Below are positions 1 to 64,000 of a DNA stretch of 64,000 nucleotides, in pieces. Each line of letters starts with the position of its first letter. The stretch's first letter is position 1. The DNA is from Beijerinckiaceae bacterium (lineage in GTDB: Bacteria > Pseudomonadota > Alphaproteobacteria > Rhizobiales > Beijerinckiaceae). The translations under genes were made by a program, and so were the position numbers. Location: the NCBI GenBank assembly GCA_009773635.1, contig WSYC01000006.1, positions 274,720 through 338,719 on the forward strand, read 5' to 3'. A model generated the notes under the pieces. That model had not been told where the DNA came from and searched no databases. It saw nothing but the letters and a program-made list of their open reading frames with translations.

Positions 1-771
1 GAGGAAATCAACCTCGGCCGAGCGCAAATCGTCCATCAGTTGCAGGATCTCGTTCCGCTCCTCGCCGAGGCCGACCATGATGCCGGACTTGGTGAAGATG
101 CTCGCATCCAGCTCCTTCACCCGCTGCAGCAGCCGGATTGAGTGGAAATAGCGCGCGCCGGGGCGCACCTTCAGGTATTTCGACGGCACGGTTTCGAGGT
201 TGTGGTTGAAGACATCCGGCTTTGCTGCAACCACAACCTCCAGCGCGCCATCCTTACGCAGGAAATCCGGCGTCAGGATTTCAATGGTCGTCTTGGGCGA
301 CGCCTTGCGGATCGCCCGGATCGTTTGCGCGAAATGCTCCGCCCCGCCGTCAGCGAGATCGTCGCGATCCACCGACGTGATGACGACGTGCTCGAGCCCG
401 AGCTTGGCGGTTGCCATCGCCACATAATCCGGCTCGTTCGGGTCGAGCGGGCCGGGCATGCCGGTCTTCACGTTGCAGAAGGCGCAGGCCCGCGTGCAGG
501 TATCGCCCATGATCATGAAGGTCGCGTGCTTCTTGTCCCAGCACTCGCCGAGGTTCGGGCAGCCGGCCTCCTCGCACACCGTGACGAGGCCGTTCTCCTT
601 GACGATGCGGTGCGTTTCTTTCCAGCCCGGCGACCCCGGCGCTTTCACGCGGATCCAGTCCGGCTTCTTCTGGATCGGGTTGTCCGGCCGATGCGCCTTT
701 TCGGGGTGACGTGCTTCCGCCGACAGCGATTTCTTGCGCGGATCATTGGTGAGGAGATCGATGGTAGCCAT
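1..771 (-). CDS. lipA: Lipoyl synthase LipA (3' part missing, cut by window edge)
   Basis: Radical-SAM enzyme that inserts two sulfurs into octanoyl groups on lipoyl domains. The ATG is at 771 and 257 residues are visible of about 320 expected; the C-terminus lies beyond the left edge. The auxiliary-cluster motif [12 protein letters not shown] is at residues 66-77 and the radical-SAM motif CTRACAFC at residues 92-99, both intact. It lies downstream of, and in the same direction as, the pyruvate dehydrogenase genes whose PdhB and PdhC lipoyl domains are its expected substrates. Identification is firm from the two cysteine motifs. Confidence 0.97.
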
Positions 772-993
772 GGGTGCTTTCGGACGTAGGAACCTTCGGC
801 AAAACCGGGATGCTTCTTCACCTAATCCGGTCGCATCGTCCCGGCAAGGGCGGAACCTCCATGCACGCGCGGCATAGCTCCGGTTAGCGCCTTCTCCTCA
901 ACGCTTCCGAAGGGAAATTGTGCGATGCTGGGGGCATCGGAAGTCTTGGGAATGCGCTGCATTCCCAAGTGGCGCATTCGAAGGGAGGGTCCG

Positions 994-1296
994 ATGAAAC
1001 GTGTGCTGATCTTCATCGCGCTGTTCATCACCGCGCTGGCGCTCTTCGCCCTGCCCGCCGCCCGCGCCGAAATCTGGAGCGAGGTGACGGGCGATGCCAA
1101 GGAGCACGTCACCTATATCTGCGCGCCGTGCTGCAAGCTCACCAACTATCACCCGACGCGCACGGTGCGCGCGCGGCTCTTTACGATGATGGACCCGCGT
1201 GTGCTGATCCTCAAGCCGCAGGACACGGAAACCTTCATGACGCCAAAGGGCTGCATGACCGCCGGCTTCGGCCTCGAGGTGATGTTCATCAACTGA
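994..1296 (+). CDS. Small secreted cysteine-containing protein, unknown function
   Basis: I do not recognise this family. I chose the ATG at 994 because a GGGAGG-type ribosome binding site lies just upstream (around 983-988) and the product then begins with a classical signal peptide: MKR, a hydrophobic core, and a likely cleavage after ALPAARA near residue 23. The mature part is about 77 residues with a CAPCC cluster and one further cysteine, so disulfide bonding or metal binding in the periplasm is possible. An open frame continues upstream to 925 but would bury the signal peptide. It converges on the next gene with only 9 bp between stops. Confidence 0.7.
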   Translation: MKRVLIFIALFITALALFALPAARAEIWSEVTGDAKEHVTYICAPCCKLTNYHPTRTVRARLFTMMDPRVLILKPQDTETFMTPKGCMTAGFGLEVMFIN

Positions 1297-1305
1297 AGCG
1301 GCGCT

Positions 1306-1554
1306 TTACCGGCTCAGGAACCGCCCGACGACGATCACCAGCACGCCGCCGAGCACGGCCGCAGCGAGTGAATTCAGGATCGGCCCGCCGAGCCTCAGAC
1401 CAAGCTGCGCGAACACAAAATGCCCGACCACCGCACCGATCAGCCCGACGGTCACATTGCGGATGATGCCGCCCGAGCCGCCGACGATCAGGCTCGCGAG
1501 CCAGCCCGCGATACCGCCAAGAAGAAGCGTGACGATGATGGGAGGAATGGACAT
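1306..1554 (-). CDS. GlsB/YeaQ/YmgE family membrane protein
   Basis: An 82-residue protein, almost entirely hydrophobic, with three predicted membrane segments and the glycine-rich GGIAGWLASLIVGG and VGLIGAVVGHFVF stretches characteristic of the YeaQ/YmgE family (transglycosylase-associated protein). Members are small inner-membrane proteins often induced by stress; no biochemical activity is established. Length matches the family. No obvious operon partner. Confidence 0.88.
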   Translation of the reverse strand: MSIPPIIVTLLLGGIAGWLASLIVGGSGGIIRNVTVGLIGAVVGHFVFAQLGLRLGGPILNSLAAAVLGGVLVIVVGRFLSR

Positions 1555-1577
1555 GGGGGCTCCTACTTGGTCTGTGT

Positions 1578-1607
1578 CGTCACGGCCGGGCTGGTCCCGG
1601 GCATGAC
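1578..1607. repeat. Short copy of an intergenic palindromic repeat (GTCA...TGAC)
   Basis: A 30-bp hairpin beginning CGTCACGGCCGGGC and ending GCCCGGGCATGAC-like sequence. It is a single-arm version of the longer palindromes at 38547, 40621, 54166 and 61195, which have the same CGTCATGSCCGGGCT core. It lies between two minus-strand genes, in a 189-bp gap that otherwise holds nothing I can recognise. Confidence 0.6.
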
Positions 1608-1743
1608 TGTGGAGGGAAACACCCCCTCACGCATCGAACGTCTTCCAGAAATCATCAGGCACGCCCCCGTTGTCCGGGAGCGCGGGGTGCGGAAGAACCA
1701 TGTGCATCTGGCGCCCTGAGGGATTGCCAGAGCTCCCGGGCCG

Positions 1744-1986
1744 TCAGCGTGCAGGGTCGCAATAGGTGATGCGGCAACGGCCAGAGCGCGGCGTGCGGAC
1801 AGCGCATTCGTTCAGGGCCCGCCTCGTGGCTTGCGCTCGGGAAGAATAACTCCAGCTCGATCCCCTTGCGCCGGTGGTGCCGCGTGCTTCGCAGCCCCAG
1901 GCCGCAGCTTCCTGCGTTGAGGTGAGGTAGAAGGGTGCGGCAGCCAGCACGGCAGCAAGGCCAAACATCAGGCGTCTGTGTTTCAT
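1744..1986 (-). CDS. Small secreted protein, DUF4189-like
   Basis: An 80-residue product with an N-terminal signal peptide (MKHRRLMFGLAAVLAAAPF). The ATG at 1986 is preceded by a GGGGGG-type ribosome binding site; an in-frame upstream ATG at 2016 would extend ahead of the signal peptide and is less likely. The mature part contains WGCEARG, a serine/alanine helix, and NECAVR and RCRITYC, giving four cysteines. The pattern of Trp-Gly-Cys followed by A...A...C resembles DUF4189 proteins, but I am not certain. Likely periplasmic. Confidence 0.6.
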   Translation of the reverse strand: MKHRRLMFGLAAVLAAAPFYLTSTQEAAAWGCEARGTTGARGSSWSYSSRAQATRRALNECAVRTPRSGRCRITYCDPAR

Positions 1987-2097
1987 GTTTCCCCCCGGAA
2001 AAGGCGTGTTGATCACGCCGGTCAGCGTGACACAATCTTGGTGGGTGTCAATGTCACAAACCGGAGCCGGATGCTGCGCTGGCGGCCCTCCGTCCCC

Positions 2098-3537
2098 TCA
2101 CGCATTGAGCGCTTTCCCATAGGCATCGAGCACGCTTTCCTTCATCATTTCCGAAAGCGTCGGGTGCGGGAAGATCGTGTGCATCAGGTCTTCCTCGGTC
2201 GTCTCCAGCCCCATCGCGACGACATAGCCCTGGATGAGTTCAGTGACTTCCGCGCCGACCATATGCGCGCCGAGAAGCTGGCCGGTCTTGGCGTCGAAGA
2301 TCGTTTTGACAAGGCCGTTGTCCTCGCCAAGCGCGATCGCCTTGCCGTTGGCGGCAAAGGAGAAGCGGCCGACCTTGAGCGTGTAACCGGCTTCCTTGGC
2401 TTTCGCTTCCGTGAGGCCCACCGAGGCTACCTGCGGATGGCAATAGGTGCAGCCGGGGATCTTGCGCTTGTCCATCGGGTGGACGTGCAACCCCTTGATA
2501 TGCTCGACGCACAGAACGCCCTCATGCTCGGCCTTGTGCGCCAGCATCGGCGGCCCTGCGACGTCGCCAATGGCGTAGATGCCCGGCACATTGGTGCGGC
2601 CGTAACCGTCGATGACGACGCAGCCGCGATCGGTCTTCACGCCGAGCGCTTCAAGCCCGAGGTTCTCGATGTTGCCGACAACGCCAACGGCGGAAATCAT
2701 CCGCTCGGCGGTGATTTCCTGTTTCGCGCCCTTGTCATCCTCCACGGTGGCGGTGACGCTATTGGCACCCTTCACCACCTTGGTGACCTTGGTCGAGGTC
2801 AGGATTTTCATCCCCTGCTTCTCGAACGCCTTGCGGGCGATGGCGGAGATTTCCGCATCCTCCACCGGCATCACCTGCCCCATCACCTCGACGACCGTCA
2901 CCTCCACGCCCATGGTGCGATAGAAGCTCGCGAACTCGATGCCGATCGCGCCCGACCCCATCACGATCAGGGATTTCGGCATCGCGGGCGGCACCATCGC
3001 CTCGAAATAGGTCCAGATCAGCTTGCCGTCGGGCTCGATGCCCGGCAGGCTGCGCGGGCGAGCACCGGTCGCGACGATGATGTGCTTCGCGGTGTAGGTG
3101 CCCGCCCCCTGCACGCCCTTCGGCACCGGGTTCTGCGGCAACATCGGTGCCTTCTTCGTCTCGGTGACGACGATTTCACCGGGTTTTGTGAGCTTGGCCT
3201 CGCCCCAGATCACGTCGATCTTGTTCTTTTTCATCAGGAAGCCGACGCCGCCATTGAGCCGCTGCGACACGCCGCGCGAGCGCTTGACGATCTCGCCCGT
3301 GTCCGGCGTCATCGTGCCCTCGAGTTTGAGGCCGTAGTTCTTGGCGTGCTGGGCGTAATGCAGGATTTCCGCCGAGCGCAAGAGCGCCTTCGTCGGGATA
3401 CAGCCCCAGTTGAGGCAGATGCCGCCAAGGTGCTCGCGCTCGACGATGGCGACCTTGAACCCGAGCTGCGCCGCGCGGATGGCGCCGACATAGCCGCCGG
3501 GGCCGGAGCCGATGATGATGATATCGTAAGCGGACAT
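2098..3537 (-). CDS. lpdA: Dihydrolipoyl dehydrogenase (E3)
   Basis: FAD flavoenzyme that reoxidises dihydrolipoyl groups with NAD. The 479-residue product has the FAD motif GSGPGG at residues 10-15, the redox-active disulfide in GGICLNWGCIPTK (Cys41/Cys46), a central NAD motif (GSGAIGIEFASF) and the C-terminal HPTLSE active-site histidine region. The ATG at 3537 is preceded by a GGGGAAG ribosome binding site; an earlier in-frame start at 3588 adds 17 residues not seen in the family. Its position after pdhA-pdhB-pdhC marks it as the E3 of that complex, though shared use by other 2-oxoacid dehydrogenases is possible. Confidence 0.96.
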   Translation of the reverse strand: MSAYDIIIIGSGPGGYVGAIRAAQLGFKVAIVEREHLGGICLNWGCIPTKALLRSAEILHYAQHAKNYGLKLEGTMTPDTGEIVKRSRGVSQRLNGGVGFLMKKNKIDVIWGEAKLTKPGEIVVTETKKAPMLPQNPVPKGVQGAGTYTAKHIIVATGARPRSLPGIEPDGKLIWTYFEAMVPPAMPKSLIVMGSGAIGIEFASFYRTMGVEVTVVEVMGQVMPVEDAEISAIARKAFEKQGMKILTSTKVTKVVKGANSVTATVEDDKGAKQEITAERMISAVGVVGNIENLGLEALGVKTDRGCVVIDGYGRTNVPGIYAIGDVAGPPMLAHKAEHEGVLCVEHIKGLHVHPMDKRKIPGCTYCHPQVASVGLTEAKAKEAGYTLKVGRFSFAANGKAIALGEDNGLVKTIFDAKTGQLLGAHMVGAEVTELIQGYVVAMGLETTEEDLMHTIFPHPTLSEMMKESVLDAYGKALNA

Positions 3538-3554
3538 ATGCTTCCCCGTTTCTG

Positions 3555-4088
3555 TCAGAACTGGACGAATTGCGCACTCTTTGCGCAATCCTCGTTGAGC
3601 GTGCCGAACGCCTTGTCGGCGGCGGCGAATTTGGCTTCAAATTCAGCTGGCTTGAGGCTCGTGGCCTCGGCGGCAATCGCGTTCAGCGACCAGCTCAGCG
3701 CGGAATAGCGCTCGCGGGCGGTGGCGGGCGTGAAATTGGCGAGATAGGTGCCGAGCGCGCCAAAGCGATAGACGAGGCCCTTGAGATCGCGCCGTGTGGC
3801 CTCGGCTGTGGCGGCATCAAGCGCGCCCTGCCCCGCGCGCGCGTTCGCCTCCTCGGCCCGGAGGCGGAAGGCGAAGAACACCTCGATGATGTCGCGGCAG
3901 GTTTTCAGGTTCTCGGCGCGCAGCACGTTCTGCTGCACGCTCTCGATGTTCTTGCGGTAATTGTAGCTCTGGGAAATCGACGAGATCAGCGAAAGCGACG
4001 CAATCAGCAAGGAGAGCGTCGGCAGCGAGAGCACGGCAGGGAGAACGCGCGCGAGAGCGGTTGGGCGTCGCGCAGGGATGTCGTCCAT
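3555..4088 (-). CDS. Membrane-anchored hypothetical protein
   Basis: Not recognised. The 177 residues comprise a short cytoplasmic tail with a proline and arginine stretch, one hydrophobic segment at about residues 14-40 (SLPTLSLLIASLSLISSI), and a helical soluble domain of about 130 residues containing only two cysteines. It begins with ATG at 4088 and ends 17 bp before lpdA, so it is probably cotranscribed with it. Nothing suggests a catalytic role. Confidence 0.7.
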   Translation of the reverse strand: MDDIPARRPTALARVLPAVLSLPTLSLLIASLSLISSISQSYNYRKNIESVQQNVLRAENLKTCRDIIEVFFAFRLRAEEANARAGQGALDAATAEATRRDLKGLVYRFGALGTYLANFTPATARERYSALSWSLNAIAAEATSLKPAEFEAKFAAADKAFGTLNEDCAKSAQFVQF

Positions 4089-4109
4089 TCTCCCTCCTTC
4101 CGGCGCCCC

Positions 4110-4346
4110 CTATTTCTGGAGCAGCGCGTAAAGTTCGTCCTTCAGCCTGAGCCGCTGCTTGCGCATGGTTTCCATATGCGCGTCATCGGTCGGTTCGATA
4201 TTGGTCTCGGCGCGGTGGATCGCGCGGTTGACCTCGTGGTATTCCTCATAAAGCCGCGCGAAATGCGGTTCTTTCGTCTTCAGTTCCGTGATCCTGAACG
4301 CAAATTCGGGGAATTCGGCAAGCAGTTCGTGGGGGGTATGCGACAT
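4110..4346 (-). CDS. YdcH family protein (DUF465)
   Basis: A small, highly charged 78-residue helical protein. It matches DUF465/YdcH in length and in the pattern F...I.ELK..EPHFARL...Y...N..I, followed by a C-terminal coiled helix with LRLKDELYALL. The ATG at 4346 begins the conserved part; the longer frame to 4424 adds an unrelated basic stretch. Function of the family is unknown. It lies between the SGNH hydrolase and the membrane-anchored protein, all in one direction. Confidence 0.85.
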   Translation of the reverse strand: MSHTPHELLAEFPEFAFRITELKTKEPHFARLYEEYHEVNRAIHRAETNIEPTDDAHMETMRKQRLRLKDELYALLQK

Positions 4347-4436
4347 GGCCGTTTGGCTCCTTCGGGGCTGAAAACACCTGAAAACCTTAGGCTCCCTCTC
4401 TCTTCTCTCCTTGATCCCCGTCAATCATAGCCCTGT

Positions 4437-5093
4437 TTAAGCCAGAAGCGCCCGCACCGGCTCAACCAGCGCATGCCCGATGGCGCGGGTGCTCGCGGCA
4501 TCCAGATGGATGCCGTCGATGGGTGACGCCTTCGCCACGCTACCCGCATCAAAGAAGGCGCAACCGAGCAGGGTCGCAAGCGCGGAATAATACCCCGCAA
4601 GCTTGGCGGATTGCGCAATGCCGCCCGCGAACAGCGCGCCGAAGAACGGATCCGGTGTTTCAACAAGGGGTGGCGGCGCGACGATCAGCACCTTCGGCGG
4701 CACAAAATCCGGCAGGCGCGGCGAATGCCCCCTCACGATCTCGACGCAGCGGCGCATGCCGAGCATCGCGGATTCCGCGTCCCCCGCGATCGCGGGTTTG
4801 AGATCGTTGGTGCCGAGCATCAGGATCACCACCGACACCGGGCGATGCGTGTGCAATGCCGAGGGCAGTAGCCTTGCGCCGTTGCGATCGGCATCCGCGA
4901 GGTGATCGTCGAAAGCGGTCGTGCGCCCGCCCATGCCCTCGGCGACAACCTCGACGTTTGAGCCGAGCCCTGAAGCATCGAGCCCGGCTTGCAGCACGTT
5001 CGGCCAACGATCCGCGAACGCGTGCCGCTGCCCGCCGTTGGCGGGGTTCGTGCCCCAGGTGAGGCTATCGCCGTAGCAGAGGACGGTTTTCAT
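4437..5093 (-). CDS. SGNH/GDSL-type esterase or lipase
   Basis: 218 residues. Block I (CYGDSLTWG, nucleophile Ser10), the block II glycine (EGMGGRTT), block III (LGTNDLK) and block V (DGIHLD, catalytic Asp and His) are all present in order, so it should be an active serine hydrolase of the SGNH superfamily, closest in style to arylesterase-type proteins. No signal peptide is visible, so it is probably cytoplasmic. It starts 14 bp downstream of pdhC and is very likely part of that transcript. The substrate cannot be read from the sequence. Confidence 0.88.
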   Translation of the reverse strand: MKTVLCYGDSLTWGTNPANGGQRHAFADRWPNVLQAGLDASGLGSNVEVVAEGMGGRTTAFDDHLADADRNGARLLPSALHTHRPVSVVILMLGTNDLKPAIAGDAESAMLGMRRCVEIVRGHSPRLPDFVPPKVLIVAPPPLVETPDPFFGALFAGGIAQSAKLAGYYSALATLLGCAFFDAGSVAKASPIDGIHLDAASTRAIGHALVEPVRALLA

Positions 5094-5107
5094 CGTGAAT
5101 GCCCGCC

Positions 5108-6469
5108 TTAGACGAGCATCCCCATCGGGTTCTCGATATAGCCCCTGAACGCGGCCATCAGTTCCGCGCCGAGCGCGCCATCGACCGCGCGATGGTCAGT
5201 CGAAAGTGTCACCGACATCACGGTCGCGACCGCGAGCTGGCCGTTCTTGACCACAGCGCGCTGCTCACCCGCCCCCACCGCGAGGATGGTCGCGTGCGGC
5301 GGGTTCACGATGGCGGCGAAATCCTTGACGCCGAACATGCCGAGGTTGGAAACAGCGGTGGTGCCGCCCTGATATTCCTCGGGCTTCAGCTTGCGGGCCT
5401 TGGCGCGTGCGGCAAGGTCCTTCATCTCGTTCGAGATGGTGGAGAGCGTCTTGTGGCAGGCATCGCGGATTACCGGCGTGATCAAGCCGCCGGGGATCGA
5501 CACCGCGACGCCGACATCGGCGTGCTTGTGCTTGAGCATGGCGTTGTCGGTCCAGCTTACGTTGGCCTCCGGCACCGCGCGCAGCGACATCGCGATCGCC
5601 TTGATCACCATGTCATTGACCGAAATCTTGTAGGCGGGCTTGCCGTCCTTCACCGGGGCGGATTTGTTGATCTCAGCGCGCGCGGCGAGCAGCGCATCGA
5701 GTTCGCAATCCACCGTGAGGTAGAAGTGCGGCACGGTCTGCTTCGATTCGAGCAGGCGGCGCGCGATGGTCTTGCGCATGCCGTCATGCGGCACTTCCTC
5801 GTAAGAGCCTTCCGCGAAGAGCTTCTTGATCTGCTCCGCCGAGGGGCCGGAGGGCATCGCGGCGGGCGCAGAAGCGGAGGCGCCCGGCATCGGGATGATT
5901 TTCGCGCTACCAGGCGAGCCTGCGCCGGCCTTGGCGGCCTCGACATCAGCCATCACGATACGGCCATGCGGGCCAGAACCGGCGACAGCTGCGAGATTGA
6001 TGCCGGCATCCTTCGCGATGCGCTTGGCGAGCGGGGATGCAAACACGCGGGAACCTCCGGATGCGGGGGCGGTGGACGACGCAGCAGCGGGAGCGGCAGA
6101 GGCCGCGGCGGCAGGGGCAGCTGCAGGAGCTGCAACGGGGGCGGCAGCAGGTGCAGCAACAGCAGGCGCGGCTGCGGGTGCGCCGCCGCTATCCCGGCCA
6201 CCGGCGGCAGCGGCCTTCACATCCTCGCCCTCGGCGGCGATGATGCCTATAGCCACGTTGACCGCGACATCCTGCGCGCCGGCGGGCACGAGGATTTTCG
6301 CGAGAATGCCTTCATCGACCGCTTCCACTTCCATGGTCGCCTTGTCGGTCTCGATCTCGGCGATGACATCGCCGGATTTGATCGTGTCGCCCTCTTTTTT
6401 CAGCCACTTGGCGAGGTTGCCCTTTTCCATCGTGGGCGACAGGGCGGGCATCAGGATGTTGATGGGCAT
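5108..6469 (-). CDS. pdhC: Pyruvate dehydrogenase E2, dihydrolipoamide acetyltransferase
   Basis: Core acetyltransferase of the pyruvate dehydrogenase complex. In order: one lipoyl domain (about residues 1-80, lipoylated Lys in [15 protein letters not shown]), a long Ala/Pro linker, a peripheral subunit-binding domain ([14 protein letters not shown]), a second linker, and the catalytic domain ending with the [14 protein letters not shown] motif that carries the active His and Asp. I start at the ATG at 6469 ([14 protein letters not shown]). The 453-residue length fits a single-lipoyl alphaproteobacterial E2. Its lipoyl domain is very similar to the one on PdhB. Confidence 0.96.
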
Positions 6470-6477
6470 TCGGGGCC

Positions 6478-6777
6478 TCAATGGCGTGGATTCAGGTTTC
6501 TTCCGGTAAGCTGCATCGTAGGATGATTTTCGAACCGGTGGCGATATCCGTCCTCAATGTGATCGAGGATCGTGCTGACGTTTTCACCCGTTTGGAGATG
6601 AAGCATATGTGCGGCTTGCGCAGCAATGTCTGCGAGCATCATCCCCCAAACGTGGTAATGCGAACCGAACAGATTGTTCAGAGTGACAAAAGAGTCACCG
6701 TCCCCAATCCAAAGACGCACAATCTCATCTGGATCTTTCGTCTTTTCGATTCCATCGGGGAGCGGAAGCTCTTTCAT
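6478..6777 (-). CDS. DUF5076 domain-containing protein between pdhB and pdhC
   Basis: A 99-residue protein with the pattern [11 protein letters not shown]...[18 protein letters not shown] that matches DUF5076, a small family I associate with the same position inside pdh operons of Hyphomicrobiales. It starts 4 bp after the pdhB stop and ends 8 bp before pdhC, so it is translated from the same message. The ATG at 6777 was preferred over an in-frame start at 6819, which lies inside pdhB. A role in assembly or regulation of the complex is inferred only from location. Confidence 0.85.
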
Positions 6778-6781
6778 CCCA

Positions 6782-8161
6782 TCACCGATACAGCACGGCT
6801 TTGGCCGCAGCCACCACATCGGCCACCGTCGGCAGCGCGAGCTTTTCGAGGTTGGCGGCGTAGGGCATCGGCACGTCCTTGCCGGTTACGCGGATCACCG
6901 GGGCATCGAGATAATCGAACGCCTCCTCCATGATCTTCATGCCGATTTCGGCGGTGACGCCCGATTGCGGCCAGCCTTCCTCGATGGCGACGCAGCGGTT
7001 GGTCTTCTGGATCGAGCGGATGACGGTCGCCATATCCATCGGGCGGATGGTGCGGAGGTCGATCACCTCGGCTTCGATCCCCTCACCTGCCAGCGCATCC
7101 GCCGCCTTCATGGCGTAGGTCATGCCGATGCCGAAGGTGACGAAGGTGACATCCTTGCCGCGCCGCGCGACGCGGGCCTTGCCGATCGGCACGGTCCAGT
7201 CATCGCCCTTGGGCACATCGAAGGATTGCCCGTAAAGGATCTCGTTTTCGAGGAAAACGATCGGGTTCGGGTTGCGGATCGCGGCTTTGAGCAGGCCCTT
7301 CGCATCCGCCGCCGACCACGGCTGGATCACCGTGAGGCCCGGCACCTGGCTGTACCACGCCGCGTAATCCTGGCTGTGCTGCGCGCCGACGCGCGCCGCC
7401 GCGCCGTTCGGGCCGCGGAACACGATCGGGCAGCCGAGCTGGCCGCCGGACATATAGAGCGTTTTCGCCGCCGAATTGATGATGTGGTCGATCGCCTGCA
7501 TGGCGAAGTTCCACGTCATGAACTCGACGATGGGCCGGAGCCCCGAAAGCGCCGCACCGACGCCGATGCCGGCAAAACCGTGCTCGGTGATCGGCGTATC
7601 GATGACGCGGCGCGGGCCGAATTCGGCGAGCAGGCCTTGCGTGATCTTGTAGGCGCCCTGATATTCCGCGACCTCCTCGCCCATGACGAAAACATCGCCA
7701 TCGCGGCGCATTTCCTCGGCCATCGCGTCGCGCAGCGCTTCGCGGACCGTGGTTTTCACCATTTCCGTGCCGGCGGGGATTTCATCCAAGGCATCATAGG
7801 CTGGCATTTCCGTGCGCGGCGCAGCGGGAACCGTTGCGGCAGGGGCAGCAGCGGCGGGCGCCGCAGGGGCAGCAGCAGTTGCCGCTGCCGGGGCTGCGCC
7901 AACCGCGCTGGCATCCTCGCCCTCACCGGCGATGATCGCGATGCGGGTGTTGACCGCGACATTCTCGGTGCCATCGGCGATGAGGATTTTTGCGAGAATG
8001 CCTTCATCGACGGCTTCGACTTCCATCGTCGCCTTGTCGGTTTCGATTTCGGCGATCACATCGCCGGATTTGATCGCGTCGCCTTCCTTTTTCAGCCATT
8101 TGGACAGCGTGCCGCTCTCCATGGTGGGGGACAGCGCGGGCATCAGAACATCGATGGACAT
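6782..8161 (-). CDS. pdhB: Pyruvate dehydrogenase E1 beta subunit with fused lipoyl domain
   Basis: 459 residues: an N-terminal lipoyl domain (about 1-80, Lys in [15 protein letters not shown]), an Ala/Pro linker (about 85-125), and a full transketolase-like E1 beta domain with [38 protein letters not shown] and a C-terminal transketolase domain. The extra lipoyl domain on E1 beta is known from alphaproteobacterial Pdh complexes such as that of Sinorhizobium. It pairs with pdhA immediately upstream. Confidence 0.96.
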
Positions 8162-8197
8162 GGGAATTTTCCGTCACAAACTGGAGAACAGCAGGAA

Positions 8198-9280
8198 TTA
8201 CAGCGTGATATCGGTCCAGAGCTCGGCAACATCCGGCTCGGGGTCGACAGTCGCGAATTCCGCGCTCTCGTTGACGATGCGGCGAACCTCGGCGTCGATC
8301 TTCTTGATCTCGTCCTCGGAAACCTTGTGCTTGGTCAGCAGGCGATCGCGCACCTGCTCGATCGGGTCGTGCTCGTTGCGCATCTTGTCCACTTCGTCCT
8401 TGGACCTGTATTTGGCAGGATCGGACATCGAGTGGCCGCGGTAGCGGTAGGTCTGCATTTCCAGAATATACGGGCCCTTGCCGGAGCGGGCGAATTCCAT
8501 CGCGCGCAGGCCCGCTTCGCGCACCGCCTGCACATCCATGCCATCCACCTGCTCGCCGGGGATGTTGAAGGAAATGCCGCGCTTCGAGAAATCCGTCTGC
8601 GCCGAGGCGCGCGTCACCGCGGTGCCCATGGCGTAGCGGTTGTTCTCGATGATGAAAATGGCGGGAAGGCTCCACAGCTCCGCCATGTTGAAGCTCTCGT
8701 AGACCTGGCCCTGATTGGCCGCGCCATCGCCGAAGTAGATCATGCTGACCGCGCCGTTGTTGCGGTATTTATCCGCGAACGCGAGGCCGGTGCCGAGCGA
8801 GACCTGCCCGCCGACGATGCCGTGGCCGCCGAAGAACTGCTTCTCGCGGCTGAACATGTGCATCGAGCCGCCCTTGCCGCGCGAATAACCGCCGCGCCGG
8901 CCGGTCAACTCGGCCATGACGCCGTTGGCATCCATGCCGCAGGCCAGCATATGGCCGTGATCGCGATAGCCGGTGATGACCTGATCCCCGGTCTTCGAGG
9001 CCATCTGCATGCCGATGACGACAGCCTCCTGGCCGATATAGAGGTGGCAGAAACCGCCGATGAGGCCCATGCCATAGAGCTGGCCGGCCTTTTCCTCGAA
9101 ACGGCGGATGGCGAGCATCTCGCGATAGGCCAGCATGTCCTCGTCGCGGGTGAAGGGTTTTGGTCCCTTTGCCGCCTTGGCTGCGCCGGTAGCAGCGCCG
9201 GAAGATTTGGGCGTCGATTTGACAGCCGATTTTGCGCGAGACTCAGCCGCGCCGACTGCTTTGGCCGCATTGGAAGCCAT
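8198..9280 (-). CDS. pdhA: Pyruvate dehydrogenase E1 alpha subunit
   Basis: 360 residues. An N-terminal Lys/Ala-rich extension of about 40 residues precedes the thiamine-diphosphate-binding dehydrogenase fold with YRDHGHMLACGMD, the TPP motif GDGAANQGQVYESFN...ENN, and the RYRGHSMSD loop typical of PDH E1 alpha phosphorylation-loop regions. First gene of the pdhA-pdhB-DUF5076-pdhC series; 36 bp separate it from pdhB. A 328-bp gap upstream probably carries the operon promoter. Confidence 0.96.
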   Translation of the reverse strand: MASNAAKAVGAAESRAKSAVKSTPKSSGAATGAAKAAKGPKPFTRDEDMLAYREMLAIRRFEEKAGQLYGMGLIGGFCHLYIGQEAVVIGMQMASKTGDQVITGYRDHGHMLACGMDANGVMAELTGRRGGYSRGKGGSMHMFSREKQFFGGHGIVGGQVSLGTGLAFADKYRNNGAVSMIYFGDGAANQGQVYESFNMAELWSLPAIFIIENNRYAMGTAVTRASAQTDFSKRGISFNIPGEQVDGMDVQAVREAGLRAMEFARSGKGPYILEMQTYRYRGHSMSDPAKYRSKDEVDKMRNEHDPIEQVRDRLLTKHKVSEDEIKKIDAEVRRIVNESAEFATVDPEPDVAELWTDITL

Positions 9281-9608
9281 GAATACCCCTCATACTCGGA
9301 TCGTTTCTACCCAGATAGTCGCGCCTTGAGCGTCTTGATTCCCGTTGCCGGGAATTGGTCGTCTGCCCTTAGGCTTATCCCGTTTTGCCACAAACGCCAG
9401 AGGCAAAAAACCCATCGGCGCAACAACAGTGCTGTGCGCTATGCGCATAGCTGCATCTTTCAGGCCATTCATATTGCGCTGCACAACGAAAATTCAGAGA
9501 GGTTTCGTGAGAGCTTTGCGAAAAACGCAGAGCTGAGGCGCGCGCGGGCGGAGTCACGTCGCGAAGATCTCCAGAGCGGCATTGGTGCCGGGCGGGCGTG
9601 ATGACGCT
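9281..9608. other. 328-bp intergenic region upstream of pdhA, no gene seen
   Basis: Short open frames here on both strands lack ribosome binding sites and resemble no family. The region is less GC-rich than its neighbours and contains a perfect 14-bp palindrome (9438-9451). The likely content is the promoter of the pdhA operon, reading leftward; I could not assign -35/-10 elements with confidence. Confidence 0.5.
9438..9451. promoter_or_regulatory. Perfect 14-bp palindrome upstream of pdhA, possible operator
   Basis: GCTATGCGCATAGC is a perfect inverted repeat about 158 bp upstream of the pdhA start, in a gap with no gene. The size and symmetry fit a dimeric repressor site. There is no direct evidence for a regulator. 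Confidence 0.25.
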
Positions 9609-9929
9609 TCAGTTTTGGCGATCGAACAGGATGATGAGATCGTTCTTGTGGGCGATGTTCAGCATCAGCCGCTGGCGCTCGTCGAGCAGGTCGCGGTCGA
9701 TTTCCCGGCCAGAAAGCTGGCCGACGCGGCGCTCCCAGGCCACGCGCTCGGCCTTGGTTTCGGCGATTCTGACCAAGGTCTGTTCGGTCTTGCGCTTTGC
9801 TTCCTGCTTGGCGACCAGCCCGCGCTCACCAGTATTGGCGGCATGTGCAAAATAGCCTGCAGCACCCCAGGCGATGGTGTGGAACGCCAGAAGAAAACCG
9901 ATGCGGCGGCGACGGGTGCGGATGATCAT
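9609..9929 (-). CDS. Septum formation initiator family protein (FtsB/DivIC-like)
   Basis: 106 residues: a short basic N-terminus (MIIRTRRRR), one membrane helix (IGFLLAFHTIAWGAAGYFA), then a coiled-coil periplasmic part with heptad-like QEAKRKTEQTLVRI...R and a C-terminal LLDERQRLMLN segment. This is the layout of FtsB/DivIC, which links FtsL and FtsQ in the divisome. The ATG at 9929 gives the expected short cytoplasmic tail. Its position between eno and pdhA is the usual one in alphaproteobacteria. Confidence 0.88.
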   Translation of the reverse strand: MIIRTRRRRIGFLLAFHTIAWGAAGYFAHAANTGERGLVAKQEAKRKTEQTLVRIAETKAERVAWERRVGQLSGREIDRDLLDERQRLMLNIAHKNDLIILFDRQN

Positions 9930-9990
9930 GGGTCGTTTCCTTTGCCGCTTCGCGGCGTTCCCTCGCCTAAGCCAAGGGTTCCTAAACAAC

Positions 9991-10012
9991 CGATCCCGAG
10001 GTATCGGGATCG
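9991..10012 (-). terminator. Hairpin after the eno/EamA unit, possible terminator
   Basis: CGATCCCGA and TCGGGATCG form a perfect 9-bp stem with a 4-nt loop between the EamA gene and the FtsB-like gene. On the minus strand it is followed by a short T/G-rich stretch rather than a clean T run, so termination is only a possibility. Confidence 0.35.
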
Positions 10013-10088
10013 CACGCGCAGTCGCGCTTCGGAAGAGAGGCTTGAGGAAAGTATCGCCAATCGGGGTTAAGGAGGCGTTGAGGCGCGA

Positions 10089-10978
10089 TCACCGCGCCCG
10101 ATTCAAGGTCGTGATCAGCAATCCGCCGACGATCAGGCCGATACCGGCCCATTGCATCGCGCCCGGCCATTCCCCCAAGAGCGGGATAGCACTCAGCGCG
10201 CCGATTACCGGGATCAGCGGCGGAAAACGGCCGGAAACCACCGCCCCGATTTTTGCGACCGCCCAACCCCAGAGCCAGAGCCCGACAATCGCGTTGAGGA
10301 CTCCGAGATTGATCGCGTGAAATGCGATTGTCTGCCAAGGAATATCTGCAAGATGGCGAAGATCGGTCGACAGATAGTAAGGCATGAACATGGCCGCCGA
10401 CAGTACGGAAAGAACCGCAGTGGCCTTGAGCGGATCAACCTTCCACAACTGCTGAAGCAGGGGAAACCCGCCCCAGATGAGCCCAACCGCCAAAAAGCAC
10501 AGATCGCCCAGAATGATATTGCGCGCCCCGGATGTCGAGGCTGCCAGTCCGATCAGCGCCAATCCGGCAACAACCACTACGATGCCGAGCACCACCATGC
10601 GTGGGGGTTTGATCCCAAACAGGAAAAACCCGCCAATGGCGCCGATTACTGTTACAGTGCCGGGGCCGATGGCAGCACCATGCGCAGCGGGCGACCATGC
10701 CAGTCCCTGCATCATCAGCAACGTCATCGGTAACCCGCTCATCGTCGTAAGCACCAATGCCCGACCCCAGCCGATTCCCGCGCAGTCCCGGATGCCGGCG
10801 CGCAGGAACAGCGGCAGCAGTATTGACCCTGAAACCGCGAAGCGCAGTGCAGTCATATCGTTCGGTGTCAGCCCGCCTAAAATTCCGTAGCGCGACAGCG
10901 AAAAATTGGTGCCGTAGATGGTGGCTGCCCCCAGCATCGCAAGGAAGGCGAGATGGCGCTCGGAAAGCGCCATCGCCA

Positions 10979-10979
<1 letters not shown>
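10089..10979 (-). CDS. DMT family transporter (EamA domain)
   Basis: 296 residues, with ten hydrophobic segments arranged as two EamA repeats (ATIYGTNFSLSRYGI... and GLIWGGFPLLQQ...). Such proteins export or import small metabolites across the inner membrane; the substrate cannot be predicted. Its ATG overlaps the eno stop codon (TAATG), so translation is probably coupled to enolase. A start two codons later at 10973 is also possible. Confidence 0.88.
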
Positions 10980-12334
<1,355 letters not shown>

Positions 12335-12421
12335 CTATTGGCTGCGCTCATACCGGCATCCACCCGAATAGGAAAGCCGCGGCGGGCATAAAAATGCCGA
12401 TTGCGGCGACGGAGAAGCACC

Positions 12422-12880
12422 ATGAGCAGCGCACCCTTTGAAACATCCCAGCTCGGCAAGGCCTCCGCCCTGCCCGCTTCGCCCGAAGACGCCGTTCTTG
12501 ACCGGGTGCCGAACCCGCATCCGGGCACGGAGTACGTCGCGCGCTTCACCTGCCCGGAGTTCACCTCGATCTGCCCGGTGACCGGCCAGCCCGATTTCGG
12601 CATCCTCGTCATCGATTATGTGCCGGGTGACTGGCTCGTGGAATCCAAATCGCTGAAGCTCTATCTCGGCAGTTTCCGAAATCACGGCGCGTTCCACGAG
12701 GATTGCACGGTGGGCGTCGGCAAGAAGCTTGTGGACCTGCTGGAGCCGCGCTGGTTCCGCATCGGCGGCTACTGGTATCCGCGTGGCGGCATCCCGATCG
12801 ATGTCTTCTACCAGCACGGGGAATTGCCCAAGAACGTCTTCCTGCCGGATCAGGGCGTGCCGCCCTATCGCGGGCGGTAG
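12422..12880 (+). CDS. queF: NADPH-dependent 7-cyano-7-deazaguanine reductase QueF
   Basis: Reduces preQ0 to preQ1 in queuosine synthesis. At 152 residues it is the short, single-domain QueF type. The active-site segment [13 protein letters not shown] holds Cys51 (thioimide-forming) and Asp58, and the QueF motif [20 protein letters not shown] follows. A GGAG ribosome binding site lies 7-11 bp before the ATG at 12422. Two later enzymes of the pathway, tgt and queA, are about 42 kb away in this window. Confidence 0.96.
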
Positions 12881-12881
12881 A

Positions 12882-12946
12882 GCATTTTCAAGCGAAGTGG
12901 CTTCCGGTTCGCGTGAAGAACCGAAGGTCCGCGCTAGCGAAAATGC
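12882..12946. repeat. 65-bp palindromic repeat, intergenic copy of the 44-bp element with a 21-nt insertion
   Basis: Outer arms GCATTTTC and GAAAATGC enclose a centre (CGAAGTGGCTTCCGGTTCGC) matching that of the element inside soxD (47919-47962). Compared with the soxD copy, 21 extra nucleotides sit just before the right arm (44 + 21 = 65). It begins two bases after the queF stop, between convergent genes, so it may also serve as a terminator in both directions. Confidence 0.75.
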
Positions 12947-12962
12947 GACGAAATTAAGAAAA

Positions 12963-13634
12963 CTATCTCGCGGCAACGCAACTCGGATAGGGCGCGGGCT
13001 CGCCCGGCTTGATATCGCACACCCGCGCCGCGCGCAGCAGATTGAGCCGGGCCTGCCATTTGACGTCCTCGAACGGGATCGGGCGCTCCTGCGCCTCGGC
13101 CCGCTCCGCCCACTGGACGGTGTAGATATCCTTCTTGCCGCGCACGAAGGCGATGACCACCGATTCGCTATGGCCGTTCTCATAGCCAGGTTTGGCAAGC
13201 TTGCCGCAACTGAAATAGACGAGAACCGCCGGGTGTCCGTTGAATTGCGCCTCGCTGATCGGCTTGGCAGCGAAGGTCGTCGGGCAGGCCTTTCGGAACC
13301 CGTCGTAGGTGCTCTCGATGCGCTGACGCAGGGGCGGCAGCGGCGCGGCCTCGCCGTTCAACCCGGTGACGGTGATCATTCCGCTCCATTTCTCGAGCGT
13401 CTCGTTCCGGGGGATCATCTCGGCGATGAAGGTCCTTCCGCCGCTGTTTTTTGAAAAGGCCACCTTGTAGCTTGTCGGTGCCATGAACAGCACGATCTGC
13501 CCGTAGACCGGCATTGTCACTGTCGTATACGCGGGCGGCATGCCGGCAGGCTGTGCCGAGCCGGCGCCGGTGATAGCCGCCAGAACGGGCATGACAAGCC
13601 CGAGGTGGCGGAAATGCGGTGTCAAATCTGGCAT
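12963..13634 (-). CDS. Secreted hypothetical protein
   Basis: Not recognised. About 223 residues with a signal peptide (hydrophobic stretch LGLVMPVLAAITGAGSA near residues 11-27), then a soluble domain with PVYGQIVLFMAPTSYKVAF and only three cysteines (in KACPTTF, YFSCGKL and VCDIKPG), plus one at the C-terminus. ATG codons at 13643 and 13634 are three codons apart; either could be used. Periplasmic or lipid-free secreted location is inferred from the leader only. Confidence 0.65.
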   Translation of the reverse strand: MPDLTPHFRHLGLVMPVLAAITGAGSAQPAGMPPAYTTVTMPVYGQIVLFMAPTSYKVAFSKNSGGRTFIAEMIPRNETLEKWSGMITVTGLNGEAAPLPPLRQRIESTYDGFRKACPTTFAAKPISEAQFNGHPAVLVYFSCGKLAKPGYENGHSESVVIAFVRGKKDIYTVQWAERAEAQERPIPFEDVKWQARLNLLRAARVCDIKPGEPAPYPSCVAAR

Positions 13635-13852
13635 GGTTGTCAATCCACCTTCTCTGCGGGCAGCACGCGCTCGACCACCTCAAATGGCCCTCGAACGCAG
13701 CGGTGATGCGAATCCCCGACCCGCTCTGCAATATGCCATTTTTCCCGTCATTCCGAAAAACCGCAAATCCCGTGCTTTTTCACCAATTTGATTCAGAATT
13801 TAACGAGTATTCGCTGTCATAGCTGCCGCACGAATTCAGTCAGGAGCGCAGG

Positions 13853-14419
13853 ATGAGCGACGGGCATACAACCTTCAACCGGCGGATGGTCCTTGCATCC
13901 GTGGTGCTGGGCCTGCCCGCGTTCGGGGCTTTCGGATACGCCGCGCAGACGGGGCGTATCAATATCCTGACGCCAGTGCTGCCCGAATCCGGCGACCTTG
14001 CACCCATTCGCGGCGTGACCCTCGATGGCCATCCTGTGCCGGGTCTCACGCGCGCGGCCTTCGACGGCGGCGTTACGCTGCTGAATGTCTGGGCTTCCTG
14101 GTGCCCGGATTGCCGCATCGAGCATCCGGTCCTTCTGGAGCTGTCCAAACGGACGGACATCCGCCTCTTCGGCCTCGCGGCGGATGATACGGAGGCCAAC
14201 GCGAGCGGTTTTCTCAGGGAGCACGGCAACCCCTACCGTCGACTCTCCCTGGATACAGGGCGCGTCTATCAGAGCGCACTCAGGCATCGCGGCATTCCGC
14301 AGACCTATGTTTTCCGGGCGAGCGGCGAGTATGTCAGCCAGATTACCGGCGCGCTGACGCCGGAGCTGGTCGCCGCCCGTCTGATGCCCGCGATCGAGAA
14401 GGCCAGCCTGCCGGCGTAG
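13853..14419 (+). CDS. DsbE/CcmG-like thiol:disulfide oxidoreductase
   Basis: 188 residues: an N-terminal membrane anchor (about 12-30), then a thioredoxin fold with VWASWCPDCRIEHP (Cys84/Cys87) and the cis-Pro region GIPQTYVFRASG. This is the layout of DsbE/CcmG, a periplasmic reductant for apocytochrome c haem ligation. No other ccm genes are nearby, so it could instead be a general TlpA-like reductase. The ATG at 13853 follows an AGGAGCGCAGG stretch. No DsbE-specific partner is visible. Confidence 0.85.
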   Translation: MSDGHTTFNRRMVLASVVLGLPAFGAFGYAAQTGRINILTPVLPESGDLAPIRGVTLDGHPVPGLTRAAFDGGVTLLNVWASWCPDCRIEHPVLLELSKRTDIRLFGLAADDTEANASGFLREHGNPYRRLSLDTGRVYQSALRHRGIPQTYVFRASGEYVSQITGALTPELVAARLMPAIEKASLPA

Positions 14420-14456
14420 ATTTTACCGGCGTGAATTTGAGCCGCTGCGGCCTCGG

Positions 14457-15008
14457 CTATTCCTTGGTGGGCAGCGAGTAGCTCATCCGGCGCGCGAGCC
14501 GTGCGATCATCTGCTCCTGCGCCTCGGTTGCCCCGCCGTGGAGGCCGGCAATTTCGCCCAGCATCGCGAAGAGATCGTCGCGCTCCTCGGCGCTGAGCCG
14601 GGTGTGGAGCAGCGGCGTCACATCCGCAACCAGCGAATCCGCGTCCTTGACCGCCTTGGCCGCAAAGGCCGCGAGTGCGGTGTGGTGCTCCGGCTTGCCG
14701 CCGAGCCCGAGGCGATCCATCGCGATCTTCGAAAGCGCGAGGTTCTGTTCGGCGGTGATCTCACCGCGCAGCATCGCGAGCTTGGAGAGCAGCACCATCA
14801 CGGCCTCGCGCGGGTCTTCCAGTGCCCGGAGCGGCGCGCGGGTAGCGCGTTCACGCGCTTCGGCGATGGCTTTTGCGTCCTTCTCGGCCTTGGCTTTCGC
14901 GGCGCGGCTGTCGAGCCAATGGTTGACGACCTCCATGCCGTTACCCCAGACGAACCACATGAAAAGACCGGACATCAAAGCGCCGACAAGGGCAAGAATG
15001 ACGGGCAT
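14457..15008 (-). CDS. Membrane-anchored TerB-like domain protein
   Basis: 183 residues: one N-terminal membrane helix (about 4-20), a charged alanine/lysine coiled segment (about 30-60), then an all-helical domain with the repeats ...MLRGEITAEQNLALSKIA... and ...EIAGLHGGATEAQEQMIARL that recalls the TerB-like fold. Family membership is a judgement by eye. It starts 12 bp after the kdsA stop and is probably its cotranscribed neighbour. Confidence 0.6.
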   Translation of the reverse strand: MPVILALVGALMSGLFMWFVWGNGMEVVNHWLDSRAAKAKAEKDAKAIAEARERATRAPLRALEDPREAVMVLLSKLAMLRGEITAEQNLALSKIAMDRLGLGGKPEHHTALAAFAAKAVKDADSLVADVTPLLHTRLSAEERDDLFAMLGEIAGLHGGATEAQEQMIARLARRMSYSLPTKE

Positions 15009-15020
15009 GGCAGGCAGATC

Positions 15021-15866
15021 CTAGTGCTGTTTGGCGAGGGTATCGAAAGCTTTCAGGCGCGCGAGCAGCGCTGGCATATCCTTCAGGTGCACCATGTTCG
15101 GCCCGTCGCAGGGCGCGTCGTCCGGGTTCTGGTGCGTCTCGATGAAGAGGCCGGCGATACCGACCGCCACCGCTGCGCGCGCCAGAACGGCAACGAATTC
15201 GCGCTGCCCGCCCGAGGAGCCGCCCTGCCCGCCCGGTTGCTGCACCGAGTGCGTGGCGTCGAAAATCACCGGGCAGCGGCATTGCTCGGCCATGGTCGGC
15301 AGCCCGCGGAAATCCGACACCAGCGTGTTGTAGCCGAAGGACGTCCCGCGATCGCAGGCCATCGCGCGATCATTGCCGGCATCGCGGATTTTCTGGATGA
15401 CGTTTTTCATGTCCCAGGGCGCGAGGAACTGGCCCTTTTTCACATTGATGGCCAGCCCGGTTTTCGCGGCGGCGATCAGGAGGTCGGTCTGCCGGCAGAG
15501 ATAGGCCGGAATTTGCAGCACATCGACCGCCTTGGCCACCTCGGCACATTGCCAGCTCTCATGGACATCGGTGATGACCGGCAGGCGGAATTCGCGCCTG
15601 AGATCGGCGAAAACCTCAAGTCCCTTCTCGATCCCGATCCCGCGCGAGGCGCTGGAGGAAGTGCGGTTGGCCTTGTCGAACGAGGATTTATACACCAGCC
15701 CGATGCCGAGCCCGGCGCAGATTTCCTTCAGCGCGCCGGCCATATCAAACGCGTGCTGGCGGCTCTCCATCTGGCACGGCCCGGCGATGAGCGCGAACGG
15801 CAGGTGATTGCCGAATTCGACCGGGATAACCTGATCGTTGCCGACGCGGACGGTGGGTTCAGTCAT
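15021..15866 (-). CDS. kdsA: 3-deoxy-8-phosphooctulonate synthase
   Basis: Condenses phosphoenolpyruvate with arabinose 5-phosphate to make KDO 8-phosphate for lipopolysaccharide. 281 residues, normal length. Motifs: [10 protein letters not shown], the [12 protein letters not shown] loop, TDVHE and [12 protein letters not shown]. The residue pattern with Cys in AGPCQ leaves metal dependence open. The third gene of a likely four-gene unit VOC protein - DUF1190-like - kdsA - TerB-like. Confidence 0.97.
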
Positions 15867-15893
15867 AAGAAATCCTCAGGCGCATCTTGCGCA

Positions 15894-16250
15894 TTATTTT
15901 GACGGGATGCGCTGGCCGTAGCGCTCATAGACCGCGGTGCCGGCCTTGCCCTTCGCCACACAGACACCGCGTGGAACCGGCACAAAGCCGCCGACAACGC
16001 GGGCGTGCGGCTGGCAGACCGGAAACTGCATCTGGCAATCGGTCTGGTTCGGGAACGGGGCGTAATCGAGTGTCGCGGCGACATCGGCCGCGCGGAAGGC
16101 CGGGCCGCAGAGCGCGGCTTCCGCCCCGAGGCGCGCACGGCATTCCGCCTCTCCCGCGAAGACCTGCCCGCCCGGGCATTCGCCCTGAAACGCGAAATAG
16201 CCCATGGCGGCAGCGATCACGCCGATAATCGCGAGAATAACGGCCTTCAT
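15894..16250 (-). CDS. Small DUF1190-like membrane-anchored protein
   Basis: 118 residues: a hydrophobic leader (about 1-22) and a cysteine-rich domain. The segment QVFAGEAECRARLG...C..AF..AD...APF...DCQMQFPVCQP...GGFVPV aligns by eye with the DUF1190 protein at 18506-19318 (QVFANVEECKKA, C.REF.AA, APKF...ACETQYGANQCRP, VFVPAMVGF). It lacks the serine-rich tail of that protein. Its ATG overlaps the VOC gene stop (ATGA) and kdsA follows 27 bp on, so it is in an operon with kdsA rather than with an ATP-grasp partner. Function unknown. Confidence 0.7.
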   Translation of the reverse strand: MKAVILAIIGVIAAAMGYFAFQGECPGGQVFAGEAECRARLGAEAALCGPAFRAADVAATLDYAPFPNQTDCQMQFPVCQPHARVVGGFVPVPRGVCVAKGKAGTAVYERYGQRIPSK

Positions 16251-17146
16251 CGCGTCGCCTGCCCCGTTTCGATAAAGCGCATGGTGGTGCCGAAATCAGT
16301 GGTCGCCGGCAAGGTCAGCCCGCCGGCGTGGCGGAGCGGGGTGATGCCAGCCGCCGCAGCCCCGGCCTCCACCGGCCCGAGCGCAGGAACAGCAACTTCC
16401 AACCCGGCGAAAACCGGCGTTTCGGCCTTCGGGGCCGTGGTGCCGTAGCGGAAGGCGAACCCTTCCGCCGAGATGATCTCGATCACGCCATGGCCACCCG
16501 ATGGGCCTTGCCCGGCCTCGATCTCGATGCCGAAGGAGGTCGAACGCAGCGCGCGTTCGCCGACGAAGGCGGAAAGGAAAATGTGATGATCCGAGGGGTT
16601 GTCCGCCACCAGCGTCACGCGTGCAACGCCGGATGCGCCATTGGCGTGCTTCTGCGCCGTCTCCGACCAGAAATTCTGCGGAAAATGATGCTGGCACGTG
16701 AAGAAGGCGCAACCGGGCATCGCCGCGTCAGCCGCAAAGGCGAGCGTGAAGGCGACCTCGACCTCGCTGCCATCCGGCCGCCGGCCCTTACGCGCAAAAT
16801 CGAAGGCTTCGAAATCACCGATGCCGAGTTTAGCGAATTCGGCGGCGTCCGCTTGTCCATCAGTGCTTTTCAGCACGAGCATGGAAAGCCCACTGCGGCG
16901 CGCCAGCGCATCGCGCACGAAGGCGCCGAACGAGAAATGGCGCGGGCCATGCGGCGGGATCGCGCCCGCATCCCCCACCGTAACCAGTTCGAGGAACGTC
17001 TGGTCGGCGAACTGCACGATCCGGTTTTCGGTGCCCCAGGGGTGGCGGTTCTTCGCCCCGACCGTGAACCCGAGCGCAGCAAAGTGCGCGCCGGCGGCAT
17101 CAAGATCGGCAACACCGATGACAAAATGATCGAGCGGGCGGGGCAT
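16247..17146 (-). CDS. VOC family protein (glyoxalase-like domain)
   Basis: 299 residues from the ATG at 17146. The opening LDHFVIGVADLDAAGAHFAALGFTVG is a typical vicinal-oxygen-chelate beta-alpha-beta unit, and CQHHFPQNFW later resembles the metal-ligand region of the large Glyoxalase_3-type members. Reaction unknown; such proteins may be dioxygenases, lyases or resistance proteins. The stop overlaps the start of the DUF1190-like gene (ATGA). An upstream in-frame ATG at 17185 would add 13 residues before the domain. Confidence 0.85.
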   Translation of the reverse strand: MPRPLDHFVIGVADLDAAGAHFAALGFTVGAKNRHPWGTENRIVQFADQTFLELVTVGDAGAIPPHGPRHFSFGAFVRDALARRSGLSMLVLKSTDGQADAAEFAKLGIGDFEAFDFARKGRRPDGSEVEVAFTLAFAADAAMPGCAFFTCQHHFPQNFWSETAQKHANGASGVARVTLVADNPSDHHIFLSAFVGERALRSTSFGIEIEAGQGPSGGHGVIEIISAEGFAFRYGTTAPKAETPVFAGLEVAVPALGPVEAGAAAAGITPLRHAGGLTLPATTDFGTTMRFIETGQATR

Positions 17147-17208
17147 AGGTTCAAGCTCTTTTGGAAGGGAAACAGCCTCTAGCATTGCGAGGGCGAAAGG
17201 TCACCTCT

Positions 17209-17329
17209 TGTCATTCCCGACAGGGCAAAGCGAGGAGCGGGAATCCACAAGGATGGATCACCGGGTCAAGCCCGGTGATGACAAAGAGCAAAGATGGATT
17301 CCCGCTCGCCTTCAGCGTCGGGAATGACA
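17209..17329. repeat. 121-bp palindromic repeat, TGTCATTCCCG...CGGGAATGACA type
   Basis: Outer arms TGTCATTCCCGAC and GTCGGGAATGACA are perfect inverted repeats. Inside are a second pair (CGGGAATCCA / TGGATTCCCG) and a central CACCGGGTCAAGCCCGGTG palindrome. The same outer arms recur at 27836-27931, and a left-half relic is at 61151-61190. It fills the gap between two minus-strand genes. Confidence 0.85.
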
Positions 17330-17338
17330 GCGAAGTGG

Positions 17339-18502
17339 TCACGGCTCGATGAAATGCGGGATGAACCGCGCGAGATTGCCGGTAATCGGCGATTTGTCCT
17401 CGCGCACCAGCATGCCGGCCGGCTCGCTCGCGGCAACCCAGGCCCCGAGCACGACATGCCCGCTGCCGAAATCCGGGATCACGATCTTCTGCTGGCGGAT
17501 GAAGCCTTCCTGCCCATAAGGCCCCTCGGTATCGCCGATGGCCCTGCCGCGCTCGAACAGGCGGATATTCGCACCTTCACGGCTGAAAAGCGGTTTTTCG
17601 ACGTAGGAATTGCCGAGATCGGCGGCGGTTTCATCGGGGAAATACGCCGGCACGAGGTTGGGGTGTCCTGGCGCCATTTTCCACAGGTAAGGCAGCAGCC
17701 CCTTGTTGGAGAGCAGCGATTTCCAGATCGGCTCGATGAACTGCGCGCCGCAGCCGGGGATGGATTTGCCGAACTCCTCGCGCATCATCCATTCCCAGGG
17801 GTAGAGCTTGAACAACAACTCGATCGGCGCATTGTCGAGATCGACGAATTTTCCGGCCTTGGTCAGCCCGATCTCGTCGACGTAGAGAAAGGTGGTGGCG
17901 ACCCCGGCTTGCTGCGCGCATTCCTCGAGGTAGCCGACCGTGCCGCGGTCCTCATCACTGTCGCGCAGGCAGGCAAGATGGAGCTTGTATTTCCGGCCGT
18001 TGTGCAGGTTTGCGAAGGCGGCGACGAGCTTGTCATGCAGCGAGTTGAACTGGTCGGAACCTGCCGGCAACTGCCCGTTCGCCATCAGCTCCTCGAGCCA
18101 GAGCCACTGGAAAACGCCGGTTTCCAGCAGGGCGGTGGGCGTATCGGCGTTGTATTCGAGGAGTTTCGCCGGCCCCTGCCCGTCATAGGCGAAATCGAAG
18201 CGGCCATAGAGGTTGCGGTCGCCGCGCTGCCAGCTCTCCCAGATCTCGCCCCAGAATGCCCCGGGAATGGCGAGTTTGGTCAGGATTTCCTCGTCGCGGC
18301 AGGCATTGCCGACGAATTCGAGCGCCATTTCCTCCAACTCGGCGGTCGGAGCCTCAATGTTCTCTTCGATCTCGCGCAAGGTGAAGGCAAAAGCGCCGGT
18401 TTCATCCCAATAGGGTCGCCCCTCGGCGCTGTGGAAACCGAAGCCGACCTGTTCGGCCTTCGCACGCCAGTCCGGGCGCTCAGGTACGGAAATCCTGTGC
18501 AT
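17339..18502 (-). CDS. Glutathionylspermidine synthase-like ATP-grasp ligase (YgiC/YjfC family)
   Basis: 387 residues covering only the synthetase (ATP-grasp) domain; there is no N-terminal amidase, as is usual for YgiC/YjfC. Visible features: NLYGRFDFAYDGQG...LLEYNADTPT, the region KSLLSNKGLLPYLW, VEKPLFSREGANI with the ATP-binding lysine, and GSWV-type ending (VVLGAWVAASEPAGMLVRED). Probably forms an amide bond between a carboxylate and an amine; substrate unknown in this subgroup. It starts 3 bp after the DUF1190 gene, with DUF350 just before it, forming a conserved three-gene set. Confidence 0.9.
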   Translation of the reverse strand: MHRISVPERPDWRAKAEQVGFGFHSAEGRPYWDETGAFAFTLREIEENIEAPTAELEEMALEFVGNACRDEEILTKLAIPGAFWGEIWESWQRGDRNLYGRFDFAYDGQGPAKLLEYNADTPTALLETGVFQWLWLEELMANGQLPAGSDQFNSLHDKLVAAFANLHNGRKYKLHLACLRDSDEDRGTVGYLEECAQQAGVATTFLYVDEIGLTKAGKFVDLDNAPIELLFKLYPWEWMMREEFGKSIPGCGAQFIEPIWKSLLSNKGLLPYLWKMAPGHPNLVPAYFPDETAADLGNSYVEKPLFSREGANIRLFERGRAIGDTEGPYGQEGFIRQQKIVIPDFGSGHVVLGAWVAASEPAGMLVREDKSPITGNLARFIPHFIEP

Positions 18503-18505
18503 GAT

Positions 18506-19318
18506 TCACGAACTCGAAGATGCGGAACGGCCGGTCGAGCCGAAGCCGCCGCGCGATACGGAACTGGATGACGAGAATGTGCTCGACGAGGAACGGCTGC
18601 CAGAGGTCGCAATCGCCGATCGTGCGGGTGCGGCACCAAGCGACGTGCGGGGCGCAGGCGCACTCGCCGCGTCCGAAGGCACGCGAACCGGCGAACTCGC
18701 GGGCGCGCTGTCACTGCGGCTGACGGTGTGCCCGGAGGATGTCGACCACGAGCGCCAGCTGCTCGATGAGCCGGAGCTCGAAGAACTCGTCGACCCCGTG
18801 TTCTGGCGCGGCATCAAACAGCCCGGCATCTGCGCCGGGGTAACGCCCGGCGGGCATGGCGCCGCGCCAACCTGCCGTGGCGGCAGCAATGCTTGCGGCG
18901 TGCGCTGGTTCGAGAGGTAATTGGCGACCATGAACCCAACCATGGCGGGCACAAACACCGAGGCGCCGTTGAAACTCGCAGGCCGGCACTGGTTCGCGCC
19001 GTATTGGGTTTCACAAGCTTTGGCATCGGCGAATTTCGGGGCGGCGGCGACATGTGTGTCGCTCGCGGCCTTGAATTCGCGCTCGCAGGAGAGTTCGGCC
19101 TCGCTGGGTATCACATTGCCGCTGGCATCGCGGTTGAGCATCGGAAACGGGTTGCGGGCCTTCTTGCATTCCTCGACATTGGCAAAGACCTGCACATCCT
19201 TGCCGGTATCAGCAGCCGGATCGCCGCTCTCGATGCGGGTATTGCCGGACTGGCCAAGCCAGACCCCGGCGACGATCAATCCGGTGGCACCAAGGGCGAT
19301 GGCATGCGAGCGTTTCAT
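18506..19318 (-). CDS. DUF1190 (YgiB-like) protein with serine-rich tail
   Basis: 270 residues: a hydrophobic N-terminus (about 5-25), a DUF1190 domain with conserved cysteines (VEECKKA, LSCEREF, ACETQYGANQC) and the hydrophobic FVPAMVGFMVANYL segment, then from about residue 170 a low-complexity Ser/Arg/Pro tail with runs such as SSSSSGSSSS. The order DUF350 - DUF1190 - YgiC-like ligase is the well-known but uncharacterised arrangement of yjfL/ygiB/ygiC homologues. Probably periplasmic or surface-exposed; the tail could be a modification target. Confidence 0.85.
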   Translation of the reverse strand: MKRSHAIALGATGLIVAGVWLGQSGNTRIESGDPAADTGKDVQVFANVEECKKARNPFPMLNRDASGNVIPSEAELSCEREFKAASDTHVAAAPKFADAKACETQYGANQCRPASFNGASVFVPAMVGFMVANYLSNQRTPQALLPPRQVGAAPCPPGVTPAQMPGCLMPRQNTGSTSSSSSGSSSSWRSWSTSSGHTVSRSDSAPASSPVRVPSDAASAPAPRTSLGAAPARSAIATSGSRSSSSTFSSSSSVSRGGFGSTGRSASSSS

Positions 19319-19349
19319 GGGAGCCTCAAGGGCGTTTAAGGGGACGGCG

Positions 19350-19775
19350 TTAAAGGCTCATCGCGGCGGCGTTGAGCAACCCGCTCGCGATCGAGCCTGC
19401 CGCCAGCAAGGTGCCGGCAGCCAGGGTGTTGGATTCGATCTTCTCTGTCAGGCCCGGCACCATCACCCGGATGAGGACATAGGCCAGAAGCTGGACCACA
19501 AAGGCAGCAAAACCCCAGATCAGCATATCCGGGATGCTCACCGCCTGCGCCATCGCTTTGGCGAGCGGGATGACGAAGCCAATCATCGTGCCCGAGAGGG
19601 CAACGCTTGCGGTGATGTTCCCTTCGCGGATCAGCGCGAGTTCGTCATGCGTCGTGATCTTGATGTAGGCGACCAGGAACAGCGCCAGCAGCGCCACCGC
19701 CACGACGAGATACAGGAAGAAATGCGGCACACCAAGAAGGGAAGTCATCACAACCGAGCCCGCTTCCATCATCAT
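19350..19775 (-). CDS. DUF350 (YjfL-like) membrane protein
   Basis: 141 residues with four hydrophobic segments forming two repeats, and the family pattern ALIREGNITASVALSGTMIGFVIPLA. Three ATG codons lie in a row; the first, at 19775, has a GGGAGG ribosome binding site 5 bp away. First gene of the DUF350 - DUF1190 - ATP-grasp unit (31 bp to the next gene). Function unknown; its conserved association with the ligase suggests an inner-membrane partner. Confidence 0.9.
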   Translation of the reverse strand: MMMEAGSVVMTSLLGVPHFFLYLVVAVALLALFLVAYIKITTHDELALIREGNITASVALSGTMIGFVIPLAKAMAQAVSIPDMLIWGFAAFVVQLLAYVLIRVMVPGLTEKIESNTLAAGTLLAAGSIASGLLNAAAMSL

Positions 19776-19883
19776 TCATCCTCCCGAAGATGTCGGAGGA
19801 TGCCTCAGGATCGGGCGGAAGGAAAGCGGATGTTCTTCCTGTGCACTGTGCGCTGACGCACAGCACCGGGGACACTATGGTGC

Positions 19884-21524
<1,641 letters not shown>

Positions 21525-21550
21525 TTAGCTGTAACGGTTTGATTCGCGCA

Positions 21551-21586
21551 AAAGAAAAAGCGCCATCCACAAGTCGATGGCGCTTT
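21551..21586 (-). terminator. Rho-independent terminator downstream of secG
   Basis: On the minus strand AAAGCGCCATC and GATGGCGCTTT form a perfect 11-bp stem around an 8-nt loop, followed by TTCTTTT. It lies after the secG stop (21611) and before pyrG. Confidence 0.85.
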
Positions 21587-21610
21587 CCGGTCTATGGGCC
21601 GGTGGAAGGC

Positions 21611-21970
21611 TTACGGTTTGGGCGCGGTGCCGCCCTGAATCTGCTTGAGCTGGTCAAGCACATTCGGTGCGCCGGCGGGCGCCGCAGGGGCATTCTGTGT
21701 CGTCGGCGGCGGCGGAGCGGCGTTGTCGAGCGGCGAGGACGGCGCCCGGCCGCGCGCGGCGACGATCGCGAGGAGCAGCGATGTGACGAAGAAGGCCGTG
21801 CCGAGAATGGCGGTCGCGCGTGTCAGCAGGTTGGCCTGCCCGCGCCCGGTCATGAATCCCGACGGGCTGGAGCCCATGCCGAGGCCGCCACCTTCGGAGC
21901 GTTGCAGCAGCACCACGCCGCAGAGCGCGATGACAATCAGCAGATGAACGACAATCAGAACGGTTTCCAT
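21611..21970 (-). CDS. secG: Preprotein translocase subunit SecG
   Basis: 119 residues: two membrane helices (about 3-20 and 55-75) separated by the family loop LLQRSEGGGLGMGSSPSGFM, then an Ala/Pro tail. A small inner-membrane component of SecYEG that eases SecA-driven translocation. Its position beside tpiA and pyrG is the usual one. Confidence 0.95.
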   Translation of the reverse strand: METVLIVVHLLIVIALCGVVLLQRSEGGGLGMGSSPSGFMTGRGQANLLTRATAILGTAFFVTSLLLAIVAARGRAPSSPLDNAAPPPPTTQNAPAAPAGAPNVLDQLKQIQGGTAPKP

Positions 21971-22005
21971 GGAAGCCTACGTTTTATCCGGCAGCGGAAG
22001 GGATT

Positions 22006-22049
22006 GAACGGGCTCATAGCCCGAAAGATCGGGCATGGCTAGCCCGTTC
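22006..22049 (-). other. 44-nt imperfect hairpin between the MFS gene and secG
   Basis: GAACGGGCT at the left pairs with AGCCCGTTC at the right, and the inner CATAGCCCGA pairs with TCGGGCATG around an AAGA loop. It lies in the secG leader, after the MFS stop. No T run follows on the minus strand, so it may be an mRNA stabiliser, a leader structure or a weak terminator. Confidence 0.5.
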
Positions 22050-22076
22050 GCAAGTCTCCGTCCGGGAGATTACCCC

Positions 22077-23312
22077 TCAAAGGGATGGATCGGGGCGCTG
22101 GAGCCTCAGGAAGGTGAGAAAGGCGATCCCCGCGAGTGCTGCGAGCGTTGCAACCGCCGTTCCCATCCCGAGATGCGTTGCGATGGTCGCAAAAGCGACA
22201 GGCGCGCCCGCGTTGACGAAAAACCGGAGCCCTGTCACCCGGCCGACGAGCGTCGCGTATCCGTTCGGGCCGAACAGCAGCAGCGGTACCGTTCCGCGCG
22301 CAATTGTGATCAGCCCCTGGCTGACCCCGTACAGCGCCGCGAAGACGACCGCGACAACCGGTGAGCCGGAGCCAACCAGCAGGATCAGAAGGCAGGCTGT
22401 CAGGGTCCCAAGCGCGATACGCCCGGTGACGAGCGCATCGAACCGCTGGCCGAAGGCCATTTCGACAATACGGGAAGCAACCTGCGCCGGGCCCATCACC
22501 ATCGCGATCAAGGCGGCGGTTTCGGCCGGAAAGCCCTCGTTCTCGATGATCCTGAGCATGTGGACCGGGATCGAGGCATAGGCGAGGCCCGATACACAGA
22601 TCACGATGGTGTAGAGCAGGATGGCGCGCTGGCGTGCCGCGCCCTGCAGGCTCGGAGCATCCGGTGGCGACGCTGCATCGCCCGGCCCGGCGGAGGCCAG
22701 TGGTTTGGCCGCTTTCAACACGAACCAGTGCAGCGGTGCGGCAATCGCGAGATGGCTGAGTGCGAAGAGCAACAAGGTGCCGCGCCAGCCGAACCGGCTT
22801 TCAAGCCACAGGGTCAGCGGCCAGAAAATCGTCGATGCAAATCCGGCGATCAGCGTGATCGAGGTGATCCGCTGGCGCGCGTTGTGGCGATGGATCTGAG
22901 TGAGCCCGGCAAACGCGGATTCATAGACCACAAAACAGGTCGCGATCTCCATGAGGATGATGCTGACCCCGAACACCGGAAGCGATGGTGCCCAGGCGCA
23001 GAACAGCAGCGCAACCGTGGCGCCGAGGGACCCGCCCGCCATGACAATCCGCGCACCGTGGGCATCCAGCAAGCGCCCGACAAGCGGCGCCACGAAACCG
23101 CCGAGCAGCAGACCGACCGAGAAGATGCCGAAGAAGGCGTCGAGCCCGATGTTGAAATCCCGGGCGATTGTGGGTGCCAGCACGCCGTAGGCGTAATACA
23201 GCGATCCGTAGGCCAGCGTCTGCGTCGCGCCCAACGCCAGAACCGGCCCTTCACTGAACCCGGCCAGGACGGAGCGAAGCAGGCCGGGGGATTCATCAGA
23301 CAAATCTGGCAC
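22077..23312 (-). CDS. MFS transporter
   Basis: 411 residues with about 12 membrane segments and the MFS loop 2-3 motif GGFVAPLVGRLLDAHGAR. Begins with GTG at 23312. It resembles the monocarboxylate/oxalate-type major facilitators in its long first loop and SLYYAYGVLAPTIARDF start, but the substrate is not predictable. It is interposed between secG and tpiA, which are often adjacent in related genomes. Confidence 0.88.
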   Translation of the reverse strand: MPDLSDESPGLLRSVLAGFSEGPVLALGATQTLAYGSLYYAYGVLAPTIARDFNIGLDAFFGIFSVGLLLGGFVAPLVGRLLDAHGARIVMAGGSLGATVALLFCAWAPSLPVFGVSIILMEIATCFVVYESAFAGLTQIHRHNARQRITSITLIAGFASTIFWPLTLWLESRFGWRGTLLLFALSHLAIAAPLHWFVLKAAKPLASAGPGDAASPPDAPSLQGAARQRAILLYTIVICVSGLAYASIPVHMLRIIENEGFPAETAALIAMVMGPAQVASRIVEMAFGQRFDALVTGRIALGTLTACLLILLVGSGSPVVAVVFAALYGVSQGLITIARGTVPLLLFGPNGYATLVGRVTGLRFFVNAGAPVAFATIATHLGMGTAVATLAALAGIAFLTFLRLQRPDPSL

Positions 23313-23401
23313 TCCTGAGCACCGGGTGCTCGTATCGGCGCAGGGTGTCGGCTATGTGACAGCGCATTCTTGTCTCTCAGGCCGCTCGGCCTCGATCATT
23401 G

Positions 23402-24151
23402 TTACGCCGCTTCGACGATCCCCATGAAATCGACAGCCTTGAGCGAGGCGCCGCCGACGAGCGCGCCATCGACATCCGCCAGCGCCAGAATTTCTTTGGC
23501 ATTCGAGGGCTTCACCGAACCGCCGTAGAGGATGCGGGTTTTTGCCGCCGTTTCCTTGCCCAGAAGTCGCGCCAGCGTCTTCCTGATATCGGCGTGGATT
23601 TCGGCGATGTCGGCGATGGTGGGCGTGAGTCCGGTGCCGATCGCCCAGACAGGCTCATAGGCGATGACGATCTGATCGGCGCTCACGCCGGCGGGAACGG
23701 AGCCCTTGACCTGCTTCTGCACGACGGAGAGTGCCTTGCCGGCCTCGCGCTGGGCGCGGGTTTCGCCGACGCAGATGATCGCGAGCATGGCCTGCCCGAT
23801 CACGGCTTCGGCCTTGGCCTTCACATCGGCATCGGTTTCGCCGTGGTCGGCGCGGCGCTCGGAATGGCCGACGATGACGGCACTCGCGCCGCCGTCGAAC
23901 AGCATTTCAGCCGAGAGATCACCCGTATGCGCGCCGGAAGCTTTCGCGTGGCAATCCTGCGCGCCGACCTTGATCCCCGAGCCGAGCGCCGAGGCGGCGG
24001 CCGGGAACAGCAGCGTCACCGGTGGGCAGATCAGCATCTCGACCCTGGCCCGCAGGACCGGGGTATAGGCGCGTGCCATCATGGAGAGTTCCAGCAGGCT
24101 CGCGCGCAACCCGTTCATCTTCCAGTTGCCGGCGACGAGGGGTTTGCGCAT
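23402..24151 (-). CDS. tpiA: Triosephosphate isomerase
   Basis: 249 residues from the ATG at 24151, which follows an AGGAG ribosome binding site. Active-site residues visible: Asn/Lys in GNWKMNG (Lys11), His in VGHSERR, and the catalytic Glu in [10 protein letters not shown]; the phosphate loop YGGSVKPSN is also present. Normal length; divergent from ppiD. Confidence 0.97.
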
Positions 24152-24378
24152 GGGAATCTCCTGGTTGAAATGCGGATTTGCAGCGCGACTAGCATGGCGC
24201 GCGGGTGGCTTCAATGCGAGGAAGCGGTGCCGGTGAGGCTATCAACCGCCCTCTCCCGCGCGCGGCGCAAAAGCGTGGCTTCCCGGACGCAAAAGCTTGC
24301 CTTCGCGGGCACCCCTGCCTATGGTCCCGCGCCAAACGCCTGAGAATTCCACGCCAATTCATGAGCTCCTGAACCGCC

Positions 24379-26304
24379 ATGCTGAATGCCATCCGTGTCG
24401 CCTCCTCCAAATGGCTGGGTCGCCTGGTCCTCTCCGTGATCATGGGCGTGCTCATCATCTCGTTCGCGATCTGGGGGATCGGCGATATTTTCCGGGGCGG
24501 CGTGAACCGTACGGCCGCGAGCGTTGGCTCAACGAGCATCGGCGCGGAAGAGTTCCGCACCACCTTCAACAACGAGCTGCGCCGCATCCAGCAGCAGACG
24601 CGGCGCCCGGTCACGACCGAACAGGCGCGCGCCTTCGGGCTCGACCGCGAGGTGCTCAACCGCACGATCGACGAGGCGGCGCTGAACCAGAAGGCACGTG
24701 CGCTCGGCCTGGCGGTCGATCAGCCCACCATCGTGCGCTCGATCACCGAAGCGCCGGATTTCAAGATCGGCGGCATGTTCGATCGCAACCGCCTCGCCGA
24801 AGCGCTCCAGCAGGCCGGGCTGTCGGAGGCGCAGTTCGTCAAGCAGCAGGGCGATCTCGTCGTCCGGCTCCAGCTCCTCAACGGGCTGGTCGGCGGATTG
24901 CCGGGCTCGGAAACGCTCGCGCGGGCGATTCACCAGTTCCGCAATGAGGAGCGCAACCTCGATGTTATCGTCGTGCCGGTGGACAAGGCTGCGGCCCCCG
25001 CCGAGCCCGATGAGGCCGCGCTGAAGACCTTCTATGAAGAACGCAAGGCCGAGTTCCGCACGGTCGAGACGCGCAAGGTGACGCTGATCCAGGCGGGGCC
25101 GGCGGATTTCGCCGCAGGCTTGACGATCACCGAGACCGACCTCAAGGCCTATTACGATCGGCAGCTGGCTGCCGGTCGCTTCGGCTCGCCCGAGCGGCGG
25201 CAGGCGCAGCGCGTCCTGTTTGATACCGAAGCCGAGGCAAAAGCGGCGGCGGAGAAGGTCGCGGCCGGCACGCCGTTCGAGGCGCTGCTGATCGAGAAGA
25301 AACTCAACGAAAAGGATGTCGATCTTGGCCTCAAGAGCGCGGCGGAAATCGGCGATCCGGCGTTGCGCACGGCGATTTTCGCCACGCAGGAAGGCCGGAT
25401 CACAGCGCCGATCAAGGATGCTTTCGGCTTTGTGCTCGTGCGGGTTCTCAAGGTCGAGCCGGCCAAGATCACGCCGTTCGAAACCGTTCGCGGCCAGATC
25501 GAGGGGGACACCCGCGCCGACAAGCTCCAGCGTGACCCGACCATTCGCTCCAAGCTCGATGTGATCTTCAAGACGATCGAGGAGGCCCGCACCTCCGGCA
25601 AGAGCCTTGCGGAGGCTGCGACAGCAGCGGGAATCGCGCCGGTCATGCTGCCGGCGGTCGACAAGCAGGGTGGCGACGGCGTCGGCGGCCGCGTCGCGCT
25701 GCCGGGCGGGACGGATGTGCTCAATGCGATCTTCGCCTCCGATATCGGTCTTGACAACGAGCCGGTCCAGACCCGCGACGGTGGCCATATCTGGTACGAG
25801 GTCAACGGCGTCGAACCGGCGCGCGACAAGGCCTTTGAGGAGGTCAAGGATCAGGTCAAGGCGCGGCTTGTCGCCGACCGGCGCGACAAGGCGCTGGCGG
25901 AATGGCTGACCGGTTTCGTCAAGAAGATCGATGAGGGCGCGACGCTTGCTTCGATCTCGGCCGAGCTGGGCATTCCGGTCCAGCGTCTCACCGGCCTCAA
26001 GCGGAATGCCCGCGATGCCGTGCTCGGCCAGTCTGGTGTCGAGCGTGCCTTCGCCGGTCCCGTCGGCAAGCCGGTCAGCGCGCTCGCGGCCGATGGTGTC
26101 AGCCGCGTTCTCATCGTGCCGGTGGCAACAAGCCTCCTGCCCTATGATGCTGCGGCGGACGAGAAGTCGGGGCTTGGTCGGCAGATCGCGCAGGGCATGG
26201 CGGACGACATGATGGCGCAATATACGGCCGGTCTGAAGAAGACGCTCGGCGTTTCCATCAATCAGGCGGTCGTCAACCAGGCGCTCGGCCAGTCGACGAA
26301 CTGA
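24379..26304 (+). CDS. ppiD: Periplasmic folding chaperone / peptidyl-prolyl isomerase PpiD
   Basis: 641 residues: a short cytoplasmic tail, one N-terminal membrane anchor (about 14-37, LVLSVIMGVLIISFAIWGIGDIF), a SurA-N-like helical domain (about 40-165), and a parvulin-type rotamase segment near 270-365 (RQAQRVLFDTEAEAKAAAEKV...FGFVLVRVLKVEP). Assists folding of exported proteins at the Sec exit. Only two bases separate its stop from the trpE ATG, so the two are probably cotranscribed, an order seen in other Hyphomicrobiales. Confidence 0.93.
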   Translation: MLNAIRVASSKWLGRLVLSVIMGVLIISFAIWGIGDIFRGGVNRTAASVGSTSIGAEEFRTTFNNELRRIQQQTRRPVTTEQARAFGLDREVLNRTIDEAALNQKARALGLAVDQPTIVRSITEAPDFKIGGMFDRNRLAEALQQAGLSEAQFVKQQGDLVVRLQLLNGLVGGLPGSETLARAIHQFRNEERNLDVIVVPVDKAAAPAEPDEAALKTFYEERKAEFRTVETRKVTLIQAGPADFAAGLTITETDLKAYYDRQLAAGRFGSPERRQAQRVLFDTEAEAKAAAEKVAAGTPFEALLIEKKLNEKDVDLGLKSAAEIGDPALRTAIFATQEGRITAPIKDAFGFVLVRVLKVEPAKITPFETVRGQIEGDTRADKLQRDPTIRSKLDVIFKTIEEARTSGKSLAEAATAAGIAPVMLPAVDKQGGDGVGGRVALPGGTDVLNAIFASDIGLDNEPVQTRDGGHIWYEVNGVEPARDKAFEEVKDQVKARLVADRRDKALAEWLTGFVKKIDEGATLASISAELGIPVQRLTGLKRNARDAVLGQSGVERAFAGPVGKPVSALAADGVSRVLIVPVATSLLPYDAAADEKSGLGRQIAQGMADDMMAQYTAGLKKTLGVSINQAVVNQALGQSTN

Positions 26305-26306
26305 CG

Positions 26307-27830
26307 ATGCCGGTCGAACCCGCCTTCGATGTTTTCGAGCAGCGCTTTGGCGCTGGTGAGGCGCAATGCCTCGCGATGCGGCTGGTCGCGGATCTCGAAA
26401 CGCCGGTTTCGGCGTATCTGAAATTGAAAGCCCTTGCCGGCACCGGGCCGAGCTTCCTGCTCGAATCGGTGGAAGGCGGCGCGGTTCGTGGCCGGTATTC
26501 CATCATCGGCCTCCTGCCCGATCTGACGTGGCGCTGCGCTGGCGATCGCACCGAGATCACGCGTGGCGGAAAGACGGAAACCCTCGCCGGCAAGCCGCTC
26601 GATACCCTGCGCGCGTTGCTGGCGGAGAGCCGCATTCCGCATCTTGCAGGGCTGCCGCCGATGGCGAGCGGTGTCTTCGGCTTCCTCGGCTATGACATGG
26701 TCCGGCAGATGGAGCGCCTCGGCCCGGCGAAGGTCGATCCGATCGGCGTGCCCGATGCGCTGATGATCCGCCCGACCGTGCTGGTGGTGTTTGACGCCGT
26801 GAAAGACGAGATCATCGTCATGACGCCGGTCTTCCCGAAGCCCGGCGTTCTGGCAAAGGCGGCGTATGAGGCGGCGACAGACCGGCTGAACATGGTTGTT
26901 GCTGCGCTCGACGCCCCGCTAATTCACCTGGGCGCGCCGGCCGATCCCGATGCCCGCCTGCCGCAAACCGTCTCCAACACCACGCCGGACGAATACCGGG
27001 CGATGGTGGCGCAGGCGAAGGAGTATATCCTCGCCGGCGATATCTTTCAGGTCGTGCTCTCCCAACGGTTCTCGACGCCGTTCGATCTCGATGCCTTCTC
27101 GCTCTATCGGGCGCTGCGCCGGGTGAACCCCTCGCCTTACCTCTGCTATCTCGATTTTGCCGAGTTCCAGATCGTCTGCTCATCCCCGGAAATTCTGGTG
27201 AAGGTTGTGGATGATCAGAAGGGCGGGAAAAAAGTCACCATCCGCCCGATCGCCGGCACGCGGCCGCGCGGTGCGACGCCCGCCGACGACAAGCGGCTGG
27301 AGGAAGAGCTGCTGGATGATCCCAAGGAGCGCGCCGAGCACCTGATGCTGCTCGATCTTGGCCGCAACGATGTCGGGCGCGTCTCGGAAATCGGTTCGGT
27401 CGAGGTCACCGACAGCTACTTCGTCGAGCGCTACTCTCAGGTGATGCACATCGTCTCGAACGTCGAGGGCAGGCTTGATCCGCGCTTTGATGTGATCGAT
27501 GCGCTTGCGGCCGGCTTTCCGGCAGGCACGGTTTCCGGCGCGCCGAAAATCCGCGCGATGCAGATCATCGACGAGCTGGAGAAGGACAAGCGCGGGGCCT
27601 ATGCCGGCGCGATCGGCTATTTCGGGGCTGATGGCGCGATGGATACCTGCATCGTTCTGCGCACGGCGGTGGTGAAGGACGGCGTGATGCACGTGCAGGC
27701 GGGCGCCGGCATCGTTCACGATTCCGACCCCGCCTCCGAGCAGGCCGAGTGTGAGAACAAGGCCAAAGCCCTGTTTCGTGCCGCCGAGGAAGCGGTAAGG
27801 TTTGCCTCTCGTGGCAAACGCGGGCAGTGA
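26307..27830 (+). CDS. trpE: Anthranilate synthase component I
   Basis: 507 residues. The N-terminal domain carries the tryptophan feedback motif FLLESVEGG; the catalytic chorismate-binding domain shows YREMVAQ-type sequence (DEYRAMVAQAKEYI), RPIAGTRPRG, ERAEHLMLLDLGRNDVGRV and AGFPAGTVSGAPK. It makes anthranilate from chorismate using ammonia from TrpG. It is separate from trpG, not the fused TrpEG form found in some rhizobia, and a 96-bp palindrome sits between the two genes. Confidence 0.97.
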   Translation: MPVEPAFDVFEQRFGAGEAQCLAMRLVADLETPVSAYLKLKALAGTGPSFLLESVEGGAVRGRYSIIGLLPDLTWRCAGDRTEITRGGKTETLAGKPLDTLRALLAESRIPHLAGLPPMASGVFGFLGYDMVRQMERLGPAKVDPIGVPDALMIRPTVLVVFDAVKDEIIVMTPVFPKPGVLAKAAYEAATDRLNMVVAALDAPLIHLGAPADPDARLPQTVSNTTPDEYRAMVAQAKEYILAGDIFQVVLSQRFSTPFDLDAFSLYRALRRVNPSPYLCYLDFAEFQIVCSSPEILVKVVDDQKGGKKVTIRPIAGTRPRGATPADDKRLEEELLDDPKERAEHLMLLDLGRNDVGRVSEIGSVEVTDSYFVERYSQVMHIVSNVEGRLDPRFDVIDALAAGFPAGTVSGAPKIRAMQIIDELEKDKRGAYAGAIGYFGADGAMDTCIVLRTAVVKDGVMHVQAGAGIVHDSDPASEQAECENKAKALFRAAEEAVRFASRGKRGQ

Positions 27831-27835
27831 TATCC

Positions 27836-27931
27836 TGTCATTCCCGACGCGCCGAAGGTGCGGGCGGGAATCCAGAACGGGATAAGAGACTGGATTCCCG
27901 TTCAGCGGCTCTGCCGCCGCCGGGAATGACA
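27836..27931. repeat. 96-bp palindromic repeat inside the trp operon
   Basis: TGTCATTCCCG and CGGGAATGACA bound the element, with inner arms CGGGAATCCAG and CTGGATTCCCG. Same family as 17209-17329. It lies five bases after trpE and about 70 bp before trpG, so the message can fold into a long hairpin between two genes whose products are subunits of one enzyme. Confidence 0.85.
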
Positions 27932-28003
27932 CGGGAGGGGCACGTTTTTCTTGACCTCCCTCCCTGCATGCGCTTGGACTGATCGCCGTTTTCGAGGTTC
28001 CCC

Positions 28004-28600
28004 ATGCGCGTTGCCCTGATCGACAACTATGACAGCTTCACTTTCAACGTCGTGCACGCGCTGGGCGCGCATGGCGCGACGATTGACGTGATCCGCAACG
28101 ACGCGATGAGCGCCGAGGACCTGCTCGCGCGCGGGCACGAGGCCATCGTTGTCTCGCCCGGTCCGTGCACGCCAACTGAGGCCGGGATTTCGCTCGATGT
28201 CATCAGGCTTGCAGCGGGAAAAGTGCCGCTGTTCGGGGTTTGCCTCGGGCATCAGGCCATCGGGCAGGCGTTTGGCGGCAAGGTGATCCGCGCGACGCCG
28301 ATGCACGGCAAGATTTCCCGCGTCAGCCACGATGGCAAGGGCCTGTTCCGCGGCATCAACGGCCCGCTGGAAGTCACGCGTTACCATTCACTCGTGGTCG
28401 AGGCCGCTTCGATGCCCGAGGCGCTTCTCGCCACCGCCCGCTCCGAGGACGGGCTGGTGATGGCGCTCCAGCATCGCGCCAAGCCGATCTATGGCGTGCA
28501 GTTTCACCCCGAATCCATCGCGACCGAGCAGGGCTCCGCGATTTGCCGGAATTTCCTCACCCTCGCGCGGGAATTCAACGCCTGCACCAAAGCTGCCTGA
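28004..28600 (+). CDS. trpG: Anthranilate synthase component II (glutamine amidotransferase)
   Basis: 198 residues with the class I triad: Cys in [12 protein letters not shown], and His and Glu in [11 protein letters not shown]-terminal [13 protein letters not shown] and SPGPCTP are diagnostic of TrpG/PabA. Releases ammonia for TrpE. It could also serve aminodeoxychorismate synthase, as no separate pabA is visible. trpD follows after 10 bp. Confidence 0.95.
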
Positions 28601-28610
28601 GAGTAAAAAG

Positions 28611-29630
28611 ATGGACGCGTTCAAGCCGCTTATCGCCAAGGTCGCCGCCGGGCTGCCGCTTTCCGCAACCGAAGCGGAACTGGCGTTCAGCCAGATCCTC
28701 TCCGGCGAATCCACCCCGGCGCAGACGGCGGGCTTCCTGATGGCGCTGCGCGTGCGCGGCGAGAGCGTGGATGAAGTCACCGGCGCGGTCAAAGCCATGC
28801 GCGGCAAAATGCTGGCGGTGACGCCGGTTCCGGGCGCGATCGATGTCGTCGGCACGGGCGGCGATGCCTCGGGGTCGTGGAACGTTTCGACGCTCGCGGG
28901 GCTGATTGTCGCGGCTTGCGGCGTGCCGGTCACCAAGCACGGCAACCGCGCGGCCTCCTCGAAATCCGGCACAGCGGATGTGTTGCAGGCGCTGGGGGTG
29001 AAAATCGGCCTGACGCCGGCGGAAGTTTCGGCCTGCGTCGCAAAGGCCGGCTTTGCCTTCATGCTTGCACCCGCACATCACCCGGCGATGCGGCACGTCG
29101 CGCCGGTGCGAACCGAGCTCGGCACGCGGACGATTTTCAACCTGCTGGGGCCACTCTCCAACCCGGCAGGGGTGAAGCGCATCCTGCTCGGCGTTTTCGC
29201 GCCGTCCTGGCTCGAACCCATCGCCGAAACCCTGCGCGATCTCGGCACCGAGGCGGCGTGGGTCGTGCATGGCTCGGACGGGCTCGATGAAATCACCACC
29301 ACGGGACCAACCTCGGTGGTCGAACTGAAAAATGGCCAGATCCGTGCCTTCGAGATCACGCCGGAAGACGCCGGGCTGCCGCTCTCCGATCCCGAAGCCC
29401 TCAAGGGCGGGGAACCCGGCCAGAATGCCGCCGCACTGACGGCTGTGGTCGATGGCGCGAAGAACGCTTACCGCGATATCGCGGTGTTCAACGCCGCCGC
29501 CGCGCTGGTGGTCGCCGGTAAGGCCGCCGACCTGAAGGACGGCGCTGCGCAGGCCGCCGCCGCGCTCGATTCAGGCAAGGTGAAGGCCCTGCTGGCAGCG
29601 GTGGTTAAAGCCTCGAACGAGGCAGTTTGA
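28611..29630 (+). CDS. trpD: Anthranilate phosphoribosyltransferase
   Basis: 339 residues. PRPP-binding motif [20 protein letters not shown]-type loop, [12 protein letters not shown] and the anthranilate-site region [11 protein letters not shown] are present. The ATG at 28611 follows trpG by 10 bp; the open frame upstream lies within trpG. Its stop overlaps the trpC start (TGATG). Confidence 0.96.
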
Positions 29631-30442
29631 TGGCTGATATTCTCAAACAGATCGAGGCGACCAAGCGCGAGGAAATCGCTGCCGCGAAGGCGCGGGTTTC
29701 CGAGGCCGAGCTGAGGCGCCGCGCGGCGGATGCCGATGCGCCGCGTGGGTTCACAAGAGCCATCGAGAAGACGCTGGGAGACAAGCTTTTTGCGCTGATC
29801 GCCGAGATCAAGAAGGCGAGTCCGTCCAAGGGGTTGATCCGCGCGGACTTCGATCCACCTGCCCTCGCCCGTGCCTATACCGAGGGCGGCGCAACCTGCC
29901 TCTCGGTGCTGACCGATACACCGTATTTTCAGGGCGCACCGGAATATCTTGTCGCGGCACGCGCCAGCACAACCCTTCCGGTGATCCGCAAGGATTTCCT
30001 GTTCGAGCCCTATCAGGTCTATGAGGCGCGGGCGATGGGCGCGGACTGCATCCTCGTCATCATGGCCTCGGTGGATGATGCCATGGCGCTCGAACTCACC
30101 CAATGCGCTGAAAGCCTCGGCATGGATGCTCTGATTGAGGTGCACGACGCCGAGGAACTCGAACGGGCGCTGAAGCTTCCTTCGCGCCTTGTCGGCATCA
30201 ACAACCGTAACTTGCGGACCTTCGAGGTCAGCCTTGAGGTTTCCGAAGTGCTCGCGCCGAAAATCCCGGCGGACCGGATCATCGTTGGTGAAAGCGGCAT
30301 CTTCACGCATGATGATTGCATCAGGCTCGCCAAATCGCGCATTTCCACCTTCCTTGTCGGTGAAAGCCTGATGCGCAAGGATGATGTTGCCGCCGCGACG
30401 CGCGCGCTGCTCGGGTTTGATGCGGCCGGGGAAGCTGCATGA
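29630..30442 (+). CDS. trpC: Indole-3-glycerol phosphate synthase
   Basis: 270 residues, stand-alone TrpC. Motifs: [17 protein letters not shown], the catalytic Lys in [20 protein letters not shown]-type strand, [10 protein letters not shown] and [11 protein letters not shown]. The ATG overlaps the trpD stop and the gene ends in an ATGA overlap with moaC, so the trp genes run straight into molybdenum-cofactor genes. Confidence 0.97.
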
Positions 30443-30939
30443 GCCACCTCACCCATCTCGACGCAACCGGCGCGGCGCATATGGTCGATGTCGGCGAAAA
30501 AGCCGTCACCACCCGCGAGGCGCTGGCCGAGGGCCGCGTCGTGATGGAACGCGCGACGCTCGATCTCATCCGCTCCGGCCTTTCGAAAAAGGGTGATGTC
30601 ATTGCTGTCGCGCGCATCGCCGGCATCATGGCCGCGAAGAGGACGCATGAGCTGATCCCGCTCTGCCACCCCTTGTTGTTGACCAAGGTTTCTGTCGAAA
30701 TCGAGCCGGATGAGGCGCTGCCCGGCCTGCGCGTCCGGGCACTGGCACGCGTTTCGGGCCAGACCGGCGTCGAAATGGAGGCACTGACGGCCGTTTCCGT
30801 CGCTTGCCTCACGATTTACGATATGGCCAAAGCGGTCGATCGCGGCATGCGGATCGAGGGTATTCGCCTTCTGGAAAAATCCGGCGGCAAATCCGGTGAT
30901 TGGCGCGCCGGAACACCCAATTCGGAGCCATCAGCGTGA
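30439..30939 (+). CDS. moaC: Cyclic pyranopterin monophosphate synthase
   Basis: 166 residues. Conserved [10 protein letters not shown], the active-site LCHPL region ([12 protein letters not shown]), and [18 protein letters not shown] with the catalytic Lys/Asp of AKAVDRGM. Acts after MoaA in molybdopterin synthesis. Overlaps trpC (ATGA) and moeA (GTGA). The fdhA product in this window is a likely consumer of the cofactor. Confidence 0.97.
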
Positions 30940-32183
30940 CCGCCGTCGGCACGGACAGCGGTGGTCGACCGCCGCTCCTGCCGGTCGCCGAAGCCCTCGC
31001 GCGCATCCTCGCCGCCGGGCGCACCCACCCCCGGACCATCAAGCGCGTTCCCGTCGCCGAGGCCAATGGCCGCGTACTGGCGGCGGATCTTGCCGCGCTG
31101 CGTACTCAGCCGCCGTCAGATGTCTCGTCGATGGACGGCTTCGCCCTGCGCTCGGCGGATGCCGCGCAACCGGGCGCACGTCTCGCCATCATCGGCGAAA
31201 GCGCGGCCGGCCATCCGTTTTCCGGCACGGTTGGCGCTGGCGAAGCGATCCGCATCTACACCGGCGCGGTGCTGCCCGAGGGTGCCGATACGGTTTTGCT
31301 TCAGGAGCGCGCGACAGTTTCTGGCGACTGGCTGATCCCCGAGATCGCGTTGGCCGCTGGAACGCACATCCGCCGCGCCGGGCGCGATTTTACCGAAGGC
31401 GCGGTAGCGCTTCGCGCTAGCACCCGCCTCACACCGGGCGCGATCGCGCTCGCCGGCGCGCTCAACCACGCGAAAGTGCCGGTCTTTGCCCGCCCGCGCC
31501 TCGCCATTCTCGCGACGGGGGATGAACTCGTCGCCGCCGGGGCGCATGATGCGAAAACCGGCATCGTCGCCACCAACGCCTATGCGATCGCCGCCATGGC
31601 GCGCGCGGCAGGTGCCGAAATCCTCGATCTCGGCATCGCGCAGGACACCGAGGCGAGCCTTGAGGCCGCCTTCGATGCAGCGGCGGGCTGGCCGGCGGAT
31701 TGCCTCGTCACGATCGGCGGGGCGTCGGTCGGCAAGCACGATCTCGTGCGCCCGGTCGCGGCCAAGCGCGGCGCAACGCTCGATTTCTACAAGATCGCGA
31801 TGCGGCCGGGAAAGCCGCTTAACTTCGGCACTCTGGGGCCGACGTTGCTGGTGGGACTGCCCGGCAATCCGGTTTCGGCGCTGGTCTGTGCCCGCCTTTT
31901 CCTGATGCCGCTGATCGGGGCGCTGCAAGGCGATGCCCGCGCCGGGCAGGATGACGCCGAACCCGCCATGCTCGGTGCGGCCCTCGCAGCCAATGACGAA
32001 CGGCAGGATCACCTCCGGGCAACGCTCTCCCGCACGCCGGATGGCCGTCTGATCGCGACGGCTTTTCCGGATCAGGATTCCTCCCTGCTCTCGGTCTATG
32101 CAGTGGCGGAGGCGCTGATCCTGCGCGAGCCGCACGCGTCGGCGGCAAGCGCCGGCGAAGCCTGCCGTATCTTGCGATTGTAG
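30936..32183 (+). CDS. moeA: Molybdopterin molybdenumtransferase MoeA
   Basis: 415 residues from a GTG at 30936 that overlaps the moaC stop (GTGA); an earlier in-frame ATG at 30900 lies inside moaC. Motifs: [40 protein letters not shown] and [13 protein letters not shown]. It inserts molybdate (or tungstate) into adenylated molybdopterin. Confidence 0.95.
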
Positions 32184-32225
32184 GTCAAACTGAAATGCCG
32201 GGCTGAAGGGGCTAAAAATCCTGAC

Positions 32226-32251
32226 GAACACTTGCGGAACATGCTGGGAAC
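32226..32251. promoter_or_regulatory. Triple LexA operator (GAAC-N7-GAAC-N7-GAAC)
   Basis: GAAC occurs at 32226, 32237 and 32248 with exactly 7 nt between copies, giving two overlapping copies of the alphaproteobacterial SOS box GAAC-N7-GAAC. It lies 55 bp before the lexA ATG and after the moeA stop, which fits autoregulation of lexA. Confidence 0.9.
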
Positions 32252-32306
32252 ATGGTAACGATGTTCCGGTTTTGTTTTTTGTCGATTCTTTTGGAGGTCA
32301 AGCGCA

Positions 32307-33011
32307 ATGCTCACCAAAAAGCAGATCGAGTTGCTGCGCTTCATCCATGAGCGCCTGACCGAGAATGGCGTTCCGCCCTCCTTCGACGAGATGAAGGAGG
32401 CGCTGGATCTCAAATCGAAATCCGGCATTCACCGGCTCATTCTGGCGCTGGAGGAGCGCGGCTTCATCCGCCGCCTGCCCAACCGTGCCCGTGCGCTGGA
32501 GGTGATCCGCCTGCCGGATGCTTCCGTGCCGCGCGCGGGGCGGCAGCGCTTTTCACCCAGTGTGATCGAGGGGGATCTCGGCAAGGTGCGCGCGCCCGCT
32601 GCCGCGCCGCCGGATCACGAGCCCTCGCGGGCGATTTCCATTCCGGTGATGGGGCGGATCGCGGCCGGCACGCCGATTTCCGCGATCCAGAGTCGCAGCC
32701 ACACCGTGGATGTCTCGCCCGAATTCCTCAGTCACGGCGAGCATTTCGCGCTTGAGGTGCGTGGCGATTCGATGATCGAGGCCGGTATTTTCGACGGCGA
32801 TCTTGTCGTCATCCGCAAGCAGGAAACGGCGGATAGCGGCGATATCGTCGTGGCGCTGATCGATGATGAGGAGGCAACCCTCAAGCGCCTGCGCCGTAAA
32901 GGCGCCTCGGTCGCGCTGGAGGCGGCGAACCCGAGCTATGAAACGCGGATTTTCGGGCCGGACCGGGTGCGGGTTCAGGGCAAGCTTGTCAGCCTCGTCC
33001 GCCGCTACTGA
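32307..33011 (+). CDS. lexA: LexA repressor
   Basis: 234 residues. N-terminal winged helix ([16 protein letters not shown]...[19 protein letters not shown]), the self-cleavage Ala-Gly in GRIAAGTPI, catalytic Ser in [11 protein letters not shown] and Lys in EEATLKRL. Represses the SOS regulon until RecA-stimulated self-cleavage. An AGGAGG-like ribosome binding site (TTGGAGGTC) precedes the ATG. The last 7 bp overlap the 3' end of comEC on the other strand. Confidence 0.97.
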
Positions 33012-35326
33012 TCGAGCAAGCGGGAGTCCGGCACGAGTGCCGGATCGTCATCCGGAGTCTCGGCGATGCGGATGACGGGCATAGGTCCCGCCGGCCTCGC
33101 ACGCAATGCCGGGGTTGGCGGTGTCGTGGCGGGGACCATTTGCGGCGTTGACGGTTTGGTTTTGCGACGCCACGGGCGGTCGCTTGCCGGATCAAGTGTC
33201 GTTTCGAGCTGCCATTCGTCCGGGGTGCGCGTGATGAGTTTTGTCGCGCCGAACTGGTCGAAATGCGCGCGTGCGAGGAGCCGCTTGCCGTCGCAAGCCG
33301 CAATGCCGGCCAGCGGCGTGATAATGATATCCGCCTGACGGCAATCCTCGCGGAGGGCATCGAGGCGCGTGACCAGAGCGATCCGCCGGCCGTCTTCGGT
33401 TCGGGTGATGCAGCCGCCCTTGTCGCAGGTTACCCCTTCGGTGAGCGTGGCATCGTTTGTCCGGCGGTTGTCGCCTAGGGCGGGCAACCATTGTGACAGT
33501 GTAAAACGGGACGGGGTTCCGTTCGCCAGCACGCGGTAGCGGCCGCCCTCCCCCTTGATCAGCGCCATCCGCGCGGTCGGATCGATCACGAGGTCCGGCA
33601 GGACAGGCGAGCGCAACAGGATGATCCAGAGGCCGAGCGGCACCAGTGACAGCCATCGCAGCGACGTTCTGAGCCCGACGAAAACAATCAGCGCCACGAC
33701 GAGCAAGGCGAAAGCGCCGCCGTGCATGGTTGGCGCGGTGACACTGGCGTTCTCGATCGCGGCGACCCATTGGGCGACCAGCAGCACACCGCTGACCCCT
33801 TCGCCCATGATGCGCCAGACGATACCATCAAGCCCGAAAGGCACCAGCAGCGTACCGGCCACGGCAGCGGGCATCACGATCAGCGACACCAGCGGAATGC
33901 CCAGCGAGTTCCCGATGATGCCGTAAGGGTTGAGACGATGGAAATGGAACGCTGAAAAAGGAGCCGTTGCCAGCGTCGCGACGATCGTTGTGGCGCCGAT
34001 GCCGAGGAAGGCGAAGGCAAGCTTGCGCAGGAAACCGGCGAGCGGGCCGTGTTGCGGCGCGGGGTTACGCGCGCGCCACGCCTGCCAGACCTGATTGGCG
34101 GCGATCAGGCTGGCAACGGCGGCAAACGACATCTGGAAGCTCGGGCCAAGAATTGATTCCGGCTCGCGCGCCATCACGATCAGCGCCGAAATCGCGAGAT
34201 TGCGCATGGCGAGCGCCGGTCGGTCGACCAGGATGGCGCCGAGCATGACGAGCGTCATGATCAGCGAGCGTTCGGTCGCGACTTCGGAGCCGGAGAAAAT
34301 GCAGTAGATGGTCGCGCCCAGCATGGCGGCTGCGGCGGCGTATTTCTTGATCGGGTGCGAGAGCGCAATGGTAGGGATCGCCGCAAGCAGCGCCCGGATC
34401 GACCAGAACAGGACGCCGGCGGCCAGCACCATGTGCAGCCCGGAGATCGACACGACATGGTAGAGCCCGGCCCCGCGCAGATCGTCGTTGGTCGGCTCCG
34501 AAATCAATCCGCGCTTGCCGGTGATCAGCGCGGCGGAGAGCGCGCCGGCATCCCCCCCGATCGCCCGGGCGATACGGTCCGTCAGCGCGTTGCGCCAGCG
34601 GTCGATCGCAGCGTTGATGCGCAGACCAAGTGGCGCGACAACGGGCGCTGTTTCGACCTTTGCCGGGCCGATCGTGTAACCGACGCCGCCGGTCGAGCGA
34701 AAGAAGGAATCGCGTCGGAAGTCATAGCCGCCCGGCAGTGCAGCCTCGGAGGGCGGCATCAGCCGCGCGCGGAGCACAACGAAATCACCGGGGTTAGGCC
34801 CCACCCTGCCGGGCGTGCCGATCCTGAGGCGGAACGGCAGGGCGGCTTCGGCGATCCCTTCCATGCTCGTCGGGCGCAGCACCATGCGCTGGCGACGGGG
34901 AAAATTATCGACGGATTCGACAAAGCCCTTCACCTCGCCGAAGTGATCCTTGTCGAGCATCGGGGCGGTGACGCTCGCCGTGCGGAGCGTTCCGGCGGCG
35001 AAGCCGGCGGCCATGAACAGCAGCGTCAGACCAAGGGTGCGTGCCATCCCCTGCGTCAGGATGGCGGCGGGCAGCGCCAGCAGCGCGAGCGCCGGGCCAG
35101 CCCAGATGGACGGCTCCTGTTCGGCGGCAAAATAGGTCAGCACACCGAGCCCGAAAGCGATCGGCAGCCAGAGGAAACCGGTGCGGAAATCCGCTTCCCG
35201 TGCAAGGTTGCCGGTGACCCAGCGCCACACGCCGGTGAGCCACGCGCCAAGCTCCCAGGCCGGCAGGCTCGCCGGCCGGAGGGCGCCTGTGGCTGAGCGC
35301 GCGCGTTGGGGGAAAATGCGCTGCAT
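33005..35326 (-). CDS. comEC: ComEC/Rec2 family competence membrane protein
   Basis: 773 residues: an N-terminal DUF4131-like region with several hydrophobic segments, the ComEC core ([38 protein letters not shown]-like), many membrane helices, and a soluble C-terminal part (about 590-770). I see no intact HxHxDH metallo-beta-lactamase motif in the C-terminal part, which is common in alphaproteobacterial ComEC. Forms the inner-membrane DNA channel in transformation; no other com genes are here. Confidence 0.9.
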
Positions 35327-35478
35327 AATCCGCTTTCGTTGAGACCGCCGCGCATGCTAGAGCGCGACGCAACTGTCCGCAATGCGGCCCTTTCTCTTCC
35401 CACCTTCATTTGACGGGGCACTCCCGGCCCGAATTGTCGCCCCGTTCCTCTTCCTCGCCCAACTTCCGAGCGTCGCCC

Positions 35479-36882
35479 ATGTCCGATCCTGTCGTTACGC
35501 GTTTTGCCCCCTCGCCCACCGGCTTCCTGCATATCGGGGGCGGACGAACGGCGCTGTTCAACTGGCTGCTGGCGAAGAAGCTTGGCGGCAAGATGCTGCT
35601 CAGAATCGAGGACACGGATCGCGCCCGCTCCACCCCGGAAGCGATCGATGCCATTCTCGACGGGCTGAAGTGGCTCGGGCTCGAATGGGATGGCGAGGTG
35701 ACTTACCAGTTCGCCCGCGCGGCCCGCCATCGCGAGGTCGCGGAGGCGATGCTGGCAAAGGGCAATGCCTACCATTGCTACGCGACGTCCGAAGAGCTTG
35801 AGGCGATGCGCGAGAAGGCCAAGGCCGAGGGCAAGCCGATGCGCTATGACGGGCGCTGGCGGGATCGTTCCGACGTCGACAGGCAGGCTGCCGCCGCAGC
35901 CGGGCTGAAGCCGGTCATCCGCCTCAAGGCCCCGCTCACCGGCGAGACGAGCGTCGATGATCTCGTGCAGGGCCGCGTCACCTGGCAGAACGACAATCTC
36001 GACGATCTCGTGCTGCTGCGCTCGGACGGTAACCCGACCTACATGCTCGCCGTGGTGGTTGACGACCACGATATGGCGGTGACGCATGTGATCCGCGGCG
36101 ACGATCACCTCACCAATGCCGCCCGGCAGACGCAGATCTATCAGGCGATGGGCTGGAAGGTGCCGTTCATGGCGCATATCCCGCTCATTCACGGGGCGGA
36201 TGGTGCAAAACTTTCGAAGCGGCACGGGGCGCTCGGCGTCGACGCCTATCGCGCGCTCGGCTATCTGCCGGTGGCGCTCAGGAACTACCTCGTCCGCCTC
36301 GGCTGGAGTTTCGGCGATCAGGAAATCTTCTCGACCGAGGAGATGATCGCGGCGTTTGATCTGAAGAATGTCGGGCGTTCGCCGGCGCGCTTCGATTTCG
36401 CCAAGCTCGAAAGCATCAACGGCCACTACATGCGCCAGACCGGCGACGCCGAACTTCTTGCAGCGACCGAAACCATGCTGCCGCATGTCGAGGGTGGCCC
36501 GGAACTGCTCGCGAGCCTGACGCCGGCGCGCCGGGCGCAGTGGCTGGCCGCGATGCCGGGCCTGAAGGAGCGGGCGAAAACCCTGCTGGAGCTGGTTGAT
36601 GGCTCGCGCTTCCTTTTCGCGCAACGGCCGCTGGCGATGGACGAGAAGGCGGGCGAGATTCTCGCCAAGGGCGGCCGCGAGGTGCTCAAAGCCCTGTTGC
36701 CGCGGCTCGAAGCCGTGACGGACTGGAACGCCGCTGCGCTCGAAGCCGCCGTGCGCGCCGAAGCCGAGACGACCGGCCTCAAGCTCGGGGCGCTGGCCCA
36801 GCCGTTGCGCGCCGCGCTGACCGGGCGGGCCACCTCGCCGGGGATCTTTGAAAGTCTTGGCCGGCTGCGCGATCAGGTCTGA
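35479..36882 (+). CDS. gltX: Glutamate-tRNA ligase
   Basis: 467 residues from the ATG at 35479. Class I motifs: [20 protein letters not shown] (HIGH equivalent) and [12 protein letters not shown] (KMSKS equivalent). Divergent from comEC across 152 bp. Alphaproteobacteria often have two GltX copies; specificity for tRNA-Glu versus tRNA-Gln is not readable here. Confidence 0.96.
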
Positions 36883-36887
36883 TGCGC

Positions 36888-36910
36888 GTGGATTTCTTGA
36901 GAAAATCCAC
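36888..36910 (+). terminator. Hairpin after gltX, possible terminator
   Basis: GTGGATTT and AAATCCAC form a perfect 8-bp stem 6 bp after the gltX stop. No T run follows, so its role as a terminator is uncertain. The remaining 207 bp to gltA hold no gene that I can see; the gltA promoter is probably there. Confidence 0.35.
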
Positions 36911-37117
36911 AACCCTTGCGTGTCACTAGATCGAAAGTGTGAGAGGCTTGATTCGATAGTTTATGCCTCGCAAGGGGTTGCCGAGCTTGAACCTGAACAG
37001 ATGTTAAGTTAGGGGTTCTGTCGACCAAATGCGGCAGTGCAACAATCTCGTTGCCGGATCGCTGCGGCGCTCCCCTTCCGGGCACGCCGCGCCATGAATT
37101 GAAGAGAGGAGTTTGCC

Positions 37118-38410
37118 ATGACCGCGCACACGACTTCCCTGAAGGTTGGCGACCAGGTCGTCGATCTTCCGGTCAAAGAAGGCACTATCGGCCCGGCGGT
37201 TGTCGATATCGGCAAGCTCTATGCCCAGACCGGCATGTTCACCTACGATCCCGGTTTCACCTCGACCGCAGCGTGCGAATCCAAGATCACCTACATCGAC
37301 GGTGACGAGGGTGTGCTCCTCTATCGCGGCTACCCGATCGAGCAGCTCGCCGAGCACGGCGACTTCCTCGAAAGCTGCTACCTGCTGCTTTACGGGGAAC
37401 TCCCCACCCCGACCCAGAAGCATGATTTCGATTATCGCGTCACGCGCCACACCATGGTGCATGAGCAGATGATGCGCTTCTTCCAGGGCTTCCGCCGCGA
37501 TGCGCACCCGATGGCGGTGATGGTGGCTTCGGTTGGCGCGATGTCGGCCTTCTACCATGACAGCACCGATATCTCGGACCCGTACCAGCGTATGGTCGCC
37601 TCGATGCGGATGATCGCCAAGATGCCGACGCTGGCGGCGATGGCGTATAAATATTCGATCGGCCAGCCGTTCGTCTATCCGAAGAACGATCTCGATTACA
37701 CCTCGAACTTCCTGCGCATGTGCTTCGCCGTGCCGTGCGAGGAGTACAAGGTCAACCCGGTGCTGAGCCGCGCGCTCGACCGCATCTTCATCCTCCACGC
37801 CGATCACGAGCAGAACGCCTCGACCTCGACCGTCCGTCTCGCGGGTTCGTCGGGCGCGAACCCCTTCGCCTGTATCGCGGCGGGTATCGCCTGCCTCTGG
37901 GGCCCGGCGCATGGCGGCGCCAATGAGGCTGCGCTGCAGATGCTGCAGGAGATCGGCTCGGTCGACAATATTCCGAAGTACGTCGCCAAGGCCAAGGACA
38001 AGAACGATCCGTTCCGCCTGATGGGCTTCGGTCACCGCGTTTACAAGAACTACGATCCGCGCGCCAAGATCATGCAGAAGACCTGCCATGAGGTGCTCAA
38101 CGAGCTCGGCATCAAGGATGATCCGCTGCTCGATGTCGCGATCGAACTGGAGCGCATCGCGCTTTCGGACCCCTATTTCATCGAGAAGAAGCTCTATCCG
38201 AATATCGATTTTTATTCGGGCATTACGCTGAAAGCGATGGGCTTCCCGAACGACATGTTCACCGTGCTGTTCGCGCTCGCGCGCACCGTCGGCTGGATCG
38301 GCCAGTGGAAGGAAATGATCGAGGACCCCGGCCAGCGCATCGGCCGCCCGCGTCAGCTCTACACGGGCGAGCCCAAGCGCGATTACGTGCCGATGGCGCA
38401 GCGGCGGTAA
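37118..38410 (+). CDS. gltA: Citrate synthase (type II, hexameric-type)
   Basis: 430 residues. Catalytic histidines in [24 protein letters not shown] and in [12 protein letters not shown], and the catalytic Asp region [16 protein letters not shown]. Entry step of the TCA cycle, joining acetyl-CoA from the Pdh complex to oxaloacetate. AGAGGAG ribosome binding site just before the ATG at 37118. Confidence 0.97.
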
Positions 38411-38417
38411 GGTATCC

Positions 38418-38446
38418 CCGGCATTCGGGGCTTCGCCGAATGCCGG
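38418..38446 (+). other. 11-bp stem hairpin immediately after gltA
   Basis: CCGGCATTCGG and CCGAATGCCGG pair perfectly around a 7-nt loop, 7 bp after the gltA stop. No T run. It may protect the 3' end of the message; the true terminator is about 45 bp further on. Confidence 0.55.
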
Positions 38447-38490
38447 AAGACCCCTCGCATAAGCTCGGGCGCCCGTTCGGGCTTCGGAAG

Positions 38491-38519
38491 AAAAAGGGCA
38501 CTGAGAAGCGCCCTTTTTT
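38491..38519 (+). terminator. Rho-independent terminator of gltA
   Basis: AAAAAGGGC and GCCCTTTTTT form a stem around a 10-nt loop ending in six T residues. Confidence 0.85.
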
Positions 38520-38546
38520 GTTCATTTGAGAGGCCTTCATCCCCAC

Positions 38547-38661
38547 CGTCATGGCCGGGTTCAGCCCGGCCATCCACGACTTTGATTCTGCCGGGTCAAG
38601 TTCAGGTTGTGGATACTGGAAAGTCATGGATGCCCGGGCCAGGCCCGAGCTTGAGGATCAG
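38547..38661. repeat. Palindromic repeat, CGTCATGGCCGGG type, between gltA and glmS
   Basis: Left arm CGTCATGGCCGGG...CCCGGCCATCCACGACTTT is intact; the right arm (AAAGTCATGGATGCCCGGGC...) is diverged compared with the copies at 40621, 54166 and 61195. Lies between convergent genes. Confidence 0.75.
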
Positions 38662-38669
38662 CGCCCCCC

Positions 38670-40496
38670 TCACTCAACCGTCACACTCTTCGCGAGGTTC
38701 CTCGGCTGGTCGACGTCTTTGCCCATCACCACGGCCGTGTGATAGGCGATCAGCTGCACCGGCACAGCATAGACGATGGCGGAGAAATCAGGTGCCATCT
38801 CCGGCATTTCGATTTCGGCGATGGTCTTGATCGCGGCGGCGTCACCCACGCCCTTCGGGCCGACGAGCACGATCTGCCCGCCGCGCGCCGCAACCTCCTG
38901 GATGTTCGAGACGGTTTTTTCGAACCAGTGATCCTGCGGTGCGAGCACGATGACAGGCAGCACCTCGTCGATCAGCGCGATCGGGCCGTGCTTGAGTTCA
39001 CCTGCCGCATAACCTTCCGCGTGGATGTAGCTGATTTCCTTGAGTTTCAATGCGCCTTCCATGGCGAGCGGATAGGAAGTTCCGCGTCCGAGATAGAGCA
39101 CATCCGTTGCTTTCGCGATATCGCGGGCGAGGTCTTCGATCGGGCCTTCATGGCGCAGGGCTTCGGCGATCAGGCCGGGAATGGCGATGAGCTGGTTGAC
39201 GAGATCGGCTTCGCGCGCCGCATCAATGGCACCGCGCGCCCGCGCAGCAGCCACAGCAAGGCTCGCCAGCACTGTGAGCTGGCAGGTGAACGCCTTGGTG
39301 GAGGCAACGCCGATCTCGGGTCCCGCCAGCGTCTGCGCCACGACATCGCTCTCGCGGGCGATGGTCGAGGTCGGCACGTTCACCACCGAGAGGATATGGT
39401 TGCCGCATTCTTTTGCGTAGCGCAGCGTCGCCAGCGTATCCGCCGTCTCGCCGGACTGCGAGATGACGATCATCAATTCGCCCTTGTCCAGCGGCGCCTC
39501 GCGGTAGCGGAACTCCGAGGCGATATCGATCTCGACCGGCAGGCGCGCGATGCGTTCGAACCAGTATTTCGCGATCTGCCCGGCGAGAAACGCCGTGCCG
39601 CAGGCGGAAATCGAGATGCGCTTGAGGTTTTTCCACTCAAACGGCGTCTTGAACGGCAGGGCGACGCGGCCCGCGCTCATATCGACGTAATGCGCGAGCG
39701 TGCGGCCGACGACTTCCGGCTGCTCGTAGATTTCTTTCAGCATGAAGTGGCGATGGTTGCCCTTGTCGACGAGATAGGCGCCGGCCTGGCTTTTCTGCGC
39801 CTTGCGTTTGACCGGCTTGTTGTTCTCGTCGAAATAAGTCGCGCCTTCGCGCGTCAGCACCACCCAGTCGCCCTCTTCGAGATAGCAAACCGTATCGGTG
39901 AACGGCGCGAGCGCGAGCGCATCCGAGCCCAGATACATCTCGCCGTCGCCATAGCCGACCGCGAGTGGCGCGCCGCGGCGGGCGCCAATCAGCAGGTTAT
40001 CCTCGCCGGTGAAGATGAAACCGAGCGCGAACGCGCCATGGAGGCGTGGCAGCGCGGCAGCAACGGCCTCCTGCGGGCTCATGCCTTTGTTCATATAGTG
40101 CGTGACGAGGTGCGGCACGACTTCCGAATCAGTTTGCGTGGCGAAAACCGCACCGCCTGCCGTCAGCTCATCGCGCAATTCGCGGAAATTCTCGATGATG
40201 CCGTTGTGCACTACTGCCATGCGTTCGGTCGCGTGCGGATGGGCGTTGTTCTCGGTCGGGCGGCCGTGCGTGGCCCAGCGCGTATGGCCGATGGCGGCAT
40301 GGCCTGAAAGCGGAGCCTCGCGCAGCTTGGCGTCGAGGTTCTTCAGCTTGCCTTCGGCGCGGACGCGGGCGATCCTGCCGCCCTCGATGGTCGCGACGCC
40401 GGCGGAGTCATAACCGCGGTATTCGAGCCGCTTGAGCGCCTCGACGACCTGAAACGCCACCGGCTCGGTGCCCAGAATTCCGACGATGCCACACAT
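38670..40496 (-). CDS. glmS: Glutamine-fructose-6-phosphate aminotransferase (isomerizing)
   Basis: 608 residues from the ATG at 40496, which gives the required N-terminal nucleophile Cys2 (MCGIVGILG); an upstream ATG at 40559 would bury it. N-terminal Ntn glutaminase with HTRWATHGRPTENNAHPH, then two SIS domains (SACGTAFLAGQIAKYW, SQSGETADTLATLRYA) and the C-terminal PRNLAKSVTVE. Supplies glucosamine 6-phosphate for peptidoglycan and lipopolysaccharide. Lies just downstream of glmU on the same strand, separated by a palindromic repeat. Confidence 0.97.
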   Translation of the reverse strand: MCGIVGILGTEPVAFQVVEALKRLEYRGYDSAGVATIEGGRIARVRAEGKLKNLDAKLREAPLSGHAAIGHTRWATHGRPTENNAHPHATERMAVVHNGIIENFRELRDELTAGGAVFATQTDSEVVPHLVTHYMNKGMSPQEAVAAALPRLHGAFALGFIFTGEDNLLIGARRGAPLAVGYGDGEMYLGSDALALAPFTDTVCYLEEGDWVVLTREGATYFDENNKPVKRKAQKSQAGAYLVDKGNHRHFMLKEIYEQPEVVGRTLAHYVDMSAGRVALPFKTPFEWKNLKRISISACGTAFLAGQIAKYWFERIARLPVEIDIASEFRYREAPLDKGELMIVISQSGETADTLATLRYAKECGNHILSVVNVPTSTIARESDVVAQTLAGPEIGVASTKAFTCQLTVLASLAVAAARARGAIDAAREADLVNQLIAIPGLIAEALRHEGPIEDLARDIAKATDVLYLGRGTSYPLAMEGALKLKEISYIHAEGYAAGELKHGPIALIDEVLPVIVLAPQDHWFEKTVSNIQEVAARGGQIVLVGPKGVGDAAAIKTIAEIEMPEMAPDFSAIVYAVPVQLIAYHTAVVMGKDVDQPRNLAKSVTVE

Positions 40497-40620
40497 GGTT
40501 GTCCCCTTCTGAGGCGAATCTTGTTGCCACATTGAGTGCCAGCGCAGCGCTTTTGGCACAAATCACGTTGAAAAACCGTTTGTGACGGAAGAGGTTGCAG
40601 GAGCCGTGCCGAAACTTGAC

Positions 40621-40712
40621 CGTCATGTTCGGGCTTGGCCCGAACATCCACGACTTGGTGCTCAGTGGAAGTCAGGAAGTCGTGGATGGCCGGGCTGAAC
40701 CCGGCCATGACG
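40621..40712. repeat. 92-bp palindromic repeat, CGTCATG...CATGACG type
   Basis: Begins CGTCATGTTCGGGC and ends GCCCGG-type CCGGCCATGACG, with inner CCACGACTT and AAGTCGTGG arms. Both arms intact. Between glmU and glmS, both minus strand. Confidence 0.85.
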
Positions 40713-40731
40713 CCTCCTGTCACCGGAGTCT

Positions 40732-41963
40732 CTACTCCCGCTTCTTCGCCACATTCTCCGGCCGTGCGCGGAAGGTGTCGGCCCAGCCCGGCTTCTCGAT
40801 CTGCTGGCCGCGGCCAATGGCGAGGGCATTCGCCGGCACATCTTGAGTGATCACCGAGCCGGAGCCGACAAACGCGCCCTCGCCGATCTTCACGGGGGCG
40901 ACGAGCGCGGAATTCGAACCGATGAAGGCGTTCGCGCCGATCTCGGTCCTGAATTTGTTGAAACCGTCGTAGTTGCAGGTGATCGTGCCGGCGCCGATAT
41001 TGGCTTCCGCGCCCACGCTGGCATCGCCGAGGTAGGTCAGGTGGCTGACCTTTGCGCCCTCGCCGAGCATCGCGTTCTTGATCTCGACGAAGTTGCCGAC
41101 CTTGGCCTTCGCACCGAGATCCGCGCCGGGACGCAGCCGGGCGAACGGGCCGACGCTCGCCTTGCGACCGATTTTCGCGCCTTCGAGATGGCTGAAGGCA
41201 TGGATCACCGCGCCCTCCTCAACCGAAACGCCGGCCCCGAACACGACATTCGGCTCGATGCGCGGTCGTTGACGCCCTGCGCCTCTTCCTCGGGTACTTC
41301 GACAATCGTTGTCCCGAGGCCGCGCGCGCGGGCCAGCGCCACGCAATCGGTGAGGTAGAATTCGTTCTGCGCGTTCGCGCTGCCGACCGACCGGAGAAGA
41401 TCGAGCGCCAATGCGCCCTTGATCGCCATCAGCCCGCCGTTGGAAAGGCGGATCGCCCGTTCGGCCTCATTTGCATCCTTGTGCTCGCGGATCGCCTCCA
41501 GCGACGCGCCCCTGGTGATCAACCGCCCGTAGCCGGTGGGATCCTTGGCGGTGAAGCCCATCACGGCAACCGCGGTGTCAGCCACCAGAACTGCCTCGCC
41601 AAGCGCCCGGATGGTTTCGGGGCGCACCAGCGGTGTATCGCCGAACAGGATGACGATGGCATCATAGCCATCCGCGATCACGGCTTCCGCCTGAAGCACG
41701 GCATGGGCGGTACCGCGCCGGTCGCACTGCTCGAATACACGGGCTGATGGCACCAGCCGTGCCACTTCCGCCGCGACATCGGGTCGGTCCGGGCCGATGA
41801 CGACCGCGAGATCGCTGATGCCGGCCTGATGCGCGGAGGTCAGCGCGTGGCCGACAAGACTGAGGCCGGCGACCTCGTGCAGCACTTTCGGCCGCGCGGA
41901 TTTCATGCGCGTGCCCTCGCCCGCCGCGAGGACAATGCCGAGAATGCGCGCTGCCTTGTCCAT
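40732..41963 (-). pseudogene. glmU: Bifunctional GlmU, broken by an internal deletion and frameshift
   Basis: N-acetylglucosamine-1-phosphate uridyltransferase / glucosamine-1-phosphate acetyltransferase. The N-terminal frame (ATG at 41963) is a normal uridyltransferase with LAAGEGTRMKS and GDTPLV, up to GVNDR at residues 230-234, and then leaves frame, ending at 41205. The C-terminal frame reads RIEPNVVFG from 41262 and continues as a normal left-handed beta-helix acetyltransferase to a stop at 40732. About 45 residues usually present between GVNDR and IEPNVVFG (the linker helix and first helix coils) are absent, and the two parts are in different frames. Both domain halves look undecayed, so the lesion may be recent or a sequencing/assembly error. 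Confidence 0.88.
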
Positions 41964-42177
41964 GCACCTATCCCTTTGAAACCAGCTATGTTCATGCGGA
42001 TTTAGCCGGATTCTGCATCGAATGCGAGACATGCTCGCCAAGGCCGGCCAGAATCCCCGGACTTGGTGAAAAATTCCCGTCGGCTGCGCGCCCTGCGGCC
42101 GATTGCCCTTGTATCGCCTGAGTTGAATGCGTAATTTCTAATGAGGTTCACGCGTCGGGCCTGTCGGGGAGATAAGC

Positions 42178-42624
42178 ATGGGACTGTTCAATTTCATCAA
42201 GTCGGTCGGGAACAAGGTTTTCGGCGCGAGCGAAGCACAGGCGGCACCGGCCGACCAACTGGCCAAGGAAGTTGCCAAGCACGGTCTCAATGTCGACGGC
42301 CTCGACATTCAGGTTGCCGGCAACAAGATCACCGTCGGTGGCTCGACCACCAATACAGCCGAAGCCGAGAAGATCATCCTCGCGCTCGGCAATACGCTTG
42401 GCGTTTCGGAAGTCGAATCCAAGCTGATCGTCGCGCAGGAAGTGCCGGCTGCAACGATGTATGAGGTGAAATCGGGCGATACGCTCTGGAAGATCGCCGA
42501 AATGCATTATGGCAAGGGCAAGGGCGGCAAGTACGACGTGATCTTCGAGGCCAACAAGCCGATGCTGAGCCACCCGGACAAGATCTACCCGCACCAGATG
42601 CTGCGCATTCCGCCGCTGGCATAA
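42178..42624 (+). CDS. BON-LysM domain protein, Kbp/YgaU family
   Basis: 148 residues: a BON domain (about 25-85, LDIQVAGNKITVGGSTTNTAEAEK) and a C-terminal LysM domain (YEVKSGDTLWKIAEMHYGKG...YPHQMLRIP). No signal peptide, as in E. coli Kbp (YgaU), a cytoplasmic potassium-binding protein; function here is inferred by domain order and length. Followed by a clear terminator. Confidence 0.93.
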   Translation: MGLFNFIKSVGNKVFGASEAQAAPADQLAKEVAKHGLNVDGLDIQVAGNKITVGGSTTNTAEAEKIILALGNTLGVSEVESKLIVAQEVPAATMYEVKSGDTLWKIAEMHYGKGKGGKYDVIFEANKPMLSHPDKIYPHQMLRIPPLA

Positions 42625-42652
42625 GCCGTTTACGGCATTATATGAAGCATGG

Positions 42653-42678
42653 AAGGCCGGGTAATCCCCGGCCTTTTT
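42653..42678 (+). terminator. Rho-independent terminator after the Kbp-like gene
   Basis: AAGGCCGGG and CCCGGCCTT form a 9-bp stem around a 5-nt loop, followed by TTT. It lies 28 bp after the stop codon. Confidence 0.85.
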
Positions 42679-42815
42679 GCTGTCATGGGACATCCGCAGC
42701 GGAGCTGTCCGTCACCTTGCCTGCACGAACTTGCCTGCACGAACTTGCCTGATGGCGTCGATCACACATTGACCCGGCGCGCAGGAGCCTCTATCAGGCC
42801 CCCTCACCTTGGTGC

Positions 42816-42891
42816 GAGCTCGTAGCTCAGTCGGTAGAGCACGTGACTTTTAATCATGGGGTCATGGGTTCGAATCCCATCGAGCTCACCA
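42816..42891 (+). tRNA. tRNA-Lys (anticodon TTT), CCA encoded
   Basis: 76 nt. Acceptor arms GAGCTCG (42816-42822) and CGAGCTC (42881-42887) pair perfectly, followed by the discriminator A and an encoded CCA. D-arm sequence TAGCTCAGTCGGTAGAGCA, anticodon stem CGTGA/TCATG with loop CTTTTAA (anticodon TTT), T loop GTTCGAATC. All cloverleaf parts are present. The last 26 nt are duplicated twice downstream. Confidence 0.97.
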
Positions 42892-43076
42892 AGGTTTCTT
42901 CAAGAGAAAACCCATGGATTCTCTTTGGAACGGCTTCGCTGCCGCTCCGCCTGCCGGGTTCGAATCCCATCGAGCTCACCAAGGTTTCTTCAAGAGAATG
43001 TCCATGAATTCTCTTTGGAACGGCTTCGCTGCCGCTCCGCCTGCCGGGTTCGAATCCCTTCGAGCTCACCAAGGTT
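42866..43076 (+). repeat. 90-bp tandem repeat, 2.3 copies, each starting with the 3' end of tRNA-Lys
   Basis: The unit starts at GGGTTCGAATCCC (inside the T arm of the tRNA) and runs 90 bp. Starts are at 42866, 42956 and 43046; the third copy is partial (31 bp) and has one substitution in the acceptor part. Each unit carries the T arm 3' side, acceptor, CCA, then a hairpin: AAGAGAA/TTCTCTT in copy 1 and the longer AAGAGAAT/ATTCTCTT in copy 2. The repeats produce apparent open frames with RIPSSSPRF motifs that I do not consider genes. Confidence 0.95.
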
Positions 43077-43099
43077 CCCCCCTTTGACCGGAGCGTGCC

Positions 43100-43348
43100 G
43101 TGGCGATGACAGGTGTCGAAGAAAGCACTGGCACGAAGGCAGGCCCCTGCACGGAAGAAAGCCCCTGCACGAAGGTCTGCGCGCTTGATGGCGCCACCGG
43201 CTGGTGCCTGGGCTGCGGGCGGACGGGGCCGGAAATCGCCGCCTGGCGTGCGATGGATGCCGCCGGGCACCGGGCGCTGAAAGCGCTGCTGCCCGCGCGC
43301 CTGCGTCAGATCGGCGGACGGGCGCTGTCAGCCGCTGATCAGGGCTGA
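43100..43348 (+). CDS. DUF1289 domain protein
   Basis: 82 residues with the DUF1289 cysteine motif [22 protein letters not shown], probably a metal or Fe-S binding site; function unknown. The GTG at 43100 has GGAG 6 bp upstream; an ATG two codons later (43106) is the alternative. It begins 24 bp after the tRNA repeat block and its 3' end overlaps folD on the opposite strand by 10 bp. Confidence 0.85.
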
Positions 43349-44280
43349 ATATTACCGGAAGTGCAGATCCATTCGGTGACGGGGTCAAAGCGCGCTCCCC
43401 CTCCGCCGCCCTGCTTGAGACGGATTTCATAGCCATCGAGCGTGTTTTCCAGCAGGCAGGCGATCGTCATCGGGCCGACACCGCCGGGCACGGGAGTGAG
43501 TGCTCCTGCGATTTCCTTCACGCCGTCGAAATCGGCGTCGCCGACAAGACGGCTCTTGCCGGTGGCCTTGTCGGTGACGCGGTTGATGCCGACATCGATC
43601 ACGATCGCGCCGGGTTTGACATAGCGGCTGTCGATGAGCTTCGGGCGGCCGACGGCGGCAACCAGAATATCGGCCGAGCGACACACCATCGGCAGGTCCT
43701 GCGTGCGCGAATGCGCGACCGTGACCGTGCAGTTCTCGGCGAGCAACAGCTGGAGCATCGGCTTGCCGACGATGTTCGAACGCCCGACCACCACCGCATG
43801 AAGACCTGAGAGGTCCTGCCGCACGGATTTGATCAGCTTCAGCGAGCCACGCGGCGTGCAGGGCACGAAGGCCTTGCCGCCGGTGGACAGCCGCCCGACA
43901 TTCACCGGGTGGAAGCCGTCGACATCCTTGGCCGGCGCAATCGCCTCGATGATCTTGTCGGCATCGATATGGCCGGGCAGCGGCAGCTGGACCAGAATGC
44001 CATCGACGCCCGGATCAGCGTTGAGCCTGGCGACGAGCGCCAGCAGCGCGGCCTCGGTGGTCTCGGCCGGCAGGCGATGCTCGATCGAGAGCATGCCGAT
44101 TTCCTTGGTCTGCTTGGCCTTCGAGGCGACATAGACCTCGCTTGCCGGATCATTCCCCACCAGCACCACGGCGAGGCCCGGCTTGCGATAGCCCTGCGCG
44201 ACATGGCCCGCGACGCGCGCCGCAAGCTCAGCCCGAAGTGCGGCGGCGATGGCTTTGCCGTCGATGAGCGTGGCGGTCAT
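43339..44280 (-). CDS. folD: Bifunctional methylenetetrahydrofolate dehydrogenase/cyclohydrolase
   Basis: 313 residues from the ATG at 44280. Motifs: [14 protein letters not shown] with the active-site Lys, QLPLPGHID, and the NADP site [13 protein letters not shown] glycine-rich tail ([14 protein letters not shown]) at the C-terminus exceeds the usual FolD end by about 20 residues. Converts 5,10-methylene-THF to 10-formyl-THF. It lies directly downstream of soxG in the same direction, so it can take up the methylene-THF made by sarcosine oxidase. Confidence 0.96.
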
Positions 44281-44374
44281 GCGCGAATCCCTGTCCCGTT
44301 GGCGAGGCCGATCTTTAATGCGCATCGCCCCAGCTGAAAACAACGATTTGTCCAAGGGGCTATCTGTCCCGGCG

Positions 44375-44938
44375 TCATCGTGCTTCGTTCATGGCAATCC
44401 GAAGGCTCGCCTCGAGATACGGCGCGAACGAGCGGCCGACCTCGATCCTGAACAGCCGGGGCTCCATCCGCCAGAGCACGATTTCGGCCTTGTGGAACAG
44501 CGTCCGCGTCGCCATTCCCACCGGAAAGGCAGGCAGCGAAAGATCGAGCGGGCAGCCGGCATTGAGAACATCGGCACCGTCCGGGCCTTCGAGAACGAAG
44601 CCGAGATGGCGATCCGAGATATCGACCAGCGCATGCGGAATATCAGTGCAAGCCGTTCCGATGGCCGCAAAGACCGCCTGTCCTTCACTCACCGGCGCGA
44701 TGAGCAGGAGTTCGTCCGGCCCAAGCCGCAGCGCAACGCGGCCGCCGGGCTTGCCCCGCTCACCCTTGCTGGCGGCGCGGTTGATCGCCTCGGGAAAGCC
44801 AAGGCCAAAGGCTTCGCCGGCCTTGGCTTCACCCATGGCATCCCCGCGAAAGACGAAGCGCGCCAAAGGCGGCGCGGAGCGCAGATACGGGGGCTCGGAG
44901 GCGGCGGTTTCATCCATCGTGGCGCGATCCTCAGCCAT
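44375..44938 (-). CDS. soxG: Sarcosine oxidase gamma subunit
   Basis: 187 residues from the ATG at 44938, which overlaps the 3' end of soxA by 8 bp. The family shows low conservation, but [40 protein letters not shown] and LNAGCPLDL match heterotetrameric sarcosine oxidase gamma chains. Structural subunit related to the GcvT fold. Last gene of soxBDAG. Confidence 0.9.
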
Positions 44939-47891
44939 TGAGCCGCTCTCCCTTGGGATCATGGAAGACCGGGGCGACAATGGTCGCTGCAATGGCCCCG
45001 GCGGGCATCGGGACGTACACGCTCTCGCCCATCCGCGCGCGGCCGTTGGCGATCACGGCCAGCGCGATGGAACGGTTGCAGGTCTCGCTCCAATAGGCGG
45101 AGGTGACATGGCCGAGCGCTGGTGTTCCGGCGGGTGGTGCCGGGCTGTCAGTGATCTGCGCGCCTTCCTCCAGCACGATTTTCGGATCGAGCGTCGCAAG
45201 GCCGACGAGCTGCTTGCGCCCTGCCGCGACAAGATCAGGCCGCATGAGCCCGCGCTTGCCGACGAAATCAGGCTTGGCCTTGCCGATGGCCCAGCCGAGG
45301 CCGACATCCTCCGGCGTCATGGTGCCGTCGGTCTCCTGACCGACGATGATATAGCCCTTTTCGGCGCGCAGCACGTGCATCGCCTCGGTGCCATAGGCCC
45401 CGCCGCCGTGCTTGAGCGCCTCGGCATACACCGCCTCCCAGACAGCACGACCCTGCCCCGCCGGTACGTTGATCTCAAAACCGAGTTCGCCTGAAAAACT
45501 GACCCGGAACAGCCGGGCGTCGATGCCGGCGATCCGGCCCGTCTTGACCGCCATATGCGGGAAGGCCTCCGGTGCAAGATCGATCCCCTCGACGAGCGGG
45601 CGCAGCGTGTCGCGCGCCCTCGGCCCCTGCACGGCGATCACGGCATAAGCTTCCGTGATCGAGGTCTGCCAAACCTTGAGATTCGGCCATTCGGTTTGCA
45701 GGTAATCCTCGATCATCGCGAAAACGCGCGCCGCGCCGCCGGTCGTGGTGGTGATGTGGAACCTGTCCGCCGCCTCTCCCCCTTTTTCTCGCCTGTTGCT
45801 CCGCAAAACCGGGTCCCAGTTTTGCGCAACAGGCTCCAGCCGCCCGATGACGCCGTCATCGATCACGAAGCCGGCCTCGTTGAGCAGGATGCCGTAGCGG
45901 CAGCGCCCGACCGCCAACCCCTTCCAGCTGTTGACGTAGAGCCGGTCGAGGAGTTCCGCCGCATCCGGGCCGACGAGCTCGATCTTGCCGAGTGTCGAGG
46001 CATCGAACAGGCCGACGGTCTCGCGCACCAGCTTGCACTCGCGGTTGACCGCCGCGTGCATATCCTCGCCGCTGCGCGCGAAGTAATGCGCGCGCTTCCA
46101 CTGGCCGACATCCTCGAAGGCCGCGCCCTGCGCGGCCGCCCATTCGTGGATCGGCGTCTTGCGGACCGGATCGAACAGCTCCCCGCGCGCCTGCCCGGCG
46201 AACAGGCCGAAGGTGACGGGCGTATACGGCTGGCGGAAGGTCGTGAGCCCAACCTCGGGGATAGATTTTCCGAGGGCATCGGCGACGATGCCGAGCGCGT
46301 TCATGTTCGAGGTCTTGCCCTGATCGGTCGCCATGCCGGTCGTGGTGAAGCGCTTGACGTGCTCGACTGAGCGGAACCCCTCACGTGTTGCCAGCCGGAT
46401 GTCGCGCGCGGTGACATCGTTCTGGAAATCGACGAAAGCCTTGACCTTCGCCGGATCGCCCGGCACCGGGCTCGCGCCGCTGAAGGTGCCGAGCATCTCG
46501 GTCGGAAAATCGCCTGCGCAGGCGCCGGCCGAGCGCACCGCCTGCCCCGGCGCGGTTGCGCCCGGGACATAGGCTTCAATCGTGTCGTTCCAATCCAGCT
46601 TGCCGCGCGACTGGGAGAAAAGATGCACCGAAGGTGTCCACCCGCCGGCCATCAACACGAGATCACAGGCGACGGGATCGGTTTCGCGCACCGAGCAATC
46701 CGATTGCAGCTTGCCCAGCCGAACGCGGTTCACCCGCAAGCGCCCCTCGGTTCCGACGAGAATCGTCGCGGTATGGACCGGAATGCCCGCCCCCAGCGCG
46801 TTGGCAGCCAAGGCCGGATCAGGCTTGGGGCGGGCATCAACGATGGCGGCAACCTCGACACCGGCCTCCTTCAGCGCGAGTGCCGCGCCATAGGCACTGT
46901 TGCAGGTGGTGAAGACGACTGCACGCGAGCCCGGCTTCACGCCATAGCGCCGGGCGTAGATTTCCGCTGCGCTCGCCAGCATGATGCCGGGGCGATCGTT
47001 GTCCGGGAAGGCGATCGGGCGTTCGATCGCCCCCGTCGCGAGCACGACCGCGCCGGCGCGCACCTGCCAGAGCCGCTCGCGCGGGGCTTTCGGCGGCAAG
47101 GTGCCGAGATGGTCGGTCAGCCGCTCCTGAAGCGCGACGAAATTCTGCGCGAAATAGCCGAAAGCCTGCGTGCGCGGCAGCAGCCGCACATTCGGCCGGA
47201 AGCGAAGCTGCTCCAGCGCTTCGGAAAGCCATTCGCCATCGCCATTGAGAAGCCAGCCGCCGAATTCGGCCTGCTCATCGCAGAGGATCACGCGCGCCTT
47301 GGGATCATCAGAGGCTTCGAGCGCCGCTTTCAACCCCGCTTCGCCGCCACCGATCACCAGCACCTCGCAATGCGCGAAGCGGCTGGCGTAGGTATCCGGG
47401 TCCGGCCCTTCCGGCGCCCTGCCGAGCCCGGCGGCGCGGCGGATGATCGGTTCGTAAAGCTTCGCCCAGGCCTTGTTGGAGCCAAGAAATTTCGGCCCCA
47501 TGAAGGTCTTGTAGTAGAAGCCCGCGCCCAGAAACGGCGCGGCGAGCGCGTTGATTTCGCCGATATCGAGCGCCAGCGACGGCCAGCGGTTCTGGCTCGT
47601 GGCGACGAGGCCCTCATAGAGTTCGACCTGCGTCGCGCGCAGGTTGGGCGTCGAGCGACCGCCCCCTCTCGAAACCGTCACCAGCGCGTTCGGTTCTTCT
47701 GCCCCTGCGGAAATCGGGCCGCGCGGCCGGTGATACTTGAACGAACGGCCCATCAAGTGAACGCCGTTCGCGAGCAGCGCCGAGGCCAGCGTATCACCGG
47801 CCAGCCCCTGCATGATCCGCCCGTCGAAGGTGAAGCTGATGCCTTTCGTGCGGTCGATCCGCCCGCCGGCAGGGGTGCGGAAGGCGCTCAC
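44931..47891 (-). CDS. soxA: Sarcosine oxidase alpha subunit
   Basis: 986 residues, starting at a GTG (47891) that overlaps the soxD stop (GTGA). Domains in order: ferredoxin-like Fer2_4 region (RPRGPISAGAEEPNALV, about 50-70), an NAD-binding flavin-type domain (VLVIGGGEAGLKAALEAS near 168), a SoxA_A3-type segment, and a C-terminal GcvT-like aminomethyltransferase domain that binds tetrahydrofolate. About 22 residues between GRL and ADRFH near 684-708 look inserted and include a 44-bp palindrome. The complex oxidises sarcosine to glycine, giving methylene-THF. Confidence 0.95.
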   Translation of the reverse strand: MSAFRTPAGGRIDRTKGISFTFDGRIMQGLAGDTLASALLANGVHLMGRSFKYHRPRGPISAGAEEPNALVTVSRGGGRSTPNLRATQVELYEGLVATSQNRWPSLALDIGEINALAAPFLGAGFYYKTFMGPKFLGSNKAWAKLYEPIIRRAAGLGRAPEGPDPDTYASRFAHCEVLVIGGGEAGLKAALEASDDPKARVILCDEQAEFGGWLLNGDGEWLSEALEQLRFRPNVRLLPRTQAFGYFAQNFVALQERLTDHLGTLPPKAPRERLWQVRAGAVVLATGAIERPIAFPDNDRPGIMLASAAEIYARRYGVKPGSRAVVFTTCNSAYGAALALKEAGVEVAAIVDARPKPDPALAANALGAGIPVHTATILVGTEGRLRVNRVRLGKLQSDCSVRETDPVACDLVLMAGGWTPSVHLFSQSRGKLDWNDTIEAYVPGATAPGQAVRSAGACAGDFPTEMLGTFSGASPVPGDPAKVKAFVDFQNDVTARDIRLATREGFRSVEHVKRFTTTGMATDQGKTSNMNALGIVADALGKSIPEVGLTTFRQPYTPVTFGLFAGQARGELFDPVRKTPIHEWAAAQGAAFEDVGQWKRAHYFARSGEDMHAAVNRECKLVRETVGLFDASTLGKIELVGPDAAELLDRLYVNSWKGLAVGRCRYGILLNEAGFVIDDGVIGRLEPVAQNWDPVLRSNRREKGGEAADRFHITTTTGGAARVFAMIEDYLQTEWPNLKVWQTSITEAYAVIAVQGPRARDTLRPLVEGIDLAPEAFPHMAVKTGRIAGIDARLFRVSFSGELGFEINVPAGQGRAVWEAVYAEALKHGGGAYGTEAMHVLRAEKGYIIVGQETDGTMTPEDVGLGWAIGKAKPDFVGKRGLMRPDLVAAGRKQLVGLATLDPKIVLEEGAQITDSPAPPAGTPALGHVTSAYWSETCNRSIALAVIANGRARMGESVYVPMPAGAIAATIVAPVFHDPKGERLNG
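45791..45834. repeat. 44-bp palindromic element inside soxA
   Basis: Arms GCCTGTTGC and GCAACAGGC with an inner CGCAAAACCGGG/CCCAGTTTTGCG pair. Encodes about residues 687-700 of SoxA (PVAQNWDPVLRSNR) in frame. Same length and same AACCGGKTNCCASTT centre as the copies in soxD and queA, but read in a different phase. Confidence 0.85.
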
Positions 47892-48241
47892 AGGGCTGTC
47901 TCCGCTTGTTTCCCTGTCGCATTCGCTTCACGCGAACCGGGTGCCACTTCGCTTGCGAATGCTTCCGTCTCAGGCGGGGCCTCGCCGGCCTTGTAGGTCG
48001 TCACGAAATCATCGCTCACGGTGTTTCGGATCGCGTTGAAGAAGCGCCCGCAGCCGTGCGCGTGCCGCCAGCGTTCGGCGATGATGCCCTTCGGATTGTC
48101 GCGCAGATAGAGGAATGCCGCCCATTCAGCATCGCTGGTCGTGGCGGGATCGAGTGGGCGTGCGATATGCGCAGCACCGGCGTTACGGAACTCCGTCTCC
48201 GGGCGCTTCATATTGCAATAGGGACAATGAATCAGTAACAT
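47888..48241 (-). CDS. soxD: Sarcosine oxidase delta subunit
   Basis: 117 residues. N-terminal HCPYCNMKRPETEF and later HAHGCGRFFNAIRNT provide the Cys/His zinc ligands of SoxD. The C-terminal tail from about residue 94 (AFASEVAPGSREANATGK) is encoded by a 44-bp palindromic element and looks like an addition to the family core. Follows soxB by 11 bp and overlaps soxA (GTGA). Confidence 0.93.
   Translation of the reverse strand: MLLIHCPYCNMKRPETEFRNAGAAHIARPLDPATTSDAEWAAFLYLRDNPKGIIAERWRHAHGCGRFFNAIRNTVSDDFVTTYKAGEAPPETEAFASEVAPGSREANATGKQAETAL
47919..47962. repeat. 44-bp palindromic element at the 3' end of soxD
   Basis: Arms GCATTCGC and GCGAATGC, centre CGAACCGGGTGCCACTTCGC. In frame, encoding residues 94-108 of SoxD. 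Closest relative in the window is the intergenic copy at 12882-12946 (reverse orientation). Confidence 0.9.
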
Positions 48242-48252
48242 ATTATTTATTC

Positions 48253-49515
48253 CTAATGTGCAACTGCAGCCGCTGCCGCCTCGTCGATCAGCCGCCCGGT
48301 CGTGAACCGTTCGAGCGTGAATGGCGCCGCGATCGGATGCGGCTCGCTTCTCGCGAGGGTGGCCGCGAAGACATGGCCGGAGCCCGGCGTGGCCTTGAAG
48401 CCCCCGGTGCCCCAGCCGCAGTTGACGAACAGCCCCTCGACCGGCGTCTTGCCGATGATGGGGGAACGGTCCGGCGTCACGTCGACGATGCCGCCCCAGT
48501 TCCGGAGCATGCGGAGCCGCCTCGTCATCGGGAACAGCTCGCAGATCGCGTCCAGCGTATGCTGCGTGATGTGCAGCCCGCCGGTCTGCGAATAGGAGAC
48601 GTATTGATCCGTCCCCGCGCCGATCACGAGTTCGCCCTTGTCGGATTGGGACATATAGGCGTGGATGGTGTTGCTCATGACAACGCAGGGCATGATCGGC
48701 TTGATCGGTTCGGAAACCAGTGCCTGCAGCGGGTAGCTCTCGAGCGGCATGCGGATATCCGCCATACCCATCAACACTGAGGTGTGCCCGGCGGCAACGA
48801 CCCCGACCTTGCCCGCACCGATGAAGCCGCGCGTGGTTTCAACACCCGTCACCTTGCCGGAAGCGTCGCGGCGGATGCCTTTCACCTCGCAATTCTGGAT
48901 GATATCGACACCAAGCCGGTCCGCGCCGCGCGCGTAGCCCCAGGCGACGGCATCGTGCCGGGCGGTGCCGCCGCGCCGCTGCAGCGCCGCGCCGAGAATG
49001 GGGTAGCGGATATCGTGGCTGATATTGAGGATCGGGCAGAATTCCTGCGCCTCTTCCGGCGTCAGCCATTCATTGTCGATCCCGGCGAGGTGATTGGCGT
49101 GGATATGGCGCTTCGTCACCTGCACATCGTGGATATTGTGCGCGAGCATCATCACCCCGCGCGGGGAATACATCACGTTGTAGTTCAGCTCGTCCGAGAG
49201 CGTTTCCCAGAGCTTGACCGAATGCTCGTAGAGCGCCTCGCTCTCCTCCCAGAGGTAGTTCGAGCGGATGATCGTGGTGTTGCGCCCGGTATTGCCGCCC
49301 CCGAGCCAGCCCTTCTCCAGCACCGCGACGTTGCGGATGCCATGCTCCTTCGCGAGATAGTAGGCCGTCGCCAGCCCGTGCCCGCCCGCGCCGACGATGA
49401 CGACATCATAGGCCGGCTGCGGCTCCGGGTCGCGCCATTGACGCGGCCAGCCAGCGTTGCCGGATAGCCCCTCCTTGATCAGATTGAAAAGTGAGAAGCG
49501 CACGGACGGACTCAT
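48253..49515 (-). CDS. soxB: Sarcosine oxidase beta subunit
   Basis: 420 residues from the ATG at 49515; another in-frame ATG lies at 49533 and neither has a convincing ribosome binding site. FAD motif [19 protein letters not shown], then [17 protein letters not shown] and [13 protein letters not shown], whose His corresponds to the residue that covalently binds FMN in this family. C-terminal [14 protein letters not shown] is diagnostic. Catalytic flavoprotein subunit; first gene of soxBDAG. Divergent from fdhB across about 120 bp. Confidence 0.95.
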
Positions 49516-49635
49516 CAAGGCGTTGGAATTCATTATGCGTAACGAGGAAAGGGCAGGGAATCCAGCCCGCTTCATGCTTGCGTGCGCGACCCGCCGCCCT
49601 ACAATCCTGCGCAACCCTGATTTGAGGCGCTTGTC

Positions 49636-51306
49636 TTGAAACCGAAACAACTGAACGACCGGATCTGGCAGGCCAAGGGCCGCCCGCTGGACGATGATGC
49701 ACTTGCTGAAGTGCGCGCCACGCTCGGCGTCACGCCGCTGCGGCGTGATCTCCTGATCGAGATGCTGCATGCGTTGCAGGACCGGTTCGGCGCGCTGCAT
49801 GCCCGGCATTTGAAGGCGCTGGCCGAGGTGGTGCGGCTTTCGGAAGCCGAGGTCTTCGAGGTCGCGAGCTTCTATCACCACTTCGATATCGTGAAGGAAG
49901 GCGAGGCTGCGCCTGCCGCCATCACGATCCGCGTCTGCGACAGCGTGTCCTGCATGCTCGCGGGGGCGGAAGCGGTTCTGGCGAGGCTCGAAGGGCTGGT
50001 CGACGCGGATAAGGTTCGCGTCGTGCGCGCGCCCTGCATCGGGCGCTGTGCGGAAGCGCCAGCCGCGCTGGTGGGACGGAATTCGGTCGGCAATGCCCAT
50101 GCTGTTCGGCTCGCAGCGCTGGCGGATGCGGGTGCGGTAGAACCTGCCCTGCCCGCCTATGCCGATCTCGCCGCCTATCGCGCCAAGGGCGGCTATGCCT
50201 TGCTGGCGGATTGCCTTTCCGGCACGAGGACGCCTGAAAGCCTGATCGAAACGCTTTCAAACGCCGGGCTTCGTGGGCTTGGCGGCGCGGGGTTTCCGGC
50301 GGGCCGGAAGTGGGGAATCGTGCGTTCCTACCCCGGTCCGCGCCTGATGACGATCAATGGCGACGAGGGCGAGCCCGGCACCTTCAAGGACCGTGTGCTG
50401 CTCGAAGCCGATCCGCACCGGATGCTCGAAGGCGCGCTGATTGCTGCGCATGTGGTGGGCGCAGAGCGCATCTACCTCTACATGCGCGACGAATACCCCG
50501 CCGTGCTGGACATCCTCGCCCGCGAGATCGCAGCGCTCGATGCCGCCGGGTTGACTCGCCACGCGCCGATCGAGCTACGGCGTGGTGCCGGCGCCTATAT
50601 CTGCGGCGAGGAAAGTGCGATGCTGGAGAGCATCGAGGGCAAACGCGGCCTGCCGCGCCATCGCCCGCCCTATATCGCGGAGAAGGGCCTTTTTGGCCGC
50701 CCGACGCTGAACCACAACGTCGAAACGCTCTACTGGCTGCGCGATATCCTCGAGAACGGCGCGGAGTGGTTTGCGAGCCAAGGGCGCGACGGGGCAAAAG
50801 GGTTTCGCTCGTTTTCGGTCTCGGGCCGCGTGAAGCAGCCCGGCGTGAAGCGCGCCCCGGCAGGCATCACCGCGCGTGCCCTGATCGAAGAGTTTTGTGG
50901 CGGGATGGCGGAGGGGCATCGCCTCGCCGGCTATCTGCCCGGCGGCGCCTCCGGCGGGATGCTGCCGGCGTCGATGGCGGATATCCCGCTCGATTTCGGC
51001 ACGCTGGAAAAACACGGCTGCTTTGTCGGCTCCCATGCGGTCGTGGTGTTTTCGGATCAGGATGATCCGCGCGCCATCGCCCGTAACCTGCTGTCGTTTT
51101 TCACGCACGAAAGCTGCGGGCAATGCACGCCCTGCCGGCTCGGCACGGAGAAAATGACGACACTGCTCGATGCCCCCGTGATCGATCGCGACCTCATCGC
51201 CGATCTCGATCACGTCATGCGGCAAGGCTCGATCTGCGGGCTCGGGCAGGCCGCACCGAACCCGGTCGCAAGCCTGCTGAAGTTCTTCCCGGAGGCTGTC
51301 CGATGA
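49636..51306 (+). CDS. fdhB: NAD-dependent formate dehydrogenase beta subunit (NuoE-NuoF fusion)
   Basis: 556 residues, starting at TTG 49636 with a GAGG about 8 bp upstream. An N-terminal NuoE-like thioredoxin fold with 2Fe-2S cysteines ([13 protein letters not shown]) is fused to a NuoF-like domain with FMN/NAD motif [16 protein letters not shown] and the 4Fe-4S motif [11 protein letters not shown]. This fusion is the Fdh1 type known from Methylobacterium extorquens. Transfers electrons from FdhA to NAD. Ends in an ATGA overlap with fdhA. Confidence 0.95.
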
Positions 51307-54128
51307 GTGCAACCATCCGTTTCATGCTTGATGGTCGTGACGTCGTGGCCAAGCCCGGCGAAAGCCTCTGGCAGGTCGCCAAGCGCGAGGGCGTCATGAT
51401 CCCGCACCTTTGTCATCTTGATGCGCCGGGCTATCGGCCCGATGGCAATTGCCGCGCCTGCCTGTGCGAGATCGAGGGCGAGCGCACGTTGGCCGCCTCC
51501 TGCATTCGCCAGCCGAGCGCGGACATGGTGGTGAATACCGCCGGCGAGCGTGTTGAAAAAGCTCGCCGGATGGTGTTCGAGCTGCTGGCAGCGGATATGC
51601 CTGCACGCGAGGCATCGCCGGATCCTGCGGCGCCGTTCTGGCACTGGAATGAGGCGGTTCAGCCGCAATCCGGGCGCCTGCCCAAGCGCAAGCACGGCTT
51701 CGGATCGCCGAAGGATGCCGGCCTTGATCTGCATGATGCCTCCCACGCCGCGATTGCCGTGAACCTTGAGGCCTGCATCGCCTGTGGCCTCTGTGAACGC
51801 GCCTGCCGCGAGGTGCAGGTCAATGATGTCATCGGCATGGGGTATCGCGGGGCTGCGGCTCGCCCGGTGTTCGATCTCGCCGATCCGATGGGCGCGTCGA
51901 CTTGCGTCGGCTGCGGGGAATGCGTGCAGGTCTGCCCGACCGGCGCTCTCAGCGAGAAATCGCTGATGGACCCGACCGCCACACGCGGTGTCATCGTGCC
52001 GGACCGTGAGGTGGATACCGTCTGCCCCTATTGCGGGGTCGGCTGCCTGACCAAGGTCGCCGTGAAAGGCAACACCATCGTCCGTGTCGACGGGCGCGAC
52101 GGGCCGGCGAACGAGAACCGGCTCTGCATCAAGGGTCGCTTTGGGCATGATTACATCCGCCATCCGCACCGGCTGACAAAGCCGCTGGTCCGGCGCGAGG
52201 ATGCCCCGAAGGCAGGCAATGCGGTGGTCGATCCCGCCAATCCGCTCGCGGTGTTCCGCGAAGCGACTTGGGAGGAAGCGCTCGCCCGCGCGGTGGAAGG
52301 CTTCCAGCGCGTGCTGGCGGCGACAGCGCCCGGCGCGCCCTCGCCTTTCGCCGGGTTCGGCTCGGCGAAATGCTCGAACGAAGAAGCCTATCTCTTCCAG
52401 AAGCTGGTGCGGCAGGGCTTCGGCACCAACAATGTCGACCATTGCACGCGGCTCTGCCACGCCTCATCCGTCGCGGCACTGATGGAGGGGATCGGCTCGG
52501 GCGCGGTGACCGCCCCGTTTACGGCGGCGCTGGAGAGCGATTGCATCATCGTGATCGGCGCACGGCCAACCGAAAACCACCCGGTTGCTGCGACGTATCT
52601 CAAACAGGCGGCGAAAGCCGGGAAAACCCTGATCGTGATGGACCCGCGCGGCTCCGGCCTGATGCGGCACGCAACGCACGCCCTGCGCTTCAAGCCGGGC
52701 ACCGATGTCGCGCTGCTCAACGCGATGCTCAACGTCATCGTCACGGAAGGGCTGACCAACCCCGCCTATATCGCGGAACATGTCGACGGCTTCGAGGCGC
52801 TCGAAGCCTCCGTGAAGGATTTCACGCCCGAGGCGATGGCGCCGGTCTGCGGCATCGCGCCCGCAACCATCCGCGAGGTCGCGCGGCTCTACGCGACCTC
52901 GAAAGCCTCGATCATCTTCTGGGGCATGGGCGTCTCGCAGCATGTTCACGGCACGGATAACGCCCGCTGCCTGATCGCGCTGGCGCTTGCCACCGGCCAG
53001 ACCGGGCGGCCCGGCACCGGCCTTCACCCCCTGCGCGGGCAGAACAACGTGCAAGGTGCTTCGGACGCCGGGCTGATCCCGATGTTCTACCCGGATTATC
53101 GCTCGGTCGAGGATATCGATCTCGCCGCGCGCTATTCTGATGATTGGGGCCGCCCGCTCGATCGGAAGCGCGGGCTGACGGTGGTCGAGGTGATGGATGC
53201 CATTCTCGCCGGCTCCATCAAATCCATGTTCATCATGGGTGAGAACCCCGCGATGTCCGACCCCGACCAGATCCACGCGCGGGCCGCACTGGCGAAGCTC
53301 GATCACCTCGTGGTGCAGGATATCTTCCTCACCGAAACGGCCTGGCACGCCGATGTCGTCCTGCCGGCCTCCGCACATGCCGAAAAGCTCGGCACCTTCA
53401 CCAACACCAACCGGCAGGTGCAGCTCGGCCGGCCCGCTGTGGCGCTGCCGGGCAAGGCGCGGCTCGATGTCGAGATCCTTGTCTCCCTCGCGAACCGGAT
53501 GGGGCTTGGCTGGGATTATGGCCAGCGCCGCGATGCCGAGGGCGTGGAGGCTGGCGTCGAAGTTTCCCGCGTTTACGAGGAAATGCGCGGCCATATGGCT
53601 TCGCTCACCGGTCTGCCATGGGAGCGCATCGCACGCGATGGCACCGCAACCTATCCGGCAGCCTCAGCGGAGGTGCCGGGCGAGGACATCCTCTTCGGTG
53701 AGCACTTCCCGACGAAATCGGGGCGCGCCCGGATCGTGCCCGCGAGCGTGCTGGTGCCGCCCGACGAGGTGCCGGATGCGGAGTACCCGCTTGTTCTCAC
53801 CACCGGGCGGCTGCTGGAGCACTGGCACACCGGCGCGATGACGCGGCGCTCGGGCGTGCTCGACGCCATCGAGCCGGAGGGCATGGCGGCGATGCACCCG
53901 AAGGAAATCCGTCGACTTGGGCTGACGGCCGGTGGGGCGATCACGGTCGAGACCCGTCGCGGCGCGATCACGGCGCGGCTCCGGGCAGATCGCGATGTCG
54001 CGGAGGGCATGGTCTTTGTGCCGTTCGCGTTCAACGAGGCGGCGGCGAACCGGCTGACAAACCCGAAACTTGATCCGTTCGGCAAAATCCCGGAGTTCAA
54101 GTTCGCGGCGGCACGGGTCTTTTCGTGA
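51303..54128 (+). CDS. fdhA: Formate dehydrogenase alpha subunit (Mo/W-bis-PGD)
   Basis: 941 residues from the ATG at 51303 that overlaps the fdhB stop. N-terminal 2Fe-2S domain (GNCRACLCEIEG), two 4Fe-4S ferredoxin motifs (CIACGLCERAC, CVGCGECVQVCPTGAL), a further 4Fe-4S in CPYCGVGCLTKV, then the molybdopterin oxidoreductase and dinucleotide-binding domains. The active-site residue is cysteine (DHCTRLCHASSVA), not selenocysteine. Oxidises formate to CO2. Whether Mo or W is used cannot be told. moaC and moeA in this window would help supply the cofactor. Confidence 0.95.
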   Translation: MSATIRFMLDGRDVVAKPGESLWQVAKREGVMIPHLCHLDAPGYRPDGNCRACLCEIEGERTLAASCIRQPSADMVVNTAGERVEKARRMVFELLAADMPAREASPDPAAPFWHWNEAVQPQSGRLPKRKHGFGSPKDAGLDLHDASHAAIAVNLEACIACGLCERACREVQVNDVIGMGYRGAAARPVFDLADPMGASTCVGCGECVQVCPTGALSEKSLMDPTATRGVIVPDREVDTVCPYCGVGCLTKVAVKGNTIVRVDGRDGPANENRLCIKGRFGHDYIRHPHRLTKPLVRREDAPKAGNAVVDPANPLAVFREATWEEALARAVEGFQRVLAATAPGAPSPFAGFGSAKCSNEEAYLFQKLVRQGFGTNNVDHCTRLCHASSVAALMEGIGSGAVTAPFTAALESDCIIVIGARPTENHPVAATYLKQAAKAGKTLIVMDPRGSGLMRHATHALRFKPGTDVALLNAMLNVIVTEGLTNPAYIAEHVDGFEALEASVKDFTPEAMAPVCGIAPATIREVARLYATSKASIIFWGMGVSQHVHGTDNARCLIALALATGQTGRPGTGLHPLRGQNNVQGASDAGLIPMFYPDYRSVEDIDLAARYSDDWGRPLDRKRGLTVVEVMDAILAGSIKSMFIMGENPAMSDPDQIHARAALAKLDHLVVQDIFLTETAWHADVVLPASAHAEKLGTFTNTNRQVQLGRPAVALPGKARLDVEILVSLANRMGLGWDYGQRRDAEGVEAGVEVSRVYEEMRGHMASLTGLPWERIARDGTATYPAASAEVPGEDILFGEHFPTKSGRARIVPASVLVPPDEVPDAEYPLVLTTGRLLEHWHTGAMTRRSGVLDAIEPEGMAAMHPKEIRRLGLTAGGAITVETRRGAITARLRADRDVAEGMVFVPFAFNEAAANRLTNPKLDPFGKIPEFKFAAARVFS

Positions 54129-54165
54129 AGGTGCCGGTTTGACGCGGCCTTGCCGCTGCTCCCGG

Positions 54166-54260
54166 CGTCATGCCCGGCTTTGAGCCGGGTATCCACGACT
54201 TTCGTGGGGAATGTTTGCAAGAGCAAGTCGTGGATGGTCGGGCTAAACCCGACCATGACG
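54166..54260. repeat. 95-bp palindromic repeat, CGTCATG...CATGACG type
   Basis: CGTCATGCCCGGCT at the left, CCCGACCATGACG at the right, inner ATCCACGACTT/AAGTCGTGGAT. Between convergent fdhA and tgt. Confidence 0.85.
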
Positions 54261-54271
54261 GTGGAGGATGA

Positions 54272-55402
54272 TCACTCCCCCCTCGCCCAGCCTGCCTTGG
54301 TTTCGGCAACGAAATCGGCGTAAGCCCCGGCGGCGATCGCCGCGCGTGCGCCAGCCATCAGCGCCTGATAATAGCCGATGTTGTTCCAGCTCAGCAGCAT
54401 CTGGCCGAGCATTTCGTCGGACTTCGTGAGGTGGTGCAGGTAGGCGCGCGAATAGTCCCGCGTCGCCGGGCAGGATGAGGCCTCGTCCAGCGGCCGCGTA
54501 TCCTCGGCGAATTTGGCGTTGCGCAGGTTCATCTTGCCAAAACGCGTATAGGCGGTGCCGTGGCGGCCGGCGCGGGTCGGCATCACGCAATCGAACATGT
54601 CGACCCCGCGCGCAACGCTTTCCAGCAGGTCATCGGGCGTGCCGACACCCATGAGGTAGCGCGGCTTCTGCGCTGGCATGAAGGGCGCTGTCGCTTCGAT
54701 GGTCGCGAGCATCTCCGCCTGCGGTTCGCCCACCGCAAGGCCGCCGATGGCGTAGCCCGGCAGATCGAGCGCGGCCAGAGCCTCGGCGCTTTCGCGGCGC
54801 AGCTGCGGGTTGGTGCCGCCCTGCACGATCCCGAACAGCGCCCGCCCCTCACCTAGCTTTACCAGCCGCTCGAACGCCGCCTTCGAGCGCTCCGCCCAGC
54901 GGATCGAAAGCCGCATCGCGCGCGCGACTTCCTCGTCGGAAGCCGGCAGACGGATGCACTCGTCGAGCTGCATGATGATGTTGCTGTCGAGCAGGTGCTG
55001 GATTTCAATCGAGCGTTCCGGCGTCAGTTCATGCTTCGAGCCATCGATATGGCTTTGAAACGTCACGCCGTTTTCGCTGAGCTTGCGCAATGCGGCAAGG
55101 CTCATCACCTGAAACCCGCCTGAATCCGTGAGGATCGGGTATGGCCAACGCGCCATCTCGTGGAGGCCACCGAGGCGCGCCACCCGCTCCGCGCCGGGGC
55201 GCAGCATCAGGTGATAGGTATTGCCGAGGATGATATCCGCGCCGGTTTCCCGCACCTGCTCCATGTAGAGGCCCTTCACCGTGCCGGCGGTGCCGACCGG
55301 CATGAAGGCCGGCGTGCGGATTTCGCCACGCGGCATGGTGATGCTGCCCTGCCGGGCCGCGCCATCGCGTGCGTGGATGGTGAAGGAGAAGTCGTTGGTC
55401 AT
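54272..55402 (-). CDS. tgt: tRNA-guanine transglycosylase
   Basis: 376 residues. Exchanges guanine 34 for preQ1 in queuosine tRNAs. Active-site region [22 protein letters not shown] and GGLAVGE, and [20 protein letters not shown] are intact. At the usual zinc site (DxxCxCxxC) the sequence reads [16 protein letters not shown], so only one of the three cysteines remains. The stop of queA overlaps its start (ATGA). Confidence 0.96.
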
Positions 55403-56556
55403 GGTGCCTCGGGAAACAGCAGCGAACCATCGCCGTAGGAATAGAAGCGATAGCCGTTTTCAATCGCGTGGCGATAGGCGCAGCGCATTGTTTCCACTCC
55501 GGCGAAGGCAGAAACCAGCATCAGCAACGTCGATTTCGGCAGGTGAAAATTGGTAATCAGCGCATCCGTCACCCGGAAACGATAGCCGGGGCGGATGAAA
55601 ATCTCGGTCTCGCCGGCAAACGGCGCGATCTCGCCTGAAAGGGCTGGTTCCTCCATTGACGCTTGCGCGAACGCAGAACCGGTTACCACTTCTGCTGCGC
55701 AAGCTGCGCTTTCAATCAGCCGGCACGCGGTCGTGCCGACCGCGATAACCCGCCCGCCCCGCGCCCGCGCCTCACGGATACGGGCTGCGGCTTCGGCACT
55801 CACCTCGCCCCATTCGGCGTGCATCTTGTGCTCGTCGAGGTTCTCGACCTTCACCGGCAGGAACGTCCCCGCCCCGACGTGCAGCGTGACGAACACATGC
55901 TCAACCCCGCGCGCCGTGAGGCGCTCCAGCAGCGCCGGCGTGAAGTGCAGCGAGGCGGTGGGGGCGGCAACGGCACCATCGCGGGCGGCGAAGATCGTCT
56001 GGTAATCACCTGCATCCTGCGCGGCGGCAATATCGCCTGCGCGTTTGCGGGCCTCAAGGATATAGGGCGGCAGCGGCATGCCGCCGACGAGCGCGATCGC
56101 TTCATCGAGAAACGCGCCGGTGCGATCGAAGCGGATGGTGACGACGCCCTCCTCGCCCTTGGCGAGAATCGTGCCGGTGAGCGTATCCGCCGCGCAGGCC
56201 GGATTATGCCCACCAAAACGCAGGGTATCGCCGGGCTTGAGGCGTTTGCCGGGCTTGGCGAAGGCGTCCCAGGTGGCCTCATCGCGCCGCTTGATGAGAA
56301 GGGCCTCGATGGCAACGCGGTTGTCATCGCGGATTCGTTCGCCCAGCAGCCGCGCCGGGATGACTTTCGTGTCGTTGAACACGAGGAGATCGCCGGGCGA
56401 GAGTTGATCCGCGAGCGCGGAAAACACCGAATCCGCGAGTTCCGCGCCCGGCTTCACCACCAGCATGCGTGCGGAATCGCGCGGGGTCGCGGGGTGCAGC
56501 GCGATCCGCTCCTCCGGCAGGGTGAAATCGAAATCCGAAAGTTTCATGGCGCTCAT
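55399..56556 (-). CDS. queA: S-adenosylmethionine:tRNA ribosyltransferase-isomerase
   Basis: 385 residues from an ATG at 56556 that overlaps the acyltransferase stop (ATGA); MKLSDFDF at 56547 is the alternative start three codons later. Motifs: [43 protein letters not shown] and [13 protein letters not shown]. Between LIESAA and [13 protein letters not shown] there are about 22 extra residues encoded in part by a 44-bp palindrome. Makes epoxyqueuosine on tRNA; operon with tgt. Confidence 0.95.
55661..55704. repeat. 44-bp palindromic element inside queA
   Basis: Arms GCTTGCGC and GCGCAAGC, centre GCAGAACCGGTTACCACTTCTGC. In frame, encoding about residues 285-299 ([14 protein letters not shown]). 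Read in the same phase as the soxD copy, giving a similar peptide (EV..GS). Confidence 0.9.
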
Positions 56557-57707
56557 GTCGGGCTGGCAATAGGCCGGCGGGCAGCATAGCGCCGCGCAAT
56601 CGCCCCGCCCCAGCGGATGAACGGCTTTTCGATCGCGATCCAAGTCAGTGTGGCGATCACCGAGGAGATCGCCACCAGCACGAGGAAGCCTGCAACGAAG
56701 CGGCTGTTGCCATCCGGCAGGGCGCGGATCGCGGTCTGAAGCGCCTCCGGGAAATGCCGGATGACGAAGAAATGCACGAAATAGAGGCTGTAGGAGATCT
56801 TGCCGATGAAAACCACGGCGCGGTTGACCAGCAATGTACCGGCATTCTCCAGCACCAGCAGCGTGAAGATGCCGAGGCAGGCAACCTTGATCGGGAACGC
56901 CTTCCCGCGCAGGAAAAACACGTAGATCACCGCAGCCAGCAGCGGCCAGAACACAATCGCCCTGCGCAGCACCGGCATCGCCGGGCGGTAATAGATGAGG
57001 ATCCCGAGCGCGAACGCCAGCAACTGGTACGGCAGCCAGAACTTGAAGAATGAGATCGTCACGTAGTCCGAGCCGGATGCGCGCAGCTGATTGACGATCC
57101 ATTCGGACAGCACGAGCCCGACAACACCGCCCGTCAGCGTGATCAGGAGCGCGCGATTGCGGGTGGTCGCGACCATCAGCACGAAGGGCAGCAGCAGATA
57201 GAAATTCACCTCGACCGCGACCGACCAGCCGCCATCCACCACCGAGGTGATCGCGTTGGGGAGCCAGGCATTGACGAACACGAGGGCGGAAGCCACCTCG
57301 GGCCAGCTCAGCCCGTCCGGCGCCCAGAAACGCGGCGCGAGGCCGAGATCGAGGAGATTCACGGCCACGATGAGGTAGAACAGTGGAATGATGCGGAACG
57401 CCCGCCGGATGGCATAGGCGCGCCACACGCCGCCCTCGCCGGTGCCAAGCCGGTGCAGCAGCGACCGCGTGAGCGTATACGCACTGACGATATAGAACAG
57501 CTGGACACCGCGTGCGCCCTCGCTCGCCGCGCGCTGGAGCCATTCGGCGGCGGGATAGGCAATCATCTGCGCGTGCACGAGGAGCACGAGCAGGATCGCG
57601 TAACCCCGAAGCGCATCGACGGAATCGAGCGCAGCAGGGCCATGTGCCGCAGGTTCTGGCGCAGGATGAGACGCCGGCTGCACAGGCAGGGGAGCCGGCG
57701 TCGTCAA
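56553..57707 (-). CDS. Acyltransferase family 3 (OafA/YrhL-like) membrane protein
   Basis: 384 residues, TTG start at 57707. Opening [19 protein letters not shown] carries the catalytic His of the Acyl_transf_3 family; about ten membrane helices follow. Likely O-acylates a cell-envelope polysaccharide or lipid. It is wedged between the cytosolic cyclophilin and queA and overlaps queA by ATGA; related genomes usually have the cyclophilins directly next to queA. Confidence 0.9.
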
Positions 57708-57710
57708 GGA

Positions 57711-58178
57711 TCAGGCCTGATCGGCGGCGATGGTCGCCTTGGTGATCCGGTCCGGGTTGCGGACGGGCTCGCCGCGCGCGAACGCGTCGACATTGTCCAT
57801 GCCTTCGATCACCTTGCCCCAGACCGTATACTGCTTGTCGAGGAAGGTGGCGTCGTCGAAGCAGATGAAGAACTGCGAATTCGCCGAATCCGGGCTGCGC
57901 GAACGCGCCATCGAGCAGACGCCGCGCACATGCGGCTCGTCGTTGAACTCGGCCTTCAGATCCGGGTAATCCGAGCCGCCCATACCGGTGCCATCCGGGC
58001 AACCGCCCTGCGCCATGAAACCGTCGATGACGCGGTGGAACGACAACCCGTCATAGAAGCCCTCGCGCACGAGCTTCTTGATATGGGCGACATGGCCCGG
58101 CGCGAGATCGGGCCGGAGCTCGATCGTGACCAGACCCTTGGTCGTGTCGAGAATGAGGGTGTTTTCAGCGTCCGCCAT
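57711..58178 (-). CDS. Cytoplasmic cyclophilin-type peptidyl-prolyl isomerase
   Basis: 155 residues, no signal peptide. Cyclophilin motifs [39 protein letters not shown] and [13 protein letters not shown] paralogue of the next gene, from which it is separated by 24 bp; the two are evidently a tandem duplication with different cell locations. Confidence 0.94.
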
Positions 58179-58202
58179 CGGAATATTCCTTGTTGTGTTG
58201 GC

Positions 58203-58751
58203 TTATTTCACGTCCGCGAGCAGGCGGACCTTCAGCATCTTGTCGGGGTTCGAGACCGCGCCGTTGTTGTTGCTGTCGCCGCGCTTGATCTTGTCGACGA
58301 ATTCCATGCCTTGCACGACCTTGCCGAACACGGTGTATTTGCCGTTCAGAAAGCTCGCGTCGGCAAAGCAGATGAAGAACTGCGAATTCGCCGAATCCGG
58401 GCTCTGCGAGCGCGCCATGCCGAGGGTACCACGGCCGAACGGCTCCTTGTTGAACTCCGCCGGCACATTCGGCAGGCTGGAGCCGCCGGTACCGTTACCC
58501 TGCGGATCGCCGGTCTGGGCCATGAAGCCTTCGATGACGCGGTGGAAGACGATGCCGTCATAGAAGCCCTGCTTCGCCAGCGTCTTGATGCGCTCGACGT
58601 GCTTGGGTGCAAGGTCCGGCCGAAGCGCGATGAGCACGCGGCCATCCTTGAGGTCGATCGCCAGCGTGTTCTGCGGATCGAGCTTGGCCTGCGCCATGGC
58701 GGCAAACGGGCTGATGGCCATAAGGCCGGCAAGAAGTGTACGACGCAGCAT
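58203..58751 (-). CDS. Periplasmic cyclophilin-type peptidyl-prolyl isomerase
   Basis: 182 residues with a signal peptide (LRRTLLAGLMAISPFAAMAQA, cleavage near residue 21) and a cyclophilin domain ([51 protein letters not shown]). Expected to act on proline bonds of exported proteins. Confidence 0.94.
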   Translation of the reverse strand: MLRRTLLAGLMAISPFAAMAQAKLDPQNTLAIDLKDGRVLIALRPDLAPKHVERIKTLAKQGFYDGIVFHRVIEGFMAQTGDPQGNGTGGSSLPNVPAEFNKEPFGRGTLGMARSQSPDSANSQFFICFADASFLNGKYTVFGKVVQGMEFVDKIKRGDSNNNGAVSNPDKMLKVRLLADVK

Positions 58752-58802
58752 GGTTTCTCCTGATAAAATATCCGGGGTCTGACCCGGTGGAAGGGTGGAC
58801 GC

Positions 58803-59300
58803 TCAGGCGCCCTTCGTGAACTTCAGCGCCAGTGCGGCGCGGACGGGGGCGGGCACGAAGCCCGAGACATCGCCGCCCATGCCCGCGATCTGGCGGACAA
58901 GCGTGGCCGTAATCGGGCGGACATCGGGGGAAGCGGGCAGAAACACGGTTTCGACCGTGGGCGCCATCTTGCCGTTCATGCCGGCAAGCTGCATTTCGTA
59001 ATCGAGATCGGTGCCGTCGCGCAGGCCGCGGATGAGCATCGAGGCGCCATGACGGCGCGCGGCATCCACCGTGAGATCGCCGAAGGTGGTGATCGTGAGC
59101 GTCTTGCCGCCGGCGAAGGGGCGCGCCACGGCTTCGAGCATCGCCTTGCGCTCCTCGATCGAGAACAGCGGAGCCTTGCCGGGATGCGTGCCGATGGCGA
59201 TCACCAGCTCATCCGCGATCACGAACGAGCGCCGGATGACGTCAAGATGGCCGTTGGTCGGCGGATCGAACGAGCCGGCGTAGAAGGCGATGTGCGACAT
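58803..59300 (-). CDS. coaD: Phosphopantetheine adenylyltransferase
   Basis: 165 residues, normal length. Nucleotidyltransferase motif [13 protein letters not shown] near the N-terminus, then [19 protein letters not shown] and the family ending with the ISS-equivalent region ([23 protein letters not shown]). Fourth step of coenzyme A synthesis. panC, an earlier step, is 2 kb away. Upstream of the cyclophilin pair in the same direction. Confidence 0.96.
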
Positions 59301-59421
59301 GGCAGCCTCGGGGTGAAAATTCTCTGAGCGGAGCTAGCCGCAAACGCACCTGAACTCAAGACATTCCGAACTCAAGGAATTCCGTCAGCGAAAGAAGTCC
59401 GCCTCCCCAGCACGACCCGCC

Positions 59422-60087
59422 TCAGGCCCGCCGCAGGGCTTCGACCGCGCCCGGCAGTTGCGCCATGCTGTCGACAACAAGTGCTGCGCCGGCGGCGCGA
59501 AGCCGCGCATCAAGATCAGCGATGCCGTTCGACGCGCCATGAAAGCCGATGACGCGCATGCCGGCGCGCAAACCTGCCGTAACGCCCGCCACCGAATCCT
59601 CGATCACGATCGCATGCGCGGGATCGACCCCGATCTGGCTCGCCGCAAACAGGAACACATCCGGCGAGGGTTTGCCGCGCGCGACCTGGGTCGCAGAGTA
59701 AATATGCGGGTCGAAGAGCCGGGACAGGCCGGTTTTTTCCATGTTGATGCGCAGCCGTGGCAGGTTGGTCGAGGACGCGACCGCCCTGAGGCCGCCGATC
59801 GCTTCCACGGCTTCGGCAACGCCGGGGATCGGCAGCAATTCCTCGTCGAAACGGCGGTGGATTTCGGCGTTGATGGCGTCGTTGAACCCCTCGGGTAGCG
59901 CAAACGGGATTTCCGCCCTCAGAATTTCCCAGGTCTTCGCGGCGGGAACGCCGGTGAAGCGCGAATTGAAGGCTTCCACGGTCGTGGGAATGCCGATCGA
60001 CGTCAGCGCCGCCGCGCAGACCGAACCCGCGATATGCTCTGAGTCGATCAGCGTGCCGTCACAATCGTAGATGATCGCATGGTTCAT
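59422..60087 (-). CDS. HAD-superfamily hydrolase, phosphoglucomutase/phosphatase type
   Basis: 221 residues. Motif I YDCDGTLIDSEH (nucleophile Asp8, acid/base Asp10), motif II VASSTN, motif III Lys in ARGKPSPDVFLFAA and motif IV VIEDSVAGVTAG. The helical cap between motifs I and II places it with beta-phosphoglucomutase-like phosphatases. Substrate unknown. Divergent from PPK2. Confidence 0.92.
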   Translation of the reverse strand: MNHAIIYDCDGTLIDSEHIAGSVCAAALTSIGIPTTVEAFNSRFTGVPAAKTWEILRAEIPFALPEGFNDAINAEIHRRFDEELLPIPGVAEAVEAIGGLRAVASSTNLPRLRINMEKTGLSRLFDPHIYSATQVARGKPSPDVFLFAASQIGVDPAHAIVIEDSVAGVTAGLRAGMRVIGFHGASNGIADLDARLRAAGAALVVDSMAQLPGAVEALRRA

Positions 60088-60235
60088 CTGGGGGTCCCTT
60101 CGCCGTTCCCGCGTCTATGCGGCGGGCGGCGCGAATGTGCAAGCGGAGGTCTGGCAAACGAGCTCGCGCGCGCCCCTTGCGGGAAGGATATGTTCCGCGC
60201 GAAAGTAAGCGCCCCAGAGTGTTCAGGAGTTCGCC

Positions 60236-61138
60236 ATGCCGATCAAGGATGCCGCCACGTTCGTCGAGCCCTTCCGCGTCACGAACGGAAAGAAATTCAG
60301 TCTCGCGGATTATCCGACGAACGGGCTCGGCGGGCATGATCTCACCAAGGCCGAGGGCAAGGCCCTGCTCGACGAAGGCAAGGTCAAGCTGCACGAGATG
60401 CAGGAGCGGCTCTATGCTGCGGACCAATGGTCGGTGCTGATGATCCTGCAGGCGATGGATGCCGCAGGGAAAGATTCCACCATCGAGCACGTGATGTCGG
60501 GCGTGAACCCGCAGGGCTGTCAGGTGCACAGCTTCAAGGCACCCTCGCCCGAGGAACTCGACCATGATTTCCTGTGGCGCACCGCCAAGGCGCTGCCGGA
60601 GCGCGGGCGGATCGGCATCCACAATCGTTCGTATTACGAGGAAGTGCTCGTGGTGCGCGTGCACCCGGAGTTCCTTGGCGGTCAGCGCCTGCCGGAAAAC
60701 GGCCTCGCGAAAAAGGCCGGCAGCGAAAAATTCTGGGCCGAGCGGCTTGAGGCCATCGCCGATCACGAGCGGCATCTCGCGCGTGCAGGCACGAAGCTCA
60801 TGAAGTTTTTCCTGCATGTCTCGAAGGACGAGCAGAAGCAGCGCCAGCTTGAGCGGATCGATGATCCCCACAAGAACTGGAAATTCAACGCCCGCGACGT
60901 CGCGGAGCGCGCGCATTGGGATGAGTATATGGCCGCCTATGAGGCCGCGATCCGCGCGACCGCGACCGAGCACGCGCCGTGGTATGTCATTCCGGCGGAC
61001 AGGAAGTGGTTCATGCGGCTTGCGGTGATGCAGGCCGTGATCGCCGAAATGGAAAGCCTCGATCTCGAATACCCGACACTTTCAGCAGAGGCGACAGCCA
61101 AACTAGCCGAGGCCCGCAAAGCGCTGGAGGAGAGCTGA
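60236..61138 (+). CDS. ppk2: Polyphosphate kinase 2 family protein
   Basis: 300 residues. Walker A-like MDAAGKDSTIEHV, lid/arginine region GRIGIHNRSYYEEVLVVRV and the PPK2 motif HVSKDEQKQRQLERIDDP. Single PPK2 domain (about 60-270). Uses polyphosphate to phosphorylate nucleotides, or the reverse; class I, II or III cannot be told apart by eye. Confidence 0.93.
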   Translation: MPIKDAATFVEPFRVTNGKKFSLADYPTNGLGGHDLTKAEGKALLDEGKVKLHEMQERLYAADQWSVLMILQAMDAAGKDSTIEHVMSGVNPQGCQVHSFKAPSPEELDHDFLWRTAKALPERGRIGIHNRSYYEEVLVVRVHPEFLGGQRLPENGLAKKAGSEKFWAERLEAIADHERHLARAGTKLMKFFLHVSKDEQKQRQLERIDDPHKNWKFNARDVAERAHWDEYMAAYEAAIRATATEHAPWYVIPADRKWFMRLAVMQAVIAEMESLDLEYPTLSAEATAKLAEARKALEES

Positions 61139-61194
61139 GGCGAACGCCGCTTGTCGTTCCCGAGGCCGAAGGCAGGAGAGAATCCAGCCTCAAC

Positions 61195-61288
61195 CGTCAT
61201 GCTCGGGCTTGGCCCGAGCATCCACGACTTTTGCCTGAAAACCCGTTGCTTGAAGTCGTGGATGGCCGGGCTAAACCCGGCCATGACG
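61195..61288. repeat. 94-bp palindromic repeat, CGTCATG...CATGACG type
   Basis: CGTCATGCTCGGGC to GGCCATGACG, with inner ATCCACGACTT/AAGTCGTGGAT. Just before it, 61151-61190 is a half copy of the other repeat family (GTCGTTCCCGAGG...GAATCCAG). Between convergent ppk2 and panC. Confidence 0.85.
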
Positions 61289-61299
61289 ATGGTGCTGTC

Positions 61300-62154
61300 T
61301 TAACCCACCGCGATATTGTCGATCAGCCGGGTTTTGCCGAGTTTCGCTGCAACGAGAATGCGAAGCGTCCGGGGATCAGCCCCGACAACGGGAATAGCCA
61401 GGCTCGCCGCATCGCGGATGGCGAGGTAATCGACGGCAAGCCCTGCCGCCGAAAGGGCATTGGCGGCCTCGATCTCGATCCGGTCGAGCGGCTGCCGCTT
61501 CCGGGCAAGCGCCGCCGCTTCGAGCAAGGTTCGATGAATGATCGGCGCAGCCGCACGCTCTTCCGGCGTCAGGTAGACGTTGCGCGAGGACATCGCGAGG
61601 CCATCCGCTTCACGCACCGTCGCGCCGCCCAAGATCGCGACGGGGATATCGAGATCGAGGGCCATGCGGCGAATGACGGCGAGTTGCTGGAAATCCTTCT
61701 CACCGAAAATCGCGACATCCGGCAGGGCCTGCAGCAACAGTTTGGCGACCACCGTCGCAACGCCCGCAAAGTGAGTGGGCCGGAAGGCATCCTCCAGCCC
61801 CACCTTGGCCGGGCCCTCGAGGCTCACGGTTGTTGCGAAACCATCAGGATACATTTCCGCGACTTGTGGCGCGAAAACGGCTTCGGCTCCAACTTCTGAA
61901 AGCAGTTTAATATCACTCTCGAATGTTCTGGGATATTTCGAGAAATCCTCCGTCGGCGCGAATTGCGTCGGATTGACGAAAATCGAGACGACAGCTTTGT
62001 CGACCCGCGTTTTCACACCCGTCACAAGGCTGAGATGCCCGGCATGGAGCGCGCCCATCGTCGGCACGAGGCCAACGCGGTGACCCGCTTTGCGCATCGC
62101 CTCGCGCCATGCCCTGAGCGCGGCGACACTGTCGAGAATGATTGGTTTGCCCAT
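61300..62154 (-). CDS. panC: Pantothenate synthetase
   Basis: 284 residues from the ATG at 62154. VPTMGALHAGHLSL (HIGH-like), FVNPTQFAPTEDFSKYPRT, EKDFQQLAVIRRM and the KMSKS-like MSSRNVYLT are present. Joins pantoate and beta-alanine; panB is not in the window. Follows thiC by 70 bp on the same strand. Confidence 0.96.
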   Translation of the reverse strand: MGKPIILDSVAALRAWREAMRKAGHRVGLVPTMGALHAGHLSLVTGVKTRVDKAVVSIFVNPTQFAPTEDFSKYPRTFESDIKLLSEVGAEAVFAPQVAEMYPDGFATTVSLEGPAKVGLEDAFRPTHFAGVATVVAKLLLQALPDVAIFGEKDFQQLAVIRRMALDLDIPVAILGGATVREADGLAMSSRNVYLTPEERAAAPIIHRTLLEAAALARKRQPLDRIEIEAANALSAAGLAVDYLAIRDAASLAIPVVGADPRTLRILVAAKLGKTRLIDNIAVG

Positions 62155-62224
62155 CGATAACCCTGCCCGAGTTCGGCTGGCTTTGCCTGAAATCATCAGA
62201 CAACACCAGCCAAATTCACGCAGA

Positions 62225-64000
<1,776 letters not shown>

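Follow-up and report, generated by a model that had tools for sequence, protein, structure and literature searches.

The 64-kb window analysed here (the whole stretch of 64,000 nucleotides) contains the genes for the alpha and delta subunits of sarcosine oxidase (soxA and soxD) and for the tRNA ribosyltransferase-isomerase QueA, and each of these genes carries a copy of a small palindromic element (Table 1). Three 44-bp palindromes with a common centre and unlike, self-complementary arms had been predicted at these places, together with a fourth, intergenic copy, and all four were recovered. The size of 44 bp is correct for the hairpin but not for the full repeat unit, since the conserved columns in the consensus of 92 copies span about -32 to +30 relative to the core and the SoxA insert measures 63 bp. 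Likewise, the copies in soxA and queA are internal to their genes, as proposed, whereas the soxD copy forms a C-terminal extension. With up to two mismatches allowed, the window contains four occurrences of the centre pattern, compared with 0.40 expected, and none of 100 shuffles reached four. The folding z-scores of the soxA, soxD, and queA copies were -4.62, -2.47, and -4.42 as single-stranded DNA, and -5.49, -3.89, and -4.41 as RNA of the mRNA strand.

Table 1. Copies of the palindromic element in the window and the genes that carry them.
Feature	Position in window	Strand	Basis and remarks
soxA element	45775..45837 (hairpin 45791-45834)	+ (gene on -)	Covariance-model match G000:C6:320494-320556; T-rich stretch on low-coordinate side
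soxA, sarcosine oxidase alpha subunit	44931..47891	-	ORF; Pfam GCV_T, SO_alpha_A3
soxD element, 3' end of gene	47903..47965 (hairpin 47919-47962)	+	Covariance-model match G000:C6:322622-322684; reads AFASEVAPGSREANATGKQ
soxD, sarcosine oxidase delta subunit, lengthened by element	47888..48211	-	Pfam SoxD PF04267 on 47891-48211
queA element	55645..55707 (hairpin 55661-55704)	+	Covariance-model match G000:C6:330364-330426; reads as 21 residues
queA, tRNA ribosyltransferase-isomerase, insert-bearing	55460..56556	-	Pfam Queuosine_synth; relatives
Intergenic copy, left arm with extra stretch	12879..12946 (core 12895-12909)	-	Covariance-model match G000:C6:287598-287665

The repeated unit, about 60-63 bp long, consists of a T-rich stretch, read from the sequence on the 5' side, followed by the 44-bp hairpin with the core AACCGGnnnCCACTT. 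It folds into two helices totalling 15 consensus pairs, with a loop of 3 nt and a mismatch in the stem. The core is a feature of the copies retrieved by searching for it, and weaker copies vary; its positions were fixed by the search pattern except for one, at which C is kept in 90 of the 92 copies where G would pair. The outer arms are free to change, yet mostly still complementary. Tandem copies are spaced by 63 bp both in the relative G004 and in a genome from another family, G409. The spacings found in tandem arrays are 58, 59, 60, or 63 bp, so the length of the unit is sometimes not divisible by three. Comparison of 12 loci with 4227 Rfam families gave no match above the gathering score, the soxA copy scoring 21.6 bits for RF02600 against a cut-off of 59.8.

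The exact core occurs in 92 distinct copies in the genome (G000), and a genome-wide scan with a covariance model, which the original prediction had proposed, found at least 116 copies with covarying arms; scoring covered 150 of 1,297 candidates, so the true number may be higher. Near-core matches numbered 157, compared with 21 for a reversed control; window shuffles, this reversed-core control, and shuffled-arm pairing together rule out chance palindromes. Among 17 members of the genus the copy number ranges from 1 to 245. The element family is widespread in Alphaproteobacteria: plasmids of Bradyrhizobium show 92% identity to the element over 63 bp, and L381, a related copy from the same genome, has matches in 401 plasmid records, of which 324 come from Rhizobium. 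No named equivalent in Hyphomicrobiales had been noted earlier, and the literature searched gave no report of in-frame residence of the element in genes of this order. Two plasmid matches taken as candidate intragenic copies, in a Xanthobacter helicase (H22) and a Chelatococcus dioxygenase (H27), were rejected, as both adjoin gene ends.

Most copies lie between genes according to a frame-wise coding score, by which 16 of the 92 copies were flagged as in-gene compared with 406 of 600 stretches drawn at random from the window. A four-fold tandem array (L055) with a weak in-gene score sits just beyond the end of a pyruvate kinase gene and was discarded. The 70 copies classed as intergenic in an earlier classification, which wrongly included the queA copy, fall between co-directional (41), convergent (25), and divergent (4) gene pairs, and the motif runs opposite to the genes in 28 of the 41 co-directional pairs, which places the better-folding strand in the transcript. 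These positions, together with the RNA z-scores of the window copies (-3.89 to -5.49), would fit an element that is kept for a role of the RNA hairpin in transcripts, in stability or processing as proposed for REPs, with the in-gene copies as rare accidents. We regard such a role as possible, if somewhat doubtful: a copy number of 1 to 245 is hard to reconcile with an essential function, the T-rich stretch before the hairpin is on the wrong side for an intrinsic terminator, and the common reading frame within genes, described below, is left unexplained.

About 17 copies appear to lie in frame within genes, including soxA, soxD, queA, serS, topA, and xseA, and the host genes encode conserved enzymes. 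The SoxA insert is exactly 63 bp and therefore 21 residues (LEPVAQNWDPVLRSNRREKGGE), rather than about 14 residues plus flanks as originally estimated; it lies in the GcvT-like part of the protein, in agreement with the prediction. All 13 SoxA genes aligned from the same genus have a 63-bp gap at this place, and comparison with the solved homologues 1vrq_A and 2gag_A gives a gap of 21 residues. The net gain at the site is exactly 63 bp with edges ambiguous by about 2 bp, in SoxA proteins that are about 57-79% identical, and any target-site duplication visible there is no longer than about 2 bp. For QueA, 39 genomes had a match, 30 loci were taken, and 29 relatives were aligned; the insert of 19-20 residues is absent in all 29, and the stretch 287-310 is unmatched in 1vky_A. 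The tail that the element adds to SoxD is absent in 16 of 16 relatives aligned. The SerRS insert is present in 2 of 11 other genus members, and the insert in a CN_hydrolase protein is common to one other species, with an empty site in relatives. These five proteins are the only ones among the 17 in-gene copies with an aligned empty site in relatives. Comparison with solved homologues gave clean gaps for SoxA, SerRS, and diaminopropionate ammonia-lyase and diffuse ones for TopA and ferrochelatase; the AmpD insert falls between two matched stretches, the alignment of a TPP enzyme begins where the insert ends, and no clean gap was seen in an ArgC-like protein. Six of the 17 are supported by coding score and Pfam alone, and one (L082), which reads as a hydrophobic peptide at a gene end, may be untranslated; both L082 copies are included in the arm-class count, which has 18 in-gene rows.

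The residues might instead be ancestral protein loops that are palindromic by accident, as the sharing of the CN_hydrolase insert with one species and of the SerRS insert with two could suggest. This is extremely improbable. The residues are missing from all aligned relatives of SoxA (13/13), QueA (29/29), and SoxD (16/16), for which the idea is refuted, and like DNA recurs in unrelated genes and intergenically. Orthologues carrying the residues throughout, which would have spoken against the original prediction, were not found.

Within genes, one of the six possible frames is used by 13 of the 17 copies (12 of 16 by scan, with soxD added), giving the peptide A[FK]SSEVxxGSRExxAS. From stop-free frames alone, the expected share of the majority frame is 18.8% (p = 1.7e-6 for 12/16 and 4.1e-7 for 13/17). 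SoxA indeed differs in phase from soxD and queA, as had been predicted; because soxD and queA use the frame of the majority, SoxA is the exception. As the in-gene copies are mostly read alike, a similar short hydrophilic stretch would be added to many unrelated proteins. The stop-free frames have average hydropathies of 0.03 to 0.16 on the plus strand and -0.97 to -1.14 on the minus strand, and frames -0 and -2 are as hydrophilic as the majority frame -1, which is therefore not marked out by hydropathy. In the relatives, 5 of 123 copies were flagged as in-gene (G006, 2/50; G005, 2/17; G004, 0/31; other genus loci, 1/25; G409, 0/29), 2 of the 5 in the majority frame, so that in-gene copies there are too few to replicate the bias; these copies were scored with the codon table of G000 and cover 17 of the 28 copies of G005 and 31 of the 245 of G004. 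The copies in serS of G004 and G010 are in the majority frame.

The arms of the element covary strongly. In 70 copies, 93.8% of cells pair compared with 73.0% after shuffling, with 199 two-sided changes compared with 53.4. This first count took 70 of the 92 copies, and four of the 22 omitted (L010, L030, L046, and L067) have one arm lengthened by additional sequence; an ungapped recount of the full set of 92 gave 88.9% versus 71.8% and 203 versus 56.4, which none of 300 shuffles reached. Ten orthologous copy pairs were chosen by a fixed rule with no pairing filter, counting the union of both helices. Two-sided changes affected 16 base pairs, 2 pairs became G:U, and 7 were lost in one species, all of them in the outer arms. 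An earlier count of 13 pairs picked from 49 rows (21 two-sided, 2 G:U, 0 lost) was withdrawn, as it considered only positions paired in both copies, filtered for three inner pairs, and was blind to outer-arm losses. The claim that covariation reveals persistence of the folded form accordingly holds in that pairing is largely kept, but selection need not be its sole cause, since template-directed correction of the arms predicts the same.

Such covariation may be an unselected mutational signature, produced by conversion between copies or by template switching in the hairpin (quasi-palindrome correction), a view that we entertain only tentatively. It would accommodate the different register of the arms at 2 of the 10 orthologous pairs (L022/L292 and L256/L344) and the loops, which differ at 18 of 30 positions across the ten pairs while the flanks are 66-88% identical. 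It fits poorly with the core mismatch, which has gone uncorrected (C in 90 of 92 copies at the one free core position), and with serS, whose arms are identical in three species despite differing flanks and loops. Three kinds of process could play a part in arm change: selection on the fold, template-directed correction, and conversion or re-insertion.

In-frame palindromes are already known from Rickettsia and from other REPs. Intragenic REPs have been reported in several species, and small palindromes in genes are not confined to Rickettsia, as far as the available part of the source goes (PMC3733652). According to the same part, GTAG and CGTC REPs are small palindromes that mostly separate co-directional or convergent genes and are sometimes intragenic, and CGTC repeats are mostly alphaproteobacterial and apparently without a transposase (PMC3733652). 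The stem mismatch, the mostly co-directional or convergent sites, and the presence of some in-frame copies recall the REPs as portrayed there, and mobilisation by a Y1 (RAYT) transposase was considered. We judge it very unlikely, because the transposase domain PF01797 was found in none of the 17 genus genomes, with 5 of 14 control genomes positive, and the consensus of 92 copies has neither a GTAG tag nor the foot of the CGTC type. CGTC REPs are described in the accessible text as having 8-9 bp stems, 4-5-nt loops, and a CCA-type tail (PMC3733652), none of which matches the 15 consensus pairs in two helices, 3-nt loop, conserved core, and T-rich stretch of the element. Comparison with the RPEs of Rickettsia, offered originally as a model, has proved an apt way of working: in-frame insertion in genes of conserved proteins, missing in relatives, is common to both.

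Other palindromic repeats of Hyphomicrobiales include the rhizobial intergenic repeats RIME, reportedly described by Osteras et al. in 1995, and Bru-RS of Brucella, compared here by description rather than by sequence. According to the available excerpt, Bru-RS are intergenic and 103-105 bp long (PMC2267715). Br-REP1 and Br-REP2 of Bradyrhizobium are likewise palindromic repeats of a genus of the order; the part of the source consulted describes them as intergenic and prints a consensus without the core found here (PMC5082802). RPEs and their Wolbachia counterparts are presented, in the parts available, as palindromic repeats that are both intergenic and in-frame intragenic in conserved enzymes (PMC2229807, PMC10969869). 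In R. japonica, both queA and a putative aminomethyltransferase gene contain RPE-4 (PMC3767692, from the portion available); they encode the same kinds of protein as QueA and, in its GcvT-like part, SoxA. RPEs are set apart by description, at about 100-150 bp in the sources as far as available compared with about 60-63 bp and a fixed core here; among the rows listed in the portion at hand, in-gene RPEs of R. japonica are 68 to 192 bp long (PMC3767692).

Taken together, these copies probably represent a mobile or formerly mobile palindromic element of about 60-63 bp, some copies of which survive in frame within genes. Mobility is inferred from the empty sites and the copy number; spread may have relied on machinery supplied in trans that recognises hairpin and core, as no Y1/RAYT transposase is detectable. 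Survival inside a gene would require an inserted length that is a multiple of three, no stop codon, and a harmless peptide, and insertion sites are presumably surface turns. The orientation and frame reading A[FK]SSEVxxGSRExxAS seem best suited to survival in genes, which would explain why 13 of the 17 copies of this genome share them. Within proteins, the inserts most likely persist as near-neutral passengers. Where orthologous sites are compared, arm changes are mostly two-sided, and the arms at some sites now differ completely. It is rather unlikely, though conceivable, that the element is adapted to life inside genes and that its hairpins are renewed in place by hairpin-dependent copying without a classical transposase. 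Adaptation of this kind might be reflected in a unit often divisible by three, in one strand forming a soluble linker in one frame, and in a freely varying 3-nt loop that in this frame falls in codons GNN and NCC and never gives stops; the exchange of arms and renewal of loops at orthologous sites might then keep a selfish DNA form through protein-coding sequence.

Protein-coding palindromes are best known from the obligate intracellular Rickettsia and Wolbachia. The element described here, for which many relatives have empty sites, would extend them to a member of Hyphomicrobiales whose genome measures 3.2 Mb. It offers two quantitative handles, the preference for one frame in this genome and the changes in the arms between orthologous copies, neither of which appears in the available portions of the Rickettsia literature, and it makes testable the spread and survival of small palindromes in conserved genes and any role of the added peptides.

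The genome that contains the window (3.24 Mb in 35 contigs, with a G+C content of 63.5% in the stretches read) carries a palindromic unit of about 60-63 bp in many copies, whose arms covary and some of which lie in genes, mostly in one reading frame and in five cases at an aligned site that is empty in relatives. The three palindromes in coding genes and the fourth, intergenic copy that had been described from the window were all found there (see table). With at most one mismatch allowed, the core pattern AACCGGNNNCCANTT had 157 genomic matches and its reversed control had 21, and 92 distinct exact-core copies were obtained when the loci were fetched and compared. Aligned on the core, these 92 copies share conserved columns from about -32 to +30, comprising a T-rich stretch, the hairpin and a short tail. 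A core with the inner pair flipped, AACCGCnnnGCACTT, occurs in some weaker copies (loci L373, L381). Further copies with covarying arms, whose absence would have counted against the original reading, were found genome-wide: a covariance model built on 70 of the 92 detected at least 116 copies at E <= 0.01, a lower bound because scoring covered 150 of 1,297 candidates. In one array, just past where a pyruvate kinase gene ends, four copies follow one another head to tail at a period of 60 bp.

Coordinates of element copies and related features
Feature	Sequence	Position	Strand
Copy in soxA (GcvT-like domain)	window	45775-45837	
Copy in soxD	window	47903-47965	
Copy in queA	window	55645-55707	
Intergenic copy	window	12879-12946	-
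Match to Rfam RF02600	window	45780-45844	
Four-copy array	L055	1469-1711	

Over 15 pairs in the 70 copies, 93.8% of cells were paired versus 73.0% in shuffles, 199 cells showed two-sided change versus 53.4 (0 of 500 shuffles as high), and 11 of 15 pairs changed on both sides versus 8.9 (17 of 500 as high); none of the slid registers approached the true one. All 92 copies, taken ungapped, gave 88.9% paired cells versus 71.8% and 203 two-sided changes versus 56.4. Two stem positions were paired in 0 and 1 of the 92 copies, and the core position left free by the search pattern was C in 90 of 92, where G would pair; this position is the sole independent evidence, because the pattern fixed most of the core. 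A fixed rule without a pairing filter yielded 10 cross-species pairs of copies at matching positions, with flanks 66-88% identical. Their inner stems retained 62 base pairs, with 8 two-sided changes and none lost. Counted over the union of both helices, the outer arms of the eight same-register pairs kept 60 base pairs, while 8 had two-sided changes, 2 had become G:U and 7 were lost in one species; the arms of L022/L292 and L256/L344 lie in wholly different register. Loops differed at 18 of 30 positions. For the copy within the carbon-nitrogen hydrolase gene, comparison of this genome with the relative G006 gives four two-sided changes and one loss, and the serS copies of three species have identical hairpin arms, with different loops (TCC, ATA and AGG) and flanks. 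The arms would be kept paired either by selection or by sequence being copied from arm to arm or from copy to copy.

Alignment with relatives bore out the insertions proposed in the three window genes, the insert being absent from every sequence aligned: SoxA has a gap of exactly 63 bp in 13/13 same-genus genes (the solved homologues 1vrq and 2gag likewise lack the residues), 19-20 residues are missing from 29/29 QueA relatives, and the C-terminal segment of SoxD, whose tail is variable in general, is missing from 16/16. This genome, G004 and G010 share the 20-residue insert of seryl-tRNA synthetase (SerRS), which is absent from nine of 12 genus members aligned, including G008, which has a different short insert close by, and from 8/8 other aligned members of the order. 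G004 is the sister of G010, this genome branches off in another place, and other lineages between are without the insert; the pattern could reflect transfer of part of serS, reuse of one site or repeated loss. A further insertion in SerRS of the genus (L013/L423), at residues ~247-293, is highly variable and separates the N-terminal half from the catalytic core; it reaches ~100 residues in G008 and is nearly absent in most other order members aligned. The carbon-nitrogen hydrolase insert is shared with G006, and 20 of 21 others aligned have no insert of such size; a shorter extra stretch at this place in G009 (L395) is possibly a partly deleted copy.

By frame-wise coding score, 16 of the 92 copies lie in genes, versus 406 of 600 random window stretches, and genes are therefore avoided or cleared. 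Including the soxD copy, which is too close to the stop codon for this score, the hosts (Pfam) are a protein kinase with Usp, exonuclease VII large subunit, FAD-binding protein, TPP enzyme, SerRS, AIG2/GGACT, topoisomerase I, PLP-dependent enzyme, semialdehyde dehydrogenase, ferrochelatase, LUD-domain protein, carbon-nitrogen hydrolase, amidase, XdhC, SoxD, SoxA and QueA. For five of these 17 (soxA, soxD, queA, serS and carbon-nitrogen hydrolase), alignment with relatives shows an empty site, and one more, diaminopropionate ammonia-lyase, has a clean gap against a solved homologue. Against solved homologues, gaps are diffuse in TopA and ferrochelatase, the amidase insert sits between two matched stretches, the TPP enzyme match starts where the insert ends, and the ArgC-like protein has no clean gap. 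Six (L001, L005, L007, L024, L057, L082) were assigned by coding score and Pfam. The arm class GCAAAATC/GCGAAATC was found in 5 of 18 in-gene rows (both L082 copies included) versus 1 of 74 others (Fisher p = 0.0009).

Twelve of the 16 copies are read in frame -1, and one each in -0, -2, +0 and +1; with soxD, also in frame -1 from its peptide, the count is 13/17. The share expected from the stop-free frequency of each frame in the other 74 copies is 18.8% (p = 1.7e-6 and 4.1e-7, respectively). By the genetic code and the core sequence, the loop in frame -1 must lie in codons GNN and NCC, which cannot be stops. Mean hydropathy of stop-free frames is 0.03 to 0.16 on the plus strand and -0.97 to -1.14 on the minus strand, which may account for the strand preference, but not for that of -1 over -0 and -2. 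Among 123 relatives' copies examined (G006 50/50, G005 17/28, G004 31/245, others 25), five were flagged in-gene, two of them in frame -1, and the bias therefore rests on this genome plus the G004/G010 serS insert.

The core was detected in 17/17 genus genomes, with 1 to 245 copies (controls 0 to 2), and 85 of 385 sampled genomes of the class had at least one match, isolated matches being about as frequent as control matches. High counts in other families were 240, 61, 56 and 41 (controls 0 to 3), the highest being the exact-core copies of G409 (L224-L253), some of them paired in tandem at 63 bp; G409, incomplete at 1.9 Mb, belongs to another alphaproteobacterial family. Tandem copies stand 63 bp apart in the four pairs read from G409 and in one pair from G004; in G006, which has a 58-bp array (L255, L282), and in this genome, the spacing is 58-60 bp. 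A frequent species-specific subfamily in G004 (L342-L369) has arms GCATGC, inner GTGAAA/TTTCAC and mostly an ATT loop, and copy pairs ~100-103 bp apart recur there. Rhizobial genomes commonly carry such repeats. Bradyrhizobium plasmid copies are 92% identical across 63 bp, and a related variant matched 401 plasmid records, chiefly of Rhizobium and Sinorhizobium; Hyphomicrobiales supply most plasmid matches, as well as most of the nearest named relatives of SoxA.

Br-REP1/2 (PMC5082802) and Bru-RS (PMC2267715, PMC2266754) have been treated previously, RIME and other repeats are cited in PMC1273637 and PMC2873474, and intragenic REPs were reported in several species (PMC3733652). The soxA copy weakly matches the Brucella sRNA CI27 family RF02600 (21.6 bits, cut-off 59.8); such sRNA families may contain repeats of this kind. 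RPEs lie in frame within Rickettsia genes (PMC10969869, PMC3767692, PMC2229807); in PMC3767692 these genes include queA and one for an aminomethyltransferase. The GcvT-like domain and QueA are protein kinds that also host RPE-4 in Rickettsia japonica, a match at the level of protein kind. No description of such an element residing in frame in genes of Hyphomicrobiales was found in the open-licence literature, which leaves most subscription journals outside. None of the 17 genus genomes gave a match to PF01797, the Y1 (RAYT) transposase domain. The copies would have moved in trans, and those within genes would be tolerated through the length of the unit and the character of its peptide, with the inserts probably lying at the surface of the host proteins.
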